Position numbers and translations under genes: made by a program. From NCBI GenBank assembly GCA_011390165.1, contig JAABSV010000002.1:1-64000 (forward strand): a stretch of DNA of 64,000 nt. The letters are read 5' to 3'. Positions within the stretch are counted from its first letter, which is position 1; the number at the start of each line of letters is the position of its first letter. The stretch comes from Desulfobulbaceae bacterium (lineage in GTDB: Bacteria; Desulfobacterota; Desulfobulbia; Desulfobulbales; Desulfocapsaceae). The notes beneath the pieces are model-generated. The model saw only the letters and a program-made list of their open reading frames with translations. It made no database searches and was not told the DNA's origin. This document shows positions 1 to 64,000 of the stretch, piece after piece.

Positions 1-64
1 GCCTGGATGGTTGTCGCTCACCATGGCCAGCGGCGATGGCTGGTTATCCGGGTGGGATCTGTTG

Positions 65-463
65 TCACCGATCATCCTCCAGTACCAGGGAAATCATCTC
101 CAGAACCTGTGTATCTGTTTCGTCACGGTGATTGCGGATGGCACGAAACGCTTCGGGAGTGGCAATAATTCCAAGCAGAGAAATGGCCTCGCCCCTGAGT
201 AGAGGGTTTGTTGCTTCGAGGAGCGGTATCACCGAGGGTACCGCCAGGTTGAGCATTTCGGGCTGCAGCTGCTTGAGCTCTTCAAACAGCACGGATATGC
301 CCAAGCGGACCGACATCCTCTCGTCACGGAGCAGGTCTCCCGTCCAGGCATAATACTGTGGATAGCGACGAAACATCGCCACGATGTTTTCCACATGGCC
401 CTGGTCGATAAAATCGTTGATGACGATTTTCAGTTCCTGGTCACTGACTTCCTTTCTGTCCAT
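65..463 (-). CDS. HEAT-repeat-like small protein, function unknown
   Basis: The reading frame gives about 132 residues from the first ATG. A TTG 51 bases upstream is the only longer option, and neither start has a clear ribosome site. The protein looks all-helical. Near the end, PSVIPLLEATNPLLRGEAISLLGII reads like one HEAT or armadillo hairpin, preceded by a helical pair containing MFRRYPQYYAW and RLGISVLFEEL. Such repeats act as protein-binding scaffolds, so an adaptor role is possible, but I recognise no specific family. It stands alone on the minus strand, next to mobile or toxin-antitoxin debris. The 64 bases beyond it to the window edge show nothing else. Confidence 0.6.
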   Translation of the reverse strand: MDRKEVSDQELKIVINDFIDQGHVENIVAMFRRYPQYYAWTGDLLRDERMSVRLGISVLFEELKQLQPEMLNLAVPSVIPLLEATNPLLRGEAISLLGIIATPEAFRAIRNHRDETDTQVLEMISLVLEDDR

Positions 464-621
464 GGGTGCAGGGCTGTTTACCCGGGTGATCTTTTTTTCC
501 GTGCCTGGGTACAATGGCGACGATATCCTGACGGCTCTTCTTTTGAGTCAGGTGCAGGGTTTCCCGCTGGGCCGGTGGTCGTTTGCCGGAGAAGACCTTG
601 CCCTGATGACCGGCACGGATC

Positions 622-801
622 TTAGCAGATGAGAGAGATACTGCACTTGTTTTTCCCGCATCCTCTCTTCCTGTGTTGCTGCGCCTGCCTCTCGGCCTCG
701 GTCGGGTTGTCGCAGAGGATGTAGCGGAAGGTGGCGTTTTGCTGCCTACAGGCTGCAAACGCAAGTCTGGCGTTACAAGAAAAACCGTGAACTCGAATTT
801 T
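622..801 (-). pseudogene. Possible mobile-element remnant
   Basis: The minus strand holds an open stretch with no start codon that contains ATFRYILCDNPTEAERQAQQ. This resembles fragments I associate with repeated or transposase-derived sequence (a FRYI.C.NP.EAE pattern as in IS1634-type transposases), but I cannot verify it. It ends at a TAA in a run of frame-disrupted sequence and lies between a HEAT-like gene and a hipA remnant. Together with the rest of 464-884 it has no intact gene. It could equally be chance open frame. Confidence 0.25.
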
Positions 802-802
802 T

Positions 803-880
803 TATAAATCGTCACTATAAATCGTCACTATTGGCGATAAATAGGTTGATATCAACTTAAGTCGCCATAACTTGCGACTT
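803..880 (+). promoter_or_regulatory. Cluster of direct and inverted repeats before the hipA remnant; possible old hipBA operator
   Basis: Directly visible: a 13-base unit (tataaatcgtcac) in two perfect tandem copies at 803-815 and 816-828; a perfect 12-base palindrome gttgatatcaac at 845-856; and an inverted repeat aagtcgc/gcgactt at 859-865 and 874-880. An ATG follows at 885. XRE-type antitoxins such as HipB bind repeated palindromes before their own operon, so this may be the control region of a hipBA locus whose coding part was mostly deleted. That link is inference. Confidence 0.4.
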
Positions 881-884
881 GTAA

Positions 885-1112
885 ATGAAGTTTGAATCAG
901 CAATGTCCCTGAACGGTAAGCGTGACGGCATCACCATGGAGGATTTTAGGGCCTGTGCCAGGGCCGCCTCAATGAAGCGCGGCCGCGCCGAAGCCATTGT
1001 CAACGAAGTGCGCGAAACCGTATCCCGCTGGAAGCAGTATGCCGACGAGGCCGGTGTGCCGGCATTCCCCCGGGATCAGATATATCGCGCGCTGAGGCTG
1101 AAAGGATTTTGA
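885..1112 (+). pseudogene. HipA toxin kinase, C-terminal remnant
   Basis: This 75-residue frame matches only the very end of HipA-family serine/threonine kinases: an AMSLNGKRDG segment, then a helical stretch ending in KRGRAEAIVNEVRETVSRW. Full HipA is about 400-440 residues, so the ATP-binding and catalytic parts are gone and it cannot be an active toxin. The ATG at 885 follows operator-like repeats, suggesting that an internal deletion joined the start of the locus (the place hipB normally takes) to the 3' end of hipA. No hipB is visible. Family placement is from the conserved C-terminal pattern. Confidence 0.7.
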
Positions 1113-1288
1113 TGAAACGGTGCCCGGACGCCGGAAATCTGTTCAATGGCCTCAAGGGTCTTTTTCCAGCCAAGTCGTTTCCAGAGCGTCTCAATCACCA
1201 GGACACACCCCAACATATACCAGCCATCATAACAGGAGATTTTAATACCGCGGTGGGAGACCCTTCTAGCGCGTGCGGAGATTGTTTT

Positions 1289-2203
1289 TCAACCAACAAG
1301 CAGATAGATCCCGCCCACCGCCACCACCGCCCCGATAATCGCCCGCTTCGACACATGTTCGTTGTGGAGGTAGATGGCTAAGGGGATGATGCACACCGGC
1401 ACCAGCGACAGGATGGTCGAGGCCACCCCGGTGGTCAGATAGTGCAGGGTCAGCAGGGACAGGGAAACGCCAAGGAAGGGCCCGGCAAAGGATCCGATCA
1501 CGGTCAGGCCGATGGCCCTGCTGTTGGCCAGGGCCCGGCGCAGATATCCCCAGCGGCCGGTGACGGTGAACAACAGGACAAAGCAGGCAAAGGCCGCCAG
1601 CGCCCTGATCTGGGTGGCGGCAAAGGCGTCGAGATAGCCCGAGGCGGTCTGCATCCCCACCTTGGAGAGGACAAAGCCTCCGGCCTGGCCGAGCATCGCC
1701 CCCAGTCCGTAGAAAACCCCCATCGGCCGCACCCGGGTCACTGTTCTGCCCGAGCCGGGGGCCACAGTTGGGCTGCGCTCGAGTATCACCAGGGCCACGC
1801 CGGACAAGGTCACGCCGATGCCCAGCCATTGCCTGGGGGCATAGACCTCGCCAAGCAGCAGCCAGCCGATCACGGCCGCCGTAGGCGCCGCCAGGGCATG
1901 GAGCAGCATTGCCAGCCTCGGCCCCAACTCAACCAGGGCCTTGAACAGGAAGATATCGCCGATAAAAAAACCAACCACCCCGGAGAGGCTGAGATAGAGC
2001 CAGGCGTGTTGCGGGAAATCCCAGGGGAGCAGCACGCCGTCGCGAACCAGCATGGTGGCGCTGAACAGCAGCAGGGCCACCGCCAGCCGGATGATGTTGA
2101 CCGAAGTGGAGCCGACCATCTTCGCGGCGGCCGTAAAGAACTGGATGCTCAGGGTCCAGCACAACACGGTGGCAATGGCTATGAGTTCACCGAAAAAAGG
2201 CAT
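1289..2203 (-). CDS. EamA/DMT-family inner-membrane transporter
   Basis: 304 residues with about ten hydrophobic helices in two similar halves, the arrangement of EamA (drug/metabolite transporter) proteins. It starts GELIAIATVLCWTLSIQFF and carries the typical VIGWLLLGEVYAPRQWLGI motif in the first half and an LAIYLHNEHVSKRAIIGAV motif in the second. The substrate (amino acid, metabolite or drug) cannot be told from sequence. A ribosome site (aaggtgg) precedes the ATG at a loose spacing. It lies 126 bases downstream of the exported lyase gene, with a strong hairpin between them, so joint transcription is uncertain. Confidence 0.85.
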   Translation of the reverse strand: MPFFGELIAIATVLCWTLSIQFFTAAAKMVGSTSVNIIRLAVALLLFSATMLVRDGVLLPWDFPQHAWLYLSLSGVVGFFIGDIFLFKALVELGPRLAMLLHALAAPTAAVIGWLLLGEVYAPRQWLGIGVTLSGVALVILERSPTVAPGSGRTVTRVRPMGVFYGLGAMLGQAGGFVLSKVGMQTASGYLDAFAATQIRALAAFACFVLLFTVTGRWGYLRRALANSRAIGLTVIGSFAGPFLGVSLSLLTLHYLTTGVASTILSLVPVCIIPLAIYLHNEHVSKRAIIGAVVAVGGIYLLVG

Positions 2204-2275
2204 GTGCCTGCTATACCACCTTCATCCTAGCTTTGCATGGCCGATGATGGCAATCGAAGGAGAAGAGGTGTAGAC

Positions 2276-2312
2276 CCGCCCGGTGTCGACCATTGCCGGG
2301 TCCACCGGGCGG
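2276..2312 (-). terminator. Stem-loop downstream of the exported lyase gene
   Basis: A perfect 10-base inverted repeat (ccgcccggtg at 2276-2285, caccgggcgg at 2303-2312) encloses a 17-base loop just after the lyase stop. There is no clean T-run on the minus strand, so it may be a weak or Rho-assisted terminator, or an mRNA-stabilising hairpin. Confidence 0.4.
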
Positions 2313-2329
2313 CAGGTGACAGAGTTCTT

Positions 2330-3859
2330 TCAGGTACCGCTGTTCAGTAATGCGCTAAAGTCGGCGTCCAGCTTGGACAACGAGCTGTCGATATGGGCTT
2401 TTTTCTGCTCAACCCACGCTGCCTGCCCGGCCCAGAGGTTGGCTGCCTCTTTCAGCATTCGCTCAAGCTCGGCCGGCTGCGGGCCACCGACAGTGGCCCG
2501 GTTGTTGACAATGGTGACCGGGTTAAGGGTGGCCCGGAATTCTTCCTCACTCATCGGTAATGTACCAGTCTGATCGTAGTCCTTTACCGCCTCCTGGTAA
2601 ATCCGCTGCGCCTCGGCATAGGGGAAATCAAGCGGCTTGATATTGTTGCTTCTGGCATAGCTCACCACCTCGGAGGCGAAGTGATGACCTACCCGGAACG
2701 GCAGTTTGTAGGTCCGCATCAGCACATCCGCCAACTCCTGGGAAGCGGTCCAGTCACTGTTCAACTCTTCGAGTGCCCGCTCCGGGCTGATCACCAGGGA
2801 GTTGAGGATCTTGTCCCAACTCTTCAACACCTTGATGGCGGTGTCGATCATCGCCTTGTTGTCTTTGACCCCTTTCGGGTCGATCATCCCCGGTGTTATG
2901 TTGTGGGTACGAAGGACCGGTCCCAAAGCGTACATGATCGCCGAGGAGGCGTCACGGCGGGTGTTGTTGAGGATGCCCGGATTGCGTTTTTGCGGCATCG
3001 CACTCGACACGTAGGTGGTGTCACCCCCTTCCTGGAGCAGGATCCATGGGCGGGACTGGGCATATTGGGTCATCATGTCCTCGATGAAGTTGCCGACATG
3101 CAGGGCAATGCTGGTTACCACCGCGCCGACTTCGACCGGCTGCTCCATCGACGAAATCTGCGAGGCGTCGTAGGCGTTGTCAACGATTGCCGAAAAACCG
3201 AGGTACTCGGCCATGCGGGTTCTGTTCAGCGGCCAGCTGGTGCCGTTGAGCACCGTGGTGCCCATGGCGCACCGGTCGATCCGGGCATACGCCTCACGGA
3301 TTCGCTGGGCATCTCGCTCAAAGCCGGCTGCGTGACCGAGGAGATAGTGGGCGTAGCTGTTTGGTTGCGCGGCAACGCCATTGGTGTAGTTCGGCACTAT
3401 GGTTTCGGTGTGTTTCCCGGCAAGACTGAGCAATGACGTTGCCGAGGTATTGAGCTGTTCGGCAAGTGCCAGCAGATCGTCGCGGAGGATGGCGGCCCGG
3501 TAGGTTGCATGCATGTCCTGGCTGGATCGACCGGCATGAAGCAGGGTCACTTCCGGGCCGGCGGCTTTGATCAGCAGCGGTTCGAATCTGATAACCGCTG
3601 ATGGGCGTGGCCCATCCGGTTTATTTCCGTCGCTAATCACTTGGGCGAGGCCGGCGGCAACTTTCGGGGCAATGGCCGGATCGAGCAGGCCTTCGGCTGT
3701 ATTGATCACCGCGGTCGCTTTGTTGATTTGGCCCAGCCAGAAAAACTCATCTCGCACTACGGTATTGTCATCGGCGACTGTCGGGCTGACAAGCGTCACT
3801 GCCAGGATGATGTTTGCCGCGATGAGCAGCAGCGATGAAACTAATCGGCGATATGGCAT
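2330..3859 (-). CDS. Exported lyase of the argininosuccinate lyase/fumarase superfamily
   Basis: 509 residues. The first 29 or so form a clear Sec signal peptide (charged MPYRR, then LLLIAANIILAVTLVSPTVA, then ADDN), so the protein should be periplasmic. The mature part carries superfamily marks: a substrate-loop signature SSAMPQKRNPG (family SSxMPxKxNP), an earlier GRSSQDMHAT segment matching the conserved (G/T)RSSND(V/I)xxT region, and a TSWPLNR stretch. Cytosolic argininosuccinate lyase (about 460 residues) has no leader and cleaves argininosuccinate to arginine and fumarate. Here no other arg genes are near and the location is wrong for arginine synthesis, so the substrate is unknown. A strong aggggg ribosome site supports the start, hence the leader. 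Confidence 0.8.
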   Translation of the reverse strand: MPYRRLVSSLLLIAANIILAVTLVSPTVADDNTVVRDEFFWLGQINKATAVINTAEGLLDPAIAPKVAAGLAQVISDGNKPDGPRPSAVIRFEPLLIKAAGPEVTLLHAGRSSQDMHATYRAAILRDDLLALAEQLNTSATSLLSLAGKHTETIVPNYTNGVAAQPNSYAHYLLGHAAGFERDAQRIREAYARIDRCAMGTTVLNGTSWPLNRTRMAEYLGFSAIVDNAYDASQISSMEQPVEVGAVVTSIALHVGNFIEDMMTQYAQSRPWILLQEGGDTTYVSSAMPQKRNPGILNNTRRDASSAIMYALGPVLRTHNITPGMIDPKGVKDNKAMIDTAIKVLKSWDKILNSLVISPERALEELNSDWTASQELADVLMRTYKLPFRVGHHFASEVVSYARSNNIKPLDFPYAEAQRIYQEAVKDYDQTGTLPMSEEEFRATLNPVTIVNNRATVGGPQPAELERMLKEAANLWAGQAAWVEQKKAHIDSSLSKLDADFSALLNSGT

Positions 3860-4260
3860 GATGAACCCCCTGAAATGAAATTTCTTTTTGTAAGGGAGAG
3901 AAGTCTCCCACCACGCTCTTTCACTCTCTGTTCAGCACCACCTCCTTTTCTGTTGGGCACCTCAGCTTAAAAAACGGTCGCTACGAAATCACCGAAGGTG
4001 AAGCTGACCCTGTCCCCCCGGTATGTCAGTTATGGGAAAATAAGCCGACGCTGTGAAGCAATAAGAAGTTTGCTACCTACTGTAGAATTAACATGCTGAT
4101 AAGTAAACAATAATCTTTTGCTGACAGCACCTTGTGTCAGGGTGGTTATCCCCTCTGGGCTTTTAAAAAACACGTTGTAAAGACCATTTTTACGACCTAT
4201 TATGATTCCACAATAAAACATCAACAGCAAAGGTGTAAAACTGGAATCAGTGTTGGCAAA
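3860..4260. other. Gene-free stretch
   Basis: About 400 bases with no supportable gene. The base composition turns AT-rich after about 4030, unlike the flanks. It holds the 5' region of the lyase (minus strand) and may be scarred by an old insertion, since a degraded antitoxin end follows. No clear promoter was seen. Confidence 0.4.
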
Positions 4261-4389
4261 ATGTTCAGCAAGTATTTCAGAACTAAAGCAATTTCTCGCA
4301 TCGAAAACCATGCTGAAGATATCAAATTATCCAACTTGGAAAAGTTTGCGCAAGCCTTAGGTGAGAAAATCACAATAAACGTCACATAA
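4261..4389 (+). pseudogene. XRE/HigA-like antitoxin, C-terminal remnant
   Basis: Only the end of a helix-turn-helix protein is readable: [33 protein letters not shown]. This matches the recognition helix (ISRIE) and the following [12 protein letters not shown] helix of XRE-family antitoxins. The preceding helices are not recognisable and no toxin partner is present. The 42-residue frame from ATG 4261 is too short for a whole domain. It is a second toxin-antitoxin relic within 4 kb of the hipA remnant. Confidence 0.45.
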
Positions 4390-4422
4390 AGACAAAAGAA
4401 GTTTTCTGTTGTGAAGAATAAT

Positions 4423-4884
4423 ATGAAAATCTGGGTAGATGCAGATGCGTGTCCAGCAGTTGTCAAAGATATTCTGTATAAGGCGGCAGAAAGGACACGG
4501 CTGCGGTTGATTTTGGTGGCCAATACCTCTTTTCGTACACCTCAATCCTCATTCATTCATTTCGTCCATGTTCGCCAAGGAGCAGATAAGGCCGACAATG
4601 AAATAGTGCAGAAAGTTGAGCCTGGAGACCTGGTAATCACCGCCGATATCCCCTTGGCCGCAAGAGTTTTAGAAAAAGGTGCTGTGGCACTGAACCCGAG
4701 AGGAGAGGTGTACACCGAAGAAAATATAAAAGAAAGGTTGAGCACCAGAGATTTCCTTGAAGATTTGCGATCAAGCGGGGTGGAAACTGGTGGGCCGCCT
4801 GCCTTGTCCGAACGAAACAAACAGCGATTTGCCAATAGCTTGGACCAAATACTGACCAAATGTTCGAAAAGAACATCACCGTAA
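4423..4884 (+). CDS. YaiI/YqxD family protein (UPF0178, DUF188)
   Basis: 153 residues from ATG 4423 (a GTG 12 bases upstream is possible). It opens with the family signature [16 protein letters not shown] and has [39 protein letters not shown] and [15 protein letters not shown], in the usual order for the whole family length of about 150. The fold is PIN-like with conserved Asp residues (DADACP, KADN, TADIPLA), which suggests a metal-dependent nuclease. No activity is firmly established for the family. It ends 16 bases before the hybrid kinase. Confidence 0.88.
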
Positions 4885-4900
4885 GAATCCGGGAAATCTC

Positions 4901-7699
4901 ATGCCTACAATCCTTGTCATTGACGACCAGCAGGAAACCCTGACCACTGTCACGAGCCTGCTGAAAAATCTGCTGCCCGATTGCGCGGTGATCATCGCCC
5001 AATCCGGTCCCGAGGGGGTCGAACAGGCGCTGCTCGAGCGCCTGTTGGCGGAAAATCAGACCGACGAGGTGGTACAGGTCGATCGGCAAGGGCGGGATAT
5101 TGCCGAGCAGAAGCAGACCGACCAGTTTGAATGGATGCTGGCCAAAAAGGCACCCTCGGATAGTGTTTCTGAGAGCGAAGCCCACGATCAAGGCTATGGC
5201 GACCTGACCGAGTTGAATCGTGATGGTATTATCCTGAAATCCATAGGTCATGAACGACTGCGAAGCTTTGCCGAAGAGTACCTCGAATTGCTCGGCACTT
5301 CCTCGGCAATCTATGAGGTGAATGGCGAGTATGCCTTCGGGATATTCTCCTCGGGCTGGTGTCGAATGATGGACTGCGCCTCGCGCCGGCTCTGCGATAC
5401 CGCCGACAACAGCAAGGCACTGAACTCGGGTCGATGGTTGTGCCACGAATCCTGCTGGACGTCATGTTCCCAGCTGGCCATTACCCGGGAAACACCGGTT
5501 GACATCGAGTGCAACGGCGGGATACGGCTCTACGCTGTACCGATCTTTGCCGACGGAAAAGTCGTCGGAGTGATTAACTTCGGGTACGGCGATCCGCCGA
5601 AAGAGCCGGGGAAACTGCGGCAACTGGCTGAAATATATGGCGTCAGCTACGATGACCTTGTTCGCCAGGCAGATGCCTACGATTCGCGCCCCCCATACAT
5701 TATCGAACTGGCGAGAAAACGTCTGCATGCCACAGCCCGGCTGATCGGTTCAATCATCGAGACCAGGCAGGCAGAGACGGCACTGCGCGAGAGCGAGGAA
5801 AAATATCGCGTCCTTTTCAATACCTTCCCGCTGGGGATCACCATAACTGACCCTTCAGGCAACATTGTTGAAAGTAATCCCCGTGCCGCCGAGCTCTTGG
5901 GCATAGCAAAAAACGAGCATGAAGCACGGCGCATCGATGGAGAACAATGGCAAATCATTCGCCCGGACGGAACACCCATGCCGGTAGAGGAGTATGCCAG
6001 CGTCCGGGCCTTGCGGGAAAACCGTCTGGTTAAAAATATCGAAATGGGCATAGTAAAACCGGATGCCGCAGTTACCTGGCTCAACGTGTCTGCCGCACCG
6101 CTTCTCTTAGAAAATTATGGCTTGGTGATCACCTACAATGACATCACCGACAGGAAAGAGGCGGAAGAGGCGCTGAAAAATCGGGAATATCTGCTGAATA
6201 AGGTATTTGATGTGCTGCCGATAGGCTTGTGGTTTGCCGATGCGAACGGCAAACTTATCCGCGGGAACCGGGCCGGGGTGAAAATATGGGGCGCCGAACC
6301 CACCGTGCCGATAGAAGAATACGGCGTCTTCAAGGCCCGTCGTCTGCCCTCCGGCAAGGAAATTGCCCCTGATGACTGGGCCCTTGCCCGCACCATTCGC
6401 GAGGGCGTCACCATCGTTGATGAAATGCTGGAAATTGACAGCTTCGATGGGAAAAGGAAAATCATTCGCAACTACACTGCGCCGGTCCTTGACGACCTGG
6501 GAAAGATTCAGGGCGCTATCGTGGTCAACCAGGACATTACGGAACGGGAGCAACTGCATGCTCAGCTCCAACAGGCCCAGAAAATGGAGTCCATCGGCCG
6601 GCTGGCCGGTGGGGTGGCCCACGACTTCAACAACATGTTGAGTGTGATTTTGGGCCATACCGAATTGGCCATTGAGAAGCTGGACCCGGCCGATCCCCTC
6701 TTTGCCGGCCTGCAGGCGGTGCAGCAGGCCGCCGAGCGCTCAGCCGCCCTGACCAGGCAACTGTTGACCTTTGCCCGCAAGCAGACCGTTGCCCCCAAAG
6801 TCATCGACCTGAACGAGATCGTGGAGGGGATGCTCAAGATGCTCCGCCGGCTGATCGGCGAGGATATCGATCTGCTCTGGAGACCCGGCCAGTCAATCCG
6901 CCCGGTCAAGGTCGACCCTGCGCAGATCGACCAACTCCTTGCCAATCTCTGTGTCAACGCCCGGGACGCCATCGCCGGGGTGGGCAAAATCACCATCGAA
7001 ACGGCCCTGGCCACCTTTGACGAAGCCTACTGCGCAGCACACCTTGGATTTTTACCCGGCGAGTACACCCTCCTGGCGGTCAGCGACAATGGCTGTGGCA
7101 TGGATCAAGAGACCCTGAACCACATCTTCGAACCCTTCTTTACCACCAAGGAACAGGGCAAGGGCACCGGGCTGGGCCTGGCGTCAGTATTCGGCATGGT
7201 CAAGCAGAACAGGGGTTTTATCAACGTCTATAGCGAACTGGGTGCGGGGACGACCTTTAGAATCTATCTGCCACGATACACGGAAAAATCGGCCACTGTG
7301 GCGGGTATGGTGCCGGACAGCCCGACCGAACCGGGCCACGAGACCATCCTCCTGGTCGAGGACGAGCCGGCTATCCTGCAAATAACCACCATGATGCTGA
7401 CCAGGCTGGGCTATACCGTCTTAGCGGCAGCCACCCCCGGCGAGGCCATTCGCCTGGCGCATGAAAATAACGGTCTGATCGACCTGTTGATCACTGACGT
7501 GGTGATGCCCGAGATGAATGGTAGGGAACTGGCCGGCAATCTGCTTACCCATTACCCGCATCTCAAGCGCCTGTTCATGTCCGGTTACACCGCCAATGTC
7601 ATCGCCCACCACGGCGTCCTCGATGGAGGGGTGCATTTCATGCAAAAGCCATTCTCTCTGCACGAGTTGTCCAGCAAGGTGCGGGAGGCGCTTGGGTAG
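4901..7699 (+). CDS. PocR-PAS-PAS hybrid sensor histidine kinase with C-terminal receiver
   Basis: 932 residues, no membrane segments, so a cytosolic sensor. Order: residues 1-41 are only the first part of a receiver domain (TILVIDDQ, then broken before the phospho-acceptor Asp); about 100-270 is a PocR ligand-binding domain with clustered Cys (CRMMDCASRRLC, HESCWTSC); two PAS domains at about 300-425 and 435-550; a HisKA domain with phospho-accepting His574 in GGVAHDFNNML; an HATPase domain (DNGCGMD, GTGLGLASVFGMV); and a receiver with Asp866 (LLITDVVMPEM). PocR domains bind small molecules, and the Cys cluster hints at metal or redox sensing. No separate response regulator is adjacent. The N-terminal receiver scrap looks like the product of a fusion or deletion. 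Confidence 0.9.
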   Translation: MPTILVIDDQQETLTTVTSLLKNLLPDCAVIIAQSGPEGVEQALLERLLAENQTDEVVQVDRQGRDIAEQKQTDQFEWMLAKKAPSDSVSESEAHDQGYGDLTELNRDGIILKSIGHERLRSFAEEYLELLGTSSAIYEVNGEYAFGIFSSGWCRMMDCASRRLCDTADNSKALNSGRWLCHESCWTSCSQLAITRETPVDIECNGGIRLYAVPIFADGKVVGVINFGYGDPPKEPGKLRQLAEIYGVSYDDLVRQADAYDSRPPYIIELARKRLHATARLIGSIIETRQAETALRESEEKYRVLFNTFPLGITITDPSGNIVESNPRAAELLGIAKNEHEARRIDGEQWQIIRPDGTPMPVEEYASVRALRENRLVKNIEMGIVKPDAAVTWLNVSAAPLLLENYGLVITYNDITDRKEAEEALKNREYLLNKVFDVLPIGLWFADANGKLIRGNRAGVKIWGAEPTVPIEEYGVFKARRLPSGKEIAPDDWALARTIREGVTIVDEMLEIDSFDGKRKIIRNYTAPVLDDLGKIQGAIVVNQDITEREQLHAQLQQAQKMESIGRLAGGVAHDFNNMLSVILGHTELAIEKLDPADPLFAGLQAVQQAAERSAALTRQLLTFARKQTVAPKVIDLNEIVEGMLKMLRRLIGEDIDLLWRPGQSIRPVKVDPAQIDQLLANLCVNARDAIAGVGKITIETALATFDEAYCAAHLGFLPGEYTLLAVSDNGCGMDQETLNHIFEPFFTTKEQGKGTGLGLASVFGMVKQNRGFINVYSELGAGTTFRIYLPRYTEKSATVAGMVPDSPTEPGHETILLVEDEPAILQITTMMLTRLGYTVLAAATPGEAIRLAHENNGLIDLLITDVVMPEMNGRELAGNLLTHYPHLKRLFMSGYTANVIAHHGVLDGGVHFMQKPFSLHELSSKVREALG

Positions 7700-7756
7700 A
7701 CGGGGGAGTTGGGGGAGCTGGAGGAGTTGGAGGAGCTGGGGGGAGCTGGGGGAGCC
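7700..7756. repeat. Low-complexity ggagttgg/ggagctgg repeat
   Basis: Directly after the kinase stop comes an imperfect tandem array of 8-9-base units (ggagttgg, ggagctgg) ending where the MITE-like element begins. Such purine-rich simple repeats expand by slippage. No coding role is likely. Confidence 0.6.
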
Positions 7757-7893
7757 GGGTCGGACCGGGTACGGGCAGCAAACCCCAGCTTAGGAGGCCA
7801 TTTAAGCCCTATAAAATGGCTATTTAAGGCTTGAAATTGGCAAATTTTTTAACATTTGTCGTATGATTACAGCCTATTAATTCGGTCCGACCC
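7757..7893. mobile_element. Small MITE/REP-like element with 11-base terminal inverted repeats
   Basis: Perfect 11-base inverted ends (gggtcggaccg at 7757-7767, cggtccgaccc at 7883-7893) bound a 137-base unit that is far more AT-rich than its flanks. Inside is a hairpin (gccattt at 7797-7803, aaatggc at 7814-7820). No gene fits. The right end supplies the last residues and stop codon of glcF, so it inserted at, or became part of, that gene's 3' end. Non-autonomous elements of this size are usually mobilised by a transposase elsewhere. That more copies exist in the genome is a prediction. Confidence 0.5.
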
Positions 7894-9111
7894 CAATAAA
7901 TGGGCAAGAAATTCGGCGGGGTGGCGCACGCTGAGGGTGTCGTCCGGGCTCAGCCGGCCGGCGAGGTTGATCCGGCAGACCGGGCAGTCGGTGAGCCAGA
8001 GGCTGGCACCGCTGCGGCGGGCGCCGGCAACCTTGGCGGCGGCCATAGTGCCGGCGATCTCCGGGTATTCGTAAAAAAAGGTGCCGCCGCCACCGCAGCA
8101 GTCGAGGGCGTTGTCGGCGGGGAGGAAGTTGATCCCGGGGAGGGCGCGGAGCAGCCGGTCGCCGGGAGTGAAGCTGTTTTTCAGATGGCAGGGGGCGTGG
8201 TAGGTGACCGCCACCGCCTCACCCGCCGTGTTGAGGAGCGGGATGAGTTGGTCGAGGTGCTCGTAGAGAAAGGAGAGGAGATCGGTGACCCTGCCGGCGA
8301 TGGCCTCGGCCGGCGCCGTCTCTTCGCCGTATCTGGCCAGCATGGCCGGGAACTCCTTTTTCAGGGCGCCACCGCAGGTGGGGCAGTCGACGATGACAGC
8401 GTTCACCCCGTCCCGGTCCAGGCAGCGGACGTTCTCGAGGATATTCTCTTTTGCCGCCTCGATGCCGCCGTGGTAGAGCATCGGGATGCTGCAGCAGGTC
8501 TGCCCCTTGGGGATGATGACCCGGTAGCCGAGGGCGGTGAGCAGGCGGAGGGTGGCCCGGCCGGTGTCGGCAAAGATATGGTTGGTGGCGCAGCCGGTGA
8601 AGTAGAGGAGGGTGCCTCGTACTTCCCCTTCCGGCAGGTGCTCTTCGGCCACCTCGTCCCGGAACGGTTTTCTGTTCAGGGCGGGCAACTGGCGCAGGGC
8701 GATTTCCCCCAGGCGGTACTTCTTCTGGAAGGCCTCCGGCAGGAGGCTCTGGCCGAGGCGCGCCGCCCCCACCGCCAGGCGCAGGCGGTTCTCCCGGGCA
8801 AGCAGATAGACCAGGCCCCTGATCTCCAGACGGTCCCCGTGCTCTTTGGCCATCTCCGCCCGCATGCTCATGAAGCGGGAGTAGTGGTCGACCCCGGAAG
8901 GGCAGTTGGCGGCACAGCTGCCGCACATCAGGCAGCGGTTGATCAGCTCTTTCAGGTAGGCCGAGGAGGGCAGCCTGCCGCTCTGGTAGGCCTCGATCAG
9001 CTGGATTCTCGCCCGTGGGGTGGCCTGTTCCTCCTGCAGCACCCGGTGCACCGGGCAGACCGCCAGACAGAGGCCGCATTTGCCGCAGCTGCCGCTTTCC
9101 TTGCTCATCAT
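7867..9111 (-). CDS. glcF: Glycolate/D-lactate oxidase iron-sulfur subunit (GlcF-like)
   Basis: 414 residues. N-terminal bacterial-ferredoxin pair: C-GKCGLC-LAVCP at about 9-19 and C-LMCGSC-AANCP at about 60-70, which can hold two 4Fe-4S clusters. Two CCG (cysteine-rich) domains follow: FTGCATN with QTCCSIP, and APCHLKN with DCCGGGG. This is the GlcF/LldE/HdrD-type electron-transfer subunit that takes electrons from an FAD subunit and passes them toward the quinone pool or another acceptor. Its start overlaps the end of glcD by 4 bases (ATGA), typical of coupled translation. The last eight residues (GSDRINRL) are encoded by the end of the MITE-like element and are not expected to be conserved. 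Confidence 0.87.
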   Translation of the reverse strand: MMSKESGSCGKCGLCLAVCPVHRVLQEEQATPRARIQLIEAYQSGRLPSSAYLKELINRCLMCGSCAANCPSGVDHYSRFMSMRAEMAKEHGDRLEIRGLVYLLARENRLRLAVGAARLGQSLLPEAFQKKYRLGEIALRQLPALNRKPFRDEVAEEHLPEGEVRGTLLYFTGCATNHIFADTGRATLRLLTALGYRVIIPKGQTCCSIPMLYHGGIEAAKENILENVRCLDRDGVNAVIVDCPTCGGALKKEFPAMLARYGEETAPAEAIAGRVTDLLSFLYEHLDQLIPLLNTAGEAVAVTYHAPCHLKNSFTPGDRLLRALPGINFLPADNALDCCGGGGTFFYEYPEIAGTMAAAKVAGARRSGASLWLTDCPVCRINLAGRLSPDDTLSVRHPAEFLAHLLGSDRINRL

Positions 9112-10481
9112 ACGAATTTCCCCGGGTTGAAGATATTGTCTGGGTCCACCGCTCTCTTGATCAGCTTCAGGAAGTCACGGGAATCCTGGTCCATCACCAG
9201 CGGCAGGTAGGGGGTCTTGGCCAGGCCGATGCCGTGTTCGCCGGAGAGGGTGCCGCCAAGTTCGGCGCCGGCGGCGAAGATCGCCCCGAACGACTCGAGA
9301 ACCCGCGCCCACTCCTCCTTGTTGCTGCGGTCGGCGGCGATCAGCGGGTGCATGTTGCCGTCGCCGGCATGGGCGAGGACGCCGATCGCCACCTGATACT
9401 GTTTGCCGATTTCCCGGATCCGCCGGATCATCTCCGGAACCTTGCTTACCGGTACGGTGACATCTTCGGAGATGATGTCCGGGGCGATCTTGGCGAACAC
9501 CCCGTAGGTCTGTCGCCTGGCCGCCCAGAGCTGGTCCCGCTCCTGGGCGGTGGCCGCCTCCTTCACCTCGACCGCCCCGCACTCCCGCACCTTCTCGACG
9601 ATCCGCCGCATCTCCCGCTCGCAGGCCTCGCTGATCCCATCCACCTCGATCAGCAGCACCCCCTCCGCCTCCCGGGGCAGGCCGAGACCCACCGCGTCCT
9701 CGATGGCGTTGACGGTCATCTTGTCCATCAACTCCATGGCCACCGGGATGATCCCGGAGCCGATGATCGAAGAGACCGCCCGGGCGGTGTCGTCGAGGTC
9801 ATTGAAGGTGACCAGGACGGTGCGGACCGCCTCCGGTTGCGGCACCACCTTGAGGATGATCTCGGTGACCAGGCCGAGAGTCCCCTCCGAGCCGCAGAAG
9901 AGGGCCGAGAGCTTGTAGCCGGTGACATCCTTGACGTTGCGGCTGCCGAAGCGGACTACCTTGCCGGAGGCGAGAACCACCTCCATGCCGAGCACGTAAT
10001 CCACCGTCACCCCATACTTCAGGCATCGGGGGCCGCCGGCGTTGAGGGCGACATTACCGCCGATGGTCGAGATGTTGATCGAGCCGGGATCGGGGGGGTA
10101 GAAGAAGCCGTGCGGGGCGAGGGCCCGCTGCAGGTCGGCGTTGATCACCCCCGGTTCGACGATGGCATAGCGGTCGGCGGTGTTGACCTCGATGATCCGG
10201 TTCATCTTGGAAAAACAGAGGACGAGGCCGTGGTGGACCGGTACCGGTGCGCCGCAGACACTGGTGCCGGCCCCCCGGGCGGTGACCGGCAGACGGTGGG
10301 TGGCGGCAACCCGGACGATGGCCGCCACCTCGGCGGTGGTCTGCGGAAAGAGCACCGCATCGGGCAGGCTCTCTTCCAGAAAGGCGTCGTAGGCGTAGCA
10401 GGCCAGCTCTTCCGGACGGTCGAGGTAGCGTTTTTTTCCTATGATATCGATGAGGGCGGTACGGACGTCGGCGTTCAGCAT
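9108..10481 (-). CDS. glcD: FAD-linked 2-hydroxyacid dehydrogenase (GlcD-like)
   Basis: 457 residues, the usual GlcD/D-lactate dehydrogenase length. The FAD-binding (PCMH/VAO) domain shows PVTARGAGTSVCG, PPDPGSINISTIGGNVALNAGG and SEGTLGLVTEIILKV. The C-terminal half has the FAD-oxidase C motifs HAGDGNMHPLI and LSGEHGIGLAKTPYL. It oxidises glycolate or D-lactate to the 2-oxoacid, handing electrons to the adjacent iron-sulfur subunit. Sequence alone does not separate glycolate from D-lactate. It follows dctM by 13 bases, so uptake and oxidation are one operon. Confidence 0.87.
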   Translation of the reverse strand: MLNADVRTALIDIIGKKRYLDRPEELACYAYDAFLEESLPDAVLFPQTTAEVAAIVRVAATHRLPVTARGAGTSVCGAPVPVHHGLVLCFSKMNRIIEVNTADRYAIVEPGVINADLQRALAPHGFFYPPDPGSINISTIGGNVALNAGGPRCLKYGVTVDYVLGMEVVLASGKVVRFGSRNVKDVTGYKLSALFCGSEGTLGLVTEIILKVVPQPEAVRTVLVTFNDLDDTARAVSSIIGSGIIPVAMELMDKMTVNAIEDAVGLGLPREAEGVLLIEVDGISEACEREMRRIVEKVRECGAVEVKEAATAQERDQLWAARRQTYGVFAKIAPDIISEDVTVPVSKVPEMIRRIREIGKQYQVAIGVLAHAGDGNMHPLIAADRSNKEEWARVLESFGAIFAAGAELGGTLSGEHGIGLAKTPYLPLVMDQDSRDFLKLIKRAVDPDNIFNPGKFV

Positions 10482-10494
10482 GGGAAACCTCGTA

Positions 10495-11772
10495 TCAGCT
10501 GAGAAACAGGTGGGGCAGAAAGAGAGAGAGCCTGGGCAGGTAGGTGACCAGCAGCAGGCAGGCCAGCATCAGCACCAGGAAGGGGAGAACCCCCCTGGCT
10601 ACCCGGGTGAGGGGCTGTTTGCTGATCCCGGCGGCGACAAAGAGGTTGAGTCCGAAAGGGGGGGTGAGCATGCCGATCTGGATGTTCAGGACCATGACGA
10701 TGCCGAAGTGGACCAGATCGATGCCGTACTGGTTGAGGGTCTCGAGAAAAAGCGGCGCCAGGATGAGCATGGCGCTGACATCGTCGACGAAACAGCCGAG
10801 AACCAGAAAGAGCAGGTTGACGGCAAGGAGAAAGAGCCAGGGGCTGTGGATATGGGCGAGGATGATCGCCGCCAGCTGCTGTGGCAGTTCCTGGGCGGTG
10901 AGCAGCCAGACAAAGGTCATGGCGCAGGAGAGGATAAAGAGCAGGCAGGCGGAGAGAACCGCTGCCTCCCGACAGACGGCGGTGAGTTCGCCCGGGCCGA
11001 AGCCGCGGTAGATGAGCATCTCCACCGCCAGGGCGTAGACCACGCTCACCGCTGCCGCCTCGGTGGGGGTAAAGAGCCCGGAGTAGATGCCGCCGAGGAC
11101 GATCAGCGGCAGGAGCAGGGCCCAGAACCCCCGCCGGCCGGCGGTGATGACCGCAGTAAGCGACGAACGGCTGCTGCCCCGCCAGCCGAGGCGGCGGGCA
11201 ACCAGCCAGGTGTAGAGCATCAGCACCACGCCGATGAGAAGGCCCGGCAGCACCCCGGCGAGAAACATCTTGGCCACCGAGACATTCATGACCAGACAAT
11301 AGAGGATCATCGGGATGGAGGGGGGGATGATGATGCCGAGGGAGCCGGAGACGGTGATCAGGCCAAGGGAGAAGCGCTCACCGTAGCCCGCCTTGATCAG
11401 GGCCGGGATCATGATCGAGCCGATGGCGACCACCGTTGCCGGCGACGAGCCGGAGATGGCGGCAAAGAAGATGCAGGCGAGAATACCGGCGATTCCCAGG
11501 CCACCGGGAAACCAGCCGACCAGGGCACTGACGAAGTCGATCAGCCGGCGGGCTATGCCGCCCCGGGTCATGATCGAGCCGGCGAGGATGAAGAAGGGGA
11601 CGGCCAGGAGGACGAACTTGTCCAGGGCGTTGAAGAGCTGCTGCGGGATGATGTCCAGCGGCGTTGAAGTGAAGAGGAGCAGAGAAAGCGTGGTGGTGAG
11701 CCCGAGGATCACCGCCAGGGGCATGCCGGCCAGGAGCAGCAGGGTGAAGGCGAGGCAGATGAAGGCGATCAC
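10495..11772 (-). CDS. dctM: TRAP transporter large permease (DctM)
   Basis: 425 residues, about 12 hydrophobic helices. Family marks include PFFILAGSIMTRGGIARRLI, ISGSSPATVVAIGSIMIPALIKAGY and GLITVSGSLGIIIPPSIPMILY. This is the ion-coupled channel subunit of a tripartite ATP-independent periplasmic transporter. It overlaps dctQ by 4 bases and is followed by glcD, which points to a 2-hydroxyacid substrate. Confidence 0.92.
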   Translation of the reverse strand: MIAFICLAFTLLLLAGMPLAVILGLTTTLSLLLFTSTPLDIIPQQLFNALDKFVLLAVPFFILAGSIMTRGGIARRLIDFVSALVGWFPGGLGIAGILACIFFAAISGSSPATVVAIGSIMIPALIKAGYGERFSLGLITVSGSLGIIIPPSIPMILYCLVMNVSVAKMFLAGVLPGLLIGVVLMLYTWLVARRLGWRGSSRSSLTAVITAGRRGFWALLLPLIVLGGIYSGLFTPTEAAAVSVVYALAVEMLIYRGFGPGELTAVCREAAVLSACLLFILSCAMTFVWLLTAQELPQQLAAIILAHIHSPWLFLLAVNLLFLVLGCFVDDVSAMLILAPLFLETLNQYGIDLVHFGIVMVLNIQIGMLTPPFGLNLFVAAGISKQPLTRVARGVLPFLVLMLACLLLVTYLPRLSLFLPHLFLS

Positions 11773-12314
11773 CGCGTATCTCCCGGGGCTGTCGCAACCG
11801 GTCGCCGCAGCTCATCCAGGGCACTCTTCCCCTGGGCAAGGTAGCGGCCGGCGATGAGCAGGGAAAAGAGCAGAATCGGCAAGTAGACCAGATACATCGG
11901 CAGACCAAGGCTTGGCGAGGTGTTGCCAAAGCCGTGCAGGCGGAGGACAACCCTGGCGGTCGCGAAGGCGACAACCAGAAAGAAAAGGGCACAGAGGCCG
12001 GCCACACCGGCCTGCAGCAGCTCCTGCCAGGGGCGGCGGAGGTGGCCGAGCACCAGGTTCATGCTGAAATGGCTGCCGCTCTTCACGCCGATGGCGGCGC
12101 CGAGAAAGGCGATGAAAACAGCCAGATACCGCCCCAGTTCCTCGTACCAGGTGAAGCTGTAGTTGAACAGGTAGCGGCAGAAGACCTGGACGAAGCCGAT
12201 CAGGGCCAGGCCGAGAATGGTCCAGACCAGTACGCTGTTTTCCAGCCGGTCGATGATCTCCCCGCTTGATGCGCGGCGGCCCGGCTGCTGCCTGGTCTCT
12301 CTCTCCTCGTTCAC
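11769..12314 (-). CDS. dctQ: TRAP transporter small permease (DctQ)
   Basis: 181 residues with four membrane helices. The typical DctQ features FNYSFTWYEELGRYLAVFIAFLGAAIGVKSG are present, where the WxEE.xR pattern sits before the second helix. It forms the membrane complex with DctM. It is preceded by dctP with a gap of about 97 bases and overlaps dctM by 4 bases. Confidence 0.9.
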   Translation of the reverse strand: MNEERETRQQPGRRASSGEIIDRLENSVLVWTILGLALIGFVQVFCRYLFNYSFTWYEELGRYLAVFIAFLGAAIGVKSGSHFSMNLVLGHLRRPWQELLQAGVAGLCALFFLVVAFATARVVLRLHGFGNTSPSLGLPMYLVYLPILLFSLLIAGRYLAQGKSALDELRRPVATAPGDTR

Positions 12315-12411
12315 CCTGCAGGGCCCTCCGTTCGGGTTGGCGGCTGGCCCGGGCGGGTGATTACCTGCCCACTACGGCCCGTGCCTCCCCGCCCCCCTCC
12401 GCGCCTCTTGA

Positions 12412-13476
12412 TTATTGGCGGTGCTGGCTGATTTTGGCCTGGGTGAAGTCGAAGATCTCCTCACCGACCTTCGGCCGGTACTTGTCCCATACCGGCAGCA
12501 TCGCCAGGCGGAACTGCTCCCGCTCCTCGGCACTGAGGCGGATCAGTTCGATGTTGTTGGCGGCGGCGAAGTCGTCGATGGAAAGGCCGCTGCCGGGGAG
12601 ACGGCCGTGCAACTCGGCGTTGACCTGGCGATTCACCTCGATCGCCTGCCGGGCGGCGTCCCGGAACACCTGCTGGTCGGCCGGCGACAGCGACTGCCAG
12701 TAGTCGTTGGCGACAATAATCACGCATTCGGTGAGGGAGTGCTGGGTGAGGGTGACGTACTTGGTCACCTCGGTGAATTTCATCAGCACCGTGGTCAGCA
12801 CCGGGTTTTCCTGGGCATCGATCACCCCGGTCTGCAGGGCGTTGTAGATCTCCGGGAAGGGGGTGCCCACCGGCGAGGCCCCGAGCTGCTTGAAGGTGTC
12901 GATATAGAGGGGAGAGTTCATCACCCGGATCTTCAGCCCCTTGACATCGGCGGGGCTGCGCACCGGCCGCCGGCTGTTGCTCAGGTCGCGGATCTCGTTT
13001 TCGGTCCAGCCGATGGCGGTGAAGCCCTTGGTCGGAAAAAATGAGAAGAAACGCTCCTGAAATTCCGGGTCGTCAAGAACCCGGTAGGCGGTCTGGCGGT
13101 CCGGGAAGAGGAAAGGCATGTCGAGGACAGCCGCCTGGGGGACAAAATTCTGCAGCACGGCAGTGGAGACGGTGGCGATCTGCAGGGTGCCGCTCTGTAC
13201 CTGCTCGGCCAGGGAGAGTTCGCCCCCCAGCTGGCCGGCGGGGAAGAGGGCGATCTCGATCCTGCCGCCGGTCTGGGCCTTGACCGCCTCGGCAAAGGCC
13301 TCGGCCCCCTTCGACTGGCCATGAAAGGGTGGCGCGACATGGCCGAATTTGGCCTTTTCCGCCGCCGCTGCCGGTAGAGTGGCCGAGAGCAGGCCGAGGG
13401 AGGCGAGCGCCAGCACGGCGCCGGCAATACGAACTGTTTTGTTGAGCGCCTTGCGCGCCAGTCTGTTCTTGATCAT
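12412..13476 (-). CDS. dctP: TRAP transporter periplasmic binding protein (DctP)
   Basis: 354 residues with a signal peptide of about 39 residues (KTVRIAGAVLALASLGLLSATLPAAAA). The mature part begins EKAKFGHVAPPFHGQSKGAEAFAEAV and contains the DctP core (GGRIEIALFPAGQLGG, DVKGLKIRVMNSPLYID, GVIDAQENPV). The conserved Arg in KIRVM normally grips the carboxylate of an organic acid. It captures the substrate for DctQM. First gene of a five-gene operon with a 2-hydroxyacid oxidase, so glycolate or lactate is the likely ligand (inference). Confidence 0.9.
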   Translation of the reverse strand: MIKNRLARKALNKTVRIAGAVLALASLGLLSATLPAAAAEKAKFGHVAPPFHGQSKGAEAFAEAVKAQTGGRIEIALFPAGQLGGELSLAEQVQSGTLQIATVSTAVLQNFVPQAAVLDMPFLFPDRQTAYRVLDDPEFQERFFSFFPTKGFTAIGWTENEIRDLSNSRRPVRSPADVKGLKIRVMNSPLYIDTFKQLGASPVGTPFPEIYNALQTGVIDAQENPVLTTVLMKFTEVTKYVTLTQHSLTECVIIVANDYWQSLSPADQQVFRDAARQAIEVNRQVNAELHGRLPGSGLSIDDFAAANNIELIRLSAEEREQFRLAMLPVWDKYRPKVGEEIFDFTQAKISQHRQ

Positions 13477-13963
13477 TGTCGTTCCCTGTGCCTGTTCTGG
13501 TGAAGGTATGGAGGAGATGGCCGGCAGGGTTGCCGGCAGGAAAAAAACCAGGTACCGATCATAGCGAAAGTTTTCCGCTTGTCAATGGATATTCAACGTT
13601 TCCGGGGGATCGCCGGACCTTGGGAGGAGCGGGAGAAGCGTTGGTGGGGGGCCTGCTCGCCACAGCGCAGCGTACGCGGCCGGGGGCGGCCGGTGATAAA
13701 ATTACTTGCCGAAGGGAGGTCGGGCAGCTACCATGGCAGGGCGCTGTCCGGAGTGGCGGCCGGCTGTTCCGGTCCGCCGCAGAGACAACAGGCTGCCTGG
13801 AAAAATTCGAATTTCCGTTCAAAATCAAGGCGAAAGAAAACAATTTTCCGCAGGCATATAGTTGACATTCCGAGGACAAATTGTTTTCGTTTAACGCAGA
13901 GAGAGAGAGAGATTGGCCGGAAATACCATTTTTCAAGGTAGCCAACAGAAAAAGGGAGGGACG
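13477..13963. promoter_or_regulatory. Divergent intergenic region between dctP and the ATP-grasp operon
   Basis: 487 bases without a supportable gene, lying between two oppositely read operons, so both promoters should be here. A TTGACA box is at 13862-13867, but no good -10 box stands 16-18 bases further, so the sigma factor is unclear. A strong ribosome site aaagggaggg (13951-13960) serves the plus-strand operon. Confidence 0.4.
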
Positions 13964-15394
13964 ATGGCGACGTTTCACGACTACGACTCGGGCGACTTCT
14001 ACGACGAACTCTTTGCTCCCGACCGCACCCCCCGTCCGGGGGCCCGGTTGCTGGTGGCCAAGATCGAGTCGCTCCCCCCCGGTGATCTGGCCATGCGCCA
14101 GAAGGCGGCTGAGGCCCTGCTCCTGAAGATGGGGATCACCTTCAACGTCTACGGCCGGCAGGAGGGGGCGGAGAAGATCTTCCCCTTCGATATCATCCCG
14201 CGGATTGTCGCCGAAGAGGACTGGCGGCAGATTGAGAGCGGTCTGAAGCAGCGGATATTCGCCCTCAACGCCTTTCTGCAGGATGTCTACAACGACAAGA
14301 AGATCCTGAAAGACAAGGTGGTGCCGGCCGATCTGGTGCTGAGCAGCCGTACCTACCGGCGGGAGTGTGAAGGCTTCACCCCGCCCCGGGGCATCTGGTG
14401 CCATGTCACCGGCACCGATCTGGTGCGGGACCGGGACGGCCTGTTCTACGTCCTCGAGGACAACCTCCGCTGCCCCTCCGGGGTCTCCTACGTTCTCGAG
14501 AACCGGCAGGTACTGAAGCGCACCTTCCCCCAGGTCTTTGCCGCCTCCCGGGTGCGGCCGGTGGACGACTACCCCGGCAAGCTGCTCGAAGTGCTCGCCC
14601 ACCTCGCCCCGGAGCATGTGCAGAGCCCGACCATCGGCGTGCTTACCCCGGGGATCTACAACAGCGCCTACTTTGAACACTCCTTTCTTTCCCAGCAGAT
14701 GGGGGTGGAACTGGTCGAGGGGCAGGATCTGGTGGTCGCCGACGGCTACGTGCACATGCTCACCACCAAGGGGCTGAAGCGGGTGGACGTCCTCTATCGG
14801 CGGATCGACGACGACTTCATCGATCCGGAGGTGTTCCGCGCCGACTCCCTCCTCGGTGTACCCGGCCTGATGGGGGTCTACAAGGCGGGCCGGATCGCCA
14901 TGGCCAACGCCCCCGGCACCGGTATTGCCGACGACAAGGTGATCTACTCCTTTGTCCCGAAGATCATCAAGTACTATACCGGTGAGGAGCCGATTCTCGC
15001 CAATGTCCCCACCTACATCTGCGGTAACGACCAAGACCGGGCCTACGTTCTCGACCACCTCGATGAGTTGGTGGTCAAGGCGGCCAACGAGTCCGGGGGC
15101 TACGGCATGCTGATCGGCCCCCATGCCACGGCGGCGGAACGGGCCGAGTTCGCCGTCAGGATCAAGGCCGAGCCGCGCAACTACATGGCCCAGCCGACCC
15201 TCTCCCTCTCCCGGGTGCCGACCATTGTCGGGAACCAGATAGAGGGGCGGCACGTCGATCTTCGCCCCTACGTCCTCTACGGCAGTGACATCTACGTCCA
15301 ACCGGGGGGACTGACCCGGGTTGCGCTCACCAGAGGCTCGCTGGTGGTCAACTCCTCCCAGGGTGGGGGCAGCAAGGACACCTGGGTACTGTAA
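13964..15394 (+). CDS. Circularly permuted ATP-grasp protein (DUF404/DUF407)
   Basis: 476 residues. The start at ATG 13964 is fixed by the ribosome site aaagggaggg just upstream; a longer in-frame start has none. Family segments include [17 protein letters not shown] at the N-terminus, [73 protein letters not shown] and a C-terminal [14 protein letters not shown]. These proteins have an ATP-grasp ligase fold with rearranged strand order and are predicted to join a carboxyl to an amine using ATP. First gene of a five-gene operon; the alpha-E protein follows 25 bases later. Substrate unknown. Confidence 0.88.
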
Positions 15395-15419
15395 GCTCTT
15401 CCCCCAAGGAGATAAGGCT

Positions 15420-16397
15420 ATGCTCAGTCGCGTCGCCAACACCATTTACTGGATGTGCCGCTATATCGAACGGGCGGAGAATGTCGCCCGCTTCATCAGC
15501 GTCAACGTCAATCTGCTCCTCGACATGCCCTCCCAGGGGGGGCGGCAGTGGGAGCCACTGGTGCTGATCACCGGTGACCAGGAGCTGTACGAGAAGACCG
15601 GCTACTCCGACTACAGCGGCGAGTCGGTGGTCCGCTTCCTCACCTTTGAACGGGAATATCCCAACTCGATCCTCTCCTGCCTGGCAGCGGCCCGGGAAAA
15701 TGCCCGCTCGATCCGCGAGATCATCTCCTCGGAGATGTGGGAGCACCTCAACCAGTTCTACCTGGAGATGACCCACGACGAGAATTTGCCGGTGGCCTTG
15801 AACGAGCCGGACCGTTTTTTCAAGATCATCAAGATGCGCAGCCACCTCTTCACCGGGCTGATGGACTCCACCATGAGCCACGGCGAGGCCTGGAATTTCG
15901 CCCGCATCGGCATGATGGTGGAGCGGGCCGACAAGACCTCGCGGATCCTTGATGTCAAGTATTTCATGCTCCTTCCCCAGTTCGACCTGGTGAACACCCC
16001 CATCGACAGCATCCAGTGGGCGGCGGTGCTCAAGTCGGCCAGCGCCTTCGAGATGTACCGCAAGGAGCACCACCAGATTGCCCCGCGCCAGGTGGCCAAT
16101 TTCCTGATCTTCGACCACAGTTTCCCCCGCTCCATCCGCCACTGCGTCAACAAGGCCGATATCTGCCTGCACCGGATCTCCGGCTCCCCGGCCGGTTCGG
16201 CCGGCAACAGCGCCGAAAAGCTCCTGGGTCGGCTGAAGGCCGATATGGAGTACACCGACATTGAAGAGGTATTGGCCGAAGGGATGCACGAATACCTCGA
16301 CGGCCTGCAGACCAGGTTGAACCGGATAGACACGGCCATCGGTACCACCTTTTTCAATATCCAGCCGCTGCCGGCCACCGCCGGCCAGCAGCAGTAA
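15420..16397 (+). CDS. Alpha-E domain protein (DUF403)
   Basis: 325 residues, nearly all helical, beginning with the family signature MLSRVANTIYWMCRYIERAENVARF. Later MRSHLFTGLMDSTMSHGEAWNFARIGMMVERADKTSRILD is also characteristic. Ribosome site caaggagata precedes ATG 15420; the longer frame runs into the previous gene. Alpha-E proteins are found almost only beside circularly permuted ATP-grasp and transglutaminase-like genes, and sometimes fused to the ATP-grasp as in the fourth gene here. They are thought to be a partner or carrier for the ligation reaction. No activity has been shown to my knowledge. Confidence 0.88.
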   Translation: MLSRVANTIYWMCRYIERAENVARFISVNVNLLLDMPSQGGRQWEPLVLITGDQELYEKTGYSDYSGESVVRFLTFEREYPNSILSCLAAARENARSIREIISSEMWEHLNQFYLEMTHDENLPVALNEPDRFFKIIKMRSHLFTGLMDSTMSHGEAWNFARIGMMVERADKTSRILDVKYFMLLPQFDLVNTPIDSIQWAAVLKSASAFEMYRKEHHQIAPRQVANFLIFDHSFPRSIRHCVNKADICLHRISGSPAGSAGNSAEKLLGRLKADMEYTDIEEVLAEGMHEYLDGLQTRLNRIDTAIGTTFFNIQPLPATAGQQQ

Positions 16398-16454
16398 TCT
16401 CGATCGCGCCGCCACCCCCGGCAACGGGGAGGCGACAGCGCCAAGGAGGAGCCC

Positions 16455-19400
16455 ATGGGGATCCATGTCGCCCTGCACCACCAGACCCTCTACCGCTACG
16501 ACCGGCGTATAAACCTGGGCCCCCAGATTGTCCGGTTGCGGCCGGCACCGCACTGCCGCACCCCGATCCTCAGCTACTCCCTCACCGTCCACCCGTCGGA
16601 CCATTTCCTCAACTGGCAGCAGGACCCCTTCAGCAACTACCTCGGCCGGCTGGTCTTTCTGGAGAAGACCGACCAGTTTCGGGTGGAGGTGGACCTGGTG
16701 GCGGAGATGGTGGTGGTCAACCCCTTCGACTTCTTTCTCGAGCCGGCGGCGGAGAAGTGTCCCTTCCCGTATGAGCCGGAACTGGCAGCCGATCTCGCCC
16801 CCTATCTGGCCAGGGCCGAGGCCGGCAAGGGGCTGCAGCGTTTTCTGGCGACGGTGCCGCGGCAGCCGGAGCCGACCATCGACTTTCTGGTCTGGTTGAA
16901 CCAGCGGCTGACCGGGGAGATCAGCTACCTGATCCGTATGGAGCCGAACGTGCAGAGCTGCGAACAGACCCTGGCCCTGGGCAGTGGCTCCTGCCGTGAC
17001 TCGGCCTGGCTGCTGGTCAACATCCTCCGCCACCTCGGGCTTGCCGCCCGCTTTGTCTCCGGCTATCTGATTCAGCTGGCCCAGGACGTCAAATCCCTCG
17101 ACGGTCCCTCCGGGCCGGCGGCCGATTTCACCGATCTGCACGCCTGGGCGGAAGTCTATCTTCCCGGGGCCGGCTGGGTGGGCATGGACCCCACCTCCGG
17201 GCTCTTCGCCGGTGAGGGGCATATCCCCCTGGCCTGTTCACCGGAACCGCAGAGCGCCGCGCCGGTGAGCGGCGCCCTGGAACTCTGTGAGGTGGAGTTC
17301 AGCCACCACATGGCGGTACAGCGGGTCGCCGAGGCGCCCCGGGCCACCCGTCCTTACCCGGAAGAGGTGTGGTCGGCAATTGTCGATCTTGGTGAGCAGG
17401 TCGAGGCGCAGCTGCAGGAGGCGGATGTCCGCCTCAGCATGGGCGGTGAGCCGACCTTTGTCGCCATTGACGGCATGGACGAACCGCAGTGGAACGGTGA
17501 GGCCCTGGGGGTCGAAAAGCAGCAGCTGGCCGAGAAGCTCTTCCACCGTCTGCAGGGGCGCTGGGCCCCCGGCGGCCTGCGCCACTACGGCCAGGGGAAA
17601 TGGTATCCCGGCGAGTCGCTGCCCCGCTGGTCGCTGGCCTGTTACTGGCGACGCGATGGGCAACCGCTCTGGCGCGACGAGACGCTTCTTGCCGACCCGG
17701 GGCGGGACTACGGTTTCGGTGCCGAGGCGGCCGAGCGCTTCCTCACCGCCCTGGTCGACCGCCTGGGGGTCAGTCGCCAGTATATCCGACCGGCCTACGA
17801 AGACCCCCTCGGCACCCTGCTGGGCGAAGCGGGCCTGCCGATAAACCTTGACCCCACCGATCCCGCCCTGGAGCACGAGGAAGGGCGAATCCGGCTCCTT
17901 GCCTCCCTCCGCCGCGGCCTGGGTGCGGTGGTCGGCTATGTCCTTCCCCTCCAGTACGGCTCCTGGAAGAGTGGACCCTGGCCGTTGCGCAGCCCGCAAC
18001 TCTATCTGCTGTCGGGAGACTCCCCGGTCGGTCTGCGCCTGCCCCTCGCCTCTCTCCCCTGGGTGGCGGCGGCCGACCTGAACGACGAGCCGCCCCTTGA
18101 CCCGATGGCCCCGCGACCACCCCTGGCGATGGTATCAGCCGAAACGGAGGCCACGGCAACCGGGGAGAGGAGCGGGCAGTCGCAGCAGCAGCCGGCTCCG
18201 GATCCGGAACCGCCACTGGCACCGGGGGAGTCTGCCGCCTGGCTGGTCCGCACCGCCCTCTGTGTGCAGCCCCGGGATGGCCGTCTCTACCTGTTCATGC
18301 CCCCCATTCCGCAACTGGAGGGCTATCTGGAACTGATCACCCTGATTGAGGAGACCGTCCGAGAGACCGGCCTGCCGGTGCTGGTGGAGGGCTACCCGCC
18401 CCCCGCCGACCACCGCCTGGAGAGTTTCAAGGTGACCCCCGACCCCGGGGTGATCGAGGTGAACATCCAGCCGATGGGGAGTTGGGCGGAGCTGGTGCGG
18501 GGGACCACCGAGCTCTACGAGATGGCCCGCGAGGGCCGGCTGGCCACGGAAAAATTCCTCCTCGATGGCCGTCAAACCGGGACCGGCGGCGGCAACCACA
18601 TCGTTCTCGGCGGGATGACTCCGGCCGACAGCCCCTTTCTCCGCCGCCCCGATCTGCTGCGCAGCTTCATCACCTTCTGGAATAACCACCCCTCCCTCTC
18701 CTACCTCTTTTCCGGCCTGTTCATCGGCCCGACCAGCCAGCAGCCACGGCTGGACGAGGCCCGCCACGACAGCCTCTACGAATTGGAGATCGCCTTTGCC
18801 GAGCTGGACCGCCTGACCACCCCGGACCAGCCCTGCCCCCCCTGGCTGGTTGATCGGCTCTTCCGCCATCTCCTCGTCGATGTGAGCGGCAATACCCATC
18901 GGGCCGAGTTCTGCATCGACAAGCTCTACTCCCCCGACAGTGCCGCCGGCCGCCTTGGCCTCCTCGAGTTCCGCGCCTTCGAGATGCCGCCGCACGCCCG
19001 GATGAGCCTCGCCCAGCAGCTCCTTCTGCGTGCCTGCGTCGCCTGGTTCTGGCGTACCCCCTACCGCCGGCCGCTGGTACGCTGGGGTACCCGGCTGCAC
19101 GACCGCTTCATGCTGCCGGAACTGGTACGGGCCGATTTCGCCGACCTCCTCCAGACCCTGGTGGAGGCCGGCTACCCCCTGCGGATGGAGTTTTTCCACC
19201 CCCATTTTGAATTCCGCTTCCCCATCCTCGGCCAGGTGCACTGCCTGGGGATGACCCTGGAGCTCCGCCAGGCCCTGGAGCCCTGGCATGTCCTTGGCGA
19301 GGAGCCGGGCGGCGGCGGGACGGTCCGCTACGTCGACTCCTCGGTGGAGCGGTTGCAGCTGAAGGTGAGCGGCATGGTCGGCGAGCGCTATCTCCTCCTC

Positions 19401-19790
19401 TGCAATGGCCGGCAGGTGCCACTGCAGCCGACCACCACCGCCGGGGTCCTCGTCGGTGGCGTCCGTTTCCGGGCCTGGCAGCCCGCCGCCTGCCTCCATC
19501 CCACCCTTGGCGTGCACGCGCCGCTGGTCATCGACCTGTACGACAGCTGGAGCGGTCGGGCGGTGGGTGGCTGTACCTACCATGTCGGCCACCCCGGCGG
19601 GCGGAACTTCGACGAGATGCCGATCAACGCCCAGGCCGCGGAGGGGCGGCGCAATGCCCGCTTTATCCCCGGGGGCCACAGCCCGGGTACCCGCCTGGCC
19701 CACCCGAGCAGTGAGCGGAACCGGCAGTTTCCCTGCACCCTCGATCTCCGCTGGCCGGCTCTCGGCAGCGGTGACGGGCTTTCCGCATAG
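16455..19790 (+). CDS. Large transglutaminase-like protein with DUF2126 domain
   Basis: 1111 residues. Residues 1-80 are a transglutaminase N-terminal beta domain. The papain-like core has its triad visible: Cys180 (GSGSCRDSAWL), His229 (DLHAWAEV) and Asp245 (GMDPTSG). From about 300 to the end is DUF2126, with RLSMGGEPTFVAIDGMD, GGLRHYGQGKWYPGE, HTGGGNHIVLGG-like TGTGGGNHIVLGG and LLEFRAFEMPPHARMS. DUF2126 resembles a glutamine-synthetase-type amidoligase fold in its GGGNHI motif (from memory of the literature, not tested here). The protease-like core probably cleaves or transfers peptide bonds made by the ATP-grasp partners. Ribosome site aaggagg; third gene of the operon. Confidence 0.88.
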   Translation: MGIHVALHHQTLYRYDRRINLGPQIVRLRPAPHCRTPILSYSLTVHPSDHFLNWQQDPFSNYLGRLVFLEKTDQFRVEVDLVAEMVVVNPFDFFLEPAAEKCPFPYEPELAADLAPYLARAEAGKGLQRFLATVPRQPEPTIDFLVWLNQRLTGEISYLIRMEPNVQSCEQTLALGSGSCRDSAWLLVNILRHLGLAARFVSGYLIQLAQDVKSLDGPSGPAADFTDLHAWAEVYLPGAGWVGMDPTSGLFAGEGHIPLACSPEPQSAAPVSGALELCEVEFSHHMAVQRVAEAPRATRPYPEEVWSAIVDLGEQVEAQLQEADVRLSMGGEPTFVAIDGMDEPQWNGEALGVEKQQLAEKLFHRLQGRWAPGGLRHYGQGKWYPGESLPRWSLACYWRRDGQPLWRDETLLADPGRDYGFGAEAAERFLTALVDRLGVSRQYIRPAYEDPLGTLLGEAGLPINLDPTDPALEHEEGRIRLLASLRRGLGAVVGYVLPLQYGSWKSGPWPLRSPQLYLLSGDSPVGLRLPLASLPWVAAADLNDEPPLDPMAPRPPLAMVSAETEATATGERSGQSQQQPAPDPEPPLAPGESAAWLVRTALCVQPRDGRLYLFMPPIPQLEGYLELITLIEETVRETGLPVLVEGYPPPADHRLESFKVTPDPGVIEVNIQPMGSWAELVRGTTELYEMAREGRLATEKFLLDGRQTGTGGGNHIVLGGMTPADSPFLRRPDLLRSFITFWNNHPSLSYLFSGLFIGPTSQQPRLDEARHDSLYELEIAFAELDRLTTPDQPCPPWLVDRLFRHLLVDVSGNTHRAEFCIDKLYSPDSAAGRLGLLEFRAFEMPPHARMSLAQQLLLRACVAWFWRTPYRRPLVRWGTRLHDRFMLPELVRADFADLLQTLVEAGYPLRMEFFHPHFEFRFPILGQVHCLGMTLELRQALEPWHVLGEEPGGGGTVRYVDSSVERLQLKVSGMVGERYLLLCNGRQVPLQPTTTAGVLVGGVRFRAWQPAACLHPTLGVHAPLVIDLYDSWSGRAVGGCTYHVGHPGGRNFDEMPINAQAAEGRRNARFIPGGHSPGTRLAHPSSERNRQFPCTLDLRWPALGSGDGLSA

Positions 19791-19873
19791 ATAGAACCTG
19801 GTGGCGTGTGGTCGAAGGCGGCAGGACAAAGTAGGCGAGAGGCAAAAGAGAGGGAATGCATGGAGCGTTGCCG

Positions 19874-22396
19874 ATGAACCGGGAAGAGACCGCCAGCCAA
19901 TTGCCGCCGCCGCTCTTTGCCGCAGCCGCCGCCAGAACCTACTGTGAGCTGACCGGCGGCGGCAATCGACCGCAGGCCCACTGGCAGGCCATTGTCACCG
20001 CCCTGGAAGGGATGGGGGTGGTGGAACTGGCCGAACGGCAGCTGCGGGTGGAGAGGATGCGGCACCAGGACGGGGCCACCTTCAACCCCTTTGACAACCC
20101 GGAAAGCCGGGAGAGCGCCTGGGCCCTGGACATGATTCCCCTGCCGCTCACCGCCGCCGAATGGGCCACCATCGAGGCCGGTGTGGCCCAGCGGGCCAGA
20201 CTGCTCGAGGCGGTGCTGGCCGATGTCTACGGGCCGCAGCAGCTCCTCCGTGATGGTTTGCTGCCGCCGGAACTGCTCTTTGCCAACCCCGCCTTCCTCC
20301 ACCCCTGCCATGGCCTGCGGCCGGCCGGGGACCGCTTTTTGCCCTGCTATGCGGTTGACCTCTACCGGGCGGCCGACGGTTCATTCCGGGTGCTTCGCGA
20401 CTTTGGAGGCCACCCGACCGGCCTTGGCTATGCGCTAGAGAACCGCATCGTCATATCCCGGGTATTTGCCACCCTCTTTCAGAACACCCGGCTCCACCGG
20501 CTGGCCCCCTTTTTCCACACCCTGCATCAGGGATTGGTCGGCCGGGCCAACCGGCAGTGGCAGGAACCGACCATTGTCCTCCTCTCCCCCGGTCCGGAGC
20601 AGAGTCTCTATTTCGAGCATGCCCTGCTCTCCCGCTACCTCGGCTACCCTCTGGTCGAGAGCCAGGATCTCACCGTCCGCAACGGTCGGGTCTACTTAAA
20701 GAAACTGGCCGGTCTGGAACCGGTGGAGGTAATTTTCCGCGCCCTTGCCGACGACGAGAGCGACCCCTTCACCCTGCGCCGGGAGACCGGTAAGGGGATT
20801 GCCGGGCTGATCCAGGCGGCCCGCGAGGGCAATGTCGATCTGGCCAACCCGGTGGGCAGCGGCTTCATCGATACCCCACTCCTCTCCCTCTTCCTCCCGG
20901 TCCTTTGCCAGCGGCTCTTTGCTGAAGAACTGCTGCTGGCCGGCCACCCGAGCTGGTGGTGCGGCCACCCAGATGGCCGCGCCCATGTCCAGGCCAATCT
21001 CGAGCAGCTGGAACTCTTCCCCGCCCTGCCTCATCTTCATGCCGGCATCGCTGTCGACCCGCTCGTCGGCCTGCGGGAGACCCCTTCCGCCTGGCTTGGC
21101 CGGCAACCCCTTCAGACCTCTCTGGCACCGGTCTGGGAGGCGGGACGTGTGGTCAGCCGGCCGGTGCTGCTGCGACTCTTTGCCACCGCCGACAAGAATG
21201 GTTTTGCAGTGCTGCCGGGAGGGCTGGCGATTGTTGCCGACGAGCACCGTCAGCTGACCGGTGATGCGCCGGAAAGGCTGCGCAGCAAGGATATCTGGGT
21301 CCTCTCCAATGAGCCGGTCAGCCCCTTCAGCCTTCTTGAGGGCTTGGACGCGGTGGCCGAGTTGCGACGGAGCAGTGACCTGCCCAGTCGGGTTGCCGAT
21401 CATCTCCTCTGGCTGGGGCGCTATCTGGAACGGGCCGAAGGGTCGATCCGGCTGCTGCGGGCGGTCTGCCGCCGCCTGGGTACCGAAGAGCGGCCCGGTG
21501 ACCTTCCTGAACTCCCCTTTCTCCTTGAGCTGCTCCGGGCAAGAAACCCGATGGTGGTGGGGTCTGCGGCCGAACCGGAGCCGACGGTCGCCCCGGGCGA
21601 CTGGCCCGATCTGCTCCGGCAGGCCCTCTACAACCCCGATCACAGTGAAAGCGTGCTGGCGGTGTTGCGGCGGGTCCAAGGGGCGGCCCGTCATGTCCGC
21701 GACCGTCTTTCCCTGGACTGCTGGCGGGTTCTCAACCGCCTGGAACTGTTCAGTGAGTCAGCTGGAAACGACCCCCAGGAGGTCCTCGATGACACCCTCT
21801 TCACCCTCTCCGCTTTCAGCGGTCTGGCCATGGAGAGCATGACCCGGGGGCTCGGTTGGCGATTCATGGACATGGGTCGGCGACTGGAGCGGGCGATGAA
21901 CCAGACCGCCCTTCTTCGCATCAGCCAGGCAATGGTACGTGGTGCGGTCCGCAGCAGCCTGGAGGCCTTGCTGGAGGTGGCCGATTCGAGCATGACCTAT
22001 CGGGCCCGCTACCGGACCACCTTCCAGCTGGCCCCGGCCCTCGACCTGCTGCTGATCGATGAGAGCAACCCGAAGTCGCTCGCCTTCCAACTGGCCCAGT
22101 TGGCGGCCCATGTCGAAGAGTTGCCCAGGCAGGGGGAACGCCGCTTTGCCAGTTCCGAGGAGCGCCTCGCCCTCGAGATGCTCACCGCCACCCGCCTGCT
22201 CGATCTGGGTGACCCGCGCTCTGCCGGCAAGCCGCTGGAGCCGCCGCCGCTCGCGCACTTTCTCGAGACGATGGAGGAGAATTTGAAAAAATTCGCCCAA
22301 CAGGTGACCGCCCATTATCTCAGTCGAGTGCCGACCACCCCGCACTTCACCATGATCACCAGCGAAGCAGAGCATGCGCTACCGGATCGTTCATAA
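19874..22396 (+). CDS. Fusion: circularly permuted ATP-grasp plus alpha-E
   Basis: About 840 residues. ATG 19874 has ggag 8 bases upstream; another in-frame ATG at 19856 has its ribosome site too close. Residues up to about 500 are a second permuted ATP-grasp (HQDGATFNPFDNPE, RVLRDFGGHPTGLGYALENR, SKDIWVLSNEP). After a short linker comes a full alpha-E domain starting LPSRVADHLLWLGRYLERAEGSIRLLRA. The fusion shows that gene products one and two of this operon act together. It overlaps the next gene by 23 bases, so translation is coupled. Two ATP-grasps in one operon suggest two successive ligation steps or a two-part ligase. Confidence 0.87.
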   Translation: MNREETASQLPPPLFAAAAARTYCELTGGGNRPQAHWQAIVTALEGMGVVELAERQLRVERMRHQDGATFNPFDNPESRESAWALDMIPLPLTAAEWATIEAGVAQRARLLEAVLADVYGPQQLLRDGLLPPELLFANPAFLHPCHGLRPAGDRFLPCYAVDLYRAADGSFRVLRDFGGHPTGLGYALENRIVISRVFATLFQNTRLHRLAPFFHTLHQGLVGRANRQWQEPTIVLLSPGPEQSLYFEHALLSRYLGYPLVESQDLTVRNGRVYLKKLAGLEPVEVIFRALADDESDPFTLRRETGKGIAGLIQAAREGNVDLANPVGSGFIDTPLLSLFLPVLCQRLFAEELLLAGHPSWWCGHPDGRAHVQANLEQLELFPALPHLHAGIAVDPLVGLRETPSAWLGRQPLQTSLAPVWEAGRVVSRPVLLRLFATADKNGFAVLPGGLAIVADEHRQLTGDAPERLRSKDIWVLSNEPVSPFSLLEGLDAVAELRRSSDLPSRVADHLLWLGRYLERAEGSIRLLRAVCRRLGTEERPGDLPELPFLLELLRARNPMVVGSAAEPEPTVAPGDWPDLLRQALYNPDHSESVLAVLRRVQGAARHVRDRLSLDCWRVLNRLELFSESAGNDPQEVLDDTLFTLSAFSGLAMESMTRGLGWRFMDMGRRLERAMNQTALLRISQAMVRGAVRSSLEALLEVADSSMTYRARYRTTFQLAPALDLLLIDESNPKSLAFQLAQLAAHVEELPRQGERRFASSEERLALEMLTATRLLDLGDPRSAGKPLEPPPLAHFLETMEENLKKFAQQVTAHYLSRVPTTPHFTMITSEAEHALPDRS

Positions 22397-23333
22397 GACC
22401 ACCTACCACTACTCCGAACCAGCTTCGCTCTCCCAGAACGAGCTCTTTCTGCAGCCCCGGTCAACCCCTGCCCAGGAGCCTTACTGGAGCCATCTGGAGA
22501 TTTCGCCGGAGCCCCAGTACCACCAGACCCGCCGCGACTATTTCGGCAATACCGTCCAACTCTTCATGGTCCAGCAGCCGCACAACGAGCTGACGGTTAC
22601 CGCCGAGAGTGTTGTTGACACCCGCTCTCTGCCGGTACCGGTGGCGGCATTCACCCTTCCCTGGGAAGAGGCGGTAGCCCGGCTCGCCGCCCCCCTGCCG
22701 GAGGAGCTGATGGCCTGCCAGTTCCTCTATGCCAGCCCCCTGGTGGCCATCGACCCGGCCGCCACCGCCTACGCCCGCCCCTCCTTTCCCCCCGGTCGGC
22801 CGCTGCTGAGCGCCGCCCTCGAATTAATCGGGCGAATCCATGTCGACTGGACCTACGACAAGGCCGCCACCACCGTCGATACCCCGGTTGCTCAGATTCT
22901 CTCCAGCCGCCGCGGGGTCTGCCAGGATTTTGCCCATCTGGCCATCAGCTGTCTGCGTGGTCTCGGCCTGGCCGCCCGCTACGTCAGTGGTTACCTGCAG
23001 ACCCTGCCACCGCCCGGCAAGGAGAGAATGGTCGGTGCCGACGCCTCGCATGCCTGGCTGGCCCTCTTTGTTCCCGGCCAAGGTTGGGTCGATCTTGATC
23101 CGACCAATAACCTCATCCCCGGTGAACAGCATATCACCCTGGCCTGGGGGCGGGACTACGGTGACGTCACCCCGGTGAAGGGAGTGGTGATGGGGGGAGG
23201 GGTGCACAGCCTGACGGTGATGGTCGATGTGGCTGTCGAGGAGGCCACCGCCGCAGAGGGGGAACCACCAACAGCCAGCACCGATCGACAAAGCCGATAC
23301 GTTGGGAAAAACCAATCGATTTCCAAGGCTTGA
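22374..23333 (+). CDS. Transglutaminase-like cysteine peptidase/ligase
   Basis: 319 residues. N-terminal Bact-transglutaminase domain (MRYRIVHKTTYHYSEPASLSQNE, RDYFGN) followed by the catalytic core with Cys183 (RRGVCQDFAHL), His226 (ADASHAWLAL) and Asp242 (DLDPTNN), the full triad. No signal peptide, so cytosolic, like its four operon partners. Being shorter and without DUF2126, it is probably the hydrolase or transferase of the pair, and the large protein a two-domain version. Last gene of the operon; no terminator with a clear T-run was seen behind it. Confidence 0.88.
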   Translation: MRYRIVHKTTYHYSEPASLSQNELFLQPRSTPAQEPYWSHLEISPEPQYHQTRRDYFGNTVQLFMVQQPHNELTVTAESVVDTRSLPVPVAAFTLPWEEAVARLAAPLPEELMACQFLYASPLVAIDPAATAYARPSFPPGRPLLSAALELIGRIHVDWTYDKAATTVDTPVAQILSSRRGVCQDFAHLAISCLRGLGLAARYVSGYLQTLPPPGKERMVGADASHAWLALFVPGQGWVDLDPTNNLIPGEQHITLAWGRDYGDVTPVKGVVMGGGVHSLTVMVDVAVEEATAAEGEPPTASTDRQSRYVGKNQSISKA

Positions 23334-23472
23334 CAAGGAGAAGAGGGGTGGCTAGAGTTGGTCGGCCAAGAGGGTGTGCCACCCCGTGAGAAGTACTGCC
23401 GGGAAACCGGCCGGCGGCAGGTGAACGCTTTGACTGCCCCTGTTTCGTCGGGTGCCGGCGAGGAGATTGATC

Positions 23473-23676
23473 TTGGAGCTCTACTTCATCTGCCCACGCA
23501 AAGGGGTTCTTTTTGCGAGCGACGGTTACCGTCTGGGCGAAAATCATGGGGTGCGCGAAAAGGCGGACGGCGGCAGGGTTTTGCAGGGAGAGGTCGCTTT
23601 GACCACCCTATGTCCGCACTGCGGTGAAAAGCATATCTACCGGGTCGACGAGGTGATCTGCCCGAGCGGGAGATGA
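23473..23676 (+). CDS. Small zinc-ribbon-like protein upstream of selD, function unknown
   Basis: 67 residues from a TTG start 7 bases after aggag; in-frame GTG 23452 and TTG 23467 are alternatives. Four Cys are spaced as in a zinc ribbon: C in ELYFICPRKG, then CPHCGEKH, then VICPSG. I recognise no named family. Its TGA stop overlaps one possible selD ATG (ATGA at 23673), so the two are translationally coupled. This placement suggests a role in selenium or redox metabolism, but that is only context. Confidence 0.6.
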   Translation: MELYFICPRKGVLFASDGYRLGENHGVREKADGGRVLQGEVALTTLCPHCGEKHIYRVDEVICPSGR

Positions 23677-23678
23677 GG

Positions 23679-24725
23679 ATGGGCGCCGAAAAAACGTATC
23701 TGACCCGCTGTGTCAAAGGGGGCGGCTGAGCTGCCAAGATCGCTCCAGGGGACCTGGAGCAGGTTTTGCGCGGGCTCGATTTTCCCACTGACGACCAGGT
23801 TCTGGTGGGGGCGGAAAGCGCTGATGATGCCGGTGTGTACCGGATCTCCGACGAGCTGGCGCTCATCCAGACGGTGGATTTCTTCACCCCGATCGTCGAC
23901 GACCCTTACGATTTCGGCCGGATTGCCGCCGCCAATGCCCTCTCTGATGTCTACGCCATGGGTGGAGTGCCGAAGACCGCCCTCAATATCGTTGCCTACC
24001 CCATTGCCAAACTTGGCCCGGAGGTCCTGCGGGCGATGCTTGCCGGTGGCATCGCCACCCTGCGGCAGGCCGAGACCGTGCTGCTGGGCGGGCACAGCGT
24101 CGACGATGACGAGCTGAAGTACGGCCTGTCGGTGACCGGTTTTGTCCACCCGGCGAAAATCCGCACCAACCAGGGGCTGCGGGTGGGCGACTGTCTGCTG
24201 CTCACCAAGCCCCTCGGCACCGGCATCATCAATACCGCGGTGAAGGGTGGTTTGGCGTCCGTGGCCACGGTGCAACGGGTCACCGAACTGATGGCTGCCC
24301 TCAACCGGCGGGCCGCCGAGGTGATGGCCGGTTTTTCGGTCTCCGCCTGCACCGATGTCACCGGCTTCGGTCTCATTGGTCATCTGGCCGAGATGGTCAG
24401 CGGCAGTGGCCTCACCGTGATCCTCGACACTGCCCGTGTGCCGGTTATCCCCGAGGCCCTGGAATTCGCCGCCATCGGGCTGGTGCCGGTGGGTGCCCAC
24501 CGCAACCGCAGCTTCCGTGAGAAGATGGTGGTCGTTCCGCCCGGCTTCAGCGCCATTCTCCGCGATCTGCTTTACGACCCGCAGACCTCGGGCGGCCTGC
24601 TCATCGGCTGCCCGGAAGGAGAGGCAGCGGTCCTCGAGGAGAGATTGCGGGCCGAGGGGATGGAGGAGGCGGCAATCATCGGCTACGTTCGGGACAGCAA
24701 CCGGGAGCAGATAGTCCTCACCTGA
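23679..24725 (+). CDS. selD: Selenide, water dikinase (SelD), itself a selenoprotein
   Basis: 348 residues when the TGA at 23727-23729 is read as selenocysteine (Sec17). SelD makes selenophosphate from selenide and ATP, the selenium donor for Sec-tRNA. Sec falls exactly at the catalytic position (Cys17 in the E. coli enzyme), in KGGG-Sec-AAKI, followed by Lys20. The rest is standard: SADDAGVY, VDFFTPIVDDPYDFGRIAAANALSDVYAMGG, LGGHSVDD, DVTGFGLIGHL, DPQTSGGLL. A gene caller stopping at TGA would start near 23766 and lose the active site. ATG 23679 has gggag 6 bases upstream; ATG 23673 is also in frame. Confidence 0.93.
23742..23760 (+). promoter_or_regulatory. Candidate bacterial SECIS hairpin of selD
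   Basis: A perfect 8-base stem (gctccagg at 23742-23749, cctggagc at 23753-23760) closes a GGA loop. The loop begins 21 bases after the Sec TGA. Bacterial SECIS elements sit inside the coding region with the apical loop about 16-37 bases after UGA and a G at one of the first two loop positions, both met here. SelB should bind it. Confidence 0.75.
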
Positions 24726-24805
24726 GGAGGAGCGCCTCCCTGCGCCAGTTATTTGCCGAATTATTATCTATTTTCAGACAGTTATACCCAGAAAGGAGAA
24801 AGCAA

Positions 24806-25423
24806 ATGTCCCTCACCTTAGATGCCCGGGGGCTGGCCTGCCCCGCTCCGGTTCTACTCATCAAGGATGCCATTGAGCAACAGAACCCGGAAACGATGAC
24901 CGTATTTGTCGATAACGATGCCTCCCGGGAAAACGTTGGCCGTTTTCTGGCCAGCCGCGGCTATTCGGTGAGCGAAAAGGCCGATGGCAGTGACTGGACA
25001 CTGGTTGCCAGCCGTGACCAGTCCACCCAGGCCGGTACGGCGGCGGCAGCCACCGCCCGCCCGGCTGCCCCACCGGCGGGGAAGCAGAAGATTCTGGTGC
25101 TGATCGGCAACGAACGGCTGGGGGGAGGCGACGACCAGCTTGGCGCCAAGCTGATGGTCAACTATATAAAAACACTGAAAGAATTGGGGGGCGACCTTTG
25201 GCAGCTGATCTTTCTCAACAGCGGCGTTCGGCTGACCATCGGTTCCTCACCGGTGCTCGCCGAACTGCAGGAGTACGAGAAGCGGGGGACAATTGTGCTC
25301 GCCTGCGGCACCTGTCTGGAACATTTCGGTCTCACCGCCAGCAAGGCGGTAGGTGGCAGCACCAACATGCTCGACATCGTTACCGCCAGCCAGTTGGCCG
25401 ACAAGGTGATCAGCCTCGGCTGA
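24806..25423 (+). CDS. yedF: Selenium metabolism protein YedF (TusA-DsrE fusion)
   Basis: 205 residues. N-terminal TusA-like domain (LTLDARGLACPAPVLLIKDAI, with the conserved CPxP Cys) and a C-terminal DsrE-like domain (KILVLIGNERLGGGDDQLGAKLMVNYIKTL, VLACGTCLEHFGL), joined by an Ala/Pro-rich linker at about 72-95. YedF genes track with selD across bacteria, and the protein is thought to carry or deliver selenium as a perselenide, although biochemical proof is limited. It lies 80 bases after selD with ribosome site aaaggagaaa. It probably shares the selD transcript. Confidence 0.9.
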   Translation: MSLTLDARGLACPAPVLLIKDAIEQQNPETMTVFVDNDASRENVGRFLASRGYSVSEKADGSDWTLVASRDQSTQAGTAAAATARPAAPPAGKQKILVLIGNERLGGGDDQLGAKLMVNYIKTLKELGGDLWQLIFLNSGVRLTIGSSPVLAELQEYEKRGTIVLACGTCLEHFGLTASKAVGGSTNMLDIVTASQLADKVISLG

Positions 25424-25785
25424 ACCTGCTCGGCCGGTGCTTCCTCTCCGGCCGGCCTCCCCAGGACCTCACCTTAGGGGCCAGAGTTTGGCGTCACCTT
25501 CCGTTCCACTCTTGGCCCCAACCCTGGGTTTATGATTTTTCACTTGGCCTCATCATTTAGTCTCATGTTTCACCCCCCATTACGCCCACATTTCCACCCA
25601 CCCTTGATCCCGGTTCTTTGGCGGCCCCCTAGCCCCATGCCGCTTTGGGGTGGGAAATTCTTTCCTGATCGACACCGTGCCGTGGATACTATTTACCCAG
25701 TCAACACCAGGATGGTGGACCTGGGCCGGTTACGAGAAGTGTATTTTTTCTTTTGTATCAACAAAATACGTTTTATCTTCGCGGC
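25424..25785. other. Intergenic region with two stem-loops
   Basis: No gene is supportable here. A 7-base stem with a 10-base loop (cggccgg at 25431-25437, ccggccg at 25448-25454) follows yedF and may end its transcript, though without a T-run. A second imperfect hairpin (ggggccagagt at 25477-25487, actcttggcccc at 25508-25519) follows. A 7-base inverted repeat (gtatttt at 25741-25747, aaaatac at 25763-25769) lies just before the sigma-54 promoter and could be part of an activator site. Confidence 0.4.
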
Positions 25786-25801
25786 TGGCATCGCACTTGC
25801 T
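25786..25801 (+). promoter_or_regulatory. Sigma-54 promoter of the ZraP/Spy-like gene
   Basis: tggcatcgcacttgct matches the RpoN consensus TGGCAC-N5-TTGCW at 10 of the 11 defined positions, with the required GG-to-GC spacing. The coding start is 88 bases downstream. RpoN promoters need an enhancer-binding activator. For zraP of E. coli the known activator is the NtrC-type ZraR, so a similar metal or envelope-stress circuit is likely here. Confidence 0.7.
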
Positions 25802-25888
25802 TATGGTATGACAAAGAAGATCCGGCAGCCAGCCGGAGACAACACCACTCATTGCGAGGCACAGGCCTTGCCACTAAGGAGAAAGGAT

Positions 25889-26338
25889 ATGAAGAGAACA
25901 AGCAGATCGACCCTTATCGTTGCCACTTTGCTCACCGCCCTGCTGCTCGCCGGAACCGCTTCCGCCAACTGGGGCCGGGGGGGCGACGGCTTCGACTGCC
26001 CTCAGGGACGGATGGCGGCACCGCAGATGGATCAGGAGACGCAGGCGAAGGTGAGCCAGTTTCACCAGGAAAACGAGATCTTGCTCCGGGAGATGGTAAT
26101 GAAGCGGGCGGAAAAACGGGCCCTGATGGCTCACGACCAACCCGACCCCCAGGCGGCGGCAAAACTGGCCGGCGAGCTTTTTGATCTGCGCAGTGCCCTG
26201 CAGGCAAAGGCGGTAGAGGCCGGAGTGGAGCAGTATATGGGCGCCGGCAGGATGGGAATGGGGCCGGACCGGATGGGCCGTGGCGGCATGGGCTGCTCCG
26301 GACCAATGGGCGGTGGCCGCATGAACCAGGCTCGGTAA
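25889..26338 (+). CDS. ZraP/Spy/CpxP-like periplasmic metal or stress protein
   Basis: 149 residues, with a signal peptide of about 27 residues (STLIVATLLTALLLAGTASA) and ribosome site aaggagaaagg before ATG 25889. The mature part is helical with an LLREMVMKRAEKRALMAHDQPDPQAAAKLAGELFDLRSAL core, typical of the heavy-metal-sensor/LTxxQ-like chaperones. Its tail is very rich in Met and Gly (AGRMGMGPDRMGRGGMGC), which may bind soft metals such as Cu or Ag. ZraP is a zinc-binding chaperone that represses its own two-component system. The sigma-54 promoter upstream fits that model. A strong terminator follows. Confidence 0.75.
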   Translation: MKRTSRSTLIVATLLTALLLAGTASANWGRGGDGFDCPQGRMAAPQMDQETQAKVSQFHQENEILLREMVMKRAEKRALMAHDQPDPQAAAKLAGELFDLRSALQAKAVEAGVEQYMGAGRMGMGPDRMGRGGMGCSGPMGGGRMNQAR

Positions 26339-26367
26339 GGGAAAGAAGAACTATCCCCCCTATCTGC

Positions 26368-26410
26368 CCGGTTGCCCCCCCTTTTGGTGGCGGGCAACCG
26401 GTTTTTTTTT
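26368..26410 (+). terminator. Rho-independent terminator after the ZraP-like gene
   Basis: A perfect 10-base stem (ccggttgccc at 26368-26377, gggcaaccgg at 26392-26401) is followed by nine T residues (26402-26410). It ends the plus-strand transcript and separates it from the convergent hgcB gene. Confidence 0.9.
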
Positions 26411-26466
26411 GGCGGTGACGCCGGCCCGGGGGAGGGGAGGCAGTTTTGTCTCTTCGCCAGGGCGGT

Positions 26467-26760
26467 TCAGCAACCGCAGCCGTTCGACTGTTTGTTAAGA
26501 ACTCTGGCCAGCCAGCTGTTGATGATATAGTGGGCGCAACCGCAACCGTCATCCGGGTTGACGAAGAGCGCCTCAACCGGGCAGTTTCTGGCACAGGCAC
26601 CACACTCCATACAGGCGTTGCCATCGGTGATACGGGCCTTTCCGTCGTTCAGAGTAAAGAGCCGGTGCGGGCAGACCTCCAGGCAATTGCCACAGCCGAT
26701 GCATTTCTCTGCATCAAGGCGGAGGATGGCGGTGTCGTCGAGATATCTGTAGCCTTGCAT
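26467..26760 (-). CDS. hgcB: HgcB, ferredoxin of mercury methylation
   Basis: 97 residues from ATG 26760, which follows a perfect aggaggt site. Two 4Fe-4S motifs: Cys20, 23, 26, 30 (CIGCGNCLEVC) and Cys50, 53, 56, 60 (CMECGACARNC). An extra Cys73 lies in NPDDGCGCAHYIINSWL, at the same position as the essential extra Cys73 described for HgcB of Desulfovibrio ND132. The protein ends in CGC, a variant of the family's terminal Cys pair. HgcB is thought to pass electrons to, and bind Hg for, HgcA. It starts 16 bases after hgcA stops, the normal gene order. Confidence 0.92.
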   Translation of the reverse strand: MQGYRYLDDTAILRLDAEKCIGCGNCLEVCPHRLFTLNDGKARITDGNACMECGACARNCPVEALFVNPDDGCGCAHYIINSWLARVLNKQSNGCGC

Positions 26761-26776
26761 GTTTCTACCTCCTGGT

Positions 26777-27967
26777 TCAGAAAAATGGTGCCGCCAACCA
26801 GAGGAGCAGGGCGAGCAGGGCGGTGCCAATCTGGAAGGGGAGGCCCCGACGCATCTCTTTGGCTACCCCGGACAGAGAGGTGTAGGGGGTGGAGCCGGTG
26901 AAACACATCGCCAGGTAGGAGGCGCAACCACCGATCCAGAGGAGCAGGGCGAGCAGTTCCAGACGGGCCAGCCCCTCGCCGGCAACGGTAACAAATATCA
27001 GGCCGGCGAGCAGGCCAAGCACCGCCCCTTTCAGCCAGAACTGGCGAAAAGGAAGCCAGGGGAGGAGAAGGGGGGTGGCGATCGCCCCGGCGAAGATCGC
27101 CGCAGCGTTGGCGAGGGCCAGGGTAGTACCCCGGCGGAGGGCGGCCTCGACGGTAAAAAACTCCGGAGAGATTCCGGAGAGGAGAAAAAAGAGCAGGCTG
27201 GCGAGAAGGAGTTTTTTCCACAGCAGGCAGATTTCAACCGGAATGAGTACCGCCCGTTCAGAGAGCCGGAAGGTGACACTGCGCATCGCCTCATCCGCTT
27301 CTCCCCGGCGGAGATATTCGGGCAGGTCGGTGGCGAGGATCGGCCCGAAACGGCCGAGAAAGCCGCACAGTTTCTTCAGCTCCCCGGCCCGCACGCCGTT
27401 GGCGGAGAGCTGCGGCAGGATCAGCTGGCGATGGTTAACCAGCTGGGCCAGGCCACTGTTCTGTACCTGATAGGCAACCTCGGCGGCGGAAAAGGTCCCC
27501 TTCCCGCCGGCACACCAGACATTGATGCCCCGGGTATCGACCACCAGCAGCCAGAGGTGGTGCCCGGCCAGTTCCTGGCGGACGGTGTCGACACTCAGTT
27601 TGTAGTTGCCGGTGACCAACACCGGGCTGTTACCGTCCGGTTCACCCAGGCAGTAGAGGCCGGGAACCATCAGGTAGCTGTTGCGCCTGAGACCGCTGCG
27701 AACGGCGATGGTGCCGAGGCGGTCACGCCAGCTGAGACGGGTGGCGAGGCGCGCCACCGGCCCGAGGGAGGTGGTATGGAAGCCGTCGACAAAGGGAGAG
27801 ATGCGGTAGCCGGGGCGTTCAAAGCCACTGGACCGTGGCGGCGGCTTCGGCCCTCAGCAGGGGGCATCGGCGACTTCGGCGGGTATCTGCGGGAATCCAC
27901 TCAGCCCGTCCCCACTGCAGAGAGGCGGAGCGAGGGGGGCGATGGTGTGTTGCAGCTGTTCCGGCAT
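26777..27967 (-). CDS. hgcA: HgcA, corrinoid mercury methyltransferase; candidate selenoprotein (TGA at 27854-27856 read through)
   Basis: 396 residues if the in-frame TGA is read as selenocysteine (residue 38). The corrinoid domain has the cap-helix motif NVWCAGGKGTF (family N(V/I)WCAAGK; Cys152 would be the cobalt ligand), preceded by VPGLYCLGEPDGNSPVLVTGNYKLS. Five membrane helices follow from about residue 235, as in known HgcA. Conserved family sequence (FERPGYRISPFVDGF and GPVARLATRL) lies between the TGA and the first possible later start, GTG 27757, which also has no ribosome site. So the TGA lies inside the gene. The context is APC-Sec-GPKPPP, where I recall a Cys-Cys-Gly-Pro pair in relatives. 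ATG 27967 is the only upstream start and its ribosome site is weak. Cofactor-bound CH3 moves to Hg(II). Confidence 0.88.
27824..27839 (-). promoter_or_regulatory. Candidate SECIS hairpin of hgcA
   Basis: On the minus strand, 14 bases after the TGA, a perfect 5-base stem (gccac/gtggc) closes a 6-base loop ggtcca. The loop starts 20 bases after the TGA and begins with GG, nearly the same geometry as in selD (21 bases, GGA loop). An aag/ttt pairing below the stem could lengthen it after a bulge. This is the expected position and shape for SelB recruitment; it has not been folded by software. Confidence 0.6.
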
Positions 27968-28043
27968 CTGCTTGGCTGTCTGTTATCCGCTGGGGTTGAC
28001 TGCCGGTGGCAGGGAAAATCTGCCTCTGACAGAAGGGAAAGAG

Positions 28044-29213
28044 TCACCCGTTAGAAATAAGCATGCCGAAGCCGTCGGCAAGGTCGGCGAGCAGATCTTC
28101 CGGCTCTTCCAGCCCGATATTAAGGCGGATCAGGGTCTTGCCACGGTAGCGGCAGGTCAGGTTCCGCCGTACCCGGCTGGCGGTGATCAGGCTTTTTGAG
28201 CCACCCCAGCTGTAGCCGATGGCAAAGAGCTGCAGGGCGTTGATGGCGGTGGCCAGTTGCACGTCGCTGTACTCCCTGGTCAGGGTGAAGGCAAAGAGGC
28301 CTGAGGAGCCGCTGAAATCGCGCCGCCAGAGCCAGTGCTGGGGGTGTTCCGGAAAGGCCGGGTGGAGAACCTCGCCGACTCCCGGCTGCCCCTGCAGCCA
28401 GCGGGCGATGGTGATGGCCGACTCTTCGTGCCGACGGAGCCTGGTGGCCAGAGAGTGCAGACCACGCAGGGCAAGGGAGCAGATTTCCGCCGGCGTGTAG
28501 ATCTCCAGATCCTTGTAATAATCGGCAAAACGTTGGGCATGGCGGGCCGAGACGGTGACCGCGCCGGCGAGAATGTCGGAGTAGCCGCCGATGTACTTGC
28601 TGACCGAGTGGATGGAGAGATCGACACCGAGGGCCAGCGGTTTCAGGTAGAGGGGGGTGGCCCAGCTGGCATCGAGCATGGTGACGATCCCCCGCTCCCT
28701 GGCGATGGCAGTGATTGCCTGGATATCCTGGAGTTCAAAGGTGAGCGAGCCGGGTGATTCGAGGAGGATTACCCGGGTGTTGGGGCGGAGGTGGTCAAGG
28801 ATGTCGGCGCCGACATCGGGGGGGAGAAGGGTGGATTCCACCCCGAACCGTGGCAGGATCTTGCGGCAGAAGCGCTGGCTCGGGCCGTAGGCGTTGTCGC
28901 AGAGGAGCAGGTGGTCGCCCTGGCCGACAAAGGCCGACAGGGCGGTCTGGACGGCATGGATGCCGGAGGGAAAGACCCGGCACAGGGCCCCTCCCTCCAG
29001 TTCGCGCAGTGCCTCTTCAAACTGGCGCTGGGTAGGCAGTCGATCGGTGCCGTAGCTTATTCCGGGATACTCGTTGCGGCCCGCCTGACAGAATTCCTCG
29101 TAGTTGTTGAAGAGTACGGTCGAACCGCGGTAGAGGGGCGGGTGGATGGTGGTGGCCGGGGTGGTATCCCGTTCCGTCCAGATGGTTTGCAGTATCCTGC
29201 TCGCTTCGTGCAT
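28044..29213 (-). CDS. metC: PLP-dependent cystathionine beta-lyase (MetC type)
   Basis: 389 residues, Cys/Met metabolism PLP enzyme. Lys206 in IHSVSKYIGGYSD binds pyridoxal phosphate; PPLYRGSTVLF, YGTDRLPTQRQFEEALRELEGG and the C-terminal SWGGSKSLI, VRLNIGLE-like LIRLNIGLEEPEDLLADL are typical. The SWGG pattern fits beta-lyase (MetC) better than gamma-synthase. It splits cystathionine to homocysteine, pyruvate and ammonia. It is 76 bases upstream of hgcA on the same strand, with no terminator seen between, so metC-hgcA-hgcB may be one transcript. Methionine supply for methylation is a tempting but unproven link. Confidence 0.85.
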   Translation of the reverse strand: MHEASRILQTIWTERDTTPATTIHPPLYRGSTVLFNNYEEFCQAGRNEYPGISYGTDRLPTQRQFEEALRELEGGALCRVFPSGIHAVQTALSAFVGQGDHLLLCDNAYGPSQRFCRKILPRFGVESTLLPPDVGADILDHLRPNTRVILLESPGSLTFELQDIQAITAIARERGIVTMLDASWATPLYLKPLALGVDLSIHSVSKYIGGYSDILAGAVTVSARHAQRFADYYKDLEIYTPAEICSLALRGLHSLATRLRRHEESAITIARWLQGQPGVGEVLHPAFPEHPQHWLWRRDFSGSSGLFAFTLTREYSDVQLATAINALQLFAIGYSWGGSKSLITASRVRRNLTCRYRGKTLIRLNIGLEEPEDLLADLADGFGMLISNG

Positions 29214-29500
29214 CTCGCCTCCTTCGCCTACTGACCATGGCTCTCTTCTCCTCCCGCAAGGGTGCCACCTTTCTCAGCAGTTCTACCTCGTCAACAGGAT
29301 TATTGCCAGTTTTTCGCCACAGACCACGGTGAGAAAAATATCTCCAGAAAAGAATCTCCTTGACGAACACCGGCCAAGGGCGCACACTCGCCAACGGTTC
29401 TCCCCCGCCGAGGAGTTGGCCGGCCGGCGTTTTTTCCGATCAGCAACCGGCAGATCCTTTTTTCATTCTTCCCCATCCCGGGAAGGAGCCCAGCCACCCG

Positions 29501-29857
29501 ATGAACCGCCTCACCATCACCATTCTCCTTCTCGGCTGCAGCAACATCTTCATGACCTTTGCCTGGTATGCCCATCTGCGGACTCTCTCCCACAAGCCCT
29601 GGCTCATCGCCGCCCTGGTCAGTTGGGGAATCGCCCTTTTTGAATACCTGCTGCAGGTGCCGGCCAACCGGATCGGCCACCAGATCATGTCGGTGGGGCA
29701 GTTGAAGATTCTACAGGAACTGATCACCCTGGTGGTATTTGTCCCCTTTTCCATCTGGTATTTGAAGGAGCGGCTGACCCTCGATTATCTCTGGGCCGGT
29801 CTCTGCCTGCTGGGGGCGGTCTTTTTCCTCTTTCGCAGCCGGCTGTTCGGGGCCTGA
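29501..29857 (+). CDS. DUF486 family small membrane protein (DMT-like)
   Basis: 118 residues from ATG 29501, which has an aaggag ribosome site; upstream in-frame sequence is not conserved-looking. Four hydrophobic helices: LTITILLLGCSNIFMTFAWYAHL, LIAALVSWGIALFEYLLQVPANRIG, QLKILQELITLVVFVPFSIWYLKERLT and YLWAGLCLLGAVFFLF. This matches DUF486/COG3169, a half-size relative of drug/metabolite transporters that probably acts as a dimer. Function unknown. It is divergent from metC. Confidence 0.85.
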   Translation: MNRLTITILLLGCSNIFMTFAWYAHLRTLSHKPWLIAALVSWGIALFEYLLQVPANRIGHQIMSVGQLKILQELITLVVFVPFSIWYLKERLTLDYLWAGLCLLGAVFFLFRSRLFGA

Positions 29858-29975
29858 GCCCTGGCCGCGGGGGCCACCTGCGGCACGGCTCTGCCCTTGC
29901 CGCCTGACCGTTTAGCGTCAGGGTTTGTGACGGGTAAGCGAAAAGCTTGTTTTTCTGGGCAGTTTTCTTTATGGT

Positions 29976-30019
29976 GTCGGCTGGTAGTCGGCTGGTAGTC
30001 GGCTGGTAGTCGGCTGGTG
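29976..30019. repeat. Four tandem copies of an 11-base repeat
   Basis: The unit gtcggctggta occurs three times perfectly (29976, 29987, 29998) and a fourth time with one change (30009-30019), followed by a decaying copy. It sits in the spacer between the DUF486 gene and the NlpC/P60 gene. Nothing else in 29858-30124 looks coding. Confidence 0.85.
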
Positions 30020-30124
30020 TCGGTCGGTGAAGAAGGGCGGACGGAGAGGGGAGGTGGGGTGAAGAGAGCAAGCGACAGGCAACTGGCAGGGTGGCAAGTG
30101 CTCCAGGGGTGCGGAGGCTGCCGA

Positions 30125-30739
30125 GTGAGCGGAGTTCCGGGAGGGCACCGTGGGGCAGTTTTGTCCCCGAAAAGGGGTACTCTGCCCCTGTTCCTCCTGC
30201 TTCTTCTGCTCCTCTGCCCCGGTTTGACCGCTTGCCTGGAGAAGCGTCGGGTGGTCTACCTGCCGCCACCGGTCCGACAACCACTGACCCCGGCCGCTCC
30301 AGTCGCTTCGGCCGACCCGGCCGCTACCCTTGCCCCAGCCGAGTCTGCACCGATGGCAGCATCGGCCGGCGGCGGTGGCATTGTCGACCGGCTCCGGGCC
30401 CATTACGCCGGCTGGCGGGGCATTCCCTACCGTAACGGTGGTCTTTCCCGCCAGGGGGTGGACTGTTCCGGCTTTGTGCAGCTCACCTACCGCGATCTGT
30501 TCGGCAAGGAACTGCCGCGAACCGTCCGGCAGCAGGCCAGGGCCGGCCGGCCCGTTCCCCGTGCGGCGGTTCGGCCCGGTGACCTGGTCTTTTTCAAAAC
30601 TGGTCTGCGCCAACGGCACGTGGGGATCTACCTCGACGAAAATCTCTTCCTGCACGCCTCTCTCTCCAGCGGGGTAACCCTCTCCAGCCTGCAGGAACCC
30701 TACTGGCAAAAGAGCTACTGGCAGAGCTTGCGGCTATGA
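30125..30739 (+). CDS. NlpC/P60 family lipoprotein (cell-wall endopeptidase)
   Basis: 204 residues from GTG 30125, chosen because ggagg lies 7 bases upstream; TTG 30161 is an alternative. A hydrophobic run FLLLLLLLCPGLTAC ends in a lipobox (LTAC), so it should be a lipoprotein. After a Pro/Ala-rich linker comes the NlpC/P60 domain with nucleophile Cys in GVDCSGFVQLTYRD, His in QRHVGIYL and a later His in LFLHASL. The enzyme would cut peptide cross-links in peptidoglycan. It overlaps the MipA/OmpV gene by 4 bases (ATGA). Confidence 0.85.
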   Translation: MSGVPGGHRGAVLSPKRGTLPLFLLLLLLLCPGLTACLEKRRVVYLPPPVRQPLTPAAPVASADPAATLAPAESAPMAASAGGGGIVDRLRAHYAGWRGIPYRNGGLSRQGVDCSGFVQLTYRDLFGKELPRTVRQQARAGRPVPRAAVRPGDLVFFKTGLRQRHVGIYLDENLFLHASLSSGVTLSSLQEPYWQKSYWQSLRL

Positions 30740-31656
30740 GCAGGTGGAACCGATCCCTTACGTTGCTTGTCGGCCAGAGTTGTGGTTCGTTACCAAGCCT
30801 GTTACTGGGCCTGCTTATCGGCCTTTTTATCGGTCTGCTCCCAGGCCCGCGGTCGGCGCTGGCGGCGGCGGAGGGTGCGGCAAGCTCTGCGCCGCTGCCC
30901 CTCTGGGAATACGGAGTGGCCGGCGCTGCCGCCCGAATTCCCCATTATCGCGGCTCTGATGAGTACAGCAGCTACCTTCTTCCTCTGCCCTATTTCGTCT
31001 ACCGGGGTGAGGCGCTGCAGGCCGGTCGCGAGGGGTTGCGGGGGATCTTCTTCCGCCGGGGCAGATGGGAGAGCGATCTTTCCCTGGCCGGCAACCCGCC
31101 GGTTCCCGGTGACAATACCGCCCGCGACGGCATGCCCGGTCTCGATGCCCTGGTCGAAGCGGGTCCTGCTCTGCGCTACTATCTCTTCTCCCAGGGTGAG
31201 CGTGACGCTTTCTTCTTCCAGGCCAACCTGCGGGCGGCCTGGTCGGTGGGCTTTGACTCCGGCCTGGAGGTCGGTTATCAGGGGCTGGTGACCGACTTCG
31301 GTATCATCTACCGCGATTCCCGCTCCCTGCAGGCCCAGCGCATCCGCTTCCACCTCAGTACCGGCCTCCAGTTTGCCGATAGCCGATTCCACGAGTACTT
31401 CTACGAAGTGGCAGAGGACTACGCCACCAGCGACCGTCCGGCCTACCGGGCTGAGGCCGGCTATGGCGGCCTGCAGCTGTCCGGCAGTATCTTCAAGGAA
31501 CTCACCCCGAGGCTGCAGCTAGGCGGCTACGCCCGCTGGATTGCCAGCGGCGGGGCCGCTTTTGTCGACAGTCCGCTGGTCGGAACCGAACATAACCTGG
31601 TCCTCGGGGCAATGCTCATTGTCCAGTTGGGCAAATCGGCCGAGATTGCCCGCTGA
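30736..31656 (+). CDS. MipA/OmpV family outer-membrane protein
   Basis: 306 residues with a long leader (LLLGLLIGLFIGLLPGPRSALA, cleavage about residue 44). The mature part starts LWEYGVAGAAARIPHYRGSDEYSSYLLPLPYFVYRG, the hallmark of MipA/OmpV, and ends in alternating hydrophobic beta strands. In E. coli MipA scaffolds murein synthases and hydrolases, which fits its coupling to an NlpC/P60 hydrolase here. Not a classical porin terminal Phe: it ends EIAR, so the last strand may be IVQLGKSAE. Confidence 0.85.
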   Translation: MSRWNRSLTLLVGQSCGSLPSLLLGLLIGLFIGLLPGPRSALAAAEGAASSAPLPLWEYGVAGAAARIPHYRGSDEYSSYLLPLPYFVYRGEALQAGREGLRGIFFRRGRWESDLSLAGNPPVPGDNTARDGMPGLDALVEAGPALRYYLFSQGERDAFFFQANLRAAWSVGFDSGLEVGYQGLVTDFGIIYRDSRSLQAQRIRFHLSTGLQFADSRFHEYFYEVAEDYATSDRPAYRAEAGYGGLQLSGSIFKELTPRLQLGGYARWIASGGAAFVDSPLVGTEHNLVLGAMLIVQLGKSAEIAR

Positions 31657-31733
31657 GGCCGGTGCCGGCTTTTCCTGCCTTCCTCTTCGCCCCACCCCCT
31701 CCCCTCCTGCCGGCGCAAAAGGGAATTCCCGTT

Positions 31734-32888
31734 TCAGTGGCGGGGCTCCGGCCGTGCCTCGCCGGTTGTCCCGGGGTAGGGGCCGATTCCGGCGGCATGG
31801 ACTCGGTCGATCAGGGCCTGGGGATTTTGGCGGAAGGCCTCCTCCAGGGTCGGTTCGACCTGCAACGAATCCCTGAAGGTGTCGATCAGGTTGTGGTGGT
31901 TCCAGCGGCTGAGATAGTAGGCTACCAGTTCTGGCAGTTGGCTGAAGATAGTCTCCTCCGGCATCGGGTCGACAAAGGAGGATTGGAGCAGGCGTCGGGG
32001 AGAGAGGGTCTGCGGCTTGTAAAAGCTGTCCAGGAACATCAGCTCCGGCGGCAGGGCGGCCTTCAGACCGATGCGGCGGCAAAGCCGCACCATCACCTGC
32101 AGGAATTTTCTGCCATAGTTGGCCAACCAGAAGGGGACATAGATCTCTTTCGGCTGGCTGAGGTTGAGATAGGACTTGATGGTGAGGATGAGGGTGGCCA
32201 GATCCACCGGGTTGCGATCGACAAAGTGGTAGGTCTGGCCCCGGAATTCCTGCCGGTGGCAGAGCATGTGGTGGATGCAGTGAGGGAGCTTGCGGGCGTT
32301 GCTGTAGGAGTGCAGGGTATTCTTCTTGGTGAAGAGGACCGGCATCGATTCGGCGGCGATGGAGAAGAAAAGGCGGTGGAAGCCTTGAATCTTATGGTCA
32401 TGGGCACCGTAGACGATGCCCAGGCGGATGCAGCTGTAGTCCAGCCCCTCGGTGGCCGCCATCTGGCGCAGGGTGATCTCGGCCATCAACTTCGATTTGG
32501 CGTAGTTGCTCAACTGCGCCGAGAGGGGCAAGGTCTCCTCTTCACCCAGGTCAAGGCCGGCGGGGAGGGTGGCGGCGGAACTGATATGGATGTAGGGGAT
32601 GCCCAGGGAGTTGGCCGCCCGGGCAAGGTTGATCGCGCCGAGGTAGTTGACCTGGTAGGAGAGGTGGCAGTCTGACCCAAGGCTGGCCATGGCGGCGTTG
32701 ATCACGAAATCGGGGCGTATCTCGTTGAGGTAGAGGCGGATATCCTCCTCTTCGCGAATGGACAGCTTCTTGCTGCTCGGGGCGCGGATGTCGACGGTGT
32801 CGGGGTGACGGGTCTTGTAATAATTGACTATTGTGCCGCCAATCAAACCGGAGCCGCCGATCAGCGCACCAATTTTTTTTCCAGCCAT
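31734..32888 (-). CDS. NAD-dependent epimerase/dehydratase family protein (extended SDR)
   Basis: 384 residues. Nucleotide-binding motif GGSGLIGG near the N-terminus, catalytic YAKSK (Tyr/Lys) near 146, and HISSAATLP before it supplying the Ser. So it is an extended short-chain dehydrogenase/reductase, likely acting on a nucleotide sugar or similar. The last 130 residues (FLDSFYKPQTLSPRRL) are less typical. Substrate unknown. It shares a strand with the small gene upstream, 83 bases away. Confidence 0.8.
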   Translation of the reverse strand: MAGKKIGALIGGSGLIGGTIVNYYKTRHPDTVDIRAPSSKKLSIREEEDIRLYLNEIRPDFVINAAMASLGSDCHLSYQVNYLGAINLARAANSLGIPYIHISSAATLPAGLDLGEEETLPLSAQLSNYAKSKLMAEITLRQMAATEGLDYSCIRLGIVYGAHDHKIQGFHRLFFSIAAESMPVLFTKKNTLHSYSNARKLPHCIHHMLCHRQEFRGQTYHFVDRNPVDLATLILTIKSYLNLSQPKEIYVPFWLANYGRKFLQVMVRLCRRIGLKAALPPELMFLDSFYKPQTLSPRRLLQSSFVDPMPEETIFSQLPELVAYYLSRWNHHNLIDTFRDSLQVEPTLEEAFRQNPQALIDRVHAAGIGPYPGTTGEARPEPRH

Positions 32889-32971
32889 CTCTCTTTCTCA
32901 AGGGGTCAATCGGGCCGGCACGGAGTCAGGTCCGGTGGCCGGTTTGGCGGAGCCATGATCCCGGGGAGGCA

Positions 32972-33181
32972 CTAGCGGTTCTCGTCGGCGGCGTTTTCCC
33001 GGATCTCCCGGACAGTGACGTTGCTGCGGGTGGCCTGAACACAGCGGGAGCGGTAGAGGATCTCCATCTCCAGCAGGGCCCGATCGATGGCCTCACCCTC
33101 GGCCCCGGTCGCCTCGCCGGTCTGGCTCAGTTGTCCGGATTGTTCCGGTCGATTGTTGTCCGGAGCAGATGGTTTGGCCAT
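32972..33181 (-). CDS. Small hypothetical protein
   Basis: 69 residues, hydrophilic, probably partly disordered at the N-terminus (KPSAPDNNRPEQSGQLSQTGEATG) with a single helix EAIDRALLEMEILYRSR. A good gaggag ribosome site precedes the ATG. I recognise no family. It lies just upstream of the epimerase-like gene on the same strand. Confidence 0.55.
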   Translation of the reverse strand: MAKPSAPDNNRPEQSGQLSQTGEATGAEGEAIDRALLEMEILYRSRCVQATRSNVTVREIRENAADENR

Positions 33182-33653
33182 GTTTTACTCTCCTCGTCCT
33201 TCTGGCAGGTAATGGTTCACCGGTATGCAGTAAAAGACGGCAGAACCCGGACTGTACCCGTTCGGCCAGTGTTTCGTTCGTTCAGGGACAGTTAGCCGAG
33301 CTAAAAGTTGGCTCTCTCAGCTGGCCTGGCCGGGTGAAAACAGGGTGCTGGTGAACGAGTGCTCTGGCACTGTTGAAAAAGGGGGTGAACGCCCCGCGAC
33401 AGGGTGATGGTACGAATTTCCCCGGCTCTCTGCAACTCTTATTTTTTCTGCCGGTTGAAGCGTACCAGCCGGGGTGCCGGAGGCATGCCGCCTTGCGCAA
33501 AGAGCCATCGGGGCAACCGCTGCGGCTGCCTGTTGACTTTCGCCGGGGTATTGATGATAATGGCGGCCGATTTACCCTGACCGGCCGGGAATTCCGACAT
33601 CCTGCGCCCACAGAGCCACCTTTTATCCGACATAAGGACGACAGCGGACGGCG
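33182..33653. other. Gene-free divergent intergenic region
   Basis: About 470 bases between the minus-strand hypothetical gene and the plus-strand channel gene. Open frames here are weak and overlap on both strands. Promoters for both neighbours should lie here, but I see no strong consensus pair. Confidence 0.4.
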
Positions 33654-35351
33654 ATGAAATTTCTTCCCTCCCAGTTGATGTTTTTCTTCCAGAACAAGTC
33701 CACCCGGAAGAATTTCGTTCTGCTCAGCAAGTTTGTTTTTTTCCTCTTGGCCATCATTATCTTCTTCAGTGCCATGTTCCAGGTGGTGATGTTCCACGAG
33801 GGGCGGGAGTACAGCTGGGTTGGCGGGGTTTACTGGACCCTGGTGACCATGTCAACCCTTGGTTTTGGCGATATCGTCTTCCACAGCGATCTTGGCCATC
33901 TCTACACCATCATTGTCCTGGTTTCCGGGGTCGTGCTGATGCTGGTGATGCTCCCCTTCTCCTTCATCCAGTTTTTCTATGCCCCGTGGATCGAGACCCA
34001 GTCGAAGATCCGGACCTCGAGGGAACTTCCCGCCGGAACCACCGGCCATGTGATCATCTCCCAACTCGAGCCGATCACCGAGAAGCTGATCACCAAGCTC
34101 AATCGCCGCCATATTCCCTATGTCCTGATCGTCCCCGAGTGGCAGCGGGCGACGGAGCTCTTTGACGCCGGCTACCGGGTGGTGGTGGGGGAGCCCGATG
34201 ATCGTGAGACCTTCGAGAGGCTGCAGGTGGCGGGGGCCGCACTGGTGGTGGCCACCAACGACGACCTCACCAACACCTCCATCGCCTTTACGGTCCGGGA
34301 GATCACCCGGGCAGTGCCGGTGGTGGTGACTGCCGACCAGGCGAACTCTCTCGATATTCTGACCTTTCCCGGAAACACCCATGTTTTCCAGTTCGCCAGA
34401 AAACTGGGCAACGCCCTTGCCGAGCGGACCTACGGGCTGGGTCGACCGATTAATGTCGTCAGCAGTTTCGATACCCTGCATATTGCCGAGATCTCGGCGG
34501 TACAGACTTCCCTGGCCGGGAAGCGGCTGATCGATATCGACATGCCCCGGAAAACCGGCAGCATGGTGGTCGGGCTCTGGGAGAAGGGTCGTTTTGAACT
34601 GCCCCAGCCACAGACGGTAATCAAATCGTCAACCCTGCTGCTGCTGGCCGGTACCGTCGAACAGCTGGACAGCTTCGAAACCCATTTCGTCACCGCCAGG
34701 GAAGAGGACAAACCGACCGTACCGGTGGTTGTTCTCGGTGGTGGCCGGGTCGGCCTGGCAGTGGCCGACACCCTGGCCGAGAATGGTCTCGACTACCGGA
34801 TTGTCGACAAGCGGTCGGTGGCCAGAGTGGGAGGGAATGGTGACAATATCATCCAGGGAGATGCCGCAGATATTGCCGTTCTTGAGCGGGCAGGCATTCT
34901 TCAGGCGAAGACGGTGATCATCACTACCCACAACGATGCGATGAATATCTATCTCGCCTTCTATTGCCGGCAGCTGCGCCCGGATATCCAGGTGATTACC
35001 CGGGCGACCAACGAACGGAGTGTGTCGAAACTGCACATGGCCGGTGCCGATCTGGTCCTTTCCTATGCCTCAATGGGGGCGAACGCGATTGTCAACCTCC
35101 TCAACAGGGATGAGATTTCGATGTTCACCGAGGGCTTGAATATTTTCAGCCGGCCGATGCCGAACACTCTGCTGGGGCGCAATCTGATCGACAGCGGTAT
35201 CCGCGAGAAAACCGGCTGCTCGGTGATTGCCCTGAAGTCCGCTAGCGGATTGATGGTCGGGCCCAACCCGGTCCTGCCCCTGGCCGGGGGCGATGAACTT
35301 ATCCTGATTGGCACAACCGAGTCGGAACAGAAGTTCCTGGAACTTTTTTAG
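33654..35351 (+). CDS. Two-helix potassium channel with tandem RCK domains (GsuK-like)
   Basis: 565 residues. Two membrane helices (FVLLSKFVFFLLAIIIFFSAMF; LYTIIVLVSGVVLMLVMLPFSF) flank a pore loop with the filter TLGFGD. Two full TrkA-N/TrkA-C (RCK) units follow, near 132-345 and 360-565; the second has a clean Rossmann motif VVLGGGRVGLAV, while the first has the changed HVIISQLEPITEKL. This is the arrangement of GsuK from Geobacter, gated by NAD/ADP and calcium. So it is a ligand-controlled potassium channel at the inner membrane. Confidence 0.88.
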   Translation: MKFLPSQLMFFFQNKSTRKNFVLLSKFVFFLLAIIIFFSAMFQVVMFHEGREYSWVGGVYWTLVTMSTLGFGDIVFHSDLGHLYTIIVLVSGVVLMLVMLPFSFIQFFYAPWIETQSKIRTSRELPAGTTGHVIISQLEPITEKLITKLNRRHIPYVLIVPEWQRATELFDAGYRVVVGEPDDRETFERLQVAGAALVVATNDDLTNTSIAFTVREITRAVPVVVTADQANSLDILTFPGNTHVFQFARKLGNALAERTYGLGRPINVVSSFDTLHIAEISAVQTSLAGKRLIDIDMPRKTGSMVVGLWEKGRFELPQPQTVIKSSTLLLLAGTVEQLDSFETHFVTAREEDKPTVPVVVLGGGRVGLAVADTLAENGLDYRIVDKRSVARVGGNGDNIIQGDAADIAVLERAGILQAKTVIITTHNDAMNIYLAFYCRQLRPDIQVITRATNERSVSKLHMAGADLVLSYASMGANAIVNLLNRDEISMFTEGLNIFSRPMPNTLLGRNLIDSGIREKTGCSVIALKSASGLMVGPNPVLPLAGGDELILIGTTESEQKFLELF

Positions 35352-35486
35352 GTTGTCGGTATCCTTGCGGCAGCCCTGCGGCGGTTCTGCGTTGGCCCTT
35401 TACCGCCGGATGCTTTTGGCCAGCGAAAGGCCGCTCCGAACCGGCTGAGGCGGAAGGGGCCACAGACCGATTTTGCTGGGGGGAGG

Positions 35487-36686
35487 ATGGACAACCAGAG
35501 TGAGAGCAGGATCGGCCCGAAGATGTCAATCGTCGGCGAGGTGGTTGCCGGTGGTCCGGTACTGGTCGCCGGCAGTTGCCGTGGTTCCCTCACCTGTCAT
35601 GACCTGAAAATCGAGTCGGGGGGGGTGGTGGTCGGAAGCATTCAGGCCGGGGAAATCGACTGCGCCGGCCACCTGGAGGGAGAGATCGTCTCCACCGCCC
35701 TGATTCTCCGCCAGGGCGGAGAACAGGTCGGTCGGGTGGAGACCGCCAGGCTGCGGCTGGAACCGGGCGCGGTGGTTGATTTTGCCCGCCCCAGCCAGTA
35801 CCCCCCGGAAGGTAGTCGAGTGGTGGCCCCACGCCGACCGGTGGCCAGAGCGCCGATCAGGCTCAAACAGCTGGTTGGTGCCTTTCGCGAGGGTGTCAGG
35901 CCCTGCTGTACCGAGATACCCTGTTCCGGTCGGGCCGAGCTCCTTCGGCAGCTGTTCGACCTGCTGGTCCGGGACAAACCCCTCATTCGGGTCTGCGGCG
36001 AAGCGGGGAGCGGCAAGAGTGTGCTGGCGGCGAGGTTGTGCCGGGAGGCGCCGGCCGGCAGTGCGTTTCTCCGCCTCTCCGGACGACCCGGTTCGGTAGC
36101 CGATCTGCTGGCAGATATCGCTGCCCTTCTGCGGGCAGCCGGTGGCCACGACAGCCCACATCCGACCACTTCCGATGATCCGGAGTCGCTTAAAGGGCGG
36201 CTGGCGGCGGTCAGAAGTATCCTGGTCGGCTGCCGGACGGCCGGCACCCGGGTGGTGGTGCTGGTCGATGCCGCCGAGCAACTCTACCCGGCGACCATGG
36301 AAGGCCTGATCAATCAGCTGACCGCAACGCACCAGTCGCATCAGCAACAACTGCAGATGGTGCTGCTGGGGCGACCGGAGATGCTGGCCAGTATGGTGCC
36401 AACCACCCTGGAGTATTTCGTTGACGAGACCAACTGTCAACTCGAACTCCTGCCGCTTACCCTTCAGGAGACCGCCGATTACCTCCGCCTCTCCCTGCGC
36501 AACGCCGCCGGCAACACCACCGCCCAGGTGGCCGATGATGCCGCCTCCCTGCTCCCCTATGAGAGCATCAGGACGATCCACCGGTTGAGTTGTGGCAATC
36601 CGGCCGAGATCAACCGTCTGGCCGATGAGTTGCTGCACCGGGCCTGGAGGGCAGGGGCCAGTGAACTCTTGCCTCGTTTTCTCTAG
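35487..36686 (+). CDS. Bactofilin-like domain fused to an ExeA/AAA-type ATPase
   Basis: 399 residues. Residues 10-105 show the bactofilin beta-helix pattern (IVGEVVAGGPVLVAGSCRGSL, IESGGVVVGSIQAGEIDCAGHLEGEIVSTALILRQGG). From about 130 an AAA ATPase follows: Walker A GEAGSGKS, Walker B VVVLVDAAEQL, then LLGRPEMLASM and PLTLQETADYLRLSLRNA as in ExeA/GspA ATPases. ExeA-type proteins assemble secretion parts at the cell wall and bactofilins polymerise on the membrane, so this could be a scaffold with ATP-driven assembly. The ribosome site ggggagg is adjacent to ATG 35487. Confidence 0.75.
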   Translation: MDNQSESRIGPKMSIVGEVVAGGPVLVAGSCRGSLTCHDLKIESGGVVVGSIQAGEIDCAGHLEGEIVSTALILRQGGEQVGRVETARLRLEPGAVVDFARPSQYPPEGSRVVAPRRPVARAPIRLKQLVGAFREGVRPCCTEIPCSGRAELLRQLFDLLVRDKPLIRVCGEAGSGKSVLAARLCREAPAGSAFLRLSGRPGSVADLLADIAALLRAAGGHDSPHPTTSDDPESLKGRLAAVRSILVGCRTAGTRVVVLVDAAEQLYPATMEGLINQLTATHQSHQQQLQMVLLGRPEMLASMVPTTLEYFVDETNCQLELLPLTLQETADYLRLSLRNAAGNTTAQVADDAASLLPYESIRTIHRLSCGNPAEINRLADELLHRAWRAGASELLPRFL

Positions 36687-36831
36687 TTTTCGTGTCCCGC
36701 CGAGCCCCTTGGCGATGGCGCATACCTCCCCCGTACGGTCGCTGCCGATTCGATGGCTGCGGCAGTCTTTTGCGTAATTCGTATTATGGCAGCTGCTCTG
36801 CTGCTCTATTCGTAAAAATAATTGGTCGATA

Positions 36832-36860
36832 TTGACAGCGTTGAGGGCTGTCGGTATACT
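36832..36860 (+). promoter_or_regulatory. Sigma-70 promoter of the Lrp-gcv-lip operon
   Basis: TTGACA (36832-36837), a 17-base spacer, and TATACT (36855-36860), close to perfect consensus. Transcription should begin near 36867. The region upstream (36687-36831) is AT-biased and gene-free. Confidence 0.85.
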
Positions 36861-36893
36861 ACAGGCTGCAGAGCAGGGAGGCTGTCTGAGCAT

Positions 36894-36919
36894 TTCTCTC
36901 AGGACCTGTCCGCAGAGAA
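36894..36919 (+). promoter_or_regulatory. Leader hairpin overlapping the Lrp-gene ribosome site
   Basis: ttctct (36894-36899) pairs with agagaa (36914-36919), with a short inner ggacc...gtcc pairing. The 3' arm runs into the gaaggg ribosome site (36917-36922) before ATG 36928, so folding could block translation. It recalls the CTCTCAGG/GGAC end of a glycine riboswitch, but the rest of that aptamer is not visible. Confidence 0.35.
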
Positions 36920-36927
36920 GGGCAACT

Positions 36928-37374
36928 ATGGAATTTGACGAAATAAATCTTGCCATTATCAACCATCTCCGCGATGGGCGTCTGCCCTTCAGGCAGATCG
37001 CCGACTCCCTGGCCATTGCCGAGGGGACGGTTCGGGCGCGGGTGAAGCGACTGAAAGAGGAAGGGATTCTGGCCATCACCGCCCTGGTCGACCCGGAGGC
37101 GCTCCCCGAGCAGTCCATTGTCATCGTCGGGGTGCGGTTGAAGGATATGGACCTGGTGAAAAAGGGGGAAGAGTTCAGCCGTCTGCGCGGGGTTATTTCG
37201 GTCTGTGTGGTCACCGGCCGCTTCGATCTGATCCTGACCGTGCTGCTCAGCCGCGAGTTCACCATGCTGCAGTTTTACACCGAAGAGGTGGCAAAGCTTG
37301 ACAACGTTCGGGCGGTGGAGACCTTTGTGGTGTACAAGAGTTTCAATCTGAAGGTGCCGCTCACCCTGCCCTGA
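36928..37374 (+). CDS. Lrp/AsnC family transcriptional regulator
   Basis: 148 residues from ATG 36928 (ribosome site gaaggg; the in-frame upstream part lies across the promoter). N-terminal winged helix (INLAIINHLRDGRLPFRQIADSLAIAEGTVRARVKRLKEEGILAITALVD), then an AsnC ligand-binding domain (IVIVGVRLKD, VISVCVVTGRFDLILTVLL). It stands 35 bases before gcvT under its own strong promoter, so it probably senses glycine or another amino acid and controls this operon and itself. Confidence 0.88.
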   Translation: MEFDEINLAIINHLRDGRLPFRQIADSLAIAEGTVRARVKRLKEEGILAITALVDPEALPEQSIVIVGVRLKDMDLVKKGEEFSRLRGVISVCVVTGRFDLILTVLLSREFTMLQFYTEEVAKLDNVRAVETFVVYKSFNLKVPLTLP

Positions 37375-37409
37375 GCGGGCAGAGGTGGAGAGGTCGGGAG
37401 GAATATGCC

Positions 37410-38675
37410 GTGGAGTCGGTGAAGAGAACCTGCCTGTACGACTGGCATGTGGCCCAAGGGGCCAATATGGCCGAATTCGGCGGCTACGAGATGCCGCTCT
37501 GGTATGCTGCCGGCACCAGATCCGAGCACCTGGCGGTGCTTACCGCCGCCGGCATCTTTGATACCAGCCACATGGCGGCGGTCTCTTTGCGCGGCGAGAG
37601 GGCGCGGCAACTCCTGCAGAACTGTTTCAGCAAGGATCTGGCCCAAGAGAGGAAAAACACTCTGGTCGAGGGGGGCTGTCTGTACGGGGTCTTTCTCGCT
37701 GAAGATGGGACGGTGCTAGACGATGCCATCGTCTACCAGCTGGCCGCCGAGGCCTATCTGGTGGTGGTCAACGCCGGCATGGGCGGGGTAATCGCCGCCC
37801 ATCTCCACCGCCACGCCGGTGGCATGGCGGTGGAGATCATCGACCACAGTGACCGGCTTGGCAAACTCGATCTACAGGGGCCGCTGGCCGCCGGGATCCT
37901 TGCCGGTGTCCTGCGGGAGCCGGCGAAAGCCCTGGCCGGCCTCGACTATTTTCATTTTCGCGGCGCTGTCGCCGACCTGCCCAGCGGTGGCACCCTGTCC
38001 CGGGTAGAGCTGACCGACGGAACGCCGCTTCTTCTCTCCCGTACCGGCTACACCGGTGAACAGGGTTTTGAGATCTTCATCGCCGGTGACCGGCTGGTCG
38101 ACCTCTGGACCATGCTGGTGGCGGCCGGAAGTGACCGGGGCCTTCTCCCCTGCGGACTGGCGGCCAGGGACTCCCTGCGGGCCGGGGCCGGGCTGCCCCT
38201 TTCCCATCAGGACATCGGGGCCTGGCCCTTCCTCCACAACCCCTGGCAGTTTGCCCTCCCCTGGCAGGCCGGACGGAGCGCCTTCAGCAAGGAGTTCCTC
38301 GGCAGTCGGGCGCTGCTTGCCTCGAACTGGGCACAGCATACCCTTCTCTTTGCCGGCTTTGACCCGCGAAAAGTCCCGGCCGGCCCGGAGAGTGTCGTAC
38401 TGAACGCGACCGGGGAGCGGTGCGGCCGGATTCTCACCTGCACCACCGATATGGGTATTGGCCGGGAGGGTGAGGAGATTGTCCGTTTTGCCGCCGGCTC
38501 CGACCGCCCGATCAAGGGGCTCTGCTGCGGCGTTGTTTTGCTTGACCGGCCATTCCCCCCCGGGACTCGGGTACTCCTCGGTGCCGGCAGGCGGCAGGTG
38601 GAGGTGGAGATCCGCACGGAGATCCGGCCAGGACGGACGGCGAGGCTGCCGTTGCCTGAGCCGGCTAAGGGGTGA
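37410..38675 (+). CDS. gcvT: Glycine cleavage system T protein (aminomethyltransferase)
   Basis: 421 residues from GTG 37410. T protein takes the aminomethyl group from H protein and gives 5,10-methylene-tetrahydrofolate and ammonia. Family marks: FGGYEMPLWY, GIFDTSHMAAVSLRG, LLSRTGYTGEQGFEIF (tetrahydrofolate site) and GLAARDSLRAGAGLPL. First enzyme gene of the glycine cleavage module. It is somewhat longer than the usual 360-370 residues, with extra C-terminal sequence. Confidence 0.92.
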   Translation: MESVKRTCLYDWHVAQGANMAEFGGYEMPLWYAAGTRSEHLAVLTAAGIFDTSHMAAVSLRGERARQLLQNCFSKDLAQERKNTLVEGGCLYGVFLAEDGTVLDDAIVYQLAAEAYLVVVNAGMGGVIAAHLHRHAGGMAVEIIDHSDRLGKLDLQGPLAAGILAGVLREPAKALAGLDYFHFRGAVADLPSGGTLSRVELTDGTPLLLSRTGYTGEQGFEIFIAGDRLVDLWTMLVAAGSDRGLLPCGLAARDSLRAGAGLPLSHQDIGAWPFLHNPWQFALPWQAGRSAFSKEFLGSRALLASNWAQHTLLFAGFDPRKVPAGPESVVLNATGERCGRILTCTTDMGIGREGEEIVRFAAGSDRPIKGLCCGVVLLDRPFPPGTRVLLGAGRRQVEVEIRTEIRPGRTARLPLPEPAKG

Positions 38676-38769
38676 ACCGCCCCGGTCAAGGTGCCTGGCA
38701 TTGCTGCCGGTGGCTTTTTTGGGGCTGCTTGGCCGCCCGGCCCGGCTGATTTGTTTTCAGGGGTTGTCG

Positions 38770-38795
38770 TGACGCCAGGTGATGACGCCAGGTGA
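38770..38795. repeat. Perfect 13-base tandem duplication
   Basis: tgacgccaggtga occurs twice without gap in the gcvT-gcvH spacer (38676-38886), which holds no gene. Probably a replication-slippage product. Confidence 0.8.
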
Positions 38796-38886
38796 TGGGA
38801 ATGGCCAGCTGCTGCCGGCGGCGGCTTGCGGCAAATTGTCGGAAGCGGAGAAGACGAACAGGAACAAAAACCGAAGGAGGTGAGAC

Positions 38887-39282
38887 GTGAAGGGATTCGA
38901 TGCGTTGCTTTTTGGTGAGGAACTGCGCTACAGCGAGGACCATGAGTGGGTGAGCACCAGTGGCGAGACCTTCCAGGTCGGGGTGAGCGATTACGCCCAG
39001 GACCAGATGGGTGATATCGTCTATGTGGAGTTGCCGGAGGTGGGCCAGACCTTTGCCAAAGGCGAGCAGTTTGGCACCCTGGAGTCGGTGAAGGCGGTTT
39101 CTGAACTCTATCTGCCGGTGGGGGGTGAGATCGTCTCGGTCAACCCTGCCCTGGCCGACTCCCCGGAACAGATCAACAGCGATCCCTACGGAAGCTGGCT
39201 GGTGACGATCAAACCAAGCGATCCGGAGGAACTGGAGCGGCTGCTCAGCGTTGCCGCCTACCGTCAGCTCTTGCAAGGATAA
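38887..39282 (+). CDS. gcvH: Glycine cleavage system H protein
   Basis: 131 residues. The lipoyl domain has the modified Lys69 in FGTLESVKAVSELYLPVGGEI, with preceding VSDYAQDQMGDIVYVELPEVG. It shuttles the aminomethyl group among P, T and L proteins on a lipoate arm made by LipB and LipA further down. The ggaggtga ribosome site is strong. Confidence 0.94.
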   Translation: MKGFDALLFGEELRYSEDHEWVSTSGETFQVGVSDYAQDQMGDIVYVELPEVGQTFAKGEQFGTLESVKAVSELYLPVGGEIVSVNPALADSPEQINSDPYGSWLVTIKPSDPEELERLLSVAAYRQLLQG

Positions 39283-39286
39283 GCCG

Positions 39287-40618
39287 ATGCGTTACCTGCC
39301 CCATACCGAAGAAGAGATTGCCGCAATGCTGGCGGTGGTCGGCCGCAACAGCCTGGACGAACTGTTCTGCTCGATCCCCGATGCCTGTCGTTTTGCCGAG
39401 GAAATGGTCTTGCCGGAGGCGCTGGACGAGTGGCAGCTGACCCGCCACTTTGACCGCCTCGCCGGCAGCATGGTGGTCAGCCACCGGCACCAGGTCCTGA
39501 TCGGTGCCGGCAGGTACCACCACCACATCCCCGAATCGATCCGGGCACTGGCCGGCCGCTCCGAGTTCCTCACCGCCTACACCCCCTACCAGCCGGAGAT
39601 CTCTCAGGGAACCCTGCAGGCGATGTACGAGTACCAGACGCTCACTGCCCGCTTGCTCGGCATGGATGTCGCCAATGCCTCGGTCTACGATGGCGCCTCG
39701 GCACTGGCCGAAGCGCTGCTGATGGGGCTGCGCATCTCGCGGAAAAAAAGCAAGGTGGCGATCTCGGCCGCGACCCACCCCCATTATCGGCAGGTGGTGC
39801 GCACCTACCTTAATGCCGCCGGGTATGAGGTGGTGGAACTGCCGGTGGGGGCCGATGGCCGCTGTGATCTTGGTGAAGCCGCCCTCGATGAGATGGCGGC
39901 GGTGGCCATCCAGTCGCCCAATTTCTTCGGGGTGATTGAAGAACTGACCACCCTCGGCGAGACCATTCATGCTGCCGGGGCGCTCTTTGTCGTCTCCTTT
40001 ACCGAACCGCTCGCCTACGGGCTGCTGAAAAACCCCGGCGAGTGCGGTGCCGACATTGCCTGTGGCGAGGGGCAGAGCCTTGGCCTGCCCCGTTCTTTTG
40101 GCGGGGCGGCGCTGGGAATGTTTGCCTGCCGCGACAAATTTGTCCGCAACATGCCCGGGCGGCTGGTGGGAGAGACCGTTGACAACCAGGGCCGGCGGGG
40201 TTTTGTCCTCACCCTTGCCACCCGTGAACAGCATATCCGTCGCGAGAAAGCAACCTCGAACATCTGCACCAACCAGGGGGTCTGCGCCCTGATGGCGGCC
40301 ATGTTCATGGCCTCTCTCGGTGGCACTGGTTTGCGCCGGCTGGCCCGTCTCAACTACGACAAGGCCGGCTATGGTCGGGCGGTACTTCGCCGGGCCGGGG
40401 CCCGAATGGTCTGGGAGACACCGACCTTCAACGAGTTTCTGGTCGAATTCCCCAGTGATTTCGCTCCCGTTCGCGAACGGCTGCGGGCGGAGGGGATTGT
40501 CGCCGGCCTGGAACTTGGCCGGTTCTACCCGGAACATGCCGGCCGCTATCTGTTCTGCCTGACCGAGACGGTCGAGCGGGCGACGGTGGACAAAATTGCC
40601 GAGGAGGTGCAGCGATGA
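39287..40618 (+). CDS. gcvPA: Glycine dehydrogenase (decarboxylating) subunit 1
   Basis: 443 residues from ATG 39287 (5 bases after gcvH; the longer in-frame start overlaps gcvH). Conserved start MRYLPHTEEEIAAMLAVVG, then YHHHIPESIRALAGRSEFLTAYTPYQPEISQGTLQAMYEYQT and EKATSNICTNQGVCAL. This is the non-PLP half of the split P protein found in anaerobes and Gram-positives. It pairs with the next gene product to decarboxylate glycine. Confidence 0.94.
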   Translation: MRYLPHTEEEIAAMLAVVGRNSLDELFCSIPDACRFAEEMVLPEALDEWQLTRHFDRLAGSMVVSHRHQVLIGAGRYHHHIPESIRALAGRSEFLTAYTPYQPEISQGTLQAMYEYQTLTARLLGMDVANASVYDGASALAEALLMGLRISRKKSKVAISAATHPHYRQVVRTYLNAAGYEVVELPVGADGRCDLGEAALDEMAAVAIQSPNFFGVIEELTTLGETIHAAGALFVVSFTEPLAYGLLKNPGECGADIACGEGQSLGLPRSFGGAALGMFACRDKFVRNMPGRLVGETVDNQGRRGFVLTLATREQHIRREKATSNICTNQGVCALMAAMFMASLGGTGLRRLARLNYDKAGYGRAVLRRAGARMVWETPTFNEFLVEFPSDFAPVRERLRAEGIVAGLELGRFYPEHAGRYLFCLTETVERATVDKIAEEVQR

Positions 40619-42072
40619 GCGGGACAGTAGAGGCCAACGGCATGATACAGGAGGAACCGCTGCTCTGGGAAAAGGGGAGTCGAGGCCGACAGGGGATGTC
40701 GATCCCGGCAGCGGATGTGCCACCGGTGGAACTGCCGGCGGAGCTCTGTGGGGCGGGGCCGGATTTCCCCGATCTCAGCGAGGTCGATGTGGTCCGTCAC
40801 TATACCCGCCTCTCCGCCTGGAACTATGGGGTGGACAGCGGCCTCTACCCCTTGGGTTCCTGCACCATGAAGTATAACCCGAAAATCAACGAGCGGCTGG
40901 CCGCCACCCCCGAACTTGCCGCCGCCCACCCGCTCCTTGCCGACAGTGAGGTGCAGGGCTGTCTCGAACTGATGTATGGTCTTCAGGAAGGATTGGCGGC
41001 GATTACCGGTCTGCCCGGGGTCTCCCTGCAGCCGGCGGCTGGAGCCCAGGGGGAGCTGACCGGGATGTTGATTTTCGCTGCCTGGCACCGCAGTCGCGGC
41101 TCCCGGCGGAACAAGATTCTCATCCCGGATACCGCCCACGGTACCAACCCGGCCAGTGCCGCCCTCTGTGGCTTCCGGCCGGTCCCCATTGCCTCCGGCC
41201 CGGACGGGATCCTAACCACCGAGGCGGTGGCAGCGGTGATGGACGACGAGACCGTCGGGATCATGATCACCAACCCCAACACCCTGGGCCTTTTTGAGAC
41301 CAATATCCGGGAAATCGCCGAAGTGGTCCATGCCAGGGGTGGCCTGGTCTACGGTGACGGGGCCAATATGAATGCGGTGATGGGGGTGGTCAACCCGGCC
41401 CTTTGCGGGGTGGATGTCATGCACCTGAACCTGCACAAGACCTTTTCCACCCCGCATGGCGGTGGCGGGCCGGGGGCGGGGCCGGTCTGTGTCACCGCCG
41501 AACTGAGCCGCTTTCTGCCGGTGCCGCGGGTGGTGCGTGCCGGCAACGGCTACCGCCTCGATGAGGATTGTCCGGATTCGGTGGGCCGGGTCCATGCCTT
41601 TCACGGCAATTTTTCGGTGCTGGTCCGGGCCTATGGCTATGTCCTCAGCATGGGGGCAGCCTTCCTCAAGCGGGCCAGCCAATTGGCGGTCCTCAACGCC
41701 GCCTACCTCAAGGAGAGTCTGAAGGAGAGCCTGCCGCTGGCCTATCCCCGCCCCTGCATGCACGAGTGCGTCTTCTCCGATGGCTGGCTGCACGAGCACA
41801 ATATCACCACCCTCGACCTGGCCAAACGGCTGATCGATTACGGCTACCACCCACCAACCATTTACTTCCCGCTGGTGGTCCCCGGGGCAATCATGATCGA
41901 GCCGACCGAGACGGAATCTCAGCAGGACCTCGACCGCTTTATCGCTGTCCTCAAGCAGATCGTGGCCGAGGCCCGAAACAATCCGGAACTGCTCCGCCAG
42001 GCCCCGACTCGGGCCAAGTTGGGTCGGCTTGACGAGACCCGGGCGGCCAGGCAACCCTGTCTCTGTGGCTGA
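40615..42072 (+). CDS. gcvPB: Glycine dehydrogenase (decarboxylating) subunit 2
   Basis: 485 residues. The PLP Lys lies in MHLNLHKTFSTPHGGGGPGAGPV; GSCTMKYNPKINE, IPDTAHGTNPASAA and YGDGANMNAVMG are family motifs. It overlaps gcvPA by 4 bases (ATGA), ensuring equal synthesis of the two halves. It uses PLP to form the glycine Schiff base and release CO2. Confidence 0.95.
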   Translation: MSGTVEANGMIQEEPLLWEKGSRGRQGMSIPAADVPPVELPAELCGAGPDFPDLSEVDVVRHYTRLSAWNYGVDSGLYPLGSCTMKYNPKINERLAATPELAAAHPLLADSEVQGCLELMYGLQEGLAAITGLPGVSLQPAAGAQGELTGMLIFAAWHRSRGSRRNKILIPDTAHGTNPASAALCGFRPVPIASGPDGILTTEAVAAVMDDETVGIMITNPNTLGLFETNIREIAEVVHARGGLVYGDGANMNAVMGVVNPALCGVDVMHLNLHKTFSTPHGGGGPGAGPVCVTAELSRFLPVPRVVRAGNGYRLDEDCPDSVGRVHAFHGNFSVLVRAYGYVLSMGAAFLKRASQLAVLNAAYLKESLKESLPLAYPRPCMHECVFSDGWLHEHNITTLDLAKRLIDYGYHPPTIYFPLVVPGAIMIEPTETESQQDLDRFIAVLKQIVAEARNNPELLRQAPTRAKLGRLDETRAARQPCLCG

Positions 42073-42805
42073 ACTGCCGGCAGCCGGCCTCGTTGACCTG
42101 GGCAGGCGTGACTACCAGGCCTGCCACCGGCTGCAACTGGCTCTGGTCGAACGGCGCCGGCGAGGGGGTGCCGAAGATGATCTTTTCCTGCTCACCGAGC
42201 ACCCGCCGGTCTTCACCCTCGGCCGGCGGGGGGGGCAGGAAAACCTGGTGGTTGCCGCTGAGGAGCTGGCCCGTCGGGGGATTGGCCTTCATCGGGTGGA
42301 ACGGGGCGGGGATATCACCTACCATGGCCCGGGGCAACTGGTCCTCTACCCGATTCTCCATCTCGGCCAGGCCGGCCTCCGGGTGGCCGAGTATGTCGGC
42401 AGGCTGGAAGAGTTGATGCTCCAACTCGCTGCCGGCTGCGGCCTGGCGGTCGGTCGTGACCACCGCAACCGCGGGGTGTGGGTGGGCGACCGAAAGCTGG
42501 GCAGTGTCGGGGTGGCGGTTCGGCACGGGGTGACCTACCATGGCCTGGCCCTCAATATCGACCTCGACCTGACCCCCTTCAGCTGGGTCAACCCCTGTGG
42601 CCTGCATGGCGTCGCCATGACCAGTCTCAGCCGGGAATTGGGGCGGCAGGTGGCCCCCGCCGAGGTGAAGAAGGCACTCGTCGCTCTATTGCCGGCGGTT
42701 TTCCACCGTGAGGTCAATCTGCTTTCCGGAGGTCTCCCCCATGACGCAGCCTGTTTCTCCCCCTGTTCCGGCGACGCCTGCCACAGCAGCACCGAAGTGC
42801 GGTAA
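42065..42805 (+). CDS. lipB: Lipoyl(octanoyl) transferase LipB
   Basis: 246 residues from GTG 42065, overlapping the gcvPB stop by 8 bases; TTG 42029 is possible. Motifs: LTEHPPVFTLGRRG, RGGDITYHGPGQLVLYPIL, the catalytic Lys in RKLGSVGVAVRHGVTYHGLALNI and catalytic Cys in NPCGL. It moves octanoate from acyl-carrier protein to H protein. The last 40 or so residues overlap lipA and are rather unlike the family end. Confidence 0.92.
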   Translation: MAELPAAGLVDLGRRDYQACHRLQLALVERRRRGGAEDDLFLLTEHPPVFTLGRRGGQENLVVAAEELARRGIGLHRVERGGDITYHGPGQLVLYPILHLGQAGLRVAEYVGRLEELMLQLAAGCGLAVGRDHRNRGVWVGDRKLGSVGVAVRHGVTYHGLALNIDLDLTPFSWVNPCGLHGVAMTSLSRELGRQVAPAEVKKALVALLPAVFHREVNLLSGGLPHDAACFSPCSGDACHSSTEVR

Positions 42806-43673
42806 GCCAGCCTGGCTCCGGCAAAGCCTGCCCAGCGGCGGGCAATACGAACGAATCCGCCAACTGGTTGGTGCGCACGGCTTGCACACCGTCTGCCGGG
42901 AGGCCTGCTGCCCCAACCAGTTCGCCTGCTATGGCCAGGGGACGGCCACCTTCATGATTCTTGGCCGCCACTGCACCCGAAACTGCCGCTTCTGTGCGGT
43001 GGCGCACGGGCCGGAGGGCCCCCCCGATCCCGCTGAGCCGGAGCGGGTGGCAGAGGCGGTGGCCAGGCTTGGCCTGCGCTATGCGGTGGTCACCTCGGTG
43101 ACCCGGGACGATCTGCCGGATGGCGGTGCCGGGCTCTTTGCCGAGACCATCCGGGCGATCCGCCGCCACAACCCCGGCACCCTGGTGGAGGTGCTCATTC
43201 CCGATCTGCAGGGGGATTCCCGGTCGCTGGCAACCATCGTCGAGGCGGAACCGGATGTCCTCAATCATAACCTGGAGACAGTTCCCTCCCTCTATCCGCA
43301 AGTCCGGCCGGAGGCCGGCTACCGCCGCTCCCTGGGCATCTTCAGTCGAGTAAGAGCGCTGGCACCGGCGATGGCGACCAAGTCAGGCCTGATGCTTGGC
43401 CTGGGCGAGGAGCGAACCGAGCTCTTACAGGTCTGGGACGACCTGCGGGCCGCCGGCTGCGCCCTGCTGACCATGGGCCAGTATCTTCAGCCCAGCCGGC
43501 AGCATTTGCCGGTTGCCCGCTATCTGCCGCCGGAGGAGTTTACCGAACTGGCTGAACTGGCTCGGCAGAAGGGATTTGCCGGGGTTGCCTCCGGCCCATT
43601 TGTGCGCAGTTCCTTTCAGGCGGAGGAACTCTACCGTCTTTTTCGCCCGGCAGGTCCCGCCACCACTGACTGA
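42741..43673 (+). CDS. lipA: Lipoyl synthase LipA
   Basis: 310 residues from ATG 42741, with ggaggt 7 bases upstream; it overlaps lipB by 65 bases. Auxiliary cluster Cys in CREACCPNQFAC (CX4CX5C), radical-SAM cluster in RHCTRNCRFCAV (CX3CX2C), and the conserved Ser near the end in FVRSSFQAEE. It inserts two sulfurs into the octanoyl group made by LipB, completing lipoylation of GcvH. Last gene of the operon. Confidence 0.94.
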   Translation: MTQPVSPPVPATPATAAPKCGKPAWLRQSLPSGGQYERIRQLVGAHGLHTVCREACCPNQFACYGQGTATFMILGRHCTRNCRFCAVAHGPEGPPDPAEPERVAEAVARLGLRYAVVTSVTRDDLPDGGAGLFAETIRAIRRHNPGTLVEVLIPDLQGDSRSLATIVEAEPDVLNHNLETVPSLYPQVRPEAGYRRSLGIFSRVRALAPAMATKSGLMLGLGEERTELLQVWDDLRAAGCALLTMGQYLQPSRQHLPVARYLPPEEFTELAELARQKGFAGVASGPFVRSSFQAEELYRLFRPAGPATTD

Positions 43674-43698
43674 CCCCCCTCCCCTCCCGCTGTCCGGC

Positions 43699-44586
43699 TC
43701 AGCGACGGCTGAGAAAAACCCCGAACATGATCACCCCGGCGGCAAAGAACTGCTCGAGGTTGAAGCTCTCACCAAGAACGAGCCAGCTGAGCAGTACCGC
43801 AAAGAGGGGGATCAGGTTGACAAAGACGGCGGCCCGACTGGCATCGACATACTTCAGACCGTAGTTGTACAGGCCGTAGGCGCCGAGGGTGATCACCGCA
43901 CCGAGATAGAGGACGGCAAAGGCGGGTACAGGCTGGAAGCTCTTTGGCAACTCGATCCCGGGGAGAAAGAGGATCGGCAGGTAAAAGAGGCAGCCGACCA
44001 CTGCCTGAACGGCGGTGAGGAAAAACGGGTCATACCGCCGGGTGAGGGCCTTCATGGTGATGGTGTAGCCGGTGGCGCAGATCATGGCCAGAAACTCGAG
44101 AAAATTGCCAAGCATCGGGTTCGGCGCCTCTTCACTGGGACTGCTGGCCAGGGTGAGCCAGGTGACCCCGGAGAGTGCTACCAGCGCCCCGAACCAGGCG
44201 CGGGCACCACTCCGCTCCTTGAGCAGCAGAGTGGCGGCGACCATCACCAGGATGGGCAGGATGGCGGTGATCATCCCGGCCTGGGAGGCGGTGGTGTTGG
44301 CTACCGCCTGGGCTTCGAAGAGAAAGTAGAGGCAGGGTTCACAAAAGGCCATCAGCAGGATCAGCTTGTAATCACCGCGCTGGTAGGCAAGAGAGCGGGT
44401 GATCCGGCGGGCGACGAAAAGAAAGCAGAGGCTGGCCACCAGCATCCGGCCAAAGATCACCACCATCGGATCGTAGGCGCGGAAGGCCAGCTTCAGGGCG
44501 ATGAAGGAACTGGCCCAGAGGAGCATCGCCAGGAGCAGGGCAAGGGTGGGGAGGGTGGAGTTCTGCCCACCGGCGGATGTGGCCAT
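43699..44586 (-). CDS. EamA/DMT-family transporter
   Basis: 295 residues, ten helices in two EamA repeats (LLLAMLLWASSFIALKLAFR ... LLLKERSGARAWFGALVALSGVTWL; second half VNLIPLFAVLLSWLVLGESFNLEQFFAAGVIMFGVFLSRR). It is the second DMT transporter of the window and not closely similar to the one at 1.3 kb. Substrate unknown. It converges on lipA with only 25 bases between. Confidence 0.87.
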   Translation of the reverse strand: MATSAGGQNSTLPTLALLLAMLLWASSFIALKLAFRAYDPMVVIFGRMLVASLCFLFVARRITRSLAYQRGDYKLILLMAFCEPCLYFLFEAQAVANTTASQAGMITAILPILVMVAATLLLKERSGARAWFGALVALSGVTWLTLASSPSEEAPNPMLGNFLEFLAMICATGYTITMKALTRRYDPFFLTAVQAVVGCLFYLPILFLPGIELPKSFQPVPAFAVLYLGAVITLGAYGLYNYGLKYVDASRAAVFVNLIPLFAVLLSWLVLGESFNLEQFFAAGVIMFGVFLSRR

Positions 44587-44678
44587 GCTGAGCCCTGCTC
44601 AGTGAGGGGGAGGAAAAAACAGTTCCGCCGGCGGGAGCCGGCGGAAGAGAGAAATGGAGGCTGGCAGCGAGAGCCGGC

Positions 44679-45137
44679 TCAGTTCTGCAGGACCCACTGT
44701 CCCTGCTGGTTGCGGCAGGCGGTGGTGTAGGTCTTTTCGGTTCTGCCGTCGATGGTGGCGAGAATCTCCGCCTGGCGGCAGGGCTGCTGGGGCCTGCTCG
44801 GCTGGGTGTAGGCGGGTTGCGGGGTAACCTGGTAGCTGTTGCCGTTGTCGGGATTCTGCCAGCTGGTGCTCTGCCCGGAAGGGGTGTACTCGTAGGCTTG
44901 GTTCAATTCCTGCCGGTCATACTTGTCCATCTCGTTGCCGACAATGTAGCCGAGCATGGTGCCCACCGCGGCACCGATCAGGGTTGCCTCGGTGTTGCGA
45001 CCGAGGGCCTGGCCGATCAGGGCACCACCGGCGGCGCCGAAGCCGGCCCCCTGTTGCCCCTTGCTGTAGGGGGTGTCGGCGCAGGAGGCGAGGGTAAGGA
45101 GAAGAACGGGAAGCAACAACAGGGCAATTTTTTTCAT
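44679..45137 (-). CDS. Glycine-zipper outer-membrane lipoprotein (17 kDa antigen-like)
   Basis: 152 residues from ATG 45137 (ggagac ribosome site; a longer start has none). Lipoprotein leader MKKIALLLLPVLLLTLASC gives the lipobox LASC. A glycine zipper follows (GAGFGAAGGALIGQALGRNTEATLIGAAVGTMLGYIVG), as in Rickettsia 17-kDa antigen and YmgG/SlyB-type proteins. The C-terminal half (about 95-152, CRQAEILATIDGRTEKTYTTACRNQQGQW) resembles the surface-antigen domain. Role in envelope integrity is likely. Confidence 0.8.
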   Translation of the reverse strand: MKKIALLLLPVLLLTLASCADTPYSKGQQGAGFGAAGGALIGQALGRNTEATLIGAAVGTMLGYIVGNEMDKYDRQELNQAYEYTPSGQSTSWQNPDNGNSYQVTPQPAYTQPSRPQQPCRQAEILATIDGRTEKTYTTACRNQQGQWVLQN

Positions 45138-45268
45138 GAACTGGTCTCCAATGTGGACTTGGTCTGGATGATTGTGCCAACTACTGGTAGTCATCACCTC
45201 CTCTTCTGACAAGCGGATTTACTGCTCAGGGCGATTATTTCCGCAGCCACCTGTCCGCCCCGGCCACT

Positions 45269-46345
45269 TCAGTACTCCTGCAGTTCTTCTTTCGGCGCCG
45301 GTCTCTTCAACTCAAGTTCGGAAAAAAAGGGGGGCAGGTCAGCCTGTCTGGCTGCCTCTTCGACCAGCCGCTGCCGGTGGCGGCTGATGGCCTGGTAGGC
45401 ATCGGTGTAGACCCCGTCCAACTCCAGCTGGTCGAAGAGGGTATTGGTGAGCTTCAGGAGCTCCTCCTCTTCCATGGTGGCGGCGGCGGGGAGTTGGGCC
45501 AGCCGGTGCAGGCCATACCGTTTTGCCTCGGCAAAATAGCCGGCCAGAGCGCCGATTGCCTGGCCATTCTCGTCGTGGCCGGCGATTGTTGCGGCCGGGG
45601 CGGCAATTCCCCAGGCGTAGCCGGCCACGATCCGCAGTCCGCTGTTGCTGAACAGCCAGGAAGAGGGTGCGGCGGAAGTGCCCGTGTCCCCCTCCGGGTT
45701 GCCGGCAAGCAGTTGGAGGAGGGGGAGATCCATCTGCCGTTCGGGGAGCAGTTGCTGGTGGAGACGCTGCAGGGTGTCGGGGTCGGAGCAGGCGATGAGC
45801 AGTCGGCTCTGGCGGTCGAGATAGCCGAATTGTGCCAGGGTGTCGAGGAGCAGGGCGCCGTTCCCGGCAGTTGGCTGGGCCACCGAGGCGTCGATTTCCA
45901 GGAAAATTGACAGCGGCAGGGTCAGGTGCTCTTCCAGCCGGCGGATCAGGGCCAGGGCCTCGGCCAGGGTTGGGATGGCCACCGAGGGTGAGGGCCACTT
46001 GTCATCTTCGGATTCCGGGTGCAGGCGGAGCTGGCGGATCTCTTCCAGGCTGAAATCATTGGCCCGGAAGGTGCCGTCGTCTTGCTGACGGTCGGGAAAG
46101 AGACGGGCAGCATCGCTGGCGAGGTTCAGGTCGTCATCGCTGAGCAGAAGCAGGGTAGAGTCGGCCGTCGTGCTCACCCGCAAGGCCAGCTCCGTAACCC
46201 CTTTGGCCATCGCCAGGGTCAGTGCCGGCAGGCTCTGGCCGGGCAGGGGGCCGGCGGCAGAGGCGATGACCAGCCGGTCGGCCGCCAGGGCGGGGGAGCT
46301 CAGGGAGATGAAAAGAGTGAGAAAGAGAAAAATCCGCAGCTGCAT
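45269..46345 (-). CDS. Exported GlpQ-like protein lacking glycerophosphodiesterase catalytic residues
   Basis: 358 residues with a signal peptide (MQLRIFLFLTLFISLSSPALA). The overall pattern follows GlpQ along its length: ARLFPDRQQDDGTFRANDFSLEEIRQL, VAIPTLAEALALIRRL, ILI-like SIFLEIDAS, LLDTLAQFGYLDRQSRLLIACSDPDTL and a terminal NTLFDQLELDGVYTD. But the catalytic pieces are altered: the N-terminal HRG is ASAAG, the metal-binding E.D is ELAL, and the catalytic His of LHD is SDD. So it is probably a non-enzymatic binding or scaffold protein, or one with a new activity. ggag precedes ATG 46345. Confidence 0.75.
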   Translation of the reverse strand: MQLRIFLFLTLFISLSSPALAADRLVIASAAGPLPGQSLPALTLAMAKGVTELALRVSTTADSTLLLLSDDDLNLASDAARLFPDRQQDDGTFRANDFSLEEIRQLRLHPESEDDKWPSPSVAIPTLAEALALIRRLEEHLTLPLSIFLEIDASVAQPTAGNGALLLDTLAQFGYLDRQSRLLIACSDPDTLQRLHQQLLPERQMDLPLLQLLAGNPEGDTGTSAAPSSWLFSNSGLRIVAGYAWGIAAPAATIAGHDENGQAIGALAGYFAEAKRYGLHRLAQLPAAATMEEEELLKLTNTLFDQLELDGVYTDAYQAISRHRQRLVEEAARQADLPPFFSELELKRPAPKEELQEY

Positions 46346-46472
46346 GGCCACTCCGTTGCTGGCAGGAAAAGGGCGGCCGGATTGCCGCCAGTCAATATTC
46401 AGCTGATAATAAATGACTGACCATGATTTGCAAGAAAGAGTGGCTCGGCGGTGGGAAAAAAGGGGCCGCAGC

Positions 46473-47210
46473 TCAGCCGGCGGCCGCCCGCGGGCACTCG
46501 TTGTTGAAGGTTGGTGGCAGCAGTTCGGCAAAGCTGGAAATGGAGGGGAATCGGCTGGAGAACCGGGCCGGCTGGCGGGAACTCGGTCTGGCAATATGGA
46601 CCAGGTAGCGGAGGCCGCCGGCGGCAGCACTGTCGAGGACCCTTTCCGTGTCATCGACAAAGAGGGTCCTGGCCGGGTCGTAGCTGGTGGCCTGGCCGAG
46701 GGCCGGCCAGAATTCCGGCTGCTCCTTGGCCAGGCCGATCTCCTGTGAGCAGATAATGCCGGCGAAGTGGTGGCCGATGGGCACCTTATCCAACTTGATT
46801 CGCAGGGCCTCGGGGTGGGCATTGGTGACCAGTCGCGGGCGCTTGCCGATGGCGTTGAGAAAGGTGAGAAAGCTGTCGACGTGGGGATGGATCCCCACCA
46901 GGTGGCTGACCTGTCGTTTTTCGGCGCAGACATCCAGCCCCAGCCGGTTCGACCAGTAGTGCAGATCGGTCCAGGCCAGGGTGTTCTCGACACTGCGGTA
47001 GATTGCCAGGAGCTCTTCCCGGGCCTGTCCGGGGGGGAGACGGTGTCTGCCGGCATAGACCATGGGAAGGTGCTGTTCCCAGAAGTAGTCATCAAAGTGC
47101 TTGTCCAGCAGGGTGCCGTCAAGATCGAGAAAGACCGTGTCGATCTCGGCCCAGGGCAGTTTCGGCCGAGGGCTGTCAGCTGTCGGTTGGGAGGAGTCTG
47201 GTGAGTTCAT
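46473..47210 (-). CDS. HAD-family phosphatase (YrfG/GMP-IMP nucleotidase-like)
   Basis: 245 residues. HAD motif I is FLDLDGTLLD, motif II LVTNAH, motif III Lys in GLAKEQPEF, motif IV LFVDDTERVLDSA. The cap region (DDYFWEQHLPMVYA) matches YrfG-type nucleotidases, which remove phosphate from GMP or IMP. Substrate is inferred from similarity only. Its start overlaps the end of mfd by 35 bases. Confidence 0.82.
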   Translation of the reverse strand: MNSPDSSQPTADSPRPKLPWAEIDTVFLDLDGTLLDKHFDDYFWEQHLPMVYAGRHRLPPGQAREELLAIYRSVENTLAWTDLHYWSNRLGLDVCAEKRQVSHLVGIHPHVDSFLTFLNAIGKRPRLVTNAHPEALRIKLDKVPIGHHFAGIICSQEIGLAKEQPEFWPALGQATSYDPARTLFVDDTERVLDSAAAGGLRYLVHIARPSSRQPARFSSRFPSISSFAELLPPTFNNECPRAAAG

Positions 47211-50200
47211 CGAGCAGTCCGGTGATGGTGGCGAAGGTATCTTCGCTGGAGAGCAGGCGGCGGTTGACGATCAACCGGCCATCCTGGGTGAAGCTGAGAG
47301 CACTTCCCTTTTTGCCGGTTGGCCGCCGCTTAAGGGTGGTGAGGACACGCTCCGCCTGGAGCGGGGTGTCGCTGCGAAAGGTGAAGACCAGCGTGTCTCG
47401 TCCCTGTTCCAGCTTGCTGATCCGGAGGGTGACCAGCCGCTGTTTGAGGTCGATTACCCGGAACAGGGTCTCGGTCTCCACCGGCAGGGTGCCGTAGCGG
47501 TCGGCCAGTTCCAGGCGCAGATCGGTGAGGGCCTCCTCGCTGGTACTGGCGGCCAGCCGCCGATAGGTGAGATAGCGCTGGTTGATATCCGGGATATAGC
47601 TCTCCGGGATGTAGGCGGAGAGCTGCAGATTCACTTCCGGATCGAGTTCCTCCATCCTGGCGCCGGTGCCGGCGCGGGCCTCCTCGGCCTTCAGGTCGGC
47701 CACCGTCTTCTGGAGGAGATCGAGGTAGAGTTCGTAGCCGATGGCGGCGATATTGCCGCTTTGGGAGACCCCGAGGAGGTTCCCCCCTCCCCGGATCTGC
47801 AGATCGCTCATCGCCAGTTTGAAACCACCGCCGAGATCGTTGTAGTCCATCAACGCCCGCAGCCGTTCCCGGGAATCCTTGCTCAGGTTGTCCAGGGAGG
47901 GGACCAGGAGATAGGCAAAGGACTGGCTGGCGGCCCGCCCCACCCGGCCGCGCAGCTGGTAGATTTCCGCCAGGCCGAGGGTGTCGGCGCGGTTGATGAT
48001 GATGGTGTTGGCCGCCGGGATATCGAGACCCGATTCGATGATGGTGGTGCTGACCAGGACATTCACCCTGGCGGTGACAAAGGAGACCATGATCTCCTCC
48101 AACTCCTTGCCGGCCATTTGGCCATGGGCGACGGCAATTTTTGCCTCGGGTACCAGTCGGGCGATCAGCCTTGCCATCCGGTGGATCGACTTGACCCGGT
48201 TGTGGACCACGAAGACCTGGCCACCCCGGCGCAGCTCCCGGCTGATTGCCTCCTTGATCACCAGCTCGTCGTAGCGGGCGACAAAGGTTTTGATCGGCTG
48301 GCGGTGCTCCGGCGGGGTGGCGATCACTGACAGATCGCGGATGCCGAGCAGCGACATCTGCAGGGTGCGGGGGATCGGGGTGGCGGTGAGGGTGAGGATA
48401 TCCACCTCGGTGCGCAGCTTTTTCAGCTTCTCCTTATGGGCCACCCCGAAGCGGTGCTCTTCGTCGATGATCAAAAGCCCGAGGTTGCGGAACTGGACAT
48501 CCTTGGAGAGGAGGCGGTGGGTGCCGATGACGATGTCCACCTGCCCGCCGGCCAGTTCCTTGAGGAGCTGGCGCTGCTCGCTGCTGCTGCGGAAGCGGTT
48601 GAGGCAACCGATCCGTACCGGCAACGTGGTCAGCCGTTCGCGGAAGGTTTTCAAATGCTGCTCGGCCAGGACGGTGGTGGGAACGAGAATTGCCGCCTGG
48701 GCGCCATCCTCCACCACCTTGAAGGCGGCCCGCACCGCCACTTCGGTCTTGCCATAACCGACATCACCGCAGATCAGCCGGTCCATGGGGCGGTCACTGG
48801 TCAGATCGTTCAGAACATCACTAATGGCCCGTTCCTGACCGGGGGTCTCATCGTAGGCAAAGGAGTCGGCCAACTCCTGATAGAGGGGACCGGGGGGTGA
48901 GAAACGCCGGCCTTCCCGGAGTTCCCGGGTGGCGTAGAGGCGGAGCAACTCCTGGGCCACCTTCCACACCTCTTCCTTTACCTTCGCCTTGGTGCTCTTC
49001 CAGTTCTGGCTGCCCAGCTTGTCGATTTTCGGCAGGCGGTCGGAGAGCCCCTGGTAGCGGCTGATCAGATTGAGTCTGTCCACCGGCAGGTAGAGCTTGT
49101 CGCCGTCCCGGTATTCGATCAGCATGAAATCGTTGACCACGCCGGCCAGTTCGATGGTCTGCAGCCCGCGGTAGATGCCGAGGCCGTGTTCGCTGTGGAC
49201 CACGACCTCGCCGTCGTGCAGCTCGGTGAAGCCCGCCACCTCGGCGACAGGGGTCTTTCGGCTGCCCTTGCCGCCAAGGCGCCGGGCGCCGAAGAGCTCG
49301 TTTTCGGAGAGAATGTGGAGATTCCAGGCGGCCAGGGAAAAGCCGGCGGAGAGGGGTTGGTCGCTGAGTTCGACCAGATCGCGGCCGGCGTCGGCGTCCG
49401 TCAACTGCAGTGGCAGGGTGGCGGTGGCGACCGGCAGGTGGTGGCTGGCGAGGAGTTCGGCCAGGTTTTTCCGGTGGCGGGCGGAGCGGCAGCAGACCAC
49501 CACCCGTTCACCGGCCGCCAGCCAGCTGTCGAGTTGCCGGCTGAGCGGGGTGAGTAGCCCCTCCCGGGTCCGGCGGAGAGCGATCTCCTGCTGCAGGAGG
49601 CCATGGCCGCTGCAGACGATCGCTGCGGTCGCCTCGCCTGGACGGGGAAAGTCGCTCAGCCGTAACCGCCGGAACCGTTCTATCTGCGCCCCCAGTTCCT
49701 CGGCAGTCAAAAAGAGTTGGTCTGGTGCCAGGGCCGGGCTGTGCCGCGCCCGAGCCTGGGCAAAGTTCTGGTCGATCCGTTCGAGGCACTGGCCCATCCT
49801 CTGGTGGATCCCTTCCGGGTCGGTGAGGATGATAGCCGTCTGATCCGGCAGGTAGTCGAACACCGAGGCGCTGGCCATCGGTTCATCCCGGTAGTAGAGG
49901 GGCAGGAAGGTCTCAATGCCGGGGAAGCGGCTGCCGCTGCTGCTTCGTTCGGCCAGCCGGGCGGTCTCTTCACTGTCCCAGCTCTGTTCCTCGCCCAGCC
50001 GGAAGAACTGCTCGGCCACTCTCTGTCTGGCCGCTGTCGAGCCAGGGGGAATGATAATGTCGGCGACCGGCAGGAGGATCGCCTCATCAAGGGAGGTGGT
50101 GGAACGCTGGCTGAAGGGGTCGAAGGCACGCAGGGACTCGATCTGGTCACCGAAAAAATCAAGACGGATCGGGCCGTCGTGCGGCTCACTGGCGGTGGGG

Positions 50201-50718
50201 AAAGGGGGCGGGTAGATGTCGATGATCCCGCCGCGGACCGAATAGTCACCCACTGCCTGGACCAGGGCAACCTGTTCGTAGCCGAGGCCGTCGAGCCGCA
50301 GGAGCAGCTCCTCGCGGGCACAGTCTTCTCCGGCCACCAGGTATTCCACCTGGCCGGTGAGGGCTGTGGCCGGCATGACCCGGCGGAGCAGGGCCTCCAC
50401 CGAACAGACCATGACCACCGCACCCCCCTCGCGGAGTTGGTAGAGGCTGGCCAGTCGGGCCGCGGTGATCCGTTGGTCCGGGCTGAGCAGGGTGTAGGGG
50501 GGGATCTCCTGGGCCGGATAGAGGAGAACTCTGTTGCCGGTGAAAAGACGGAGGTCCTGGTCAAACTGGGCCAACTGATGCTCGTCGGCAACAATACAGA
50601 GGCAGGGGCGCTCCTCTGCCATCAGAGCGACCAGCCAGGCGGGGGCGGCCCCGCGCAGGCCGGTGACGGTGCAGGCCGCGCCGGCCGCGCTGAGAGAGGG
50701 AAGAAAAGAGGTGGTCAT
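47176..50718 (-). CDS. mfd: Transcription-repair coupling factor Mfd
   Basis: 1180 residues, full family length. UvrB-like N-terminal part (CTVTGLRGAAPAWLVALM, IDIYPPPFPTASEPHDGPIRLDFFGDQIESLRAFDP), an RNA-polymerase-interaction domain (EVVVHSEHGLGIYRGLQTIEL), then a RecG-like translocase: Walker A GDVGYGKTEVAVRAAF, DEEH box, TATPIPRTLQMSLLGIRDLS, LRGRVGRAASQSFAYLL, and a C-terminal TRCF domain. It frees stalled RNA polymerase at DNA damage and recruits UvrA. Nothing unusual seen. Confidence 0.96.
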   Translation of the reverse strand: MTTSFLPSLSAAGAACTVTGLRGAAPAWLVALMAEERPCLCIVADEHQLAQFDQDLRLFTGNRVLLYPAQEIPPYTLLSPDQRITAARLASLYQLREGGAVVMVCSVEALLRRVMPATALTGQVEYLVAGEDCAREELLLRLDGLGYEQVALVQAVGDYSVRGGIIDIYPPPFPTASEPHDGPIRLDFFGDQIESLRAFDPFSQRSTTSLDEAILLPVADIIIPPGSTAARQRVAEQFFRLGEEQSWDSEETARLAERSSSGSRFPGIETFLPLYYRDEPMASASVFDYLPDQTAIILTDPEGIHQRMGQCLERIDQNFAQARARHSPALAPDQLFLTAEELGAQIERFRRLRLSDFPRPGEATAAIVCSGHGLLQQEIALRRTREGLLTPLSRQLDSWLAAGERVVVCCRSARHRKNLAELLASHHLPVATATLPLQLTDADAGRDLVELSDQPLSAGFSLAAWNLHILSENELFGARRLGGKGSRKTPVAEVAGFTELHDGEVVVHSEHGLGIYRGLQTIELAGVVNDFMLIEYRDGDKLYLPVDRLNLISRYQGLSDRLPKIDKLGSQNWKSTKAKVKEEVWKVAQELLRLYATRELREGRRFSPPGPLYQELADSFAYDETPGQERAISDVLNDLTSDRPMDRLICGDVGYGKTEVAVRAAFKVVEDGAQAAILVPTTVLAEQHLKTFRERLTTLPVRIGCLNRFRSSSEQRQLLKELAGGQVDIVIGTHRLLSKDVQFRNLGLLIIDEEHRFGVAHKEKLKKLRTEVDILTLTATPIPRTLQMSLLGIRDLSVIATPPEHRQPIKTFVARYDELVIKEAISRELRRGGQVFVVHNRVKSIHRMARLIARLVPEAKIAVAHGQMAGKELEEIMVSFVTARVNVLVSTTIIESGLDIPAANTIIINRADTLGLAEIYQLRGRVGRAASQSFAYLLVPSLDNLSKDSRERLRALMDYNDLGGGFKLAMSDLQIRGGGNLLGVSQSGNIAAIGYELYLDLLQKTVADLKAEEARAGTGARMEELDPEVNLQLSAYIPESYIPDINQRYLTYRRLAASTSEEALTDLRLELADRYGTLPVETETLFRVIDLKQRLVTLRISKLEQGRDTLVFTFRSDTPLQAERVLTTLKRRPTGKKGSALSFTQDGRLIVNRRLLSSEDTFATITGLLDELTRLLPTDS

Positions 50719-50759
50719 CGCGGCAAAAGAGGATAAGGGGGCTTCTCGTAGGGGTCGGC

Positions 50760-50782
50760 GGGGGCCGGACAGACCGGCCCCC
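50760..50782 (-). terminator. GC stem-loop between bamA and mfd
   Basis: A perfect 9-base stem (ggggccgg with flanking g / ccggccccc) with loop acaga lies 72 bases after the bamA stop. No T-run follows on the minus strand, so termination is only possible; it may protect the bamA mRNA 3' end. Confidence 0.35.
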
Positions 50783-50853
50783 GGGGCAGAAAAAGAGAGC
50801 CGATTATGGAGAGCCGGTCACGCCAGGCATAACCGGCATTGAAAAAGAGCAGG

Positions 50854-53559
50854 CTAGAACACGCCGCCGACACTGAAGTCCCAGACCGCGTCGTCTTCGC
50901 CGTCCTCCGGGTCGAGGTTGAAGCCCCAGACCAGGTGGAGCGGCCCCATCGGAGAGAGCCAGCGGATACCGACACCGGCCGCCTGTTTGATCTCCTCGAC
51001 GGCATCCCCCCAATCCTGATCGTCGTTGAGGGCCTGGCCGGTGTCATAGAAGACCAGCCCCATCAGGCCCTGCGTCTCGAGCAGGGGAAAGATGATTTCG
51101 CTGTTGGTGTACCACATCTTGTCGCCACCGATACGCTCTCCGGACTCCGGGTCGATGGGGCTGATTTTGGCGTATTTGAAACCGCGGACCGAATTCAGGC
51201 CACCCAGGTAGAACCGTTCGTAGACAGGTAACTTATCGGTATCGTTTTCGAATACCTGGCCGGCCGAGAGGGAGAGGCGCAACACCGTCTTCAGCAGCAT
51301 CGGAAAATACCAGCCGGTTGAGCCTTCCACCTTGGTGAATTGGGCGTCGCCGCCCAGCGGGCCACCGCCATACTTGACACTGACCACGTTGCGAGACCCT
51401 TCCGAGGCGCCATAGCGGCGGTTGCGGGTATCGCGGACCAGGGAAAACTTCATCGCACTGGTTACGTGCAGGTCCACTGATTTGCGGATGATGTAGGAGG
51501 CAGTCTCGGAGACATCCTCAAGATCGGTATCGGTATAGGTATAGTTGCCGTACAACCGCCATTTTTCGAAGACCGGGTAGCCGATCCGCAGGCCACCTCC
51601 CTGCGAATCCTTGGTGTAGTCATCATATTCTCGGCTGGTGCTGAACAGGTCGGCGCCCCAGGAGAGGGCCGAGTCGTAGAGGCTGGGGTTGGTGTAGCCG
51701 AGATTGTAGCGGGAGCTGTTCCCGCCGATATTGGCACTGAGGGCCAGGGTGTCGCCACGGCCGAGGAAGTTGTTCTCGGAAATCTGTCCCATCACGATCA
51801 ACTGGTCGACCGAACTGTAACCGGCACCGATGCTGAAGGTTCCTGTGGACTTCTCCTTCACCTCGACGGTGATGTTCATACGGTTGGGATCGAGGGAGGG
51901 TTCCGGGGTGATGCTCACCTCTTCAAAAAACATCAGCCGCTGCAGGGCCTGAGTACTCTGGCGGAGAGCCTTGGCATCGAAGATCCCCCCCTCGGCAACC
52001 CGCAGTTCGCGGCGGATGACGTTGTCCCGGGTCCGGACGTTGCCCTTGATGGTGATCCGGTCGATGTAGACCAGATCGCCCTTGCTGATCCGGAAGGTGA
52101 CATCCATCCGGTCACCGCTGGGGGCCTTGTCAATGGCCGGTCGGATCGAGGCGAAGGCGTAGCCGGCCTCGGCGTAATGGTCATTCAGCTTGAGGATATC
52201 ATCGCGGATGGTCTGCCGGCTGAGGTAGGGCTGGTTGCGGATGCTCAGCAGGGCGAGAAGTTCTTCGCGGCTGCCCAGCAGGTCGCCGGTGAGCTCGACG
52301 GTACCGACGCGGAAGCGGGTCCCCTCTTCGATGACGAAACGGATGTGCAGCCACTCCTCTTCCTGGATGATTTCCGGTTCACTGATTTTCGCCTCGAGAA
52401 AGCCCTGATTGGTGTAGAAGGCGACAATTTTCTGAGAATCCTGCTCAATGACGGTGCGGTCGAGGAGGCCGGAACCGGTCAGCCAGGAGAGGAACCATTT
52501 CGGGCTGGTTTCGATCTCTTTCAACAGGGTCTTGTCATCAAAGAAGGTGTTCCCTTCAAAGGAAATCTCCTTGATATAGATCTTCTCCCCCTCATCAATG
52601 GTGAACGTGACCACCGCACCGCGGTCATCAGGATAGGTGATGGTCGAGCGTACCGTACTGTTATAAAAGCCTTTGGTCTTGTAGAGCTGTCGAACGGCCT
52701 CCTCGGCGGTGCTGATTCGTGCCGGGTTGAGGATGAAATTTTCGCGGATATTGGCGGCCTCGCGGACGTCCTCCTCTTTCAACTCGGCTACCCCTTCGAA
52801 GAGGACCGAGCGGATCAGCGGTTTTTCGCTGACCCGGAAGACCACCTTCTTGCCTGCCGGGGTGTCACTGACGCTGATCTGCACGTCGTTGAAATAGCCC
52901 ATGGCAAAGATCTCCTTGAGATCGTTGCGAAGGCTTGCCTGGTCATACAGATCACCGGCCTTGCTGGAAATTTTTCTCAGAATGGCCCCGGAATCAATCC
53001 GCTGGTTGCCCTCCGGGACTATGGTGGCGATACGGAAATCCCGAGTCAGATAATCGCTGATGCCGGCAACGGTCTGGTCCAGGGCGGCGGCCAGGCCGGA
53101 AACGTCGTCGGCGGTCTGGAAATAGAAGGTCGGGTTGTCGGGGGAAAGCAGGTCGAAGAGTTTGATGTCGACACTCAATCCAGCGCCGATCACCGTCAGG
53201 TGGCCGGCCGCCAGGTTGGCATAGCCTGACTTGCCGGCAATCTCCTCCAGCACCGTTACCGAGGGGGGCCAGGGACCGCGGTAATCGGCTAGTTCCATCG
53301 CTTCTGCCCGGTCGAGAAGGATAAAATCGGTACCTGTCAGGGCTTGGGCCAGCTGGTTGTCCACCGCCACCTCATACTCTCGGGGATCATCCGGGCTGTT
53401 GACCACCAGGGGCAGAAAGGCGGTCTTGCCACGTTCGGCGACGCCCGGGGCGGGGGCAAGGAGGGTGCAGCAGAGCAGCACCAGGATGGAGACGGTGAGA
53501 CGGACGCCGCAACCCTGAGCTGCGGCGTTTTGCTTGAAGAGCTGCCGGAGTGGTGTCAT
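50854..53559 (-). CDS. bamA: BamA-type outer-membrane assembly protein with extra N-terminal domain
   Basis: 901 residues. Signal peptide of about 41 residues. Residues 42-170 form a domain (KTAFLPLVVNSPDD, GTDFILLDRAEAMEL, GYANLAAGHLTVIGAGLSVDIKLFDL) of the TolB-N/CsgG-like type, not present in E. coli BamA (about 810). POTRA repeats run from about 175 (FRIATIVPEGNQRIDSGAI, LIRSVLFEGVAEL, IKEISFEGNTFFDDKTL, FRVGTVELTGDLL, IDRITIKGNVRTRDNVIRREL), then a beta barrel from about 560 with the substrate-related LGGLNSVRGF loop and a terminal DFSVGGVF strand. It inserts beta-barrel proteins in the outer membrane. Ribosome site gaagg. Divergent from comF. Confidence 0.92.
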   Translation of the reverse strand: MTPLRQLFKQNAAAQGCGVRLTVSILVLLCCTLLAPAPGVAERGKTAFLPLVVNSPDDPREYEVAVDNQLAQALTGTDFILLDRAEAMELADYRGPWPPSVTVLEEIAGKSGYANLAAGHLTVIGAGLSVDIKLFDLLSPDNPTFYFQTADDVSGLAAALDQTVAGISDYLTRDFRIATIVPEGNQRIDSGAILRKISSKAGDLYDQASLRNDLKEIFAMGYFNDVQISVSDTPAGKKVVFRVSEKPLIRSVLFEGVAELKEEDVREAANIRENFILNPARISTAEEAVRQLYKTKGFYNSTVRSTITYPDDRGAVVTFTIDEGEKIYIKEISFEGNTFFDDKTLLKEIETSPKWFLSWLTGSGLLDRTVIEQDSQKIVAFYTNQGFLEAKISEPEIIQEEEWLHIRFVIEEGTRFRVGTVELTGDLLGSREELLALLSIRNQPYLSRQTIRDDILKLNDHYAEAGYAFASIRPAIDKAPSGDRMDVTFRISKGDLVYIDRITIKGNVRTRDNVIRRELRVAEGGIFDAKALRQSTQALQRLMFFEEVSITPEPSLDPNRMNITVEVKEKSTGTFSIGAGYSSVDQLIVMGQISENNFLGRGDTLALSANIGGNSSRYNLGYTNPSLYDSALSWGADLFSTSREYDDYTKDSQGGGLRIGYPVFEKWRLYGNYTYTDTDLEDVSETASYIIRKSVDLHVTSAMKFSLVRDTRNRRYGASEGSRNVVSVKYGGGPLGGDAQFTKVEGSTGWYFPMLLKTVLRLSLSAGQVFENDTDKLPVYERFYLGGLNSVRGFKYAKISPIDPESGERIGGDKMWYTNSEIIFPLLETQGLMGLVFYDTGQALNDDQDWGDAVEEIKQAAGVGIRWLSPMGPLHLVWGFNLDPEDGEDDAVWDFSVGGVF

Positions 53560-53672
53560 CGAAATACCTTCAAGAGTGAGGGGACAAATCTTGTGAGCCT
53601 GGGGGTTGCCCAGGTGTGGGCCCGGCTGTCAACCGAGTTTCGGCCGCTCTGCCGGCCGCGCTGGTGGCAGTG

Positions 53673-53694
53673 ACCGGGCGGTGAGCCGCCCGGT
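53673..53694. other. Hairpin in the bamA-comF divergent region
   Basis: A perfect 9-base stem (accgggcgg/ccgcccggt) with a TGAG loop lies in the gene-free 53560-53907 region that must hold both divergent promoters. No T-run. Its role, if any, is unclear. Confidence 0.4.
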
Positions 53695-53907
53695 TCCCCT
53701 TGCTGGCAGAGTGGGCAACCGGTCGGGCCGGTCTGCAGAGCCGACCCATTATGCCATGTTTGCCGGTGATTGCAAAGCAGGCAAAGCAGTTGGCAGGAAA
53801 AATATGGGCATTGGTGGCTACAGTGCATCTCGAATCCCCGTTCCATTCCTTTCCCCATCCCCCGCGCCGGCCAGGCCAGCTGGCGGCAGTCGAGGAGGGC
53901 CACTGCC

Positions 53908-54660
53908 ATGACCAGCTGTTTCCGACCACTGTTCTCCAGCCTGGTCGAGACCCTTTTCCCCCGGCGCTGTCCCGGTTGCGGCCGGCCGCCGGCGACGGAG
54001 AGGGATCGGCTCTGTGCGGCCTGCCTGGCGACAGTGGTGCCGCTGCGACCACCACTCTGCCGGTTGTGCGGACTGGAACTGGTTGGCGGCCTGGAGAGCC
54101 GGCAACTCTGCGGCGACTGTCTGCGTCGGCCACCGGATTTTGTCTGTGCCCGTTCGCTCATCCGCTACCAGGGGGTGGCCAGGCGGCTGATCCACCGGTT
54201 GAAATATGATGGTGACCGGGTGGCGTTGCCGGCCCTGCGGGAGATAGCGGCCGGTTTTGATCTGGGTGATTTTGCCGACTGCAGCGCCATTGTGCCGGTC
54301 CCCCTGCATCGGCAGCGGCTCCGCAGTCGAGGACTCAACCAGGCCCTGGAACTGGCCCGGCTTTTCTTTCCGGCTGCGGCTGGGGTAATCAGGGTGGATG
54401 GTTTGCTGCGCCAGAAAAATACCGTTCCGCAGACCGGCTTGGACGGGGCTGCCCGCCGCCGTAATCTTCGCGGTGCCTTCCGAACCGGGCCGGGACTTGA
54501 CTTTTGTGGTGCGGTCGTCTGTCTCGTTGACGATGTCTACACCACCGGCACAACCGCCAGCCTCTGCAGTCAGGCCCTCCTGGCCGGAGGGGCAGAAGCG
54601 GTGAAGGTGCTTACCCTGGCCCGGGTGGTGGCCGTCGGAGATGGGGTCGGCCGTGGTTGA
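53908..54660 (+). CDS. ComF family phosphoribosyltransferase-like protein
   Basis: 250 residues from ATG 53908 (gaggaggg 8 bases upstream). N-terminal double zinc ribbon (RRCPGCGRP, CAACL, CRLCGLEL, CGDCL) followed by a type I phosphoribosyltransferase fold with VPVPLHRQRLRSRGLNQALELA and the PRPP motif VCLVDDVYTTGTTA. ComF is needed for DNA uptake in competent bacteria; in non-competent ones its role is unclear. Confidence 0.9.
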   Translation: MTSCFRPLFSSLVETLFPRRCPGCGRPPATERDRLCAACLATVVPLRPPLCRLCGLELVGGLESRQLCGDCLRRPPDFVCARSLIRYQGVARRLIHRLKYDGDRVALPALREIAAGFDLGDFADCSAIVPVPLHRQRLRSRGLNQALELARLFFPAAAGVIRVDGLLRQKNTVPQTGLDGAARRRNLRGAFRTGPGLDFCGAVVCLVDDVYTTGTTASLCSQALLAGGAEAVKVLTLARVVAVGDGVGRG

Positions 54661-54699
54661 CGAAAAAAAAATAATTTGCCGCTCTCGCCTGAAGCCCGT

Positions 54700-54990
54700 G
54701 AAATGACATGGATTGCCATTTTTTTATCGATATATTTTGAGATATTTTAATTAATATTGAGTAATATGATTTAAAATAGAGATCATTAAATTCCTGAACT
54801 TGTGGATAACTTTGTCGAAAAAAGGCTAAAGGTGCCATCTGGCGAATAAAACTGATGGTCCTCCGAGGGCCCCGGAAAGCAAGGGGAAAGAGGATCCGCA
54901 CAACGCAGAGCCAAGCACTCTGCGGGATTGCGGGGAGTGTTCATAACCATCTGCTCTGATGTTAAAACATCGGATAATCGTCTTTGACGG
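54700..54990. other. oriC: Probable chromosomal replication origin (oriC)
   Basis: The 54661-55189 spacer before dnaA has no gene and contains the most AT-rich patch of the window (54718-54790: atatattttgagatattttaattaatattg and similar). It is followed by a perfect DnaA box (tgtggataa at 54801-54809, TTATCCACA on the other strand). Two looser boxes, tgttcataa near 54939 and catcggataa near 54967, may add sites. An AT-rich unwinding element beside DnaA boxes upstream of dnaA is the classic origin arrangement. Confidence 0.55.
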
Positions 54991-55189
54991 GGTAGGGCTT
55001 TTGGAGTCTACTCCGCTCCATCGAATTTGCCGCATGGTTCGTTGCGGCTCTCCTGTAGAACTGCATGCTGGGAAAATCGGAAAGGCTGACAAGAGTTGGC
55101 TTCCGGGAACTGATCAGGATTCTCATAAGTCCTGGAGAAGGTGTAATATTGCCGAATTTTGCTTTTTTTCGCTCTGAGGACGAGGCACT

Positions 55190-56527
55190 ATGGTCTGGGA
55201 AAAAGTCAAAGTAGGGTTGAAGGAATCACTGGCCGCCAGCACCTACCAGCTGTGGATTGAACCGTTGCAGTTTGTGCAATTGCAGAACGATCGGCTCTAT
55301 CTTGCTACACCGGATCGATTTTTCAGCGCCTACGTCAAGCAGAATTATCTGCCGGCAATCGTCGACAAGCTGCAGGAAAACGGGCTGGCTGAGACACGGG
55401 TGGTTTTCTGCGAAGAGAAACTGCCCTTGCCGCTCCCCCAGGCTTCCGGCAAGAGCCCCACCGGAACCCAGCTGCGCCTGCCCTCCGTGCCGGCAAACAA
55501 TTCGCGGTCCCGGGCCCTGCACCCCCGCTATACCTTTGCCGAGTTCATGGTCGGGGAGAGCAACATCCTCGCCGAGTCGGCCTGTCGGTCGATGGTCAGT
55601 GATGACGGTCTGGTCGGCCCTTGCCTGTACATCAACAGTGACACCGGTCTGGGCAAAAGCCATCTCACCCATGCAGTTGCCCACCAGGTTTTTGCCGAGT
55701 CACCGATGACCCGGCTCCATTACCTGACCGCCAAACAGTTTGCCGCCGAAATGGTCAGTGGTATCCAGAACCGGAATATGGAGACCTTCAAGCGCAAATA
55801 TCAGGAGCAGTGCGATATCCTGTTGGTGGAGGATGTCCATTCCCTTACCGGCAAGAAAAAGACCCAGGAGGAACTCAACGAGGTACTTGACGCCCTGATC
55901 AAATCGGGGAAACGGGTCATCCTCACTGCCAACAGTGCTCCCCGTGAACTGCAGGGGATCGACCATGAGTTCGTTTCCCGGATGACCTCCGGCCTGGTGA
56001 CGACCATCAATCCCCCGGATGTGCAGACCAGGACCCGTATCGTCGAAAAAAAGGCTGCCCAGCAGCAGCTCTTCCTCGACGAGGAGCCGATAGCCTACCT
56101 CGCCAACTACATTCGCGGCGATGTCCGGCGGATCGAGTCGGCCTTGGTTGCCATTCGGGCTCGGGCCAGGCTGAACGGCGGCCAGGTGGATATGGATCTG
56201 GTCCGGGAGGTTGTGGCAGCGGTGGTTGGTGCCGGCCAGAACCTCACTACGGCGATGATCAGCGAACTGGTCGGGGGGCAGTTCAAGGTAAGTGTGCAGG
56301 ATATGCGGTCGAAATCGAGAAAGAGGGGGATCGCCTTTCCCCGTCAGGTGGCCATGTACCTGGCAAGAAAGTTCACCGACCAGTCACTCACCGATATCGG
56401 CCGGGTGTTCAACCGCGACCACTCCACCGTTCTCCATGCGATCAAGGTGGTCTCCGACCGGCAGCTGCGGGACACCTCAGTCAACGCCCAGCTGGAACTG
56501 CTCAGCAACAAGGTGAAGCAACTCTAA
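55190..56527 (+). CDS. dnaA: Chromosomal replication initiator DnaA
   Basis: 445 residues. Domain I (WEKVKVGLKESLAASTYQLWIEPLQF), short linker, AAA domain with Walker A NSDTGLGKSHL, Walker B region ILLVEDVHSLTGK, sensor HEFVSRM, and C-terminal DNA-binding domain with the signature RDHSTVLHAI. The P-loop reads TGLGKS rather than the usual VGLGKT. It binds DnaA boxes and opens the origin just upstream. dnaN does not follow; its stop overlaps that of hemG on the other strand. Confidence 0.95.
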   Translation: MVWEKVKVGLKESLAASTYQLWIEPLQFVQLQNDRLYLATPDRFFSAYVKQNYLPAIVDKLQENGLAETRVVFCEEKLPLPLPQASGKSPTGTQLRLPSVPANNSRSRALHPRYTFAEFMVGESNILAESACRSMVSDDGLVGPCLYINSDTGLGKSHLTHAVAHQVFAESPMTRLHYLTAKQFAAEMVSGIQNRNMETFKRKYQEQCDILLVEDVHSLTGKKKTQEELNEVLDALIKSGKRVILTANSAPRELQGIDHEFVSRMTSGLVTTINPPDVQTRTRIVEKKAAQQQLFLDEEPIAYLANYIRGDVRRIESALVAIRARARLNGGQVDMDLVREVVAAVVGAGQNLTTAMISELVGGQFKVSVQDMRSKSRKRGIAFPRQVAMYLARKFTDQSLTDIGRVFNRDHSTVLHAIKVVSDRQLRDTSVNAQLELLSNKVKQL

Positions 56528-57942
56528 AAGTAGACCCCTTTCAGTTCCGCCGCCCCCCCGTCCGGGCGGGCGGCGCTTCCCAGCGTGGCCGCCACCCGGG
56601 TGGCCTGTTTGATCATGTCGTTGATGCCGATCCCGTTCCAACCGAAGCCGCAGACGGCCAGGCCGGGATGGCCGGCGACGAACGCCTCACGCCAGGCAAG
56701 GAGCTTGCCGTAGCCCCGTTCCAGTTGCGGAATCCCCCCCTGGTGGCGGAGAACGGCAGTGTAGACCGGCAGGCTTTTGATCCCGAGAATCTCCCGGACA
56801 TCGGCCATTGCTCTGGCGGTAAGGGTCTGGTCGTCGAGGGCGACACGTTCCGGATGCCGTCGTCCGCCTACCAGGGTTTCGAACATAGTGTGGCCGGCCG
56901 GGGCCCGACCGGCAAACATATTGGCCGAAAAAAGGGTCCCGAGGGCAAAACGCCCCTCCACCTCCGGGGCGAGATAGCCAAAGCCCGGCGGTAGCCTCAC
57001 CTCGTCCCGGAATCCGAAGACCACGGTACTGATCCACGTCTCCGGGATAGATGTGGCCGGGGGAGCGGGGGAGAGGGGGGCGAGAAGCTGCAGGCACCGG
57101 TTGACGGGCAGGGCGATGACCAGCCGCCGGCCGCTGAAGGTGCCGGCCGTGGTTTCCACCTGCCAGCCGCCGGCATTCGAGCTGACCGCCTCCACCCGGA
57201 CCTTCAGGCGGATATCCCGACCCGGCTGGAACTGTTCCGCCAACCGGGCCGGCAGCCGCTCCATCCCCTCCGGAAAACTGGTCATCGCCGGCAGCCGCAG
57301 CCCCTTGCCCTTGCCGCTCTCGCCCTCCCCACTCTCCTTTGGCCGCTGCCGCGCCCTGGCCAAAAGTCCCCGCAACACCGAACCGTACTGCCGTTCCAGG
57401 GCCCGGACCCCCGGCATCACTGCATCAATGCTCAGCCGGTCGAAATCGCCGGCATAGGTGCCGGTGTAGACAGCGTCGAGATAGGGGAGCAGGGCGGGAC
57501 CGAAACGGTGCTCGGCCCATCGGGCCACCGTCGGTTCGCCTGCCAGCACCGGGCGGCGCAGTTCGGCCAGGACCCGCAGCTTGGCCGGCCAGGGGATCAG
57601 TGGCGCGAAGAGGATTTTCAGCGGCGACTGGGGAATAAGCCTAAGTCGGCCGTGGAGGTAGACGTAGCGGACATACTCCTGCAGCGATGCGGTGACACAT
57701 TCGCGGTCGAGGCCGGTTTCGGCCAGGACATCCCTGCTCTCCTGACAGTTGTCAAGAAAACCGTGTGGGCCGATTTCGGCGGTAAAGCCTGCCTGCCGAT
57801 GGCTGCGGATTACCCCGCCGGGGCGCTCGGCCTGATCAAGAAGGAGGAGACGGTGCCCGGGATCCTGCCGGCGCAGCTTGTGGGCCACGGTCAGGCCGGA
57901 GAGACCGGCCCCCAGAATAAGGGTCTGGTAGCTGGCGCTCAT
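56524..57942 (-). CDS. hemG: Protoporphyrinogen oxidase (HemG, HemY type)
   Basis: 472 residues. FAD-binding start LILGAGLSGLTVAHKL and a GGVIRSH motif; EIGPHGFL, SIDAVMPGVRALE and the end LAVCGFGWNGIGINDMIKQATR are typical. It takes six electrons from protoporphyrinogen IX to make protoporphyrin in haem synthesis. In strict anaerobes the electron acceptor would not be oxygen. Its stop shares bases 56524-56527 with the dnaA stop. Its start overlaps the phosphoesterase stop by 4 bases. Confidence 0.9.
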   Translation of the reverse strand: MSASYQTLILGAGLSGLTVAHKLRRQDPGHRLLLLDQAERPGGVIRSHRQAGFTAEIGPHGFLDNCQESRDVLAETGLDRECVTASLQEYVRYVYLHGRLRLIPQSPLKILFAPLIPWPAKLRVLAELRRPVLAGEPTVARWAEHRFGPALLPYLDAVYTGTYAGDFDRLSIDAVMPGVRALERQYGSVLRGLLARARQRPKESGEGESGKGKGLRLPAMTSFPEGMERLPARLAEQFQPGRDIRLKVRVEAVSSNAGGWQVETTAGTFSGRRLVIALPVNRCLQLLAPLSPAPPATSIPETWISTVVFGFRDEVRLPPGFGYLAPEVEGRFALGTLFSANMFAGRAPAGHTMFETLVGGRRHPERVALDDQTLTARAMADVREILGIKSLPVYTAVLRHQGGIPQLERGYGKLLAWREAFVAGHPGLAVCGFGWNGIGINDMIKQATRVAATLGSAARPDGGAAELKGVYF

Positions 57943-58622
57943 GAGAGGGTGGTCTCCAGTTCGCTGCCCTTGAGGTCGATGCGGAGCCAGCCACCCTCGC
58001 CGAGCATTCCCGGGTTGATCACCGGGGTGTCGCCGAGATGGTCTATTCCCCTCGCCTCGTGGATATGGCCGGTGACGCAGAGGGCCGGCCGGTACTGTTC
58101 TATGATGCTGCGGATGGCGGTGGAGCCGACGTGCATGCCGTTACCCAACCGGTCCACCAGGGTATCGTGTGGCGGCGTGTGGGAGATGAAGATGGTGGGA
58201 ATCCTCCGGCCGTGCAATGGCTCGGCCAGGGCGGTGTACGCCTGGCCTTGGCGGAAGGCCTCTTCGGCCAAGGCGTGCAGCTCCGGCTCGGCAAACTCGG
58301 AAGGGGTATGGAAGGGAGTGAGGTTGGAACCACCCACCCCGACCAGACAAAGCCGACCCTGAATCAGCTTCGCCTGACCGTGCAGATTGAGGCCAAGTTC
58401 TTCCAGGTAGTCGTTGATCTCCGGATGATCAAGGTTGCCGAATTGGGCCAGGAGCCTGGGGTTGAGTGCCAGGAGCTCATCCAGAACCCCCCGCGCCTCC
58501 TTTTTCCCGCCGTAGTTGGTGAGATCGCCGTTGACCACAAGCAGGTCGGCAGTGGCGACCCCCGGGATATTCCGGGCTGACTCGGCGGCCATGTGGACAT
58601 CACCGAAGACGATAATCTGCAT
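57939..58622 (-). CDS. Metallophosphoesterase family protein
   Basis: 227 residues from ATG 58622. Calcineurin-like metal motifs: FGDVH, NGDLTNYG, GNLDHPE, SHTPPHD, GHIHEARG. This pattern matches small YfcE/MJ0936-like phosphodiesterases. Substrate unknown. It is first of two genes with hemG, translationally coupled by an ATGA overlap. The upstream in-frame extension is not expected to be coding. Confidence 0.85.
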   Translation of the reverse strand: MQIIVFGDVHMAAESARNIPGVATADLLVVNGDLTNYGGKKEARGVLDELLALNPRLLAQFGNLDHPEINDYLEELGLNLHGQAKLIQGRLCLVGVGGSNLTPFHTPSEFAEPELHALAEEAFRQGQAYTALAEPLHGRRIPTIFISHTPPHDTLVDRLGNGMHVGSTAIRSIIEQYRPALCVTGHIHEARGIDHLGDTPVINPGMLGEGGWLRIDLKGSELETTLS

Positions 58623-59065
58623 AGCTGTATCCTGTCTGGTAAAGGGTGATAGCTGGTGATAGCTGGCTGGAGGCCGGGTGGCGGTCGGCTTTCCGGCAAC
58701 TCTTGACACGTTGCCGACGGTGCTTACCATTCTCCCCGAATTTGGCACAAAAATCAATGGCCGGGAAGAAACAATACCACTTCCCGGATCCTGCAATACG
58801 ACAGCCAAGCACAGCCAGGCACAGCCACCACCAACCAGGCAGAAGTTCGCCGCAGCCCGCACCGGTTAGTCCGGACACCTCCGGACGGTGCTGATGCAAA
58901 TGGAGCTTGCCGGCGGCGGCGCTCTCCGCTTGAGGAGTTGCTGGTTGCTGAGCCGGTACCACCAGTTGCGTACTGGTTCGCACCGTACTGGTAGCGTACA
59001 GCAGATCCGTCAGCCAGCCCTTTTAACCATTCACCCCACTCATCTCACCAGATACGAGGTAGAAC
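58623..59065. promoter_or_regulatory. Divergent region before htpG
   Basis: 443 bases without a gene between the minus-strand phosphoesterase and htpG. A 10-base tandem duplication (tgatagctgg at 58647 and 58657) lies near the left end, and repeated gtactggt elements near 58970-58990. Heat-shock control of htpG would be expected, but no clear sigma-32 or CIRCE motif was found. Confidence 0.4.
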
Positions 59066-60937
59066 ATGGACACCGTAACCTACGAATTCAAGGCAGAAAC
59101 CAGAAAATTACTCGATATTGTCATCAACTCGCTCTATACCGAACGCGACGTCTTCGTTCGCGAGTTGATCTCCAACGCCACCGATGCCCTGGAAAAATTC
59201 CGCTACGAAAGCCTTACCCGAGAGGAGGTATTTGACGGCCATCTCCCTTTGGAAATTACCATTGAACTGGACGACAAGGCCAAGACCCTGACCATCACCG
59301 ACACCGGTGTCGGCATGACCCGGGAAGAACTTGAGCACAACCTCGGCACCATTGCCCATTCCGGCTCCGGCGCCTTTCTCGCCGAGCTGGTCGAGGCGGC
59401 CAAGAAGGATGTCAACCTGATCGGCCAGTTCGGAGTCGGCTTCTATTCCGCGTTCATGGCCGGCAAAACTGTCCGGGTACAGACCCGTTCCTGGGACAAG
59501 AGCGAGGGGCACGAATGGCTCTCCGATGGTGCCGGTGCCTTTACGATCAGCCCGATGCCCGGGCTGCGGCGTGGCACCAAAATCATTGTCGAACTGAAGG
59601 AGGACGCCGCCGAGTATGCCGAGAAGTGGAAGATCAACTCGATCATCAAACAGTACTCGGCCTTTGTCACCTTTCCGATCAAGCTGGACGGCGAGACGGT
59701 CAACACCGTGCAGGCCATCTGGACCAAAAACAAGAACGATCTCAAGGACGAGGAGTACGTCGAGTTCTATAAGTTCATCGGCAATGCCGCCAGCGAGCCG
59801 ATGTACCGGCTGCACTTCTCGGCTGATGCGCCGCTGGCGATCAACGCCCTGCTCTTTGTCCCGGGCGAGAACTTCGAGGTATTCGGTTTTGGCAAGACCG
59901 AACCGGGGGTGAACCTCTACTGTCAGCGGATCCTCATTGACCAGCACTCGAAAAACATCCTTCCCGAGTGGTTGCGGTTTCTGAAAGGGGTAGTGGACAG
60001 TGAGGATCTGCCGCTCAACATCTCCCGGCAGGCGCTGCAGGACAACGCCCTGCTTGCCAAACTGCGCAAGGTGATCACCAAGCGTTTCCTCAAGCATCTT
60101 GATGAAGAGGCGCAGCGGGATCCGGACCAGTACCGGAAATTCTGGTCGGCCTTCGGCATCTTCCTCAAGGAGGGGGTGACCTCCGACTACGAGTACCAGA
60201 AGGAACTTGGCAAACTGCTCCGCTTCGAATCCTCCAAGTCGGCGGATGGCGAGGCCATCAGCCTGGCCGACTATCTCCTCCGCCTGCAGCCGGATCAGGA
60301 GGAGATTTACTATATCAACGGTCCGAGCCGGGCAGCCATCGAAGCCGGCCCCTATGTCGAGATGTTCCGTAAAAAAGGCATCGAGATAATCTATACTCTT
60401 GAACCGATTGACGATTTCGTCCTCAGCCACCTGGCGGAATACGAAGGGAAGAAACTGGTCTCGGCCGACCGTGCCGACCTGGCCATAACCGATAAGGACG
60501 AACCGGCGGCAGAGACCGACGCCGCCGCCGAAGAGCCCCGTCTCGATAAGGAGACGGTGGCCACACTCACTGCCTGGTTGGGCAAGGTGCTCGAGAAGAG
60601 CGTGGCCGAGGTGGTGGTGTCCAGGCGACTGGTGGACGCGCCGGCGATGATTGTCAACCCCGATGGCTACATGACCTCCTCCATGGAACGGATTCTCGCC
60701 GCCAGCCGCAAGGAGCACGGCATGCCCGGACTTGGGGGGAGCAAGAAGAAGATGGAGATCAACCCGAAGAACCCGCTGATTATCCGACTGGCCGAACTGC
60801 AGCGGGATGATGAGGAGTTTGCCGCCGAGGTGGCCCGGCAGATCCATGACAACGCCATGATCCAGGCCGGGCTCAGCGTCGATCCACTGGAAATGGTGGA
60901 AAGAAACTACAAGATCCTCAACCGGGTCGTGCAGTAG
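59066..60937 (+). CDS. htpG: Hsp90-family chaperone HtpG
   Basis: 623 residues, standard bacterial length. GHKL ATPase motifs: ELISNATDALEKFRY, TDTGVGMTREEL, GQFGVGFYSAFM and GTKIIVEL. The middle domain includes LPLNISRQALQDN. The C-terminal domain has no MEEVD, as expected in bacteria. An ATP-dependent chaperone of the cytosol. Ribosome site gaggtag. Confidence 0.96.
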   Translation: MDTVTYEFKAETRKLLDIVINSLYTERDVFVRELISNATDALEKFRYESLTREEVFDGHLPLEITIELDDKAKTLTITDTGVGMTREELEHNLGTIAHSGSGAFLAELVEAAKKDVNLIGQFGVGFYSAFMAGKTVRVQTRSWDKSEGHEWLSDGAGAFTISPMPGLRRGTKIIVELKEDAAEYAEKWKINSIIKQYSAFVTFPIKLDGETVNTVQAIWTKNKNDLKDEEYVEFYKFIGNAASEPMYRLHFSADAPLAINALLFVPGENFEVFGFGKTEPGVNLYCQRILIDQHSKNILPEWLRFLKGVVDSEDLPLNISRQALQDNALLAKLRKVITKRFLKHLDEEAQRDPDQYRKFWSAFGIFLKEGVTSDYEYQKELGKLLRFESSKSADGEAISLADYLLRLQPDQEEIYYINGPSRAAIEAGPYVEMFRKKGIEIIYTLEPIDDFVLSHLAEYEGKKLVSADRADLAITDKDEPAAETDAAAEEPRLDKETVATLTAWLGKVLEKSVAEVVVSRRLVDAPAMIVNPDGYMTSSMERILAASRKEHGMPGLGGSKKKMEINPKNPLIIRLAELQRDDEEFAAEVARQIHDNAMIQAGLSVDPLEMVERNYKILNRVVQ

Positions 60938-60981
60938 TGGTGCCGTTAGAAGAGTGTTTTGAAACATCGACCAGTTAGGTG

Positions 60982-61010
60982 TTGAAAAATGGCAAACCAC
61001 CGACTATAGA
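60982..61010 (+). promoter_or_regulatory. Sigma-70 promoter of the BamE-like lipoprotein gene
   Basis: TTGAAA (60982-60987), a 17-base spacer and TATAGA (61005-61010), about 50 bases before the coding start. It lies after htpG and should drive the following short operon. Confidence 0.7.
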
Positions 61011-61060
61011 GTTGGCATTCGATCTACTCAATTCCCTTAATCACCGCTCTGGAGAGAGGC

Positions 61061-61450
61061 ATGGGTTTGCGATTATGGACGGTGTTGTTGCTGGTGCTGA
61101 CGCTTGCTGCCGTTACCGGTTGTTACAGTAAACCCGTACGCCATCTTGCCGCCGATGTCGCTCTGCTCAAGATCGGTCGAACTACCGCCGAAGAGGTGTT
61201 GATCTATCTCGGTGACCCGGATGAGCGGCAGCTGCTGGCCGGTGGTGAGGAACAGTGGCTGTACAGCGAACAGCGCCGATCCCTGCTCGAGAAAACACCG
61301 CTGGTGGGGAAATATGTCGGAGCCCCGGAGTATCTCAAAGCGGTGGTCACCCTGACTGACGGGGTGGTCAGTGACTGTCGTTTTACGGCCTGGGATGAGG
61401 ATGACCTCGGCTGGGAACGGGATTTTTCCTGGCAGAAAGAAAGGCAGTGA
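61061..61450 (+). CDS. SmpA/OmlA (BamE)-like lipoprotein
   Basis: 129 residues. Leader [21 protein letters not shown] with lipobox VTGC. The mature part has [36 protein letters not shown], matching the SmpA/OmlA pattern in which a short G.T..EV...LG.P stretch precedes aromatic strands. BamE stabilises the outer-membrane assembly complex; this one may do so or be a generic relative. Confidence 0.7.
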
Positions 61451-61475
61451 ACGTTCGTGCGGGACATGTGAAGGG

Positions 61476-62126
61476 GTGGTGAACGATCTCTACCGCACCA
61501 GCAGGGAGCGGATGGTTCAGGAGCAGCTGCTCGGTCGGGACATCACCGACTCCGCTACGCTCCAGGCAATGGCCGAGGTGCCGCGCCACCTTTTTGTCGA
61601 TGACGCCCTGCACAGCCAGGCCTATGGCGATTTTCCACTGCCCATTGGTGCCGGCCAGACCATCTCCCAACCCTATATCGTTGCCTACATGACCCAGGCC
61701 CTCTGCCTGCAGGGAGGGGAGAGGGTGCTGGAAATCGGTACCGGCTCCGGCTATCAGGCGGCGGTGCTCTCCCGTCTCTGCCGGCAGGTCTATTCCGTCG
61801 AACGGGTCAACTCCCTGCTCGCCTCGGCACGGAAGGTATTTGACCGGTTGTGCTACTTCAATATCCGGGCGAGGCTGGATGACGGGACCCTGGGTTGGCC
61901 GGAAGATGCTCCCTATGACGCCATCGTGGTCACCGCCGGCGGCCCGGCCATCCCGCAGCCGCTGATCGACCAACTGGCCGACCCCGGCCGCCTGATCATG
62001 CCGGTGGGTGACCAGGGCTGTCAGCAGCTGGAGCTTGTTGAAAAGCGTGGCGGCGAGCTCTCGGTATCGCCGCTGGTTTCGGTCCGTTTTGTTGACCTGG
62101 TGGGAGAACATGGCTGGAGTATCTGA
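61476..62126 (+). CDS. pcm: Protein-L-isoaspartate O-methyltransferase
   Basis: 216 residues from GTG 61476 or 61479; ATG 61512 is too late as it would cut the conserved region before [14 protein letters not shown]-binding motif [15 protein letters not shown], plus [29 protein letters not shown] and [10 protein letters not shown]. It methylates damaged isoaspartyl residues to start their repair. It follows the lipoprotein by 25 bases and overlaps the YqaA-like gene by 17 bases. Confidence 0.93.
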
Positions 62127-62727
62127 GGGTTCCCCCTCACCCGGGGCGCTGCGCCGCCTCTACGACCGGTGCATGGGCTGGATCAGCGGTCGGCACGGAG
62201 AATGGGCGTTATTTCTGATCGCCTTTGTCGAGTCCTCCTTTTTCCCGATTCCCCCCGATGTTTTTCTCATTGCGATGTGTGTGGCCATCCCGGCTAAATC
62301 GTTCCGCTACGCGGCCATCTGTGCCGTCGGTTCGGTGCTTGGCGGGGGCTTCGGCTATGGTCTTGGTTTCTGGTTCATGGACAGTGTCGGGATGACCATT
62401 GTCAACTGGTACGGGCTGACCGAAAAGTACCAGCTGGCCCAGCGCTACTTTCTCGACTACGATGTCTGGATCGTCGGAACCGCCGGTTTTACCCCCATTC
62501 CCTATAAGCTGTTCACCATTACCGCCGGTTTTGCCAAGTCGAACTTCCTCACCTTCATGCTGGTCTCGCTCCTCTCCCGCTCCGCCCGTTTTTTCCTGGT
62601 TGCCGCCCTGATCTGGAAATTCGGGCCACAGATCAGAAAATGTATCGACCGGTACTTCAACCTTCTCTCGATTCTCTTCATCGTCCTGCTGGCCGGTGGT
62701 TTTCTGCTGATCAAGCTGGTTTTGTAA
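62110..62727 (+). CDS. YqaA/DedA-like VTT-domain membrane protein
   Basis: 205 residues from ATG 62110. VTT (SNARE-associated) features: [32 protein letters not shown], and the conserved [15 protein letters not shown] with Arg in [14 protein letters not shown]. DedA-family proteins are linked to membrane-lipid scrambling and proton-dependent transport; YqaA's exact role is not known. Translation is coupled to pcm. Confidence 0.87.
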
Positions 62728-62759
62728 AGTTCGAGGGAATTTTCTTGTGGAAGGAGAAG

Positions 62760-63179
62760 ATGGCAGCTGTTGTGGAGCAGGAGGTGAAAGCTTTTCTGGA
62801 TGGCTGGCCGGCAGAGGCTGAGTCCCTGCGCGGCTGGTTCGTCCGCTTTTATGAAGAGTTACGGGCGATGGCCGGGGTGCAACTGCAATTTGTTGCCCGG
62901 CCCGGGGTGAGTTACTCTCTTCGGCCCCGACACCTACGGCAGAGTGGCCGACAGCTCTTTGCCATTGTCGACGTGATCGACGACGATCCGGCTGCCCGCT
63001 GGCTGTCGATCTGCTTTTACGGCGATATGATCACCGATCCGGAAGGGCGGGGAGAGCTGATCCCGGGCGGCCTCGGCGGAGAAGACGGCTACTGTTTCGA
63101 TTTCTCCGAGGAGGAGGCCGCTCTCGGCAACTACCTCCTCGCCCGTCTGGCTGAGGCGGCGGCCAGCGCCGCGGCCTGA
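62760..63179 (+). CDS. Conserved-looking hypothetical protein
   Basis: 139 residues from ATG 62760 (aaggag ribosome site). Mixed alpha/beta with YSLRPRHLRQSGRQLFAIVDVIDDDPAARWLSICFYGDMITDPEGRGELIPGGLGGEDGYCFDF. I recognise no family. It closely follows the YqaA-like gene and is probably in its operon. Confidence 0.7.
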   Translation: MAAVVEQEVKAFLDGWPAEAESLRGWFVRFYEELRAMAGVQLQFVARPGVSYSLRPRHLRQSGRQLFAIVDVIDDDPAARWLSICFYGDMITDPEGRGELIPGGLGGEDGYCFDFSEEEAALGNYLLARLAEAAASAAA

Positions 63180-63204
63180 TCAGGTTTTTTGGTTGCGGAG
63201 AGTT

Positions 63205-63231
63205 CCGGGCAGGTATTACAAACCTGCCCGG
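63205..63231. terminator. Stem-loop between convergent genes
   Basis: A perfect 10-base stem (ccgggcaggt/acctgcccgg) with a 7-base attacaa loop lies between the convergent hypothetical and UPF0210 genes. It can serve both strands, although neither side has a clean T-run directly after it. Confidence 0.5.
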
Positions 63232-63261
63232 CCCGAACCGAGGTTGATGGAAGCGGTCCGG

Positions 63262-64000
63262 TCAGTTTTTAAAGCTGTGCAGAGGGGCCGGCATCCTTCC
63301 CCCCCAGGCAATGAAGCGGCTTGACTTGCCGACATTACGCACCGCCATGATCGGGCTGGCACCGAACAGTCCACCGAAACTGACCTCTTCACCGGCCTCT
63401 TTTCCCGGTACTGGGATCAGGCGGGCGGCCGTGGTCTTGCTGTTGATCACTCCCATGGCCATCTCGTCGGCGATGATGGCGGCGATGGTATCGGCGTCCA
63501 CCGAGCCGGGAATCGCCACCATGTCCAGACCCACCGAACAGACTGCGGTCATCGCCTCCAGCTTTTCCAGGCAGAGGCTGCCGTCACCAACTGCTTCCGC
63601 CAGCAGGGCATCCTCCATTACCGGGATAAAGGCACCGCTCAGCCCGCCGACAGTCTTACTGGCGAAGATTCCCCCTTTCTTTACGGCATCGTTGAGCATT
63701 GCCAGGATGGCGGTGGACCCCGGGGCGCCGATGGCGTCGATGCCGAGAATCCGGAAAATCTCGCCGACACTGTCACCAATGGTTGGGGTCGGGGCAAGGG
63801 AGAGGTCAACCACCCCGAAGTCGATCCCCATGGCCCGGGAGACCGCCCGGCCGATCAGCTCTCCGCAGCGAGTGACCCGGAAGGTGGTCTGTTTGATCTC
63901 TTCGGCCAGTTCGTCGAAGCGGAGGCTGCCGGGGCTGGAGTGGTTGCTGATCAGCCGCTCCAGAGCCCGGGCGATTACCCCCGGGCCGCTCACGCCGACG
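63262..64000 (-). CDS. UPF0210/PFL-family protein (DUF711), 5' part cut by the window edge
   Basis: The readable 246 or so residues ([118 protein letters not shown]) match the C-terminal half of UPF0210 proteins, which are about 450 residues. The frame is open at the window edge, so the gene continues beyond 64000; the in-frame GTG at 63993 is not the true start. The family's function is unknown; its fold is related to glycyl-radical-type barrels. Confidence 0.88.

What the first reader, a model, noticed from the sequence alone, without database searches (positions are those of the whole stretch)
26777..27967. HgcA appears to be a selenoprotein: in-frame TGA inside the N-terminal conserved region
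Read on the minus strand from ATG 27967, hgcA is open except for one TGA (27854-27856) in APC-TGA-GPKPPP. Family-like sequence continues unbroken on both sides, and the segment between the TGA and the first later start codon (FERPGYRISPFVDGF) is the kind of sequence I recall from HgcA relatives, many of which carry CysCys-Gly-Pro here. So Sec would replace the second Cys. A 5-base stem with a GG-starting loop lies 20 bases after the TGA. The same window encodes a Sec-containing SelD with matching geometry, showing that this genome decodes UGA as Sec. I know of no report of a Sec form of the mercury methyltransferase. A Cys-Sec pair would be a strong, soft Hg ligand and a redox handle.
Basis: partly seen in the sequence, partly recalled or inferred. 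Interest (0 to 1): 0.95.

Follow-up and report, generated by a model that had tools for sequence, protein, structure and literature searches.

The report
Selenocysteine form of mercury methyltransferase HgcA
The gene for the bacterial enzyme that makes toxic methylmercury really does carry a built-in selenium amino acid here; that such forms exist was predicted in 2023, but this survey finds them in about two fifths of the enzyme's genes in this phylum, and the laboratory model enzyme is probably one too, studied so far without its selenium-bearing end.

Summary
hgcA (26777-27967, minus) is open except for one in-frame TGA (27854-27856, C-U-G-P). It is not an error: the same TGA sits at the same column in 69 distinct hgcA genes, against Cys (TGC/TGT) in 38 relatives, at an almost fixed distance (114 codons) from the cobalt-binding Cys. 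A covarying bacterial SECIS hairpin follows it in 67/69 Sec genes, against 9/37 Cys genes and a mean of 31.5 (maximum 40) of 69 after synonymous shuffling. The genome has tRNA-Sec, SelB and a Sec-type SelD. The claim of novelty fails: Sec forms of HgcA ("CU") and HgcB ("GVGU") are already catalogued (Haft & Gwadz 2023, cited in a 2026 review and PNAS 2024). What I add is extent. 43 of 104 readable hgcA genes in an even phylum draw are Sec type. All 21 Pseudodesulfovibrio genomes with a substantial hgcA have the TGA. ND132, the biochemical model, belongs to that genus, and its published numbering (cap Cys93) implies a start 22 codons after the UGA, so the studied protein probably lacks the Cys-Sec segment. 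I could not obtain ND132's sequence or read the 2023 paper. Likely role: accessory soft Hg(II) or redox ligand pair (inferred).

The parts
26777..27967 (-). hgcA, read through one TGA: 396 aa, corrinoid domain plus five-helix membrane domain
   Evidence: NF040863, 395 bits; AlphaFold2 mean pLDDT 90.9
27854..27856 (-). in-frame TGA = Sec38 (second position of the N-terminal Cys-Cys/Cys-Sec pair)
   Evidence: TGA in 69 unique genes, TGC/TGT in Cys relatives
27857..27859 (-). TGC = Cys37, first residue of the pair
   Evidence: nearly invariant
27824..27839 (-). bSECIS hairpin GCCAC-GGTCCA-GTGGC, apical loop beginning with GG, 19 nt between UGA and loop
27512..27514 (-). Cys152 of the cap motif NVWCAGGK (equals published Cys93), Cys in every homologue, not Sec
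   Evidence: role from PMC11588087
27755..27757 (-). GTG, the first start codon after the UGA: the false start that a Sec-unaware caller would take (326-aa ORF)
   Evidence: no Shine-Dalgarno
26467..26760 (-). hgcB, di-cluster ferredoxin, Cys form (DDGCGCA in place of GVGCA; tail GCGC then ordinary TGA stop)
   Evidence: (NF040864, 112.1 bits, cut-off 99)
23673..24725 (+). selD with Sec (TGA 23727-23729, GGG-U-AAK) and its own strong SECIS hairpin; start codon approximate
   Evidence: (TIGR00476, 378.5 bits)
24806..25423 (+). yedF, selenium-metabolism sulfurtransferase-like protein
   Evidence: TIGR03527, 200.7 bits

Best explanation
This is a genuine selenoprotein form of HgcA. UGA at 27854-27856 is read as selenocysteine by SelB and tRNA-Sec, steered by the SECIS hairpin just downstream (shown by comparative sequence, not by experiment). 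The product carries a Cys37-Sec38 pair in an N-terminal segment ahead of the corrinoid domain. The pair most likely binds Hg(II) (or another soft, thiophilic substrate) and passes it to the methyl-cobalamin centre, in parallel with the HgcB cysteines; this step is inferred. The cobalt ligand itself (Cys152, published Cys93) stays Cys. The pair is accessory rather than the methyl-transfer centre.
For: TGA at one column in 69 unique genes, Cys at that column in 38. Hairpin in 67/69 Sec genes, 9/37 Cys genes, mean 31.5 and maximum 40 of 69 in synonymous shuffles. Covariation score 0.344 against at most 0.107 for slid registers, 21 double-change cells against 10 shuffled, 0/500, including third-codon-position swaps A-U, C-G, G-C. 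67 Sec genes form one clade with no reversion to Cys. Coding on both sides of the UGA is under purifying selection: pN/pS 0.36 before, 0.23 in the 22 codons after, 0.26 in the rest. tRNA-Sec 70.4 bits, SelB 332.9 bits, Sec-SelD in the window. A start with a Shine-Dalgarno match of at least 4 nt lies before the UGA in 46/69 genes and after it, within 45 codons, in 18/69. AlphaFold2 places residues 31-40 at mean pLDDT 71 and 41-50 at 87, so the pair is at the edge of the ordered domain.
Against: No protein-level evidence. The Hg-binding role is untested, and the real substrate of HgcAB in the cell is not settled. If the ND132 protein used in vitro lacks the pair, then methylation in E. coli lysates (PMC11588087) shows the pair is not essential for the chemistry. 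In the phylum census the residue before Sec is Cys in only 34/43, so a strict Cys-Sec chelate is not universal. The window gene's own ATG has no good Shine-Dalgarno.
Confidence: 0.95

Rival explanations
1. The UGA is a true stop and HgcA starts downstream of it (GTG 27757 here; GTG 22 codons after the UGA in many Pseudodesulfovibrio genes), so the upstream frame is a leader peptide or noise.
For: Pipelines annotate such starts; the published ND132 HgcA works in lysates; the curated NF040863 profile itself begins after the motif.
Against: Cys codons replace TGA at that column in relatives; purifying selection across the UGA; a covarying SECIS; the post-UGA GTGs mostly lack a Shine-Dalgarno and several genes have GTC or GTT there.
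Confidence: 0.03
2. Nonsense mutation, pseudogene or sequencing error.
For: The window comes from a 108-contig assembly and raw reads cannot be seen.
Against: The same codon occurs in 69 unique genes, several from cultured type strains such as Desulforhopalus singaporensis DSM 12130 and Desulfoprunum benzoelyticum DSM 28570; the rest of the frame is intact.
Confidence: 0.005
3. It is a Sec protein, but the Cys-Sec pair serves redox chemistry (reducing cobalamin, accepting electrons from HgcB, or protecting the site) rather than holding Hg(II).
For: Cys-Sec pairs are common redox motifs (general knowledge); in some genes Cys is absent next to Sec, which suits a single selenolate function.
Against: HgcB already supplies two [4Fe-4S] clusters for electron transfer (PMC11588087); vicinal soft-ligand pairs are typical of Hg trafficking proteins (PMC7305189 makes this argument for the HgcB tail).
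Confidence: 0.35

Closest known systems
Sec-containing HgcA, NCBIfam NF040863, motif CU (Haft & Gwadz 2023; review PMC13188914)
   Same: Same family, same Cys-Sec motif.
   Different: This gene is a further member. The survey here adds how common the form is, SECIS covariation, the single large clade, and the likely truncation of the ND132 reference protein; the 2023 paper was not held, so it may contain part of this.
Pseudodesulfovibrio mercurii ND132 HgcA (published numbering, cap Cys93)
   Same: Same domains and cap motif; congeneric genes have the same C-U-G-P.
   Different: The published protein starts 22 codons after the column of the UGA; the window protein is read from before it.
Sec-containing HgcB, NF040864, motif GVGU
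   Same: Partner protein that can also carry Sec, at the conserved Cys73.
   Different: The window HgcB has Cys only, with a C-G-C insertion at that place; Sec-HgcB was seen here only in L099 and L115, whose HgcA is Cys type.
CFeSP large subunit (2ycl, 4djd)
   Same: Corrinoid-binding fold.
   Different: The match covers only the corrinoid domain; no HgcA membrane domain and no matching N-terminal Cys-Sec segment.

Membership tests
HgcA (NF040863) | Profile score above the curated cut-off | tested here: met
   395 bits against 275
HgcA (NF040863) | Cap motif N(V/I)WCA(A/G)GK | tested here: met
   GINVWCAGGK, Cys152 invariant
HgcA (NF040863) | C-terminal five-helix membrane domain | tested here: met
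   Helices 235-263, 273-300, 310-329, 335-357, 365-395 in the model
HgcA (NF040863) | hgcB adjacent | tested here: met
   26467-26760, NF040864 at 112.1 bits
HgcA (NF040863) | Methylates Hg(II) | not testable with these tools
   no assay
Bacterial selenoprotein | In-frame UGA aligned with Cys in homologues | tested here: met
[quoted passage not shown]
   5-bp stem, 6-nt loop GGTCCA, spacing 19 (rule from PMC13188914)
Bacterial selenoprotein | SelB, tRNA-Sec and SelD in the genome | tested here: met
   (selA not searched)
Bacterial selenoprotein | Sec present in the protein | not testable with these tools
   needs 75Se labelling or mass spectrometry

The most novel reading that the evidence does not exclude
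The reference mercury methyltransferase, ND132 HgcA, is itself a selenoprotein whose annotated sequence begins after the UGA. If so, structural and mechanistic work on recombinant HgcA has used a protein without its Cys-Sec segment, and selenium supply may influence methylmercury formation in a large share of methylators.
Probability: 0.75. Interest if true: 0.8.

Novelty: new member of a known kind. Interest (0 to 1): 0.6.

Why it matters
HgcA makes the neurotoxin methylmercury. If two fifths of hgcA genes in this phylum encode selenoproteins, then gene calls, reference alignments and recombinant proteins for them are likely to be cut short, and selenium, usually discussed as an antagonist of mercury, becomes a possible constituent of the methylating enzyme. 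The ND132 prediction is directly testable with an existing laboratory strain.

Tried and rejected
Haft & Gwadz 2023: not held, so its exact content is unknown to me. Zhang & Gladyshev 2008 (PMC2398784), cited by the review for HgcA, does not mention it in its main text under the terms I tried, nor does Peng 2016. ND132's own genome could not be identified among the unnamed congeners. Rfam on the window: nothing. The TGA closing the window's hgcB was considered as Sec and rejected: several relatives end at the same place with another stop. UGAs at 103, 107 and 120 codons before the cap Cys (L214, L213, L257) were excluded from the census as probable real stops. The L025/L081 TGA lies at a non-Cys position and was not counted as Sec; that gene is CCGP.

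Full report
On the minus strand hgcA runs from ATG 27967 to the stop at 26777-26779 with a single in-frame TGA at 27854-27856, in ADAPC-U-GPKPPP. The protein is HgcA by curated profile (NF040863, 395 bits, cut-off 275), with hgcB directly downstream. There is one copy in the genome; the only other match is a weak one (52.7 bits, 35% identity over the corrinoid part).

Relatives settle the TGA. Of 57 related genomes, most of the nearest hgcA genes carry exactly one in-frame TGA, at the same column; L025 is an exception, with its TGA elsewhere. Over the loci held at that point, 110 unique HgcA sequences were extracted: 69 have TGA and 38 have Cys at the second position of the N-terminal pair, and 3 lack the region. 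The distance from this position to the cap Cys is 114 codons in 68 of 69 Sec genes and 35 of 38 Cys genes. TAA or TAG never occurs there, and the Cys codons are TGC 25 and TGT 12. Extraction required a Cys before the U, so conservation of the first Cys in this set is partly built in; the census below did not require it.

The SECIS is real by comparison. A hairpin meeting the published bSECIS rule for loop, stem and spacing, with my own added demand for at least three G-C pairs in place of the energy limit, follows the TGA in 67/69 Sec genes and 9/37 Cys genes; recoding the Sec genes with synonymous codons gives on average 31.5 and at most 40 of 69. On 27 chosen Sec sequences the window-register stem has 75.6% of cells paired (60.2% shuffled), 21 double-change cells (10.0 shuffled) and covariation score 0.344, against at most 0.107 when the partner is slid by 1-3 columns. 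The best pair (columns 21-30) lies on two third codon positions and appears as C-G, A-U and G-C. Some lineages shift the register by one base, so cells unpaired in one register are not all broken stems.

Coding continues through the TGA. In 49 close pairs pN/pS is 0.36 in the eight codons before it, 0.23 in the 22 after and 0.26 in the rest; pS is lowest (0.30 against 0.45) in the SECIS segment, as expected if the RNA is constrained as well. Shine-Dalgarno matches favour starts before the UGA (46/69) over starts after it (18/69), although the window's own ATG lacks one.

The machinery is present: tRNA-Sec at G000:C18 (70.4 bits), SelB at G000:C52 (332.9 bits), and in the window SelD with its own Sec and an 8-bp SECIS stem, next to yedF. 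In the ND132 genus SelB exceeds the cut-off in 34/36 genomes; one of the two exceptions, G473, is a 2.9-Mb genome that does have a Sec-type hgcA.

Evolution. In a 107-row tree 67 Sec genes form one group (support 87/98) spanning Desulfobulbales-type and Desulfovibrionaceae genomes with no return to Cys; L077 and L142 are separate. An even draw of 395 genomes of the phylum gave 114 with HgcA over the cut-off. Their 5' ends were read from the loci and from regions fetched: of 104 readable genes 43 (41%) have UGA 108-114 codons before the cap Cys, 42 of these with a hairpin, often of a second type ggctcAGGTgagcc. A further 29 have Cys-Cys in the neighbourhood and the rest neither. The residue before Sec is Cys in 34/43, so Sec is the better kept of the two.

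What is known. The 2026 AEM review lists HgcA (NF040863, motif CU) and HgcB (NF040864, GVGU) as predicted selenoproteins, crediting Haft & Gwadz 2023; the 2024 PNAS paper repeats it in one sentence. I could not read the 2023 paper.

What may be new. ND132 is placed in Pseudodesulfovibrio (PMC11588087). Within the held genomes of that genus all 21 with a substantial hgcA carry the TGA, 20 in one piece and one (G470) split over two contigs with the TGA in the 5' piece, context DAPC-stop-GPKPDPRAG. Published ND132 numbering has the cap Cys at 93, with Leu32, Gly33, Val173, Thr174, Glu179, Val186 and Tyr189 (PMC7305189). Counting congeneric proteins so that the cap Cys is 93 gives 5-7 of these 8 residues, lengths of 336-339, and a first codon that is GTG in many but GTC or GTT in others, 22 codons after the UGA. 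The published protein therefore probably starts after the Cys-Sec pair. This is an inference: ND132's own DNA was not in hand.

Mechanism. Sec does not replace the cobalt-ligating Cys (published Cys93, Co-S bond; PMC11588087), which is invariant. AlphaFold2 gives a confident model (mean pLDDT 90.9, pTM 0.86) in which most of residues 1-23 are disordered while the blocks 31-40 and 41-50 average 71 and 87; the best structural hit is the deposited HgcAB integrative model 9a0b, followed by CFeSP. I favour a soft-ligand pair that receives Hg(II) near the corrinoid, with a redox role the main rival. Because recombinant ND132 HgcAB methylates Hg in lysates, a protein that probably lacks the pair is still active, so the pair is likely accessory. 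I put the Sec coding at 0.95 and the Hg-ligand role alone at about 0.5.

Noticed in passing
23673-24725 (+), TGA 23727-23729: selD is itself a Sec form (GGG-U-AAK) with a strong SECIS hairpin gctccaggGGAcctggagc, followed by yedF at 24806-25423.
   Followed up: yes
26467-26760 (-): HgcB of this clade has P-DDGCGCA in place of the usual PGVGCA around the conserved Cys73 (a two-residue insertion giving C-G-C) and ends in GCGC rather than CC.
   Followed up: partly
L099, L115: HgcB has Sec at the Cys73 position (GVGU), followed by an A/U-richer hairpin with loop GGTC or GGTT, while HgcA in the same loci is the Cys form.
   Followed up: partly
L127, L130, L134, L139, L150 and other U110 rows: A second hgcA type has SCUPP-like motifs 110 codons before the cap Cys and a different SECIS sequence (ggctcAGGTgagcc); in some genes (TUC, GUS, LUA) the Cys before Sec is absent while Sec is kept.
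   Followed up: partly
L025 (same gene as L081): hgcA with Cys-Cys at the motif but an in-frame TGA at a non-Cys position (VGKP-stop-NDSPVLV); probably a nonsense change or assembly error.
   Followed up: no
L259: HgcB tail reads PPDUSD where a relative (L244) has PPQCGC; possibly a further Sec in HgcB or simply the stop.
   Followed up: no
28044-29213 (-): A cystathionine beta-lyase gene (TIGR01324, 377.5 bits) lies directly upstream of hgcA on the same strand.
   Followed up: no
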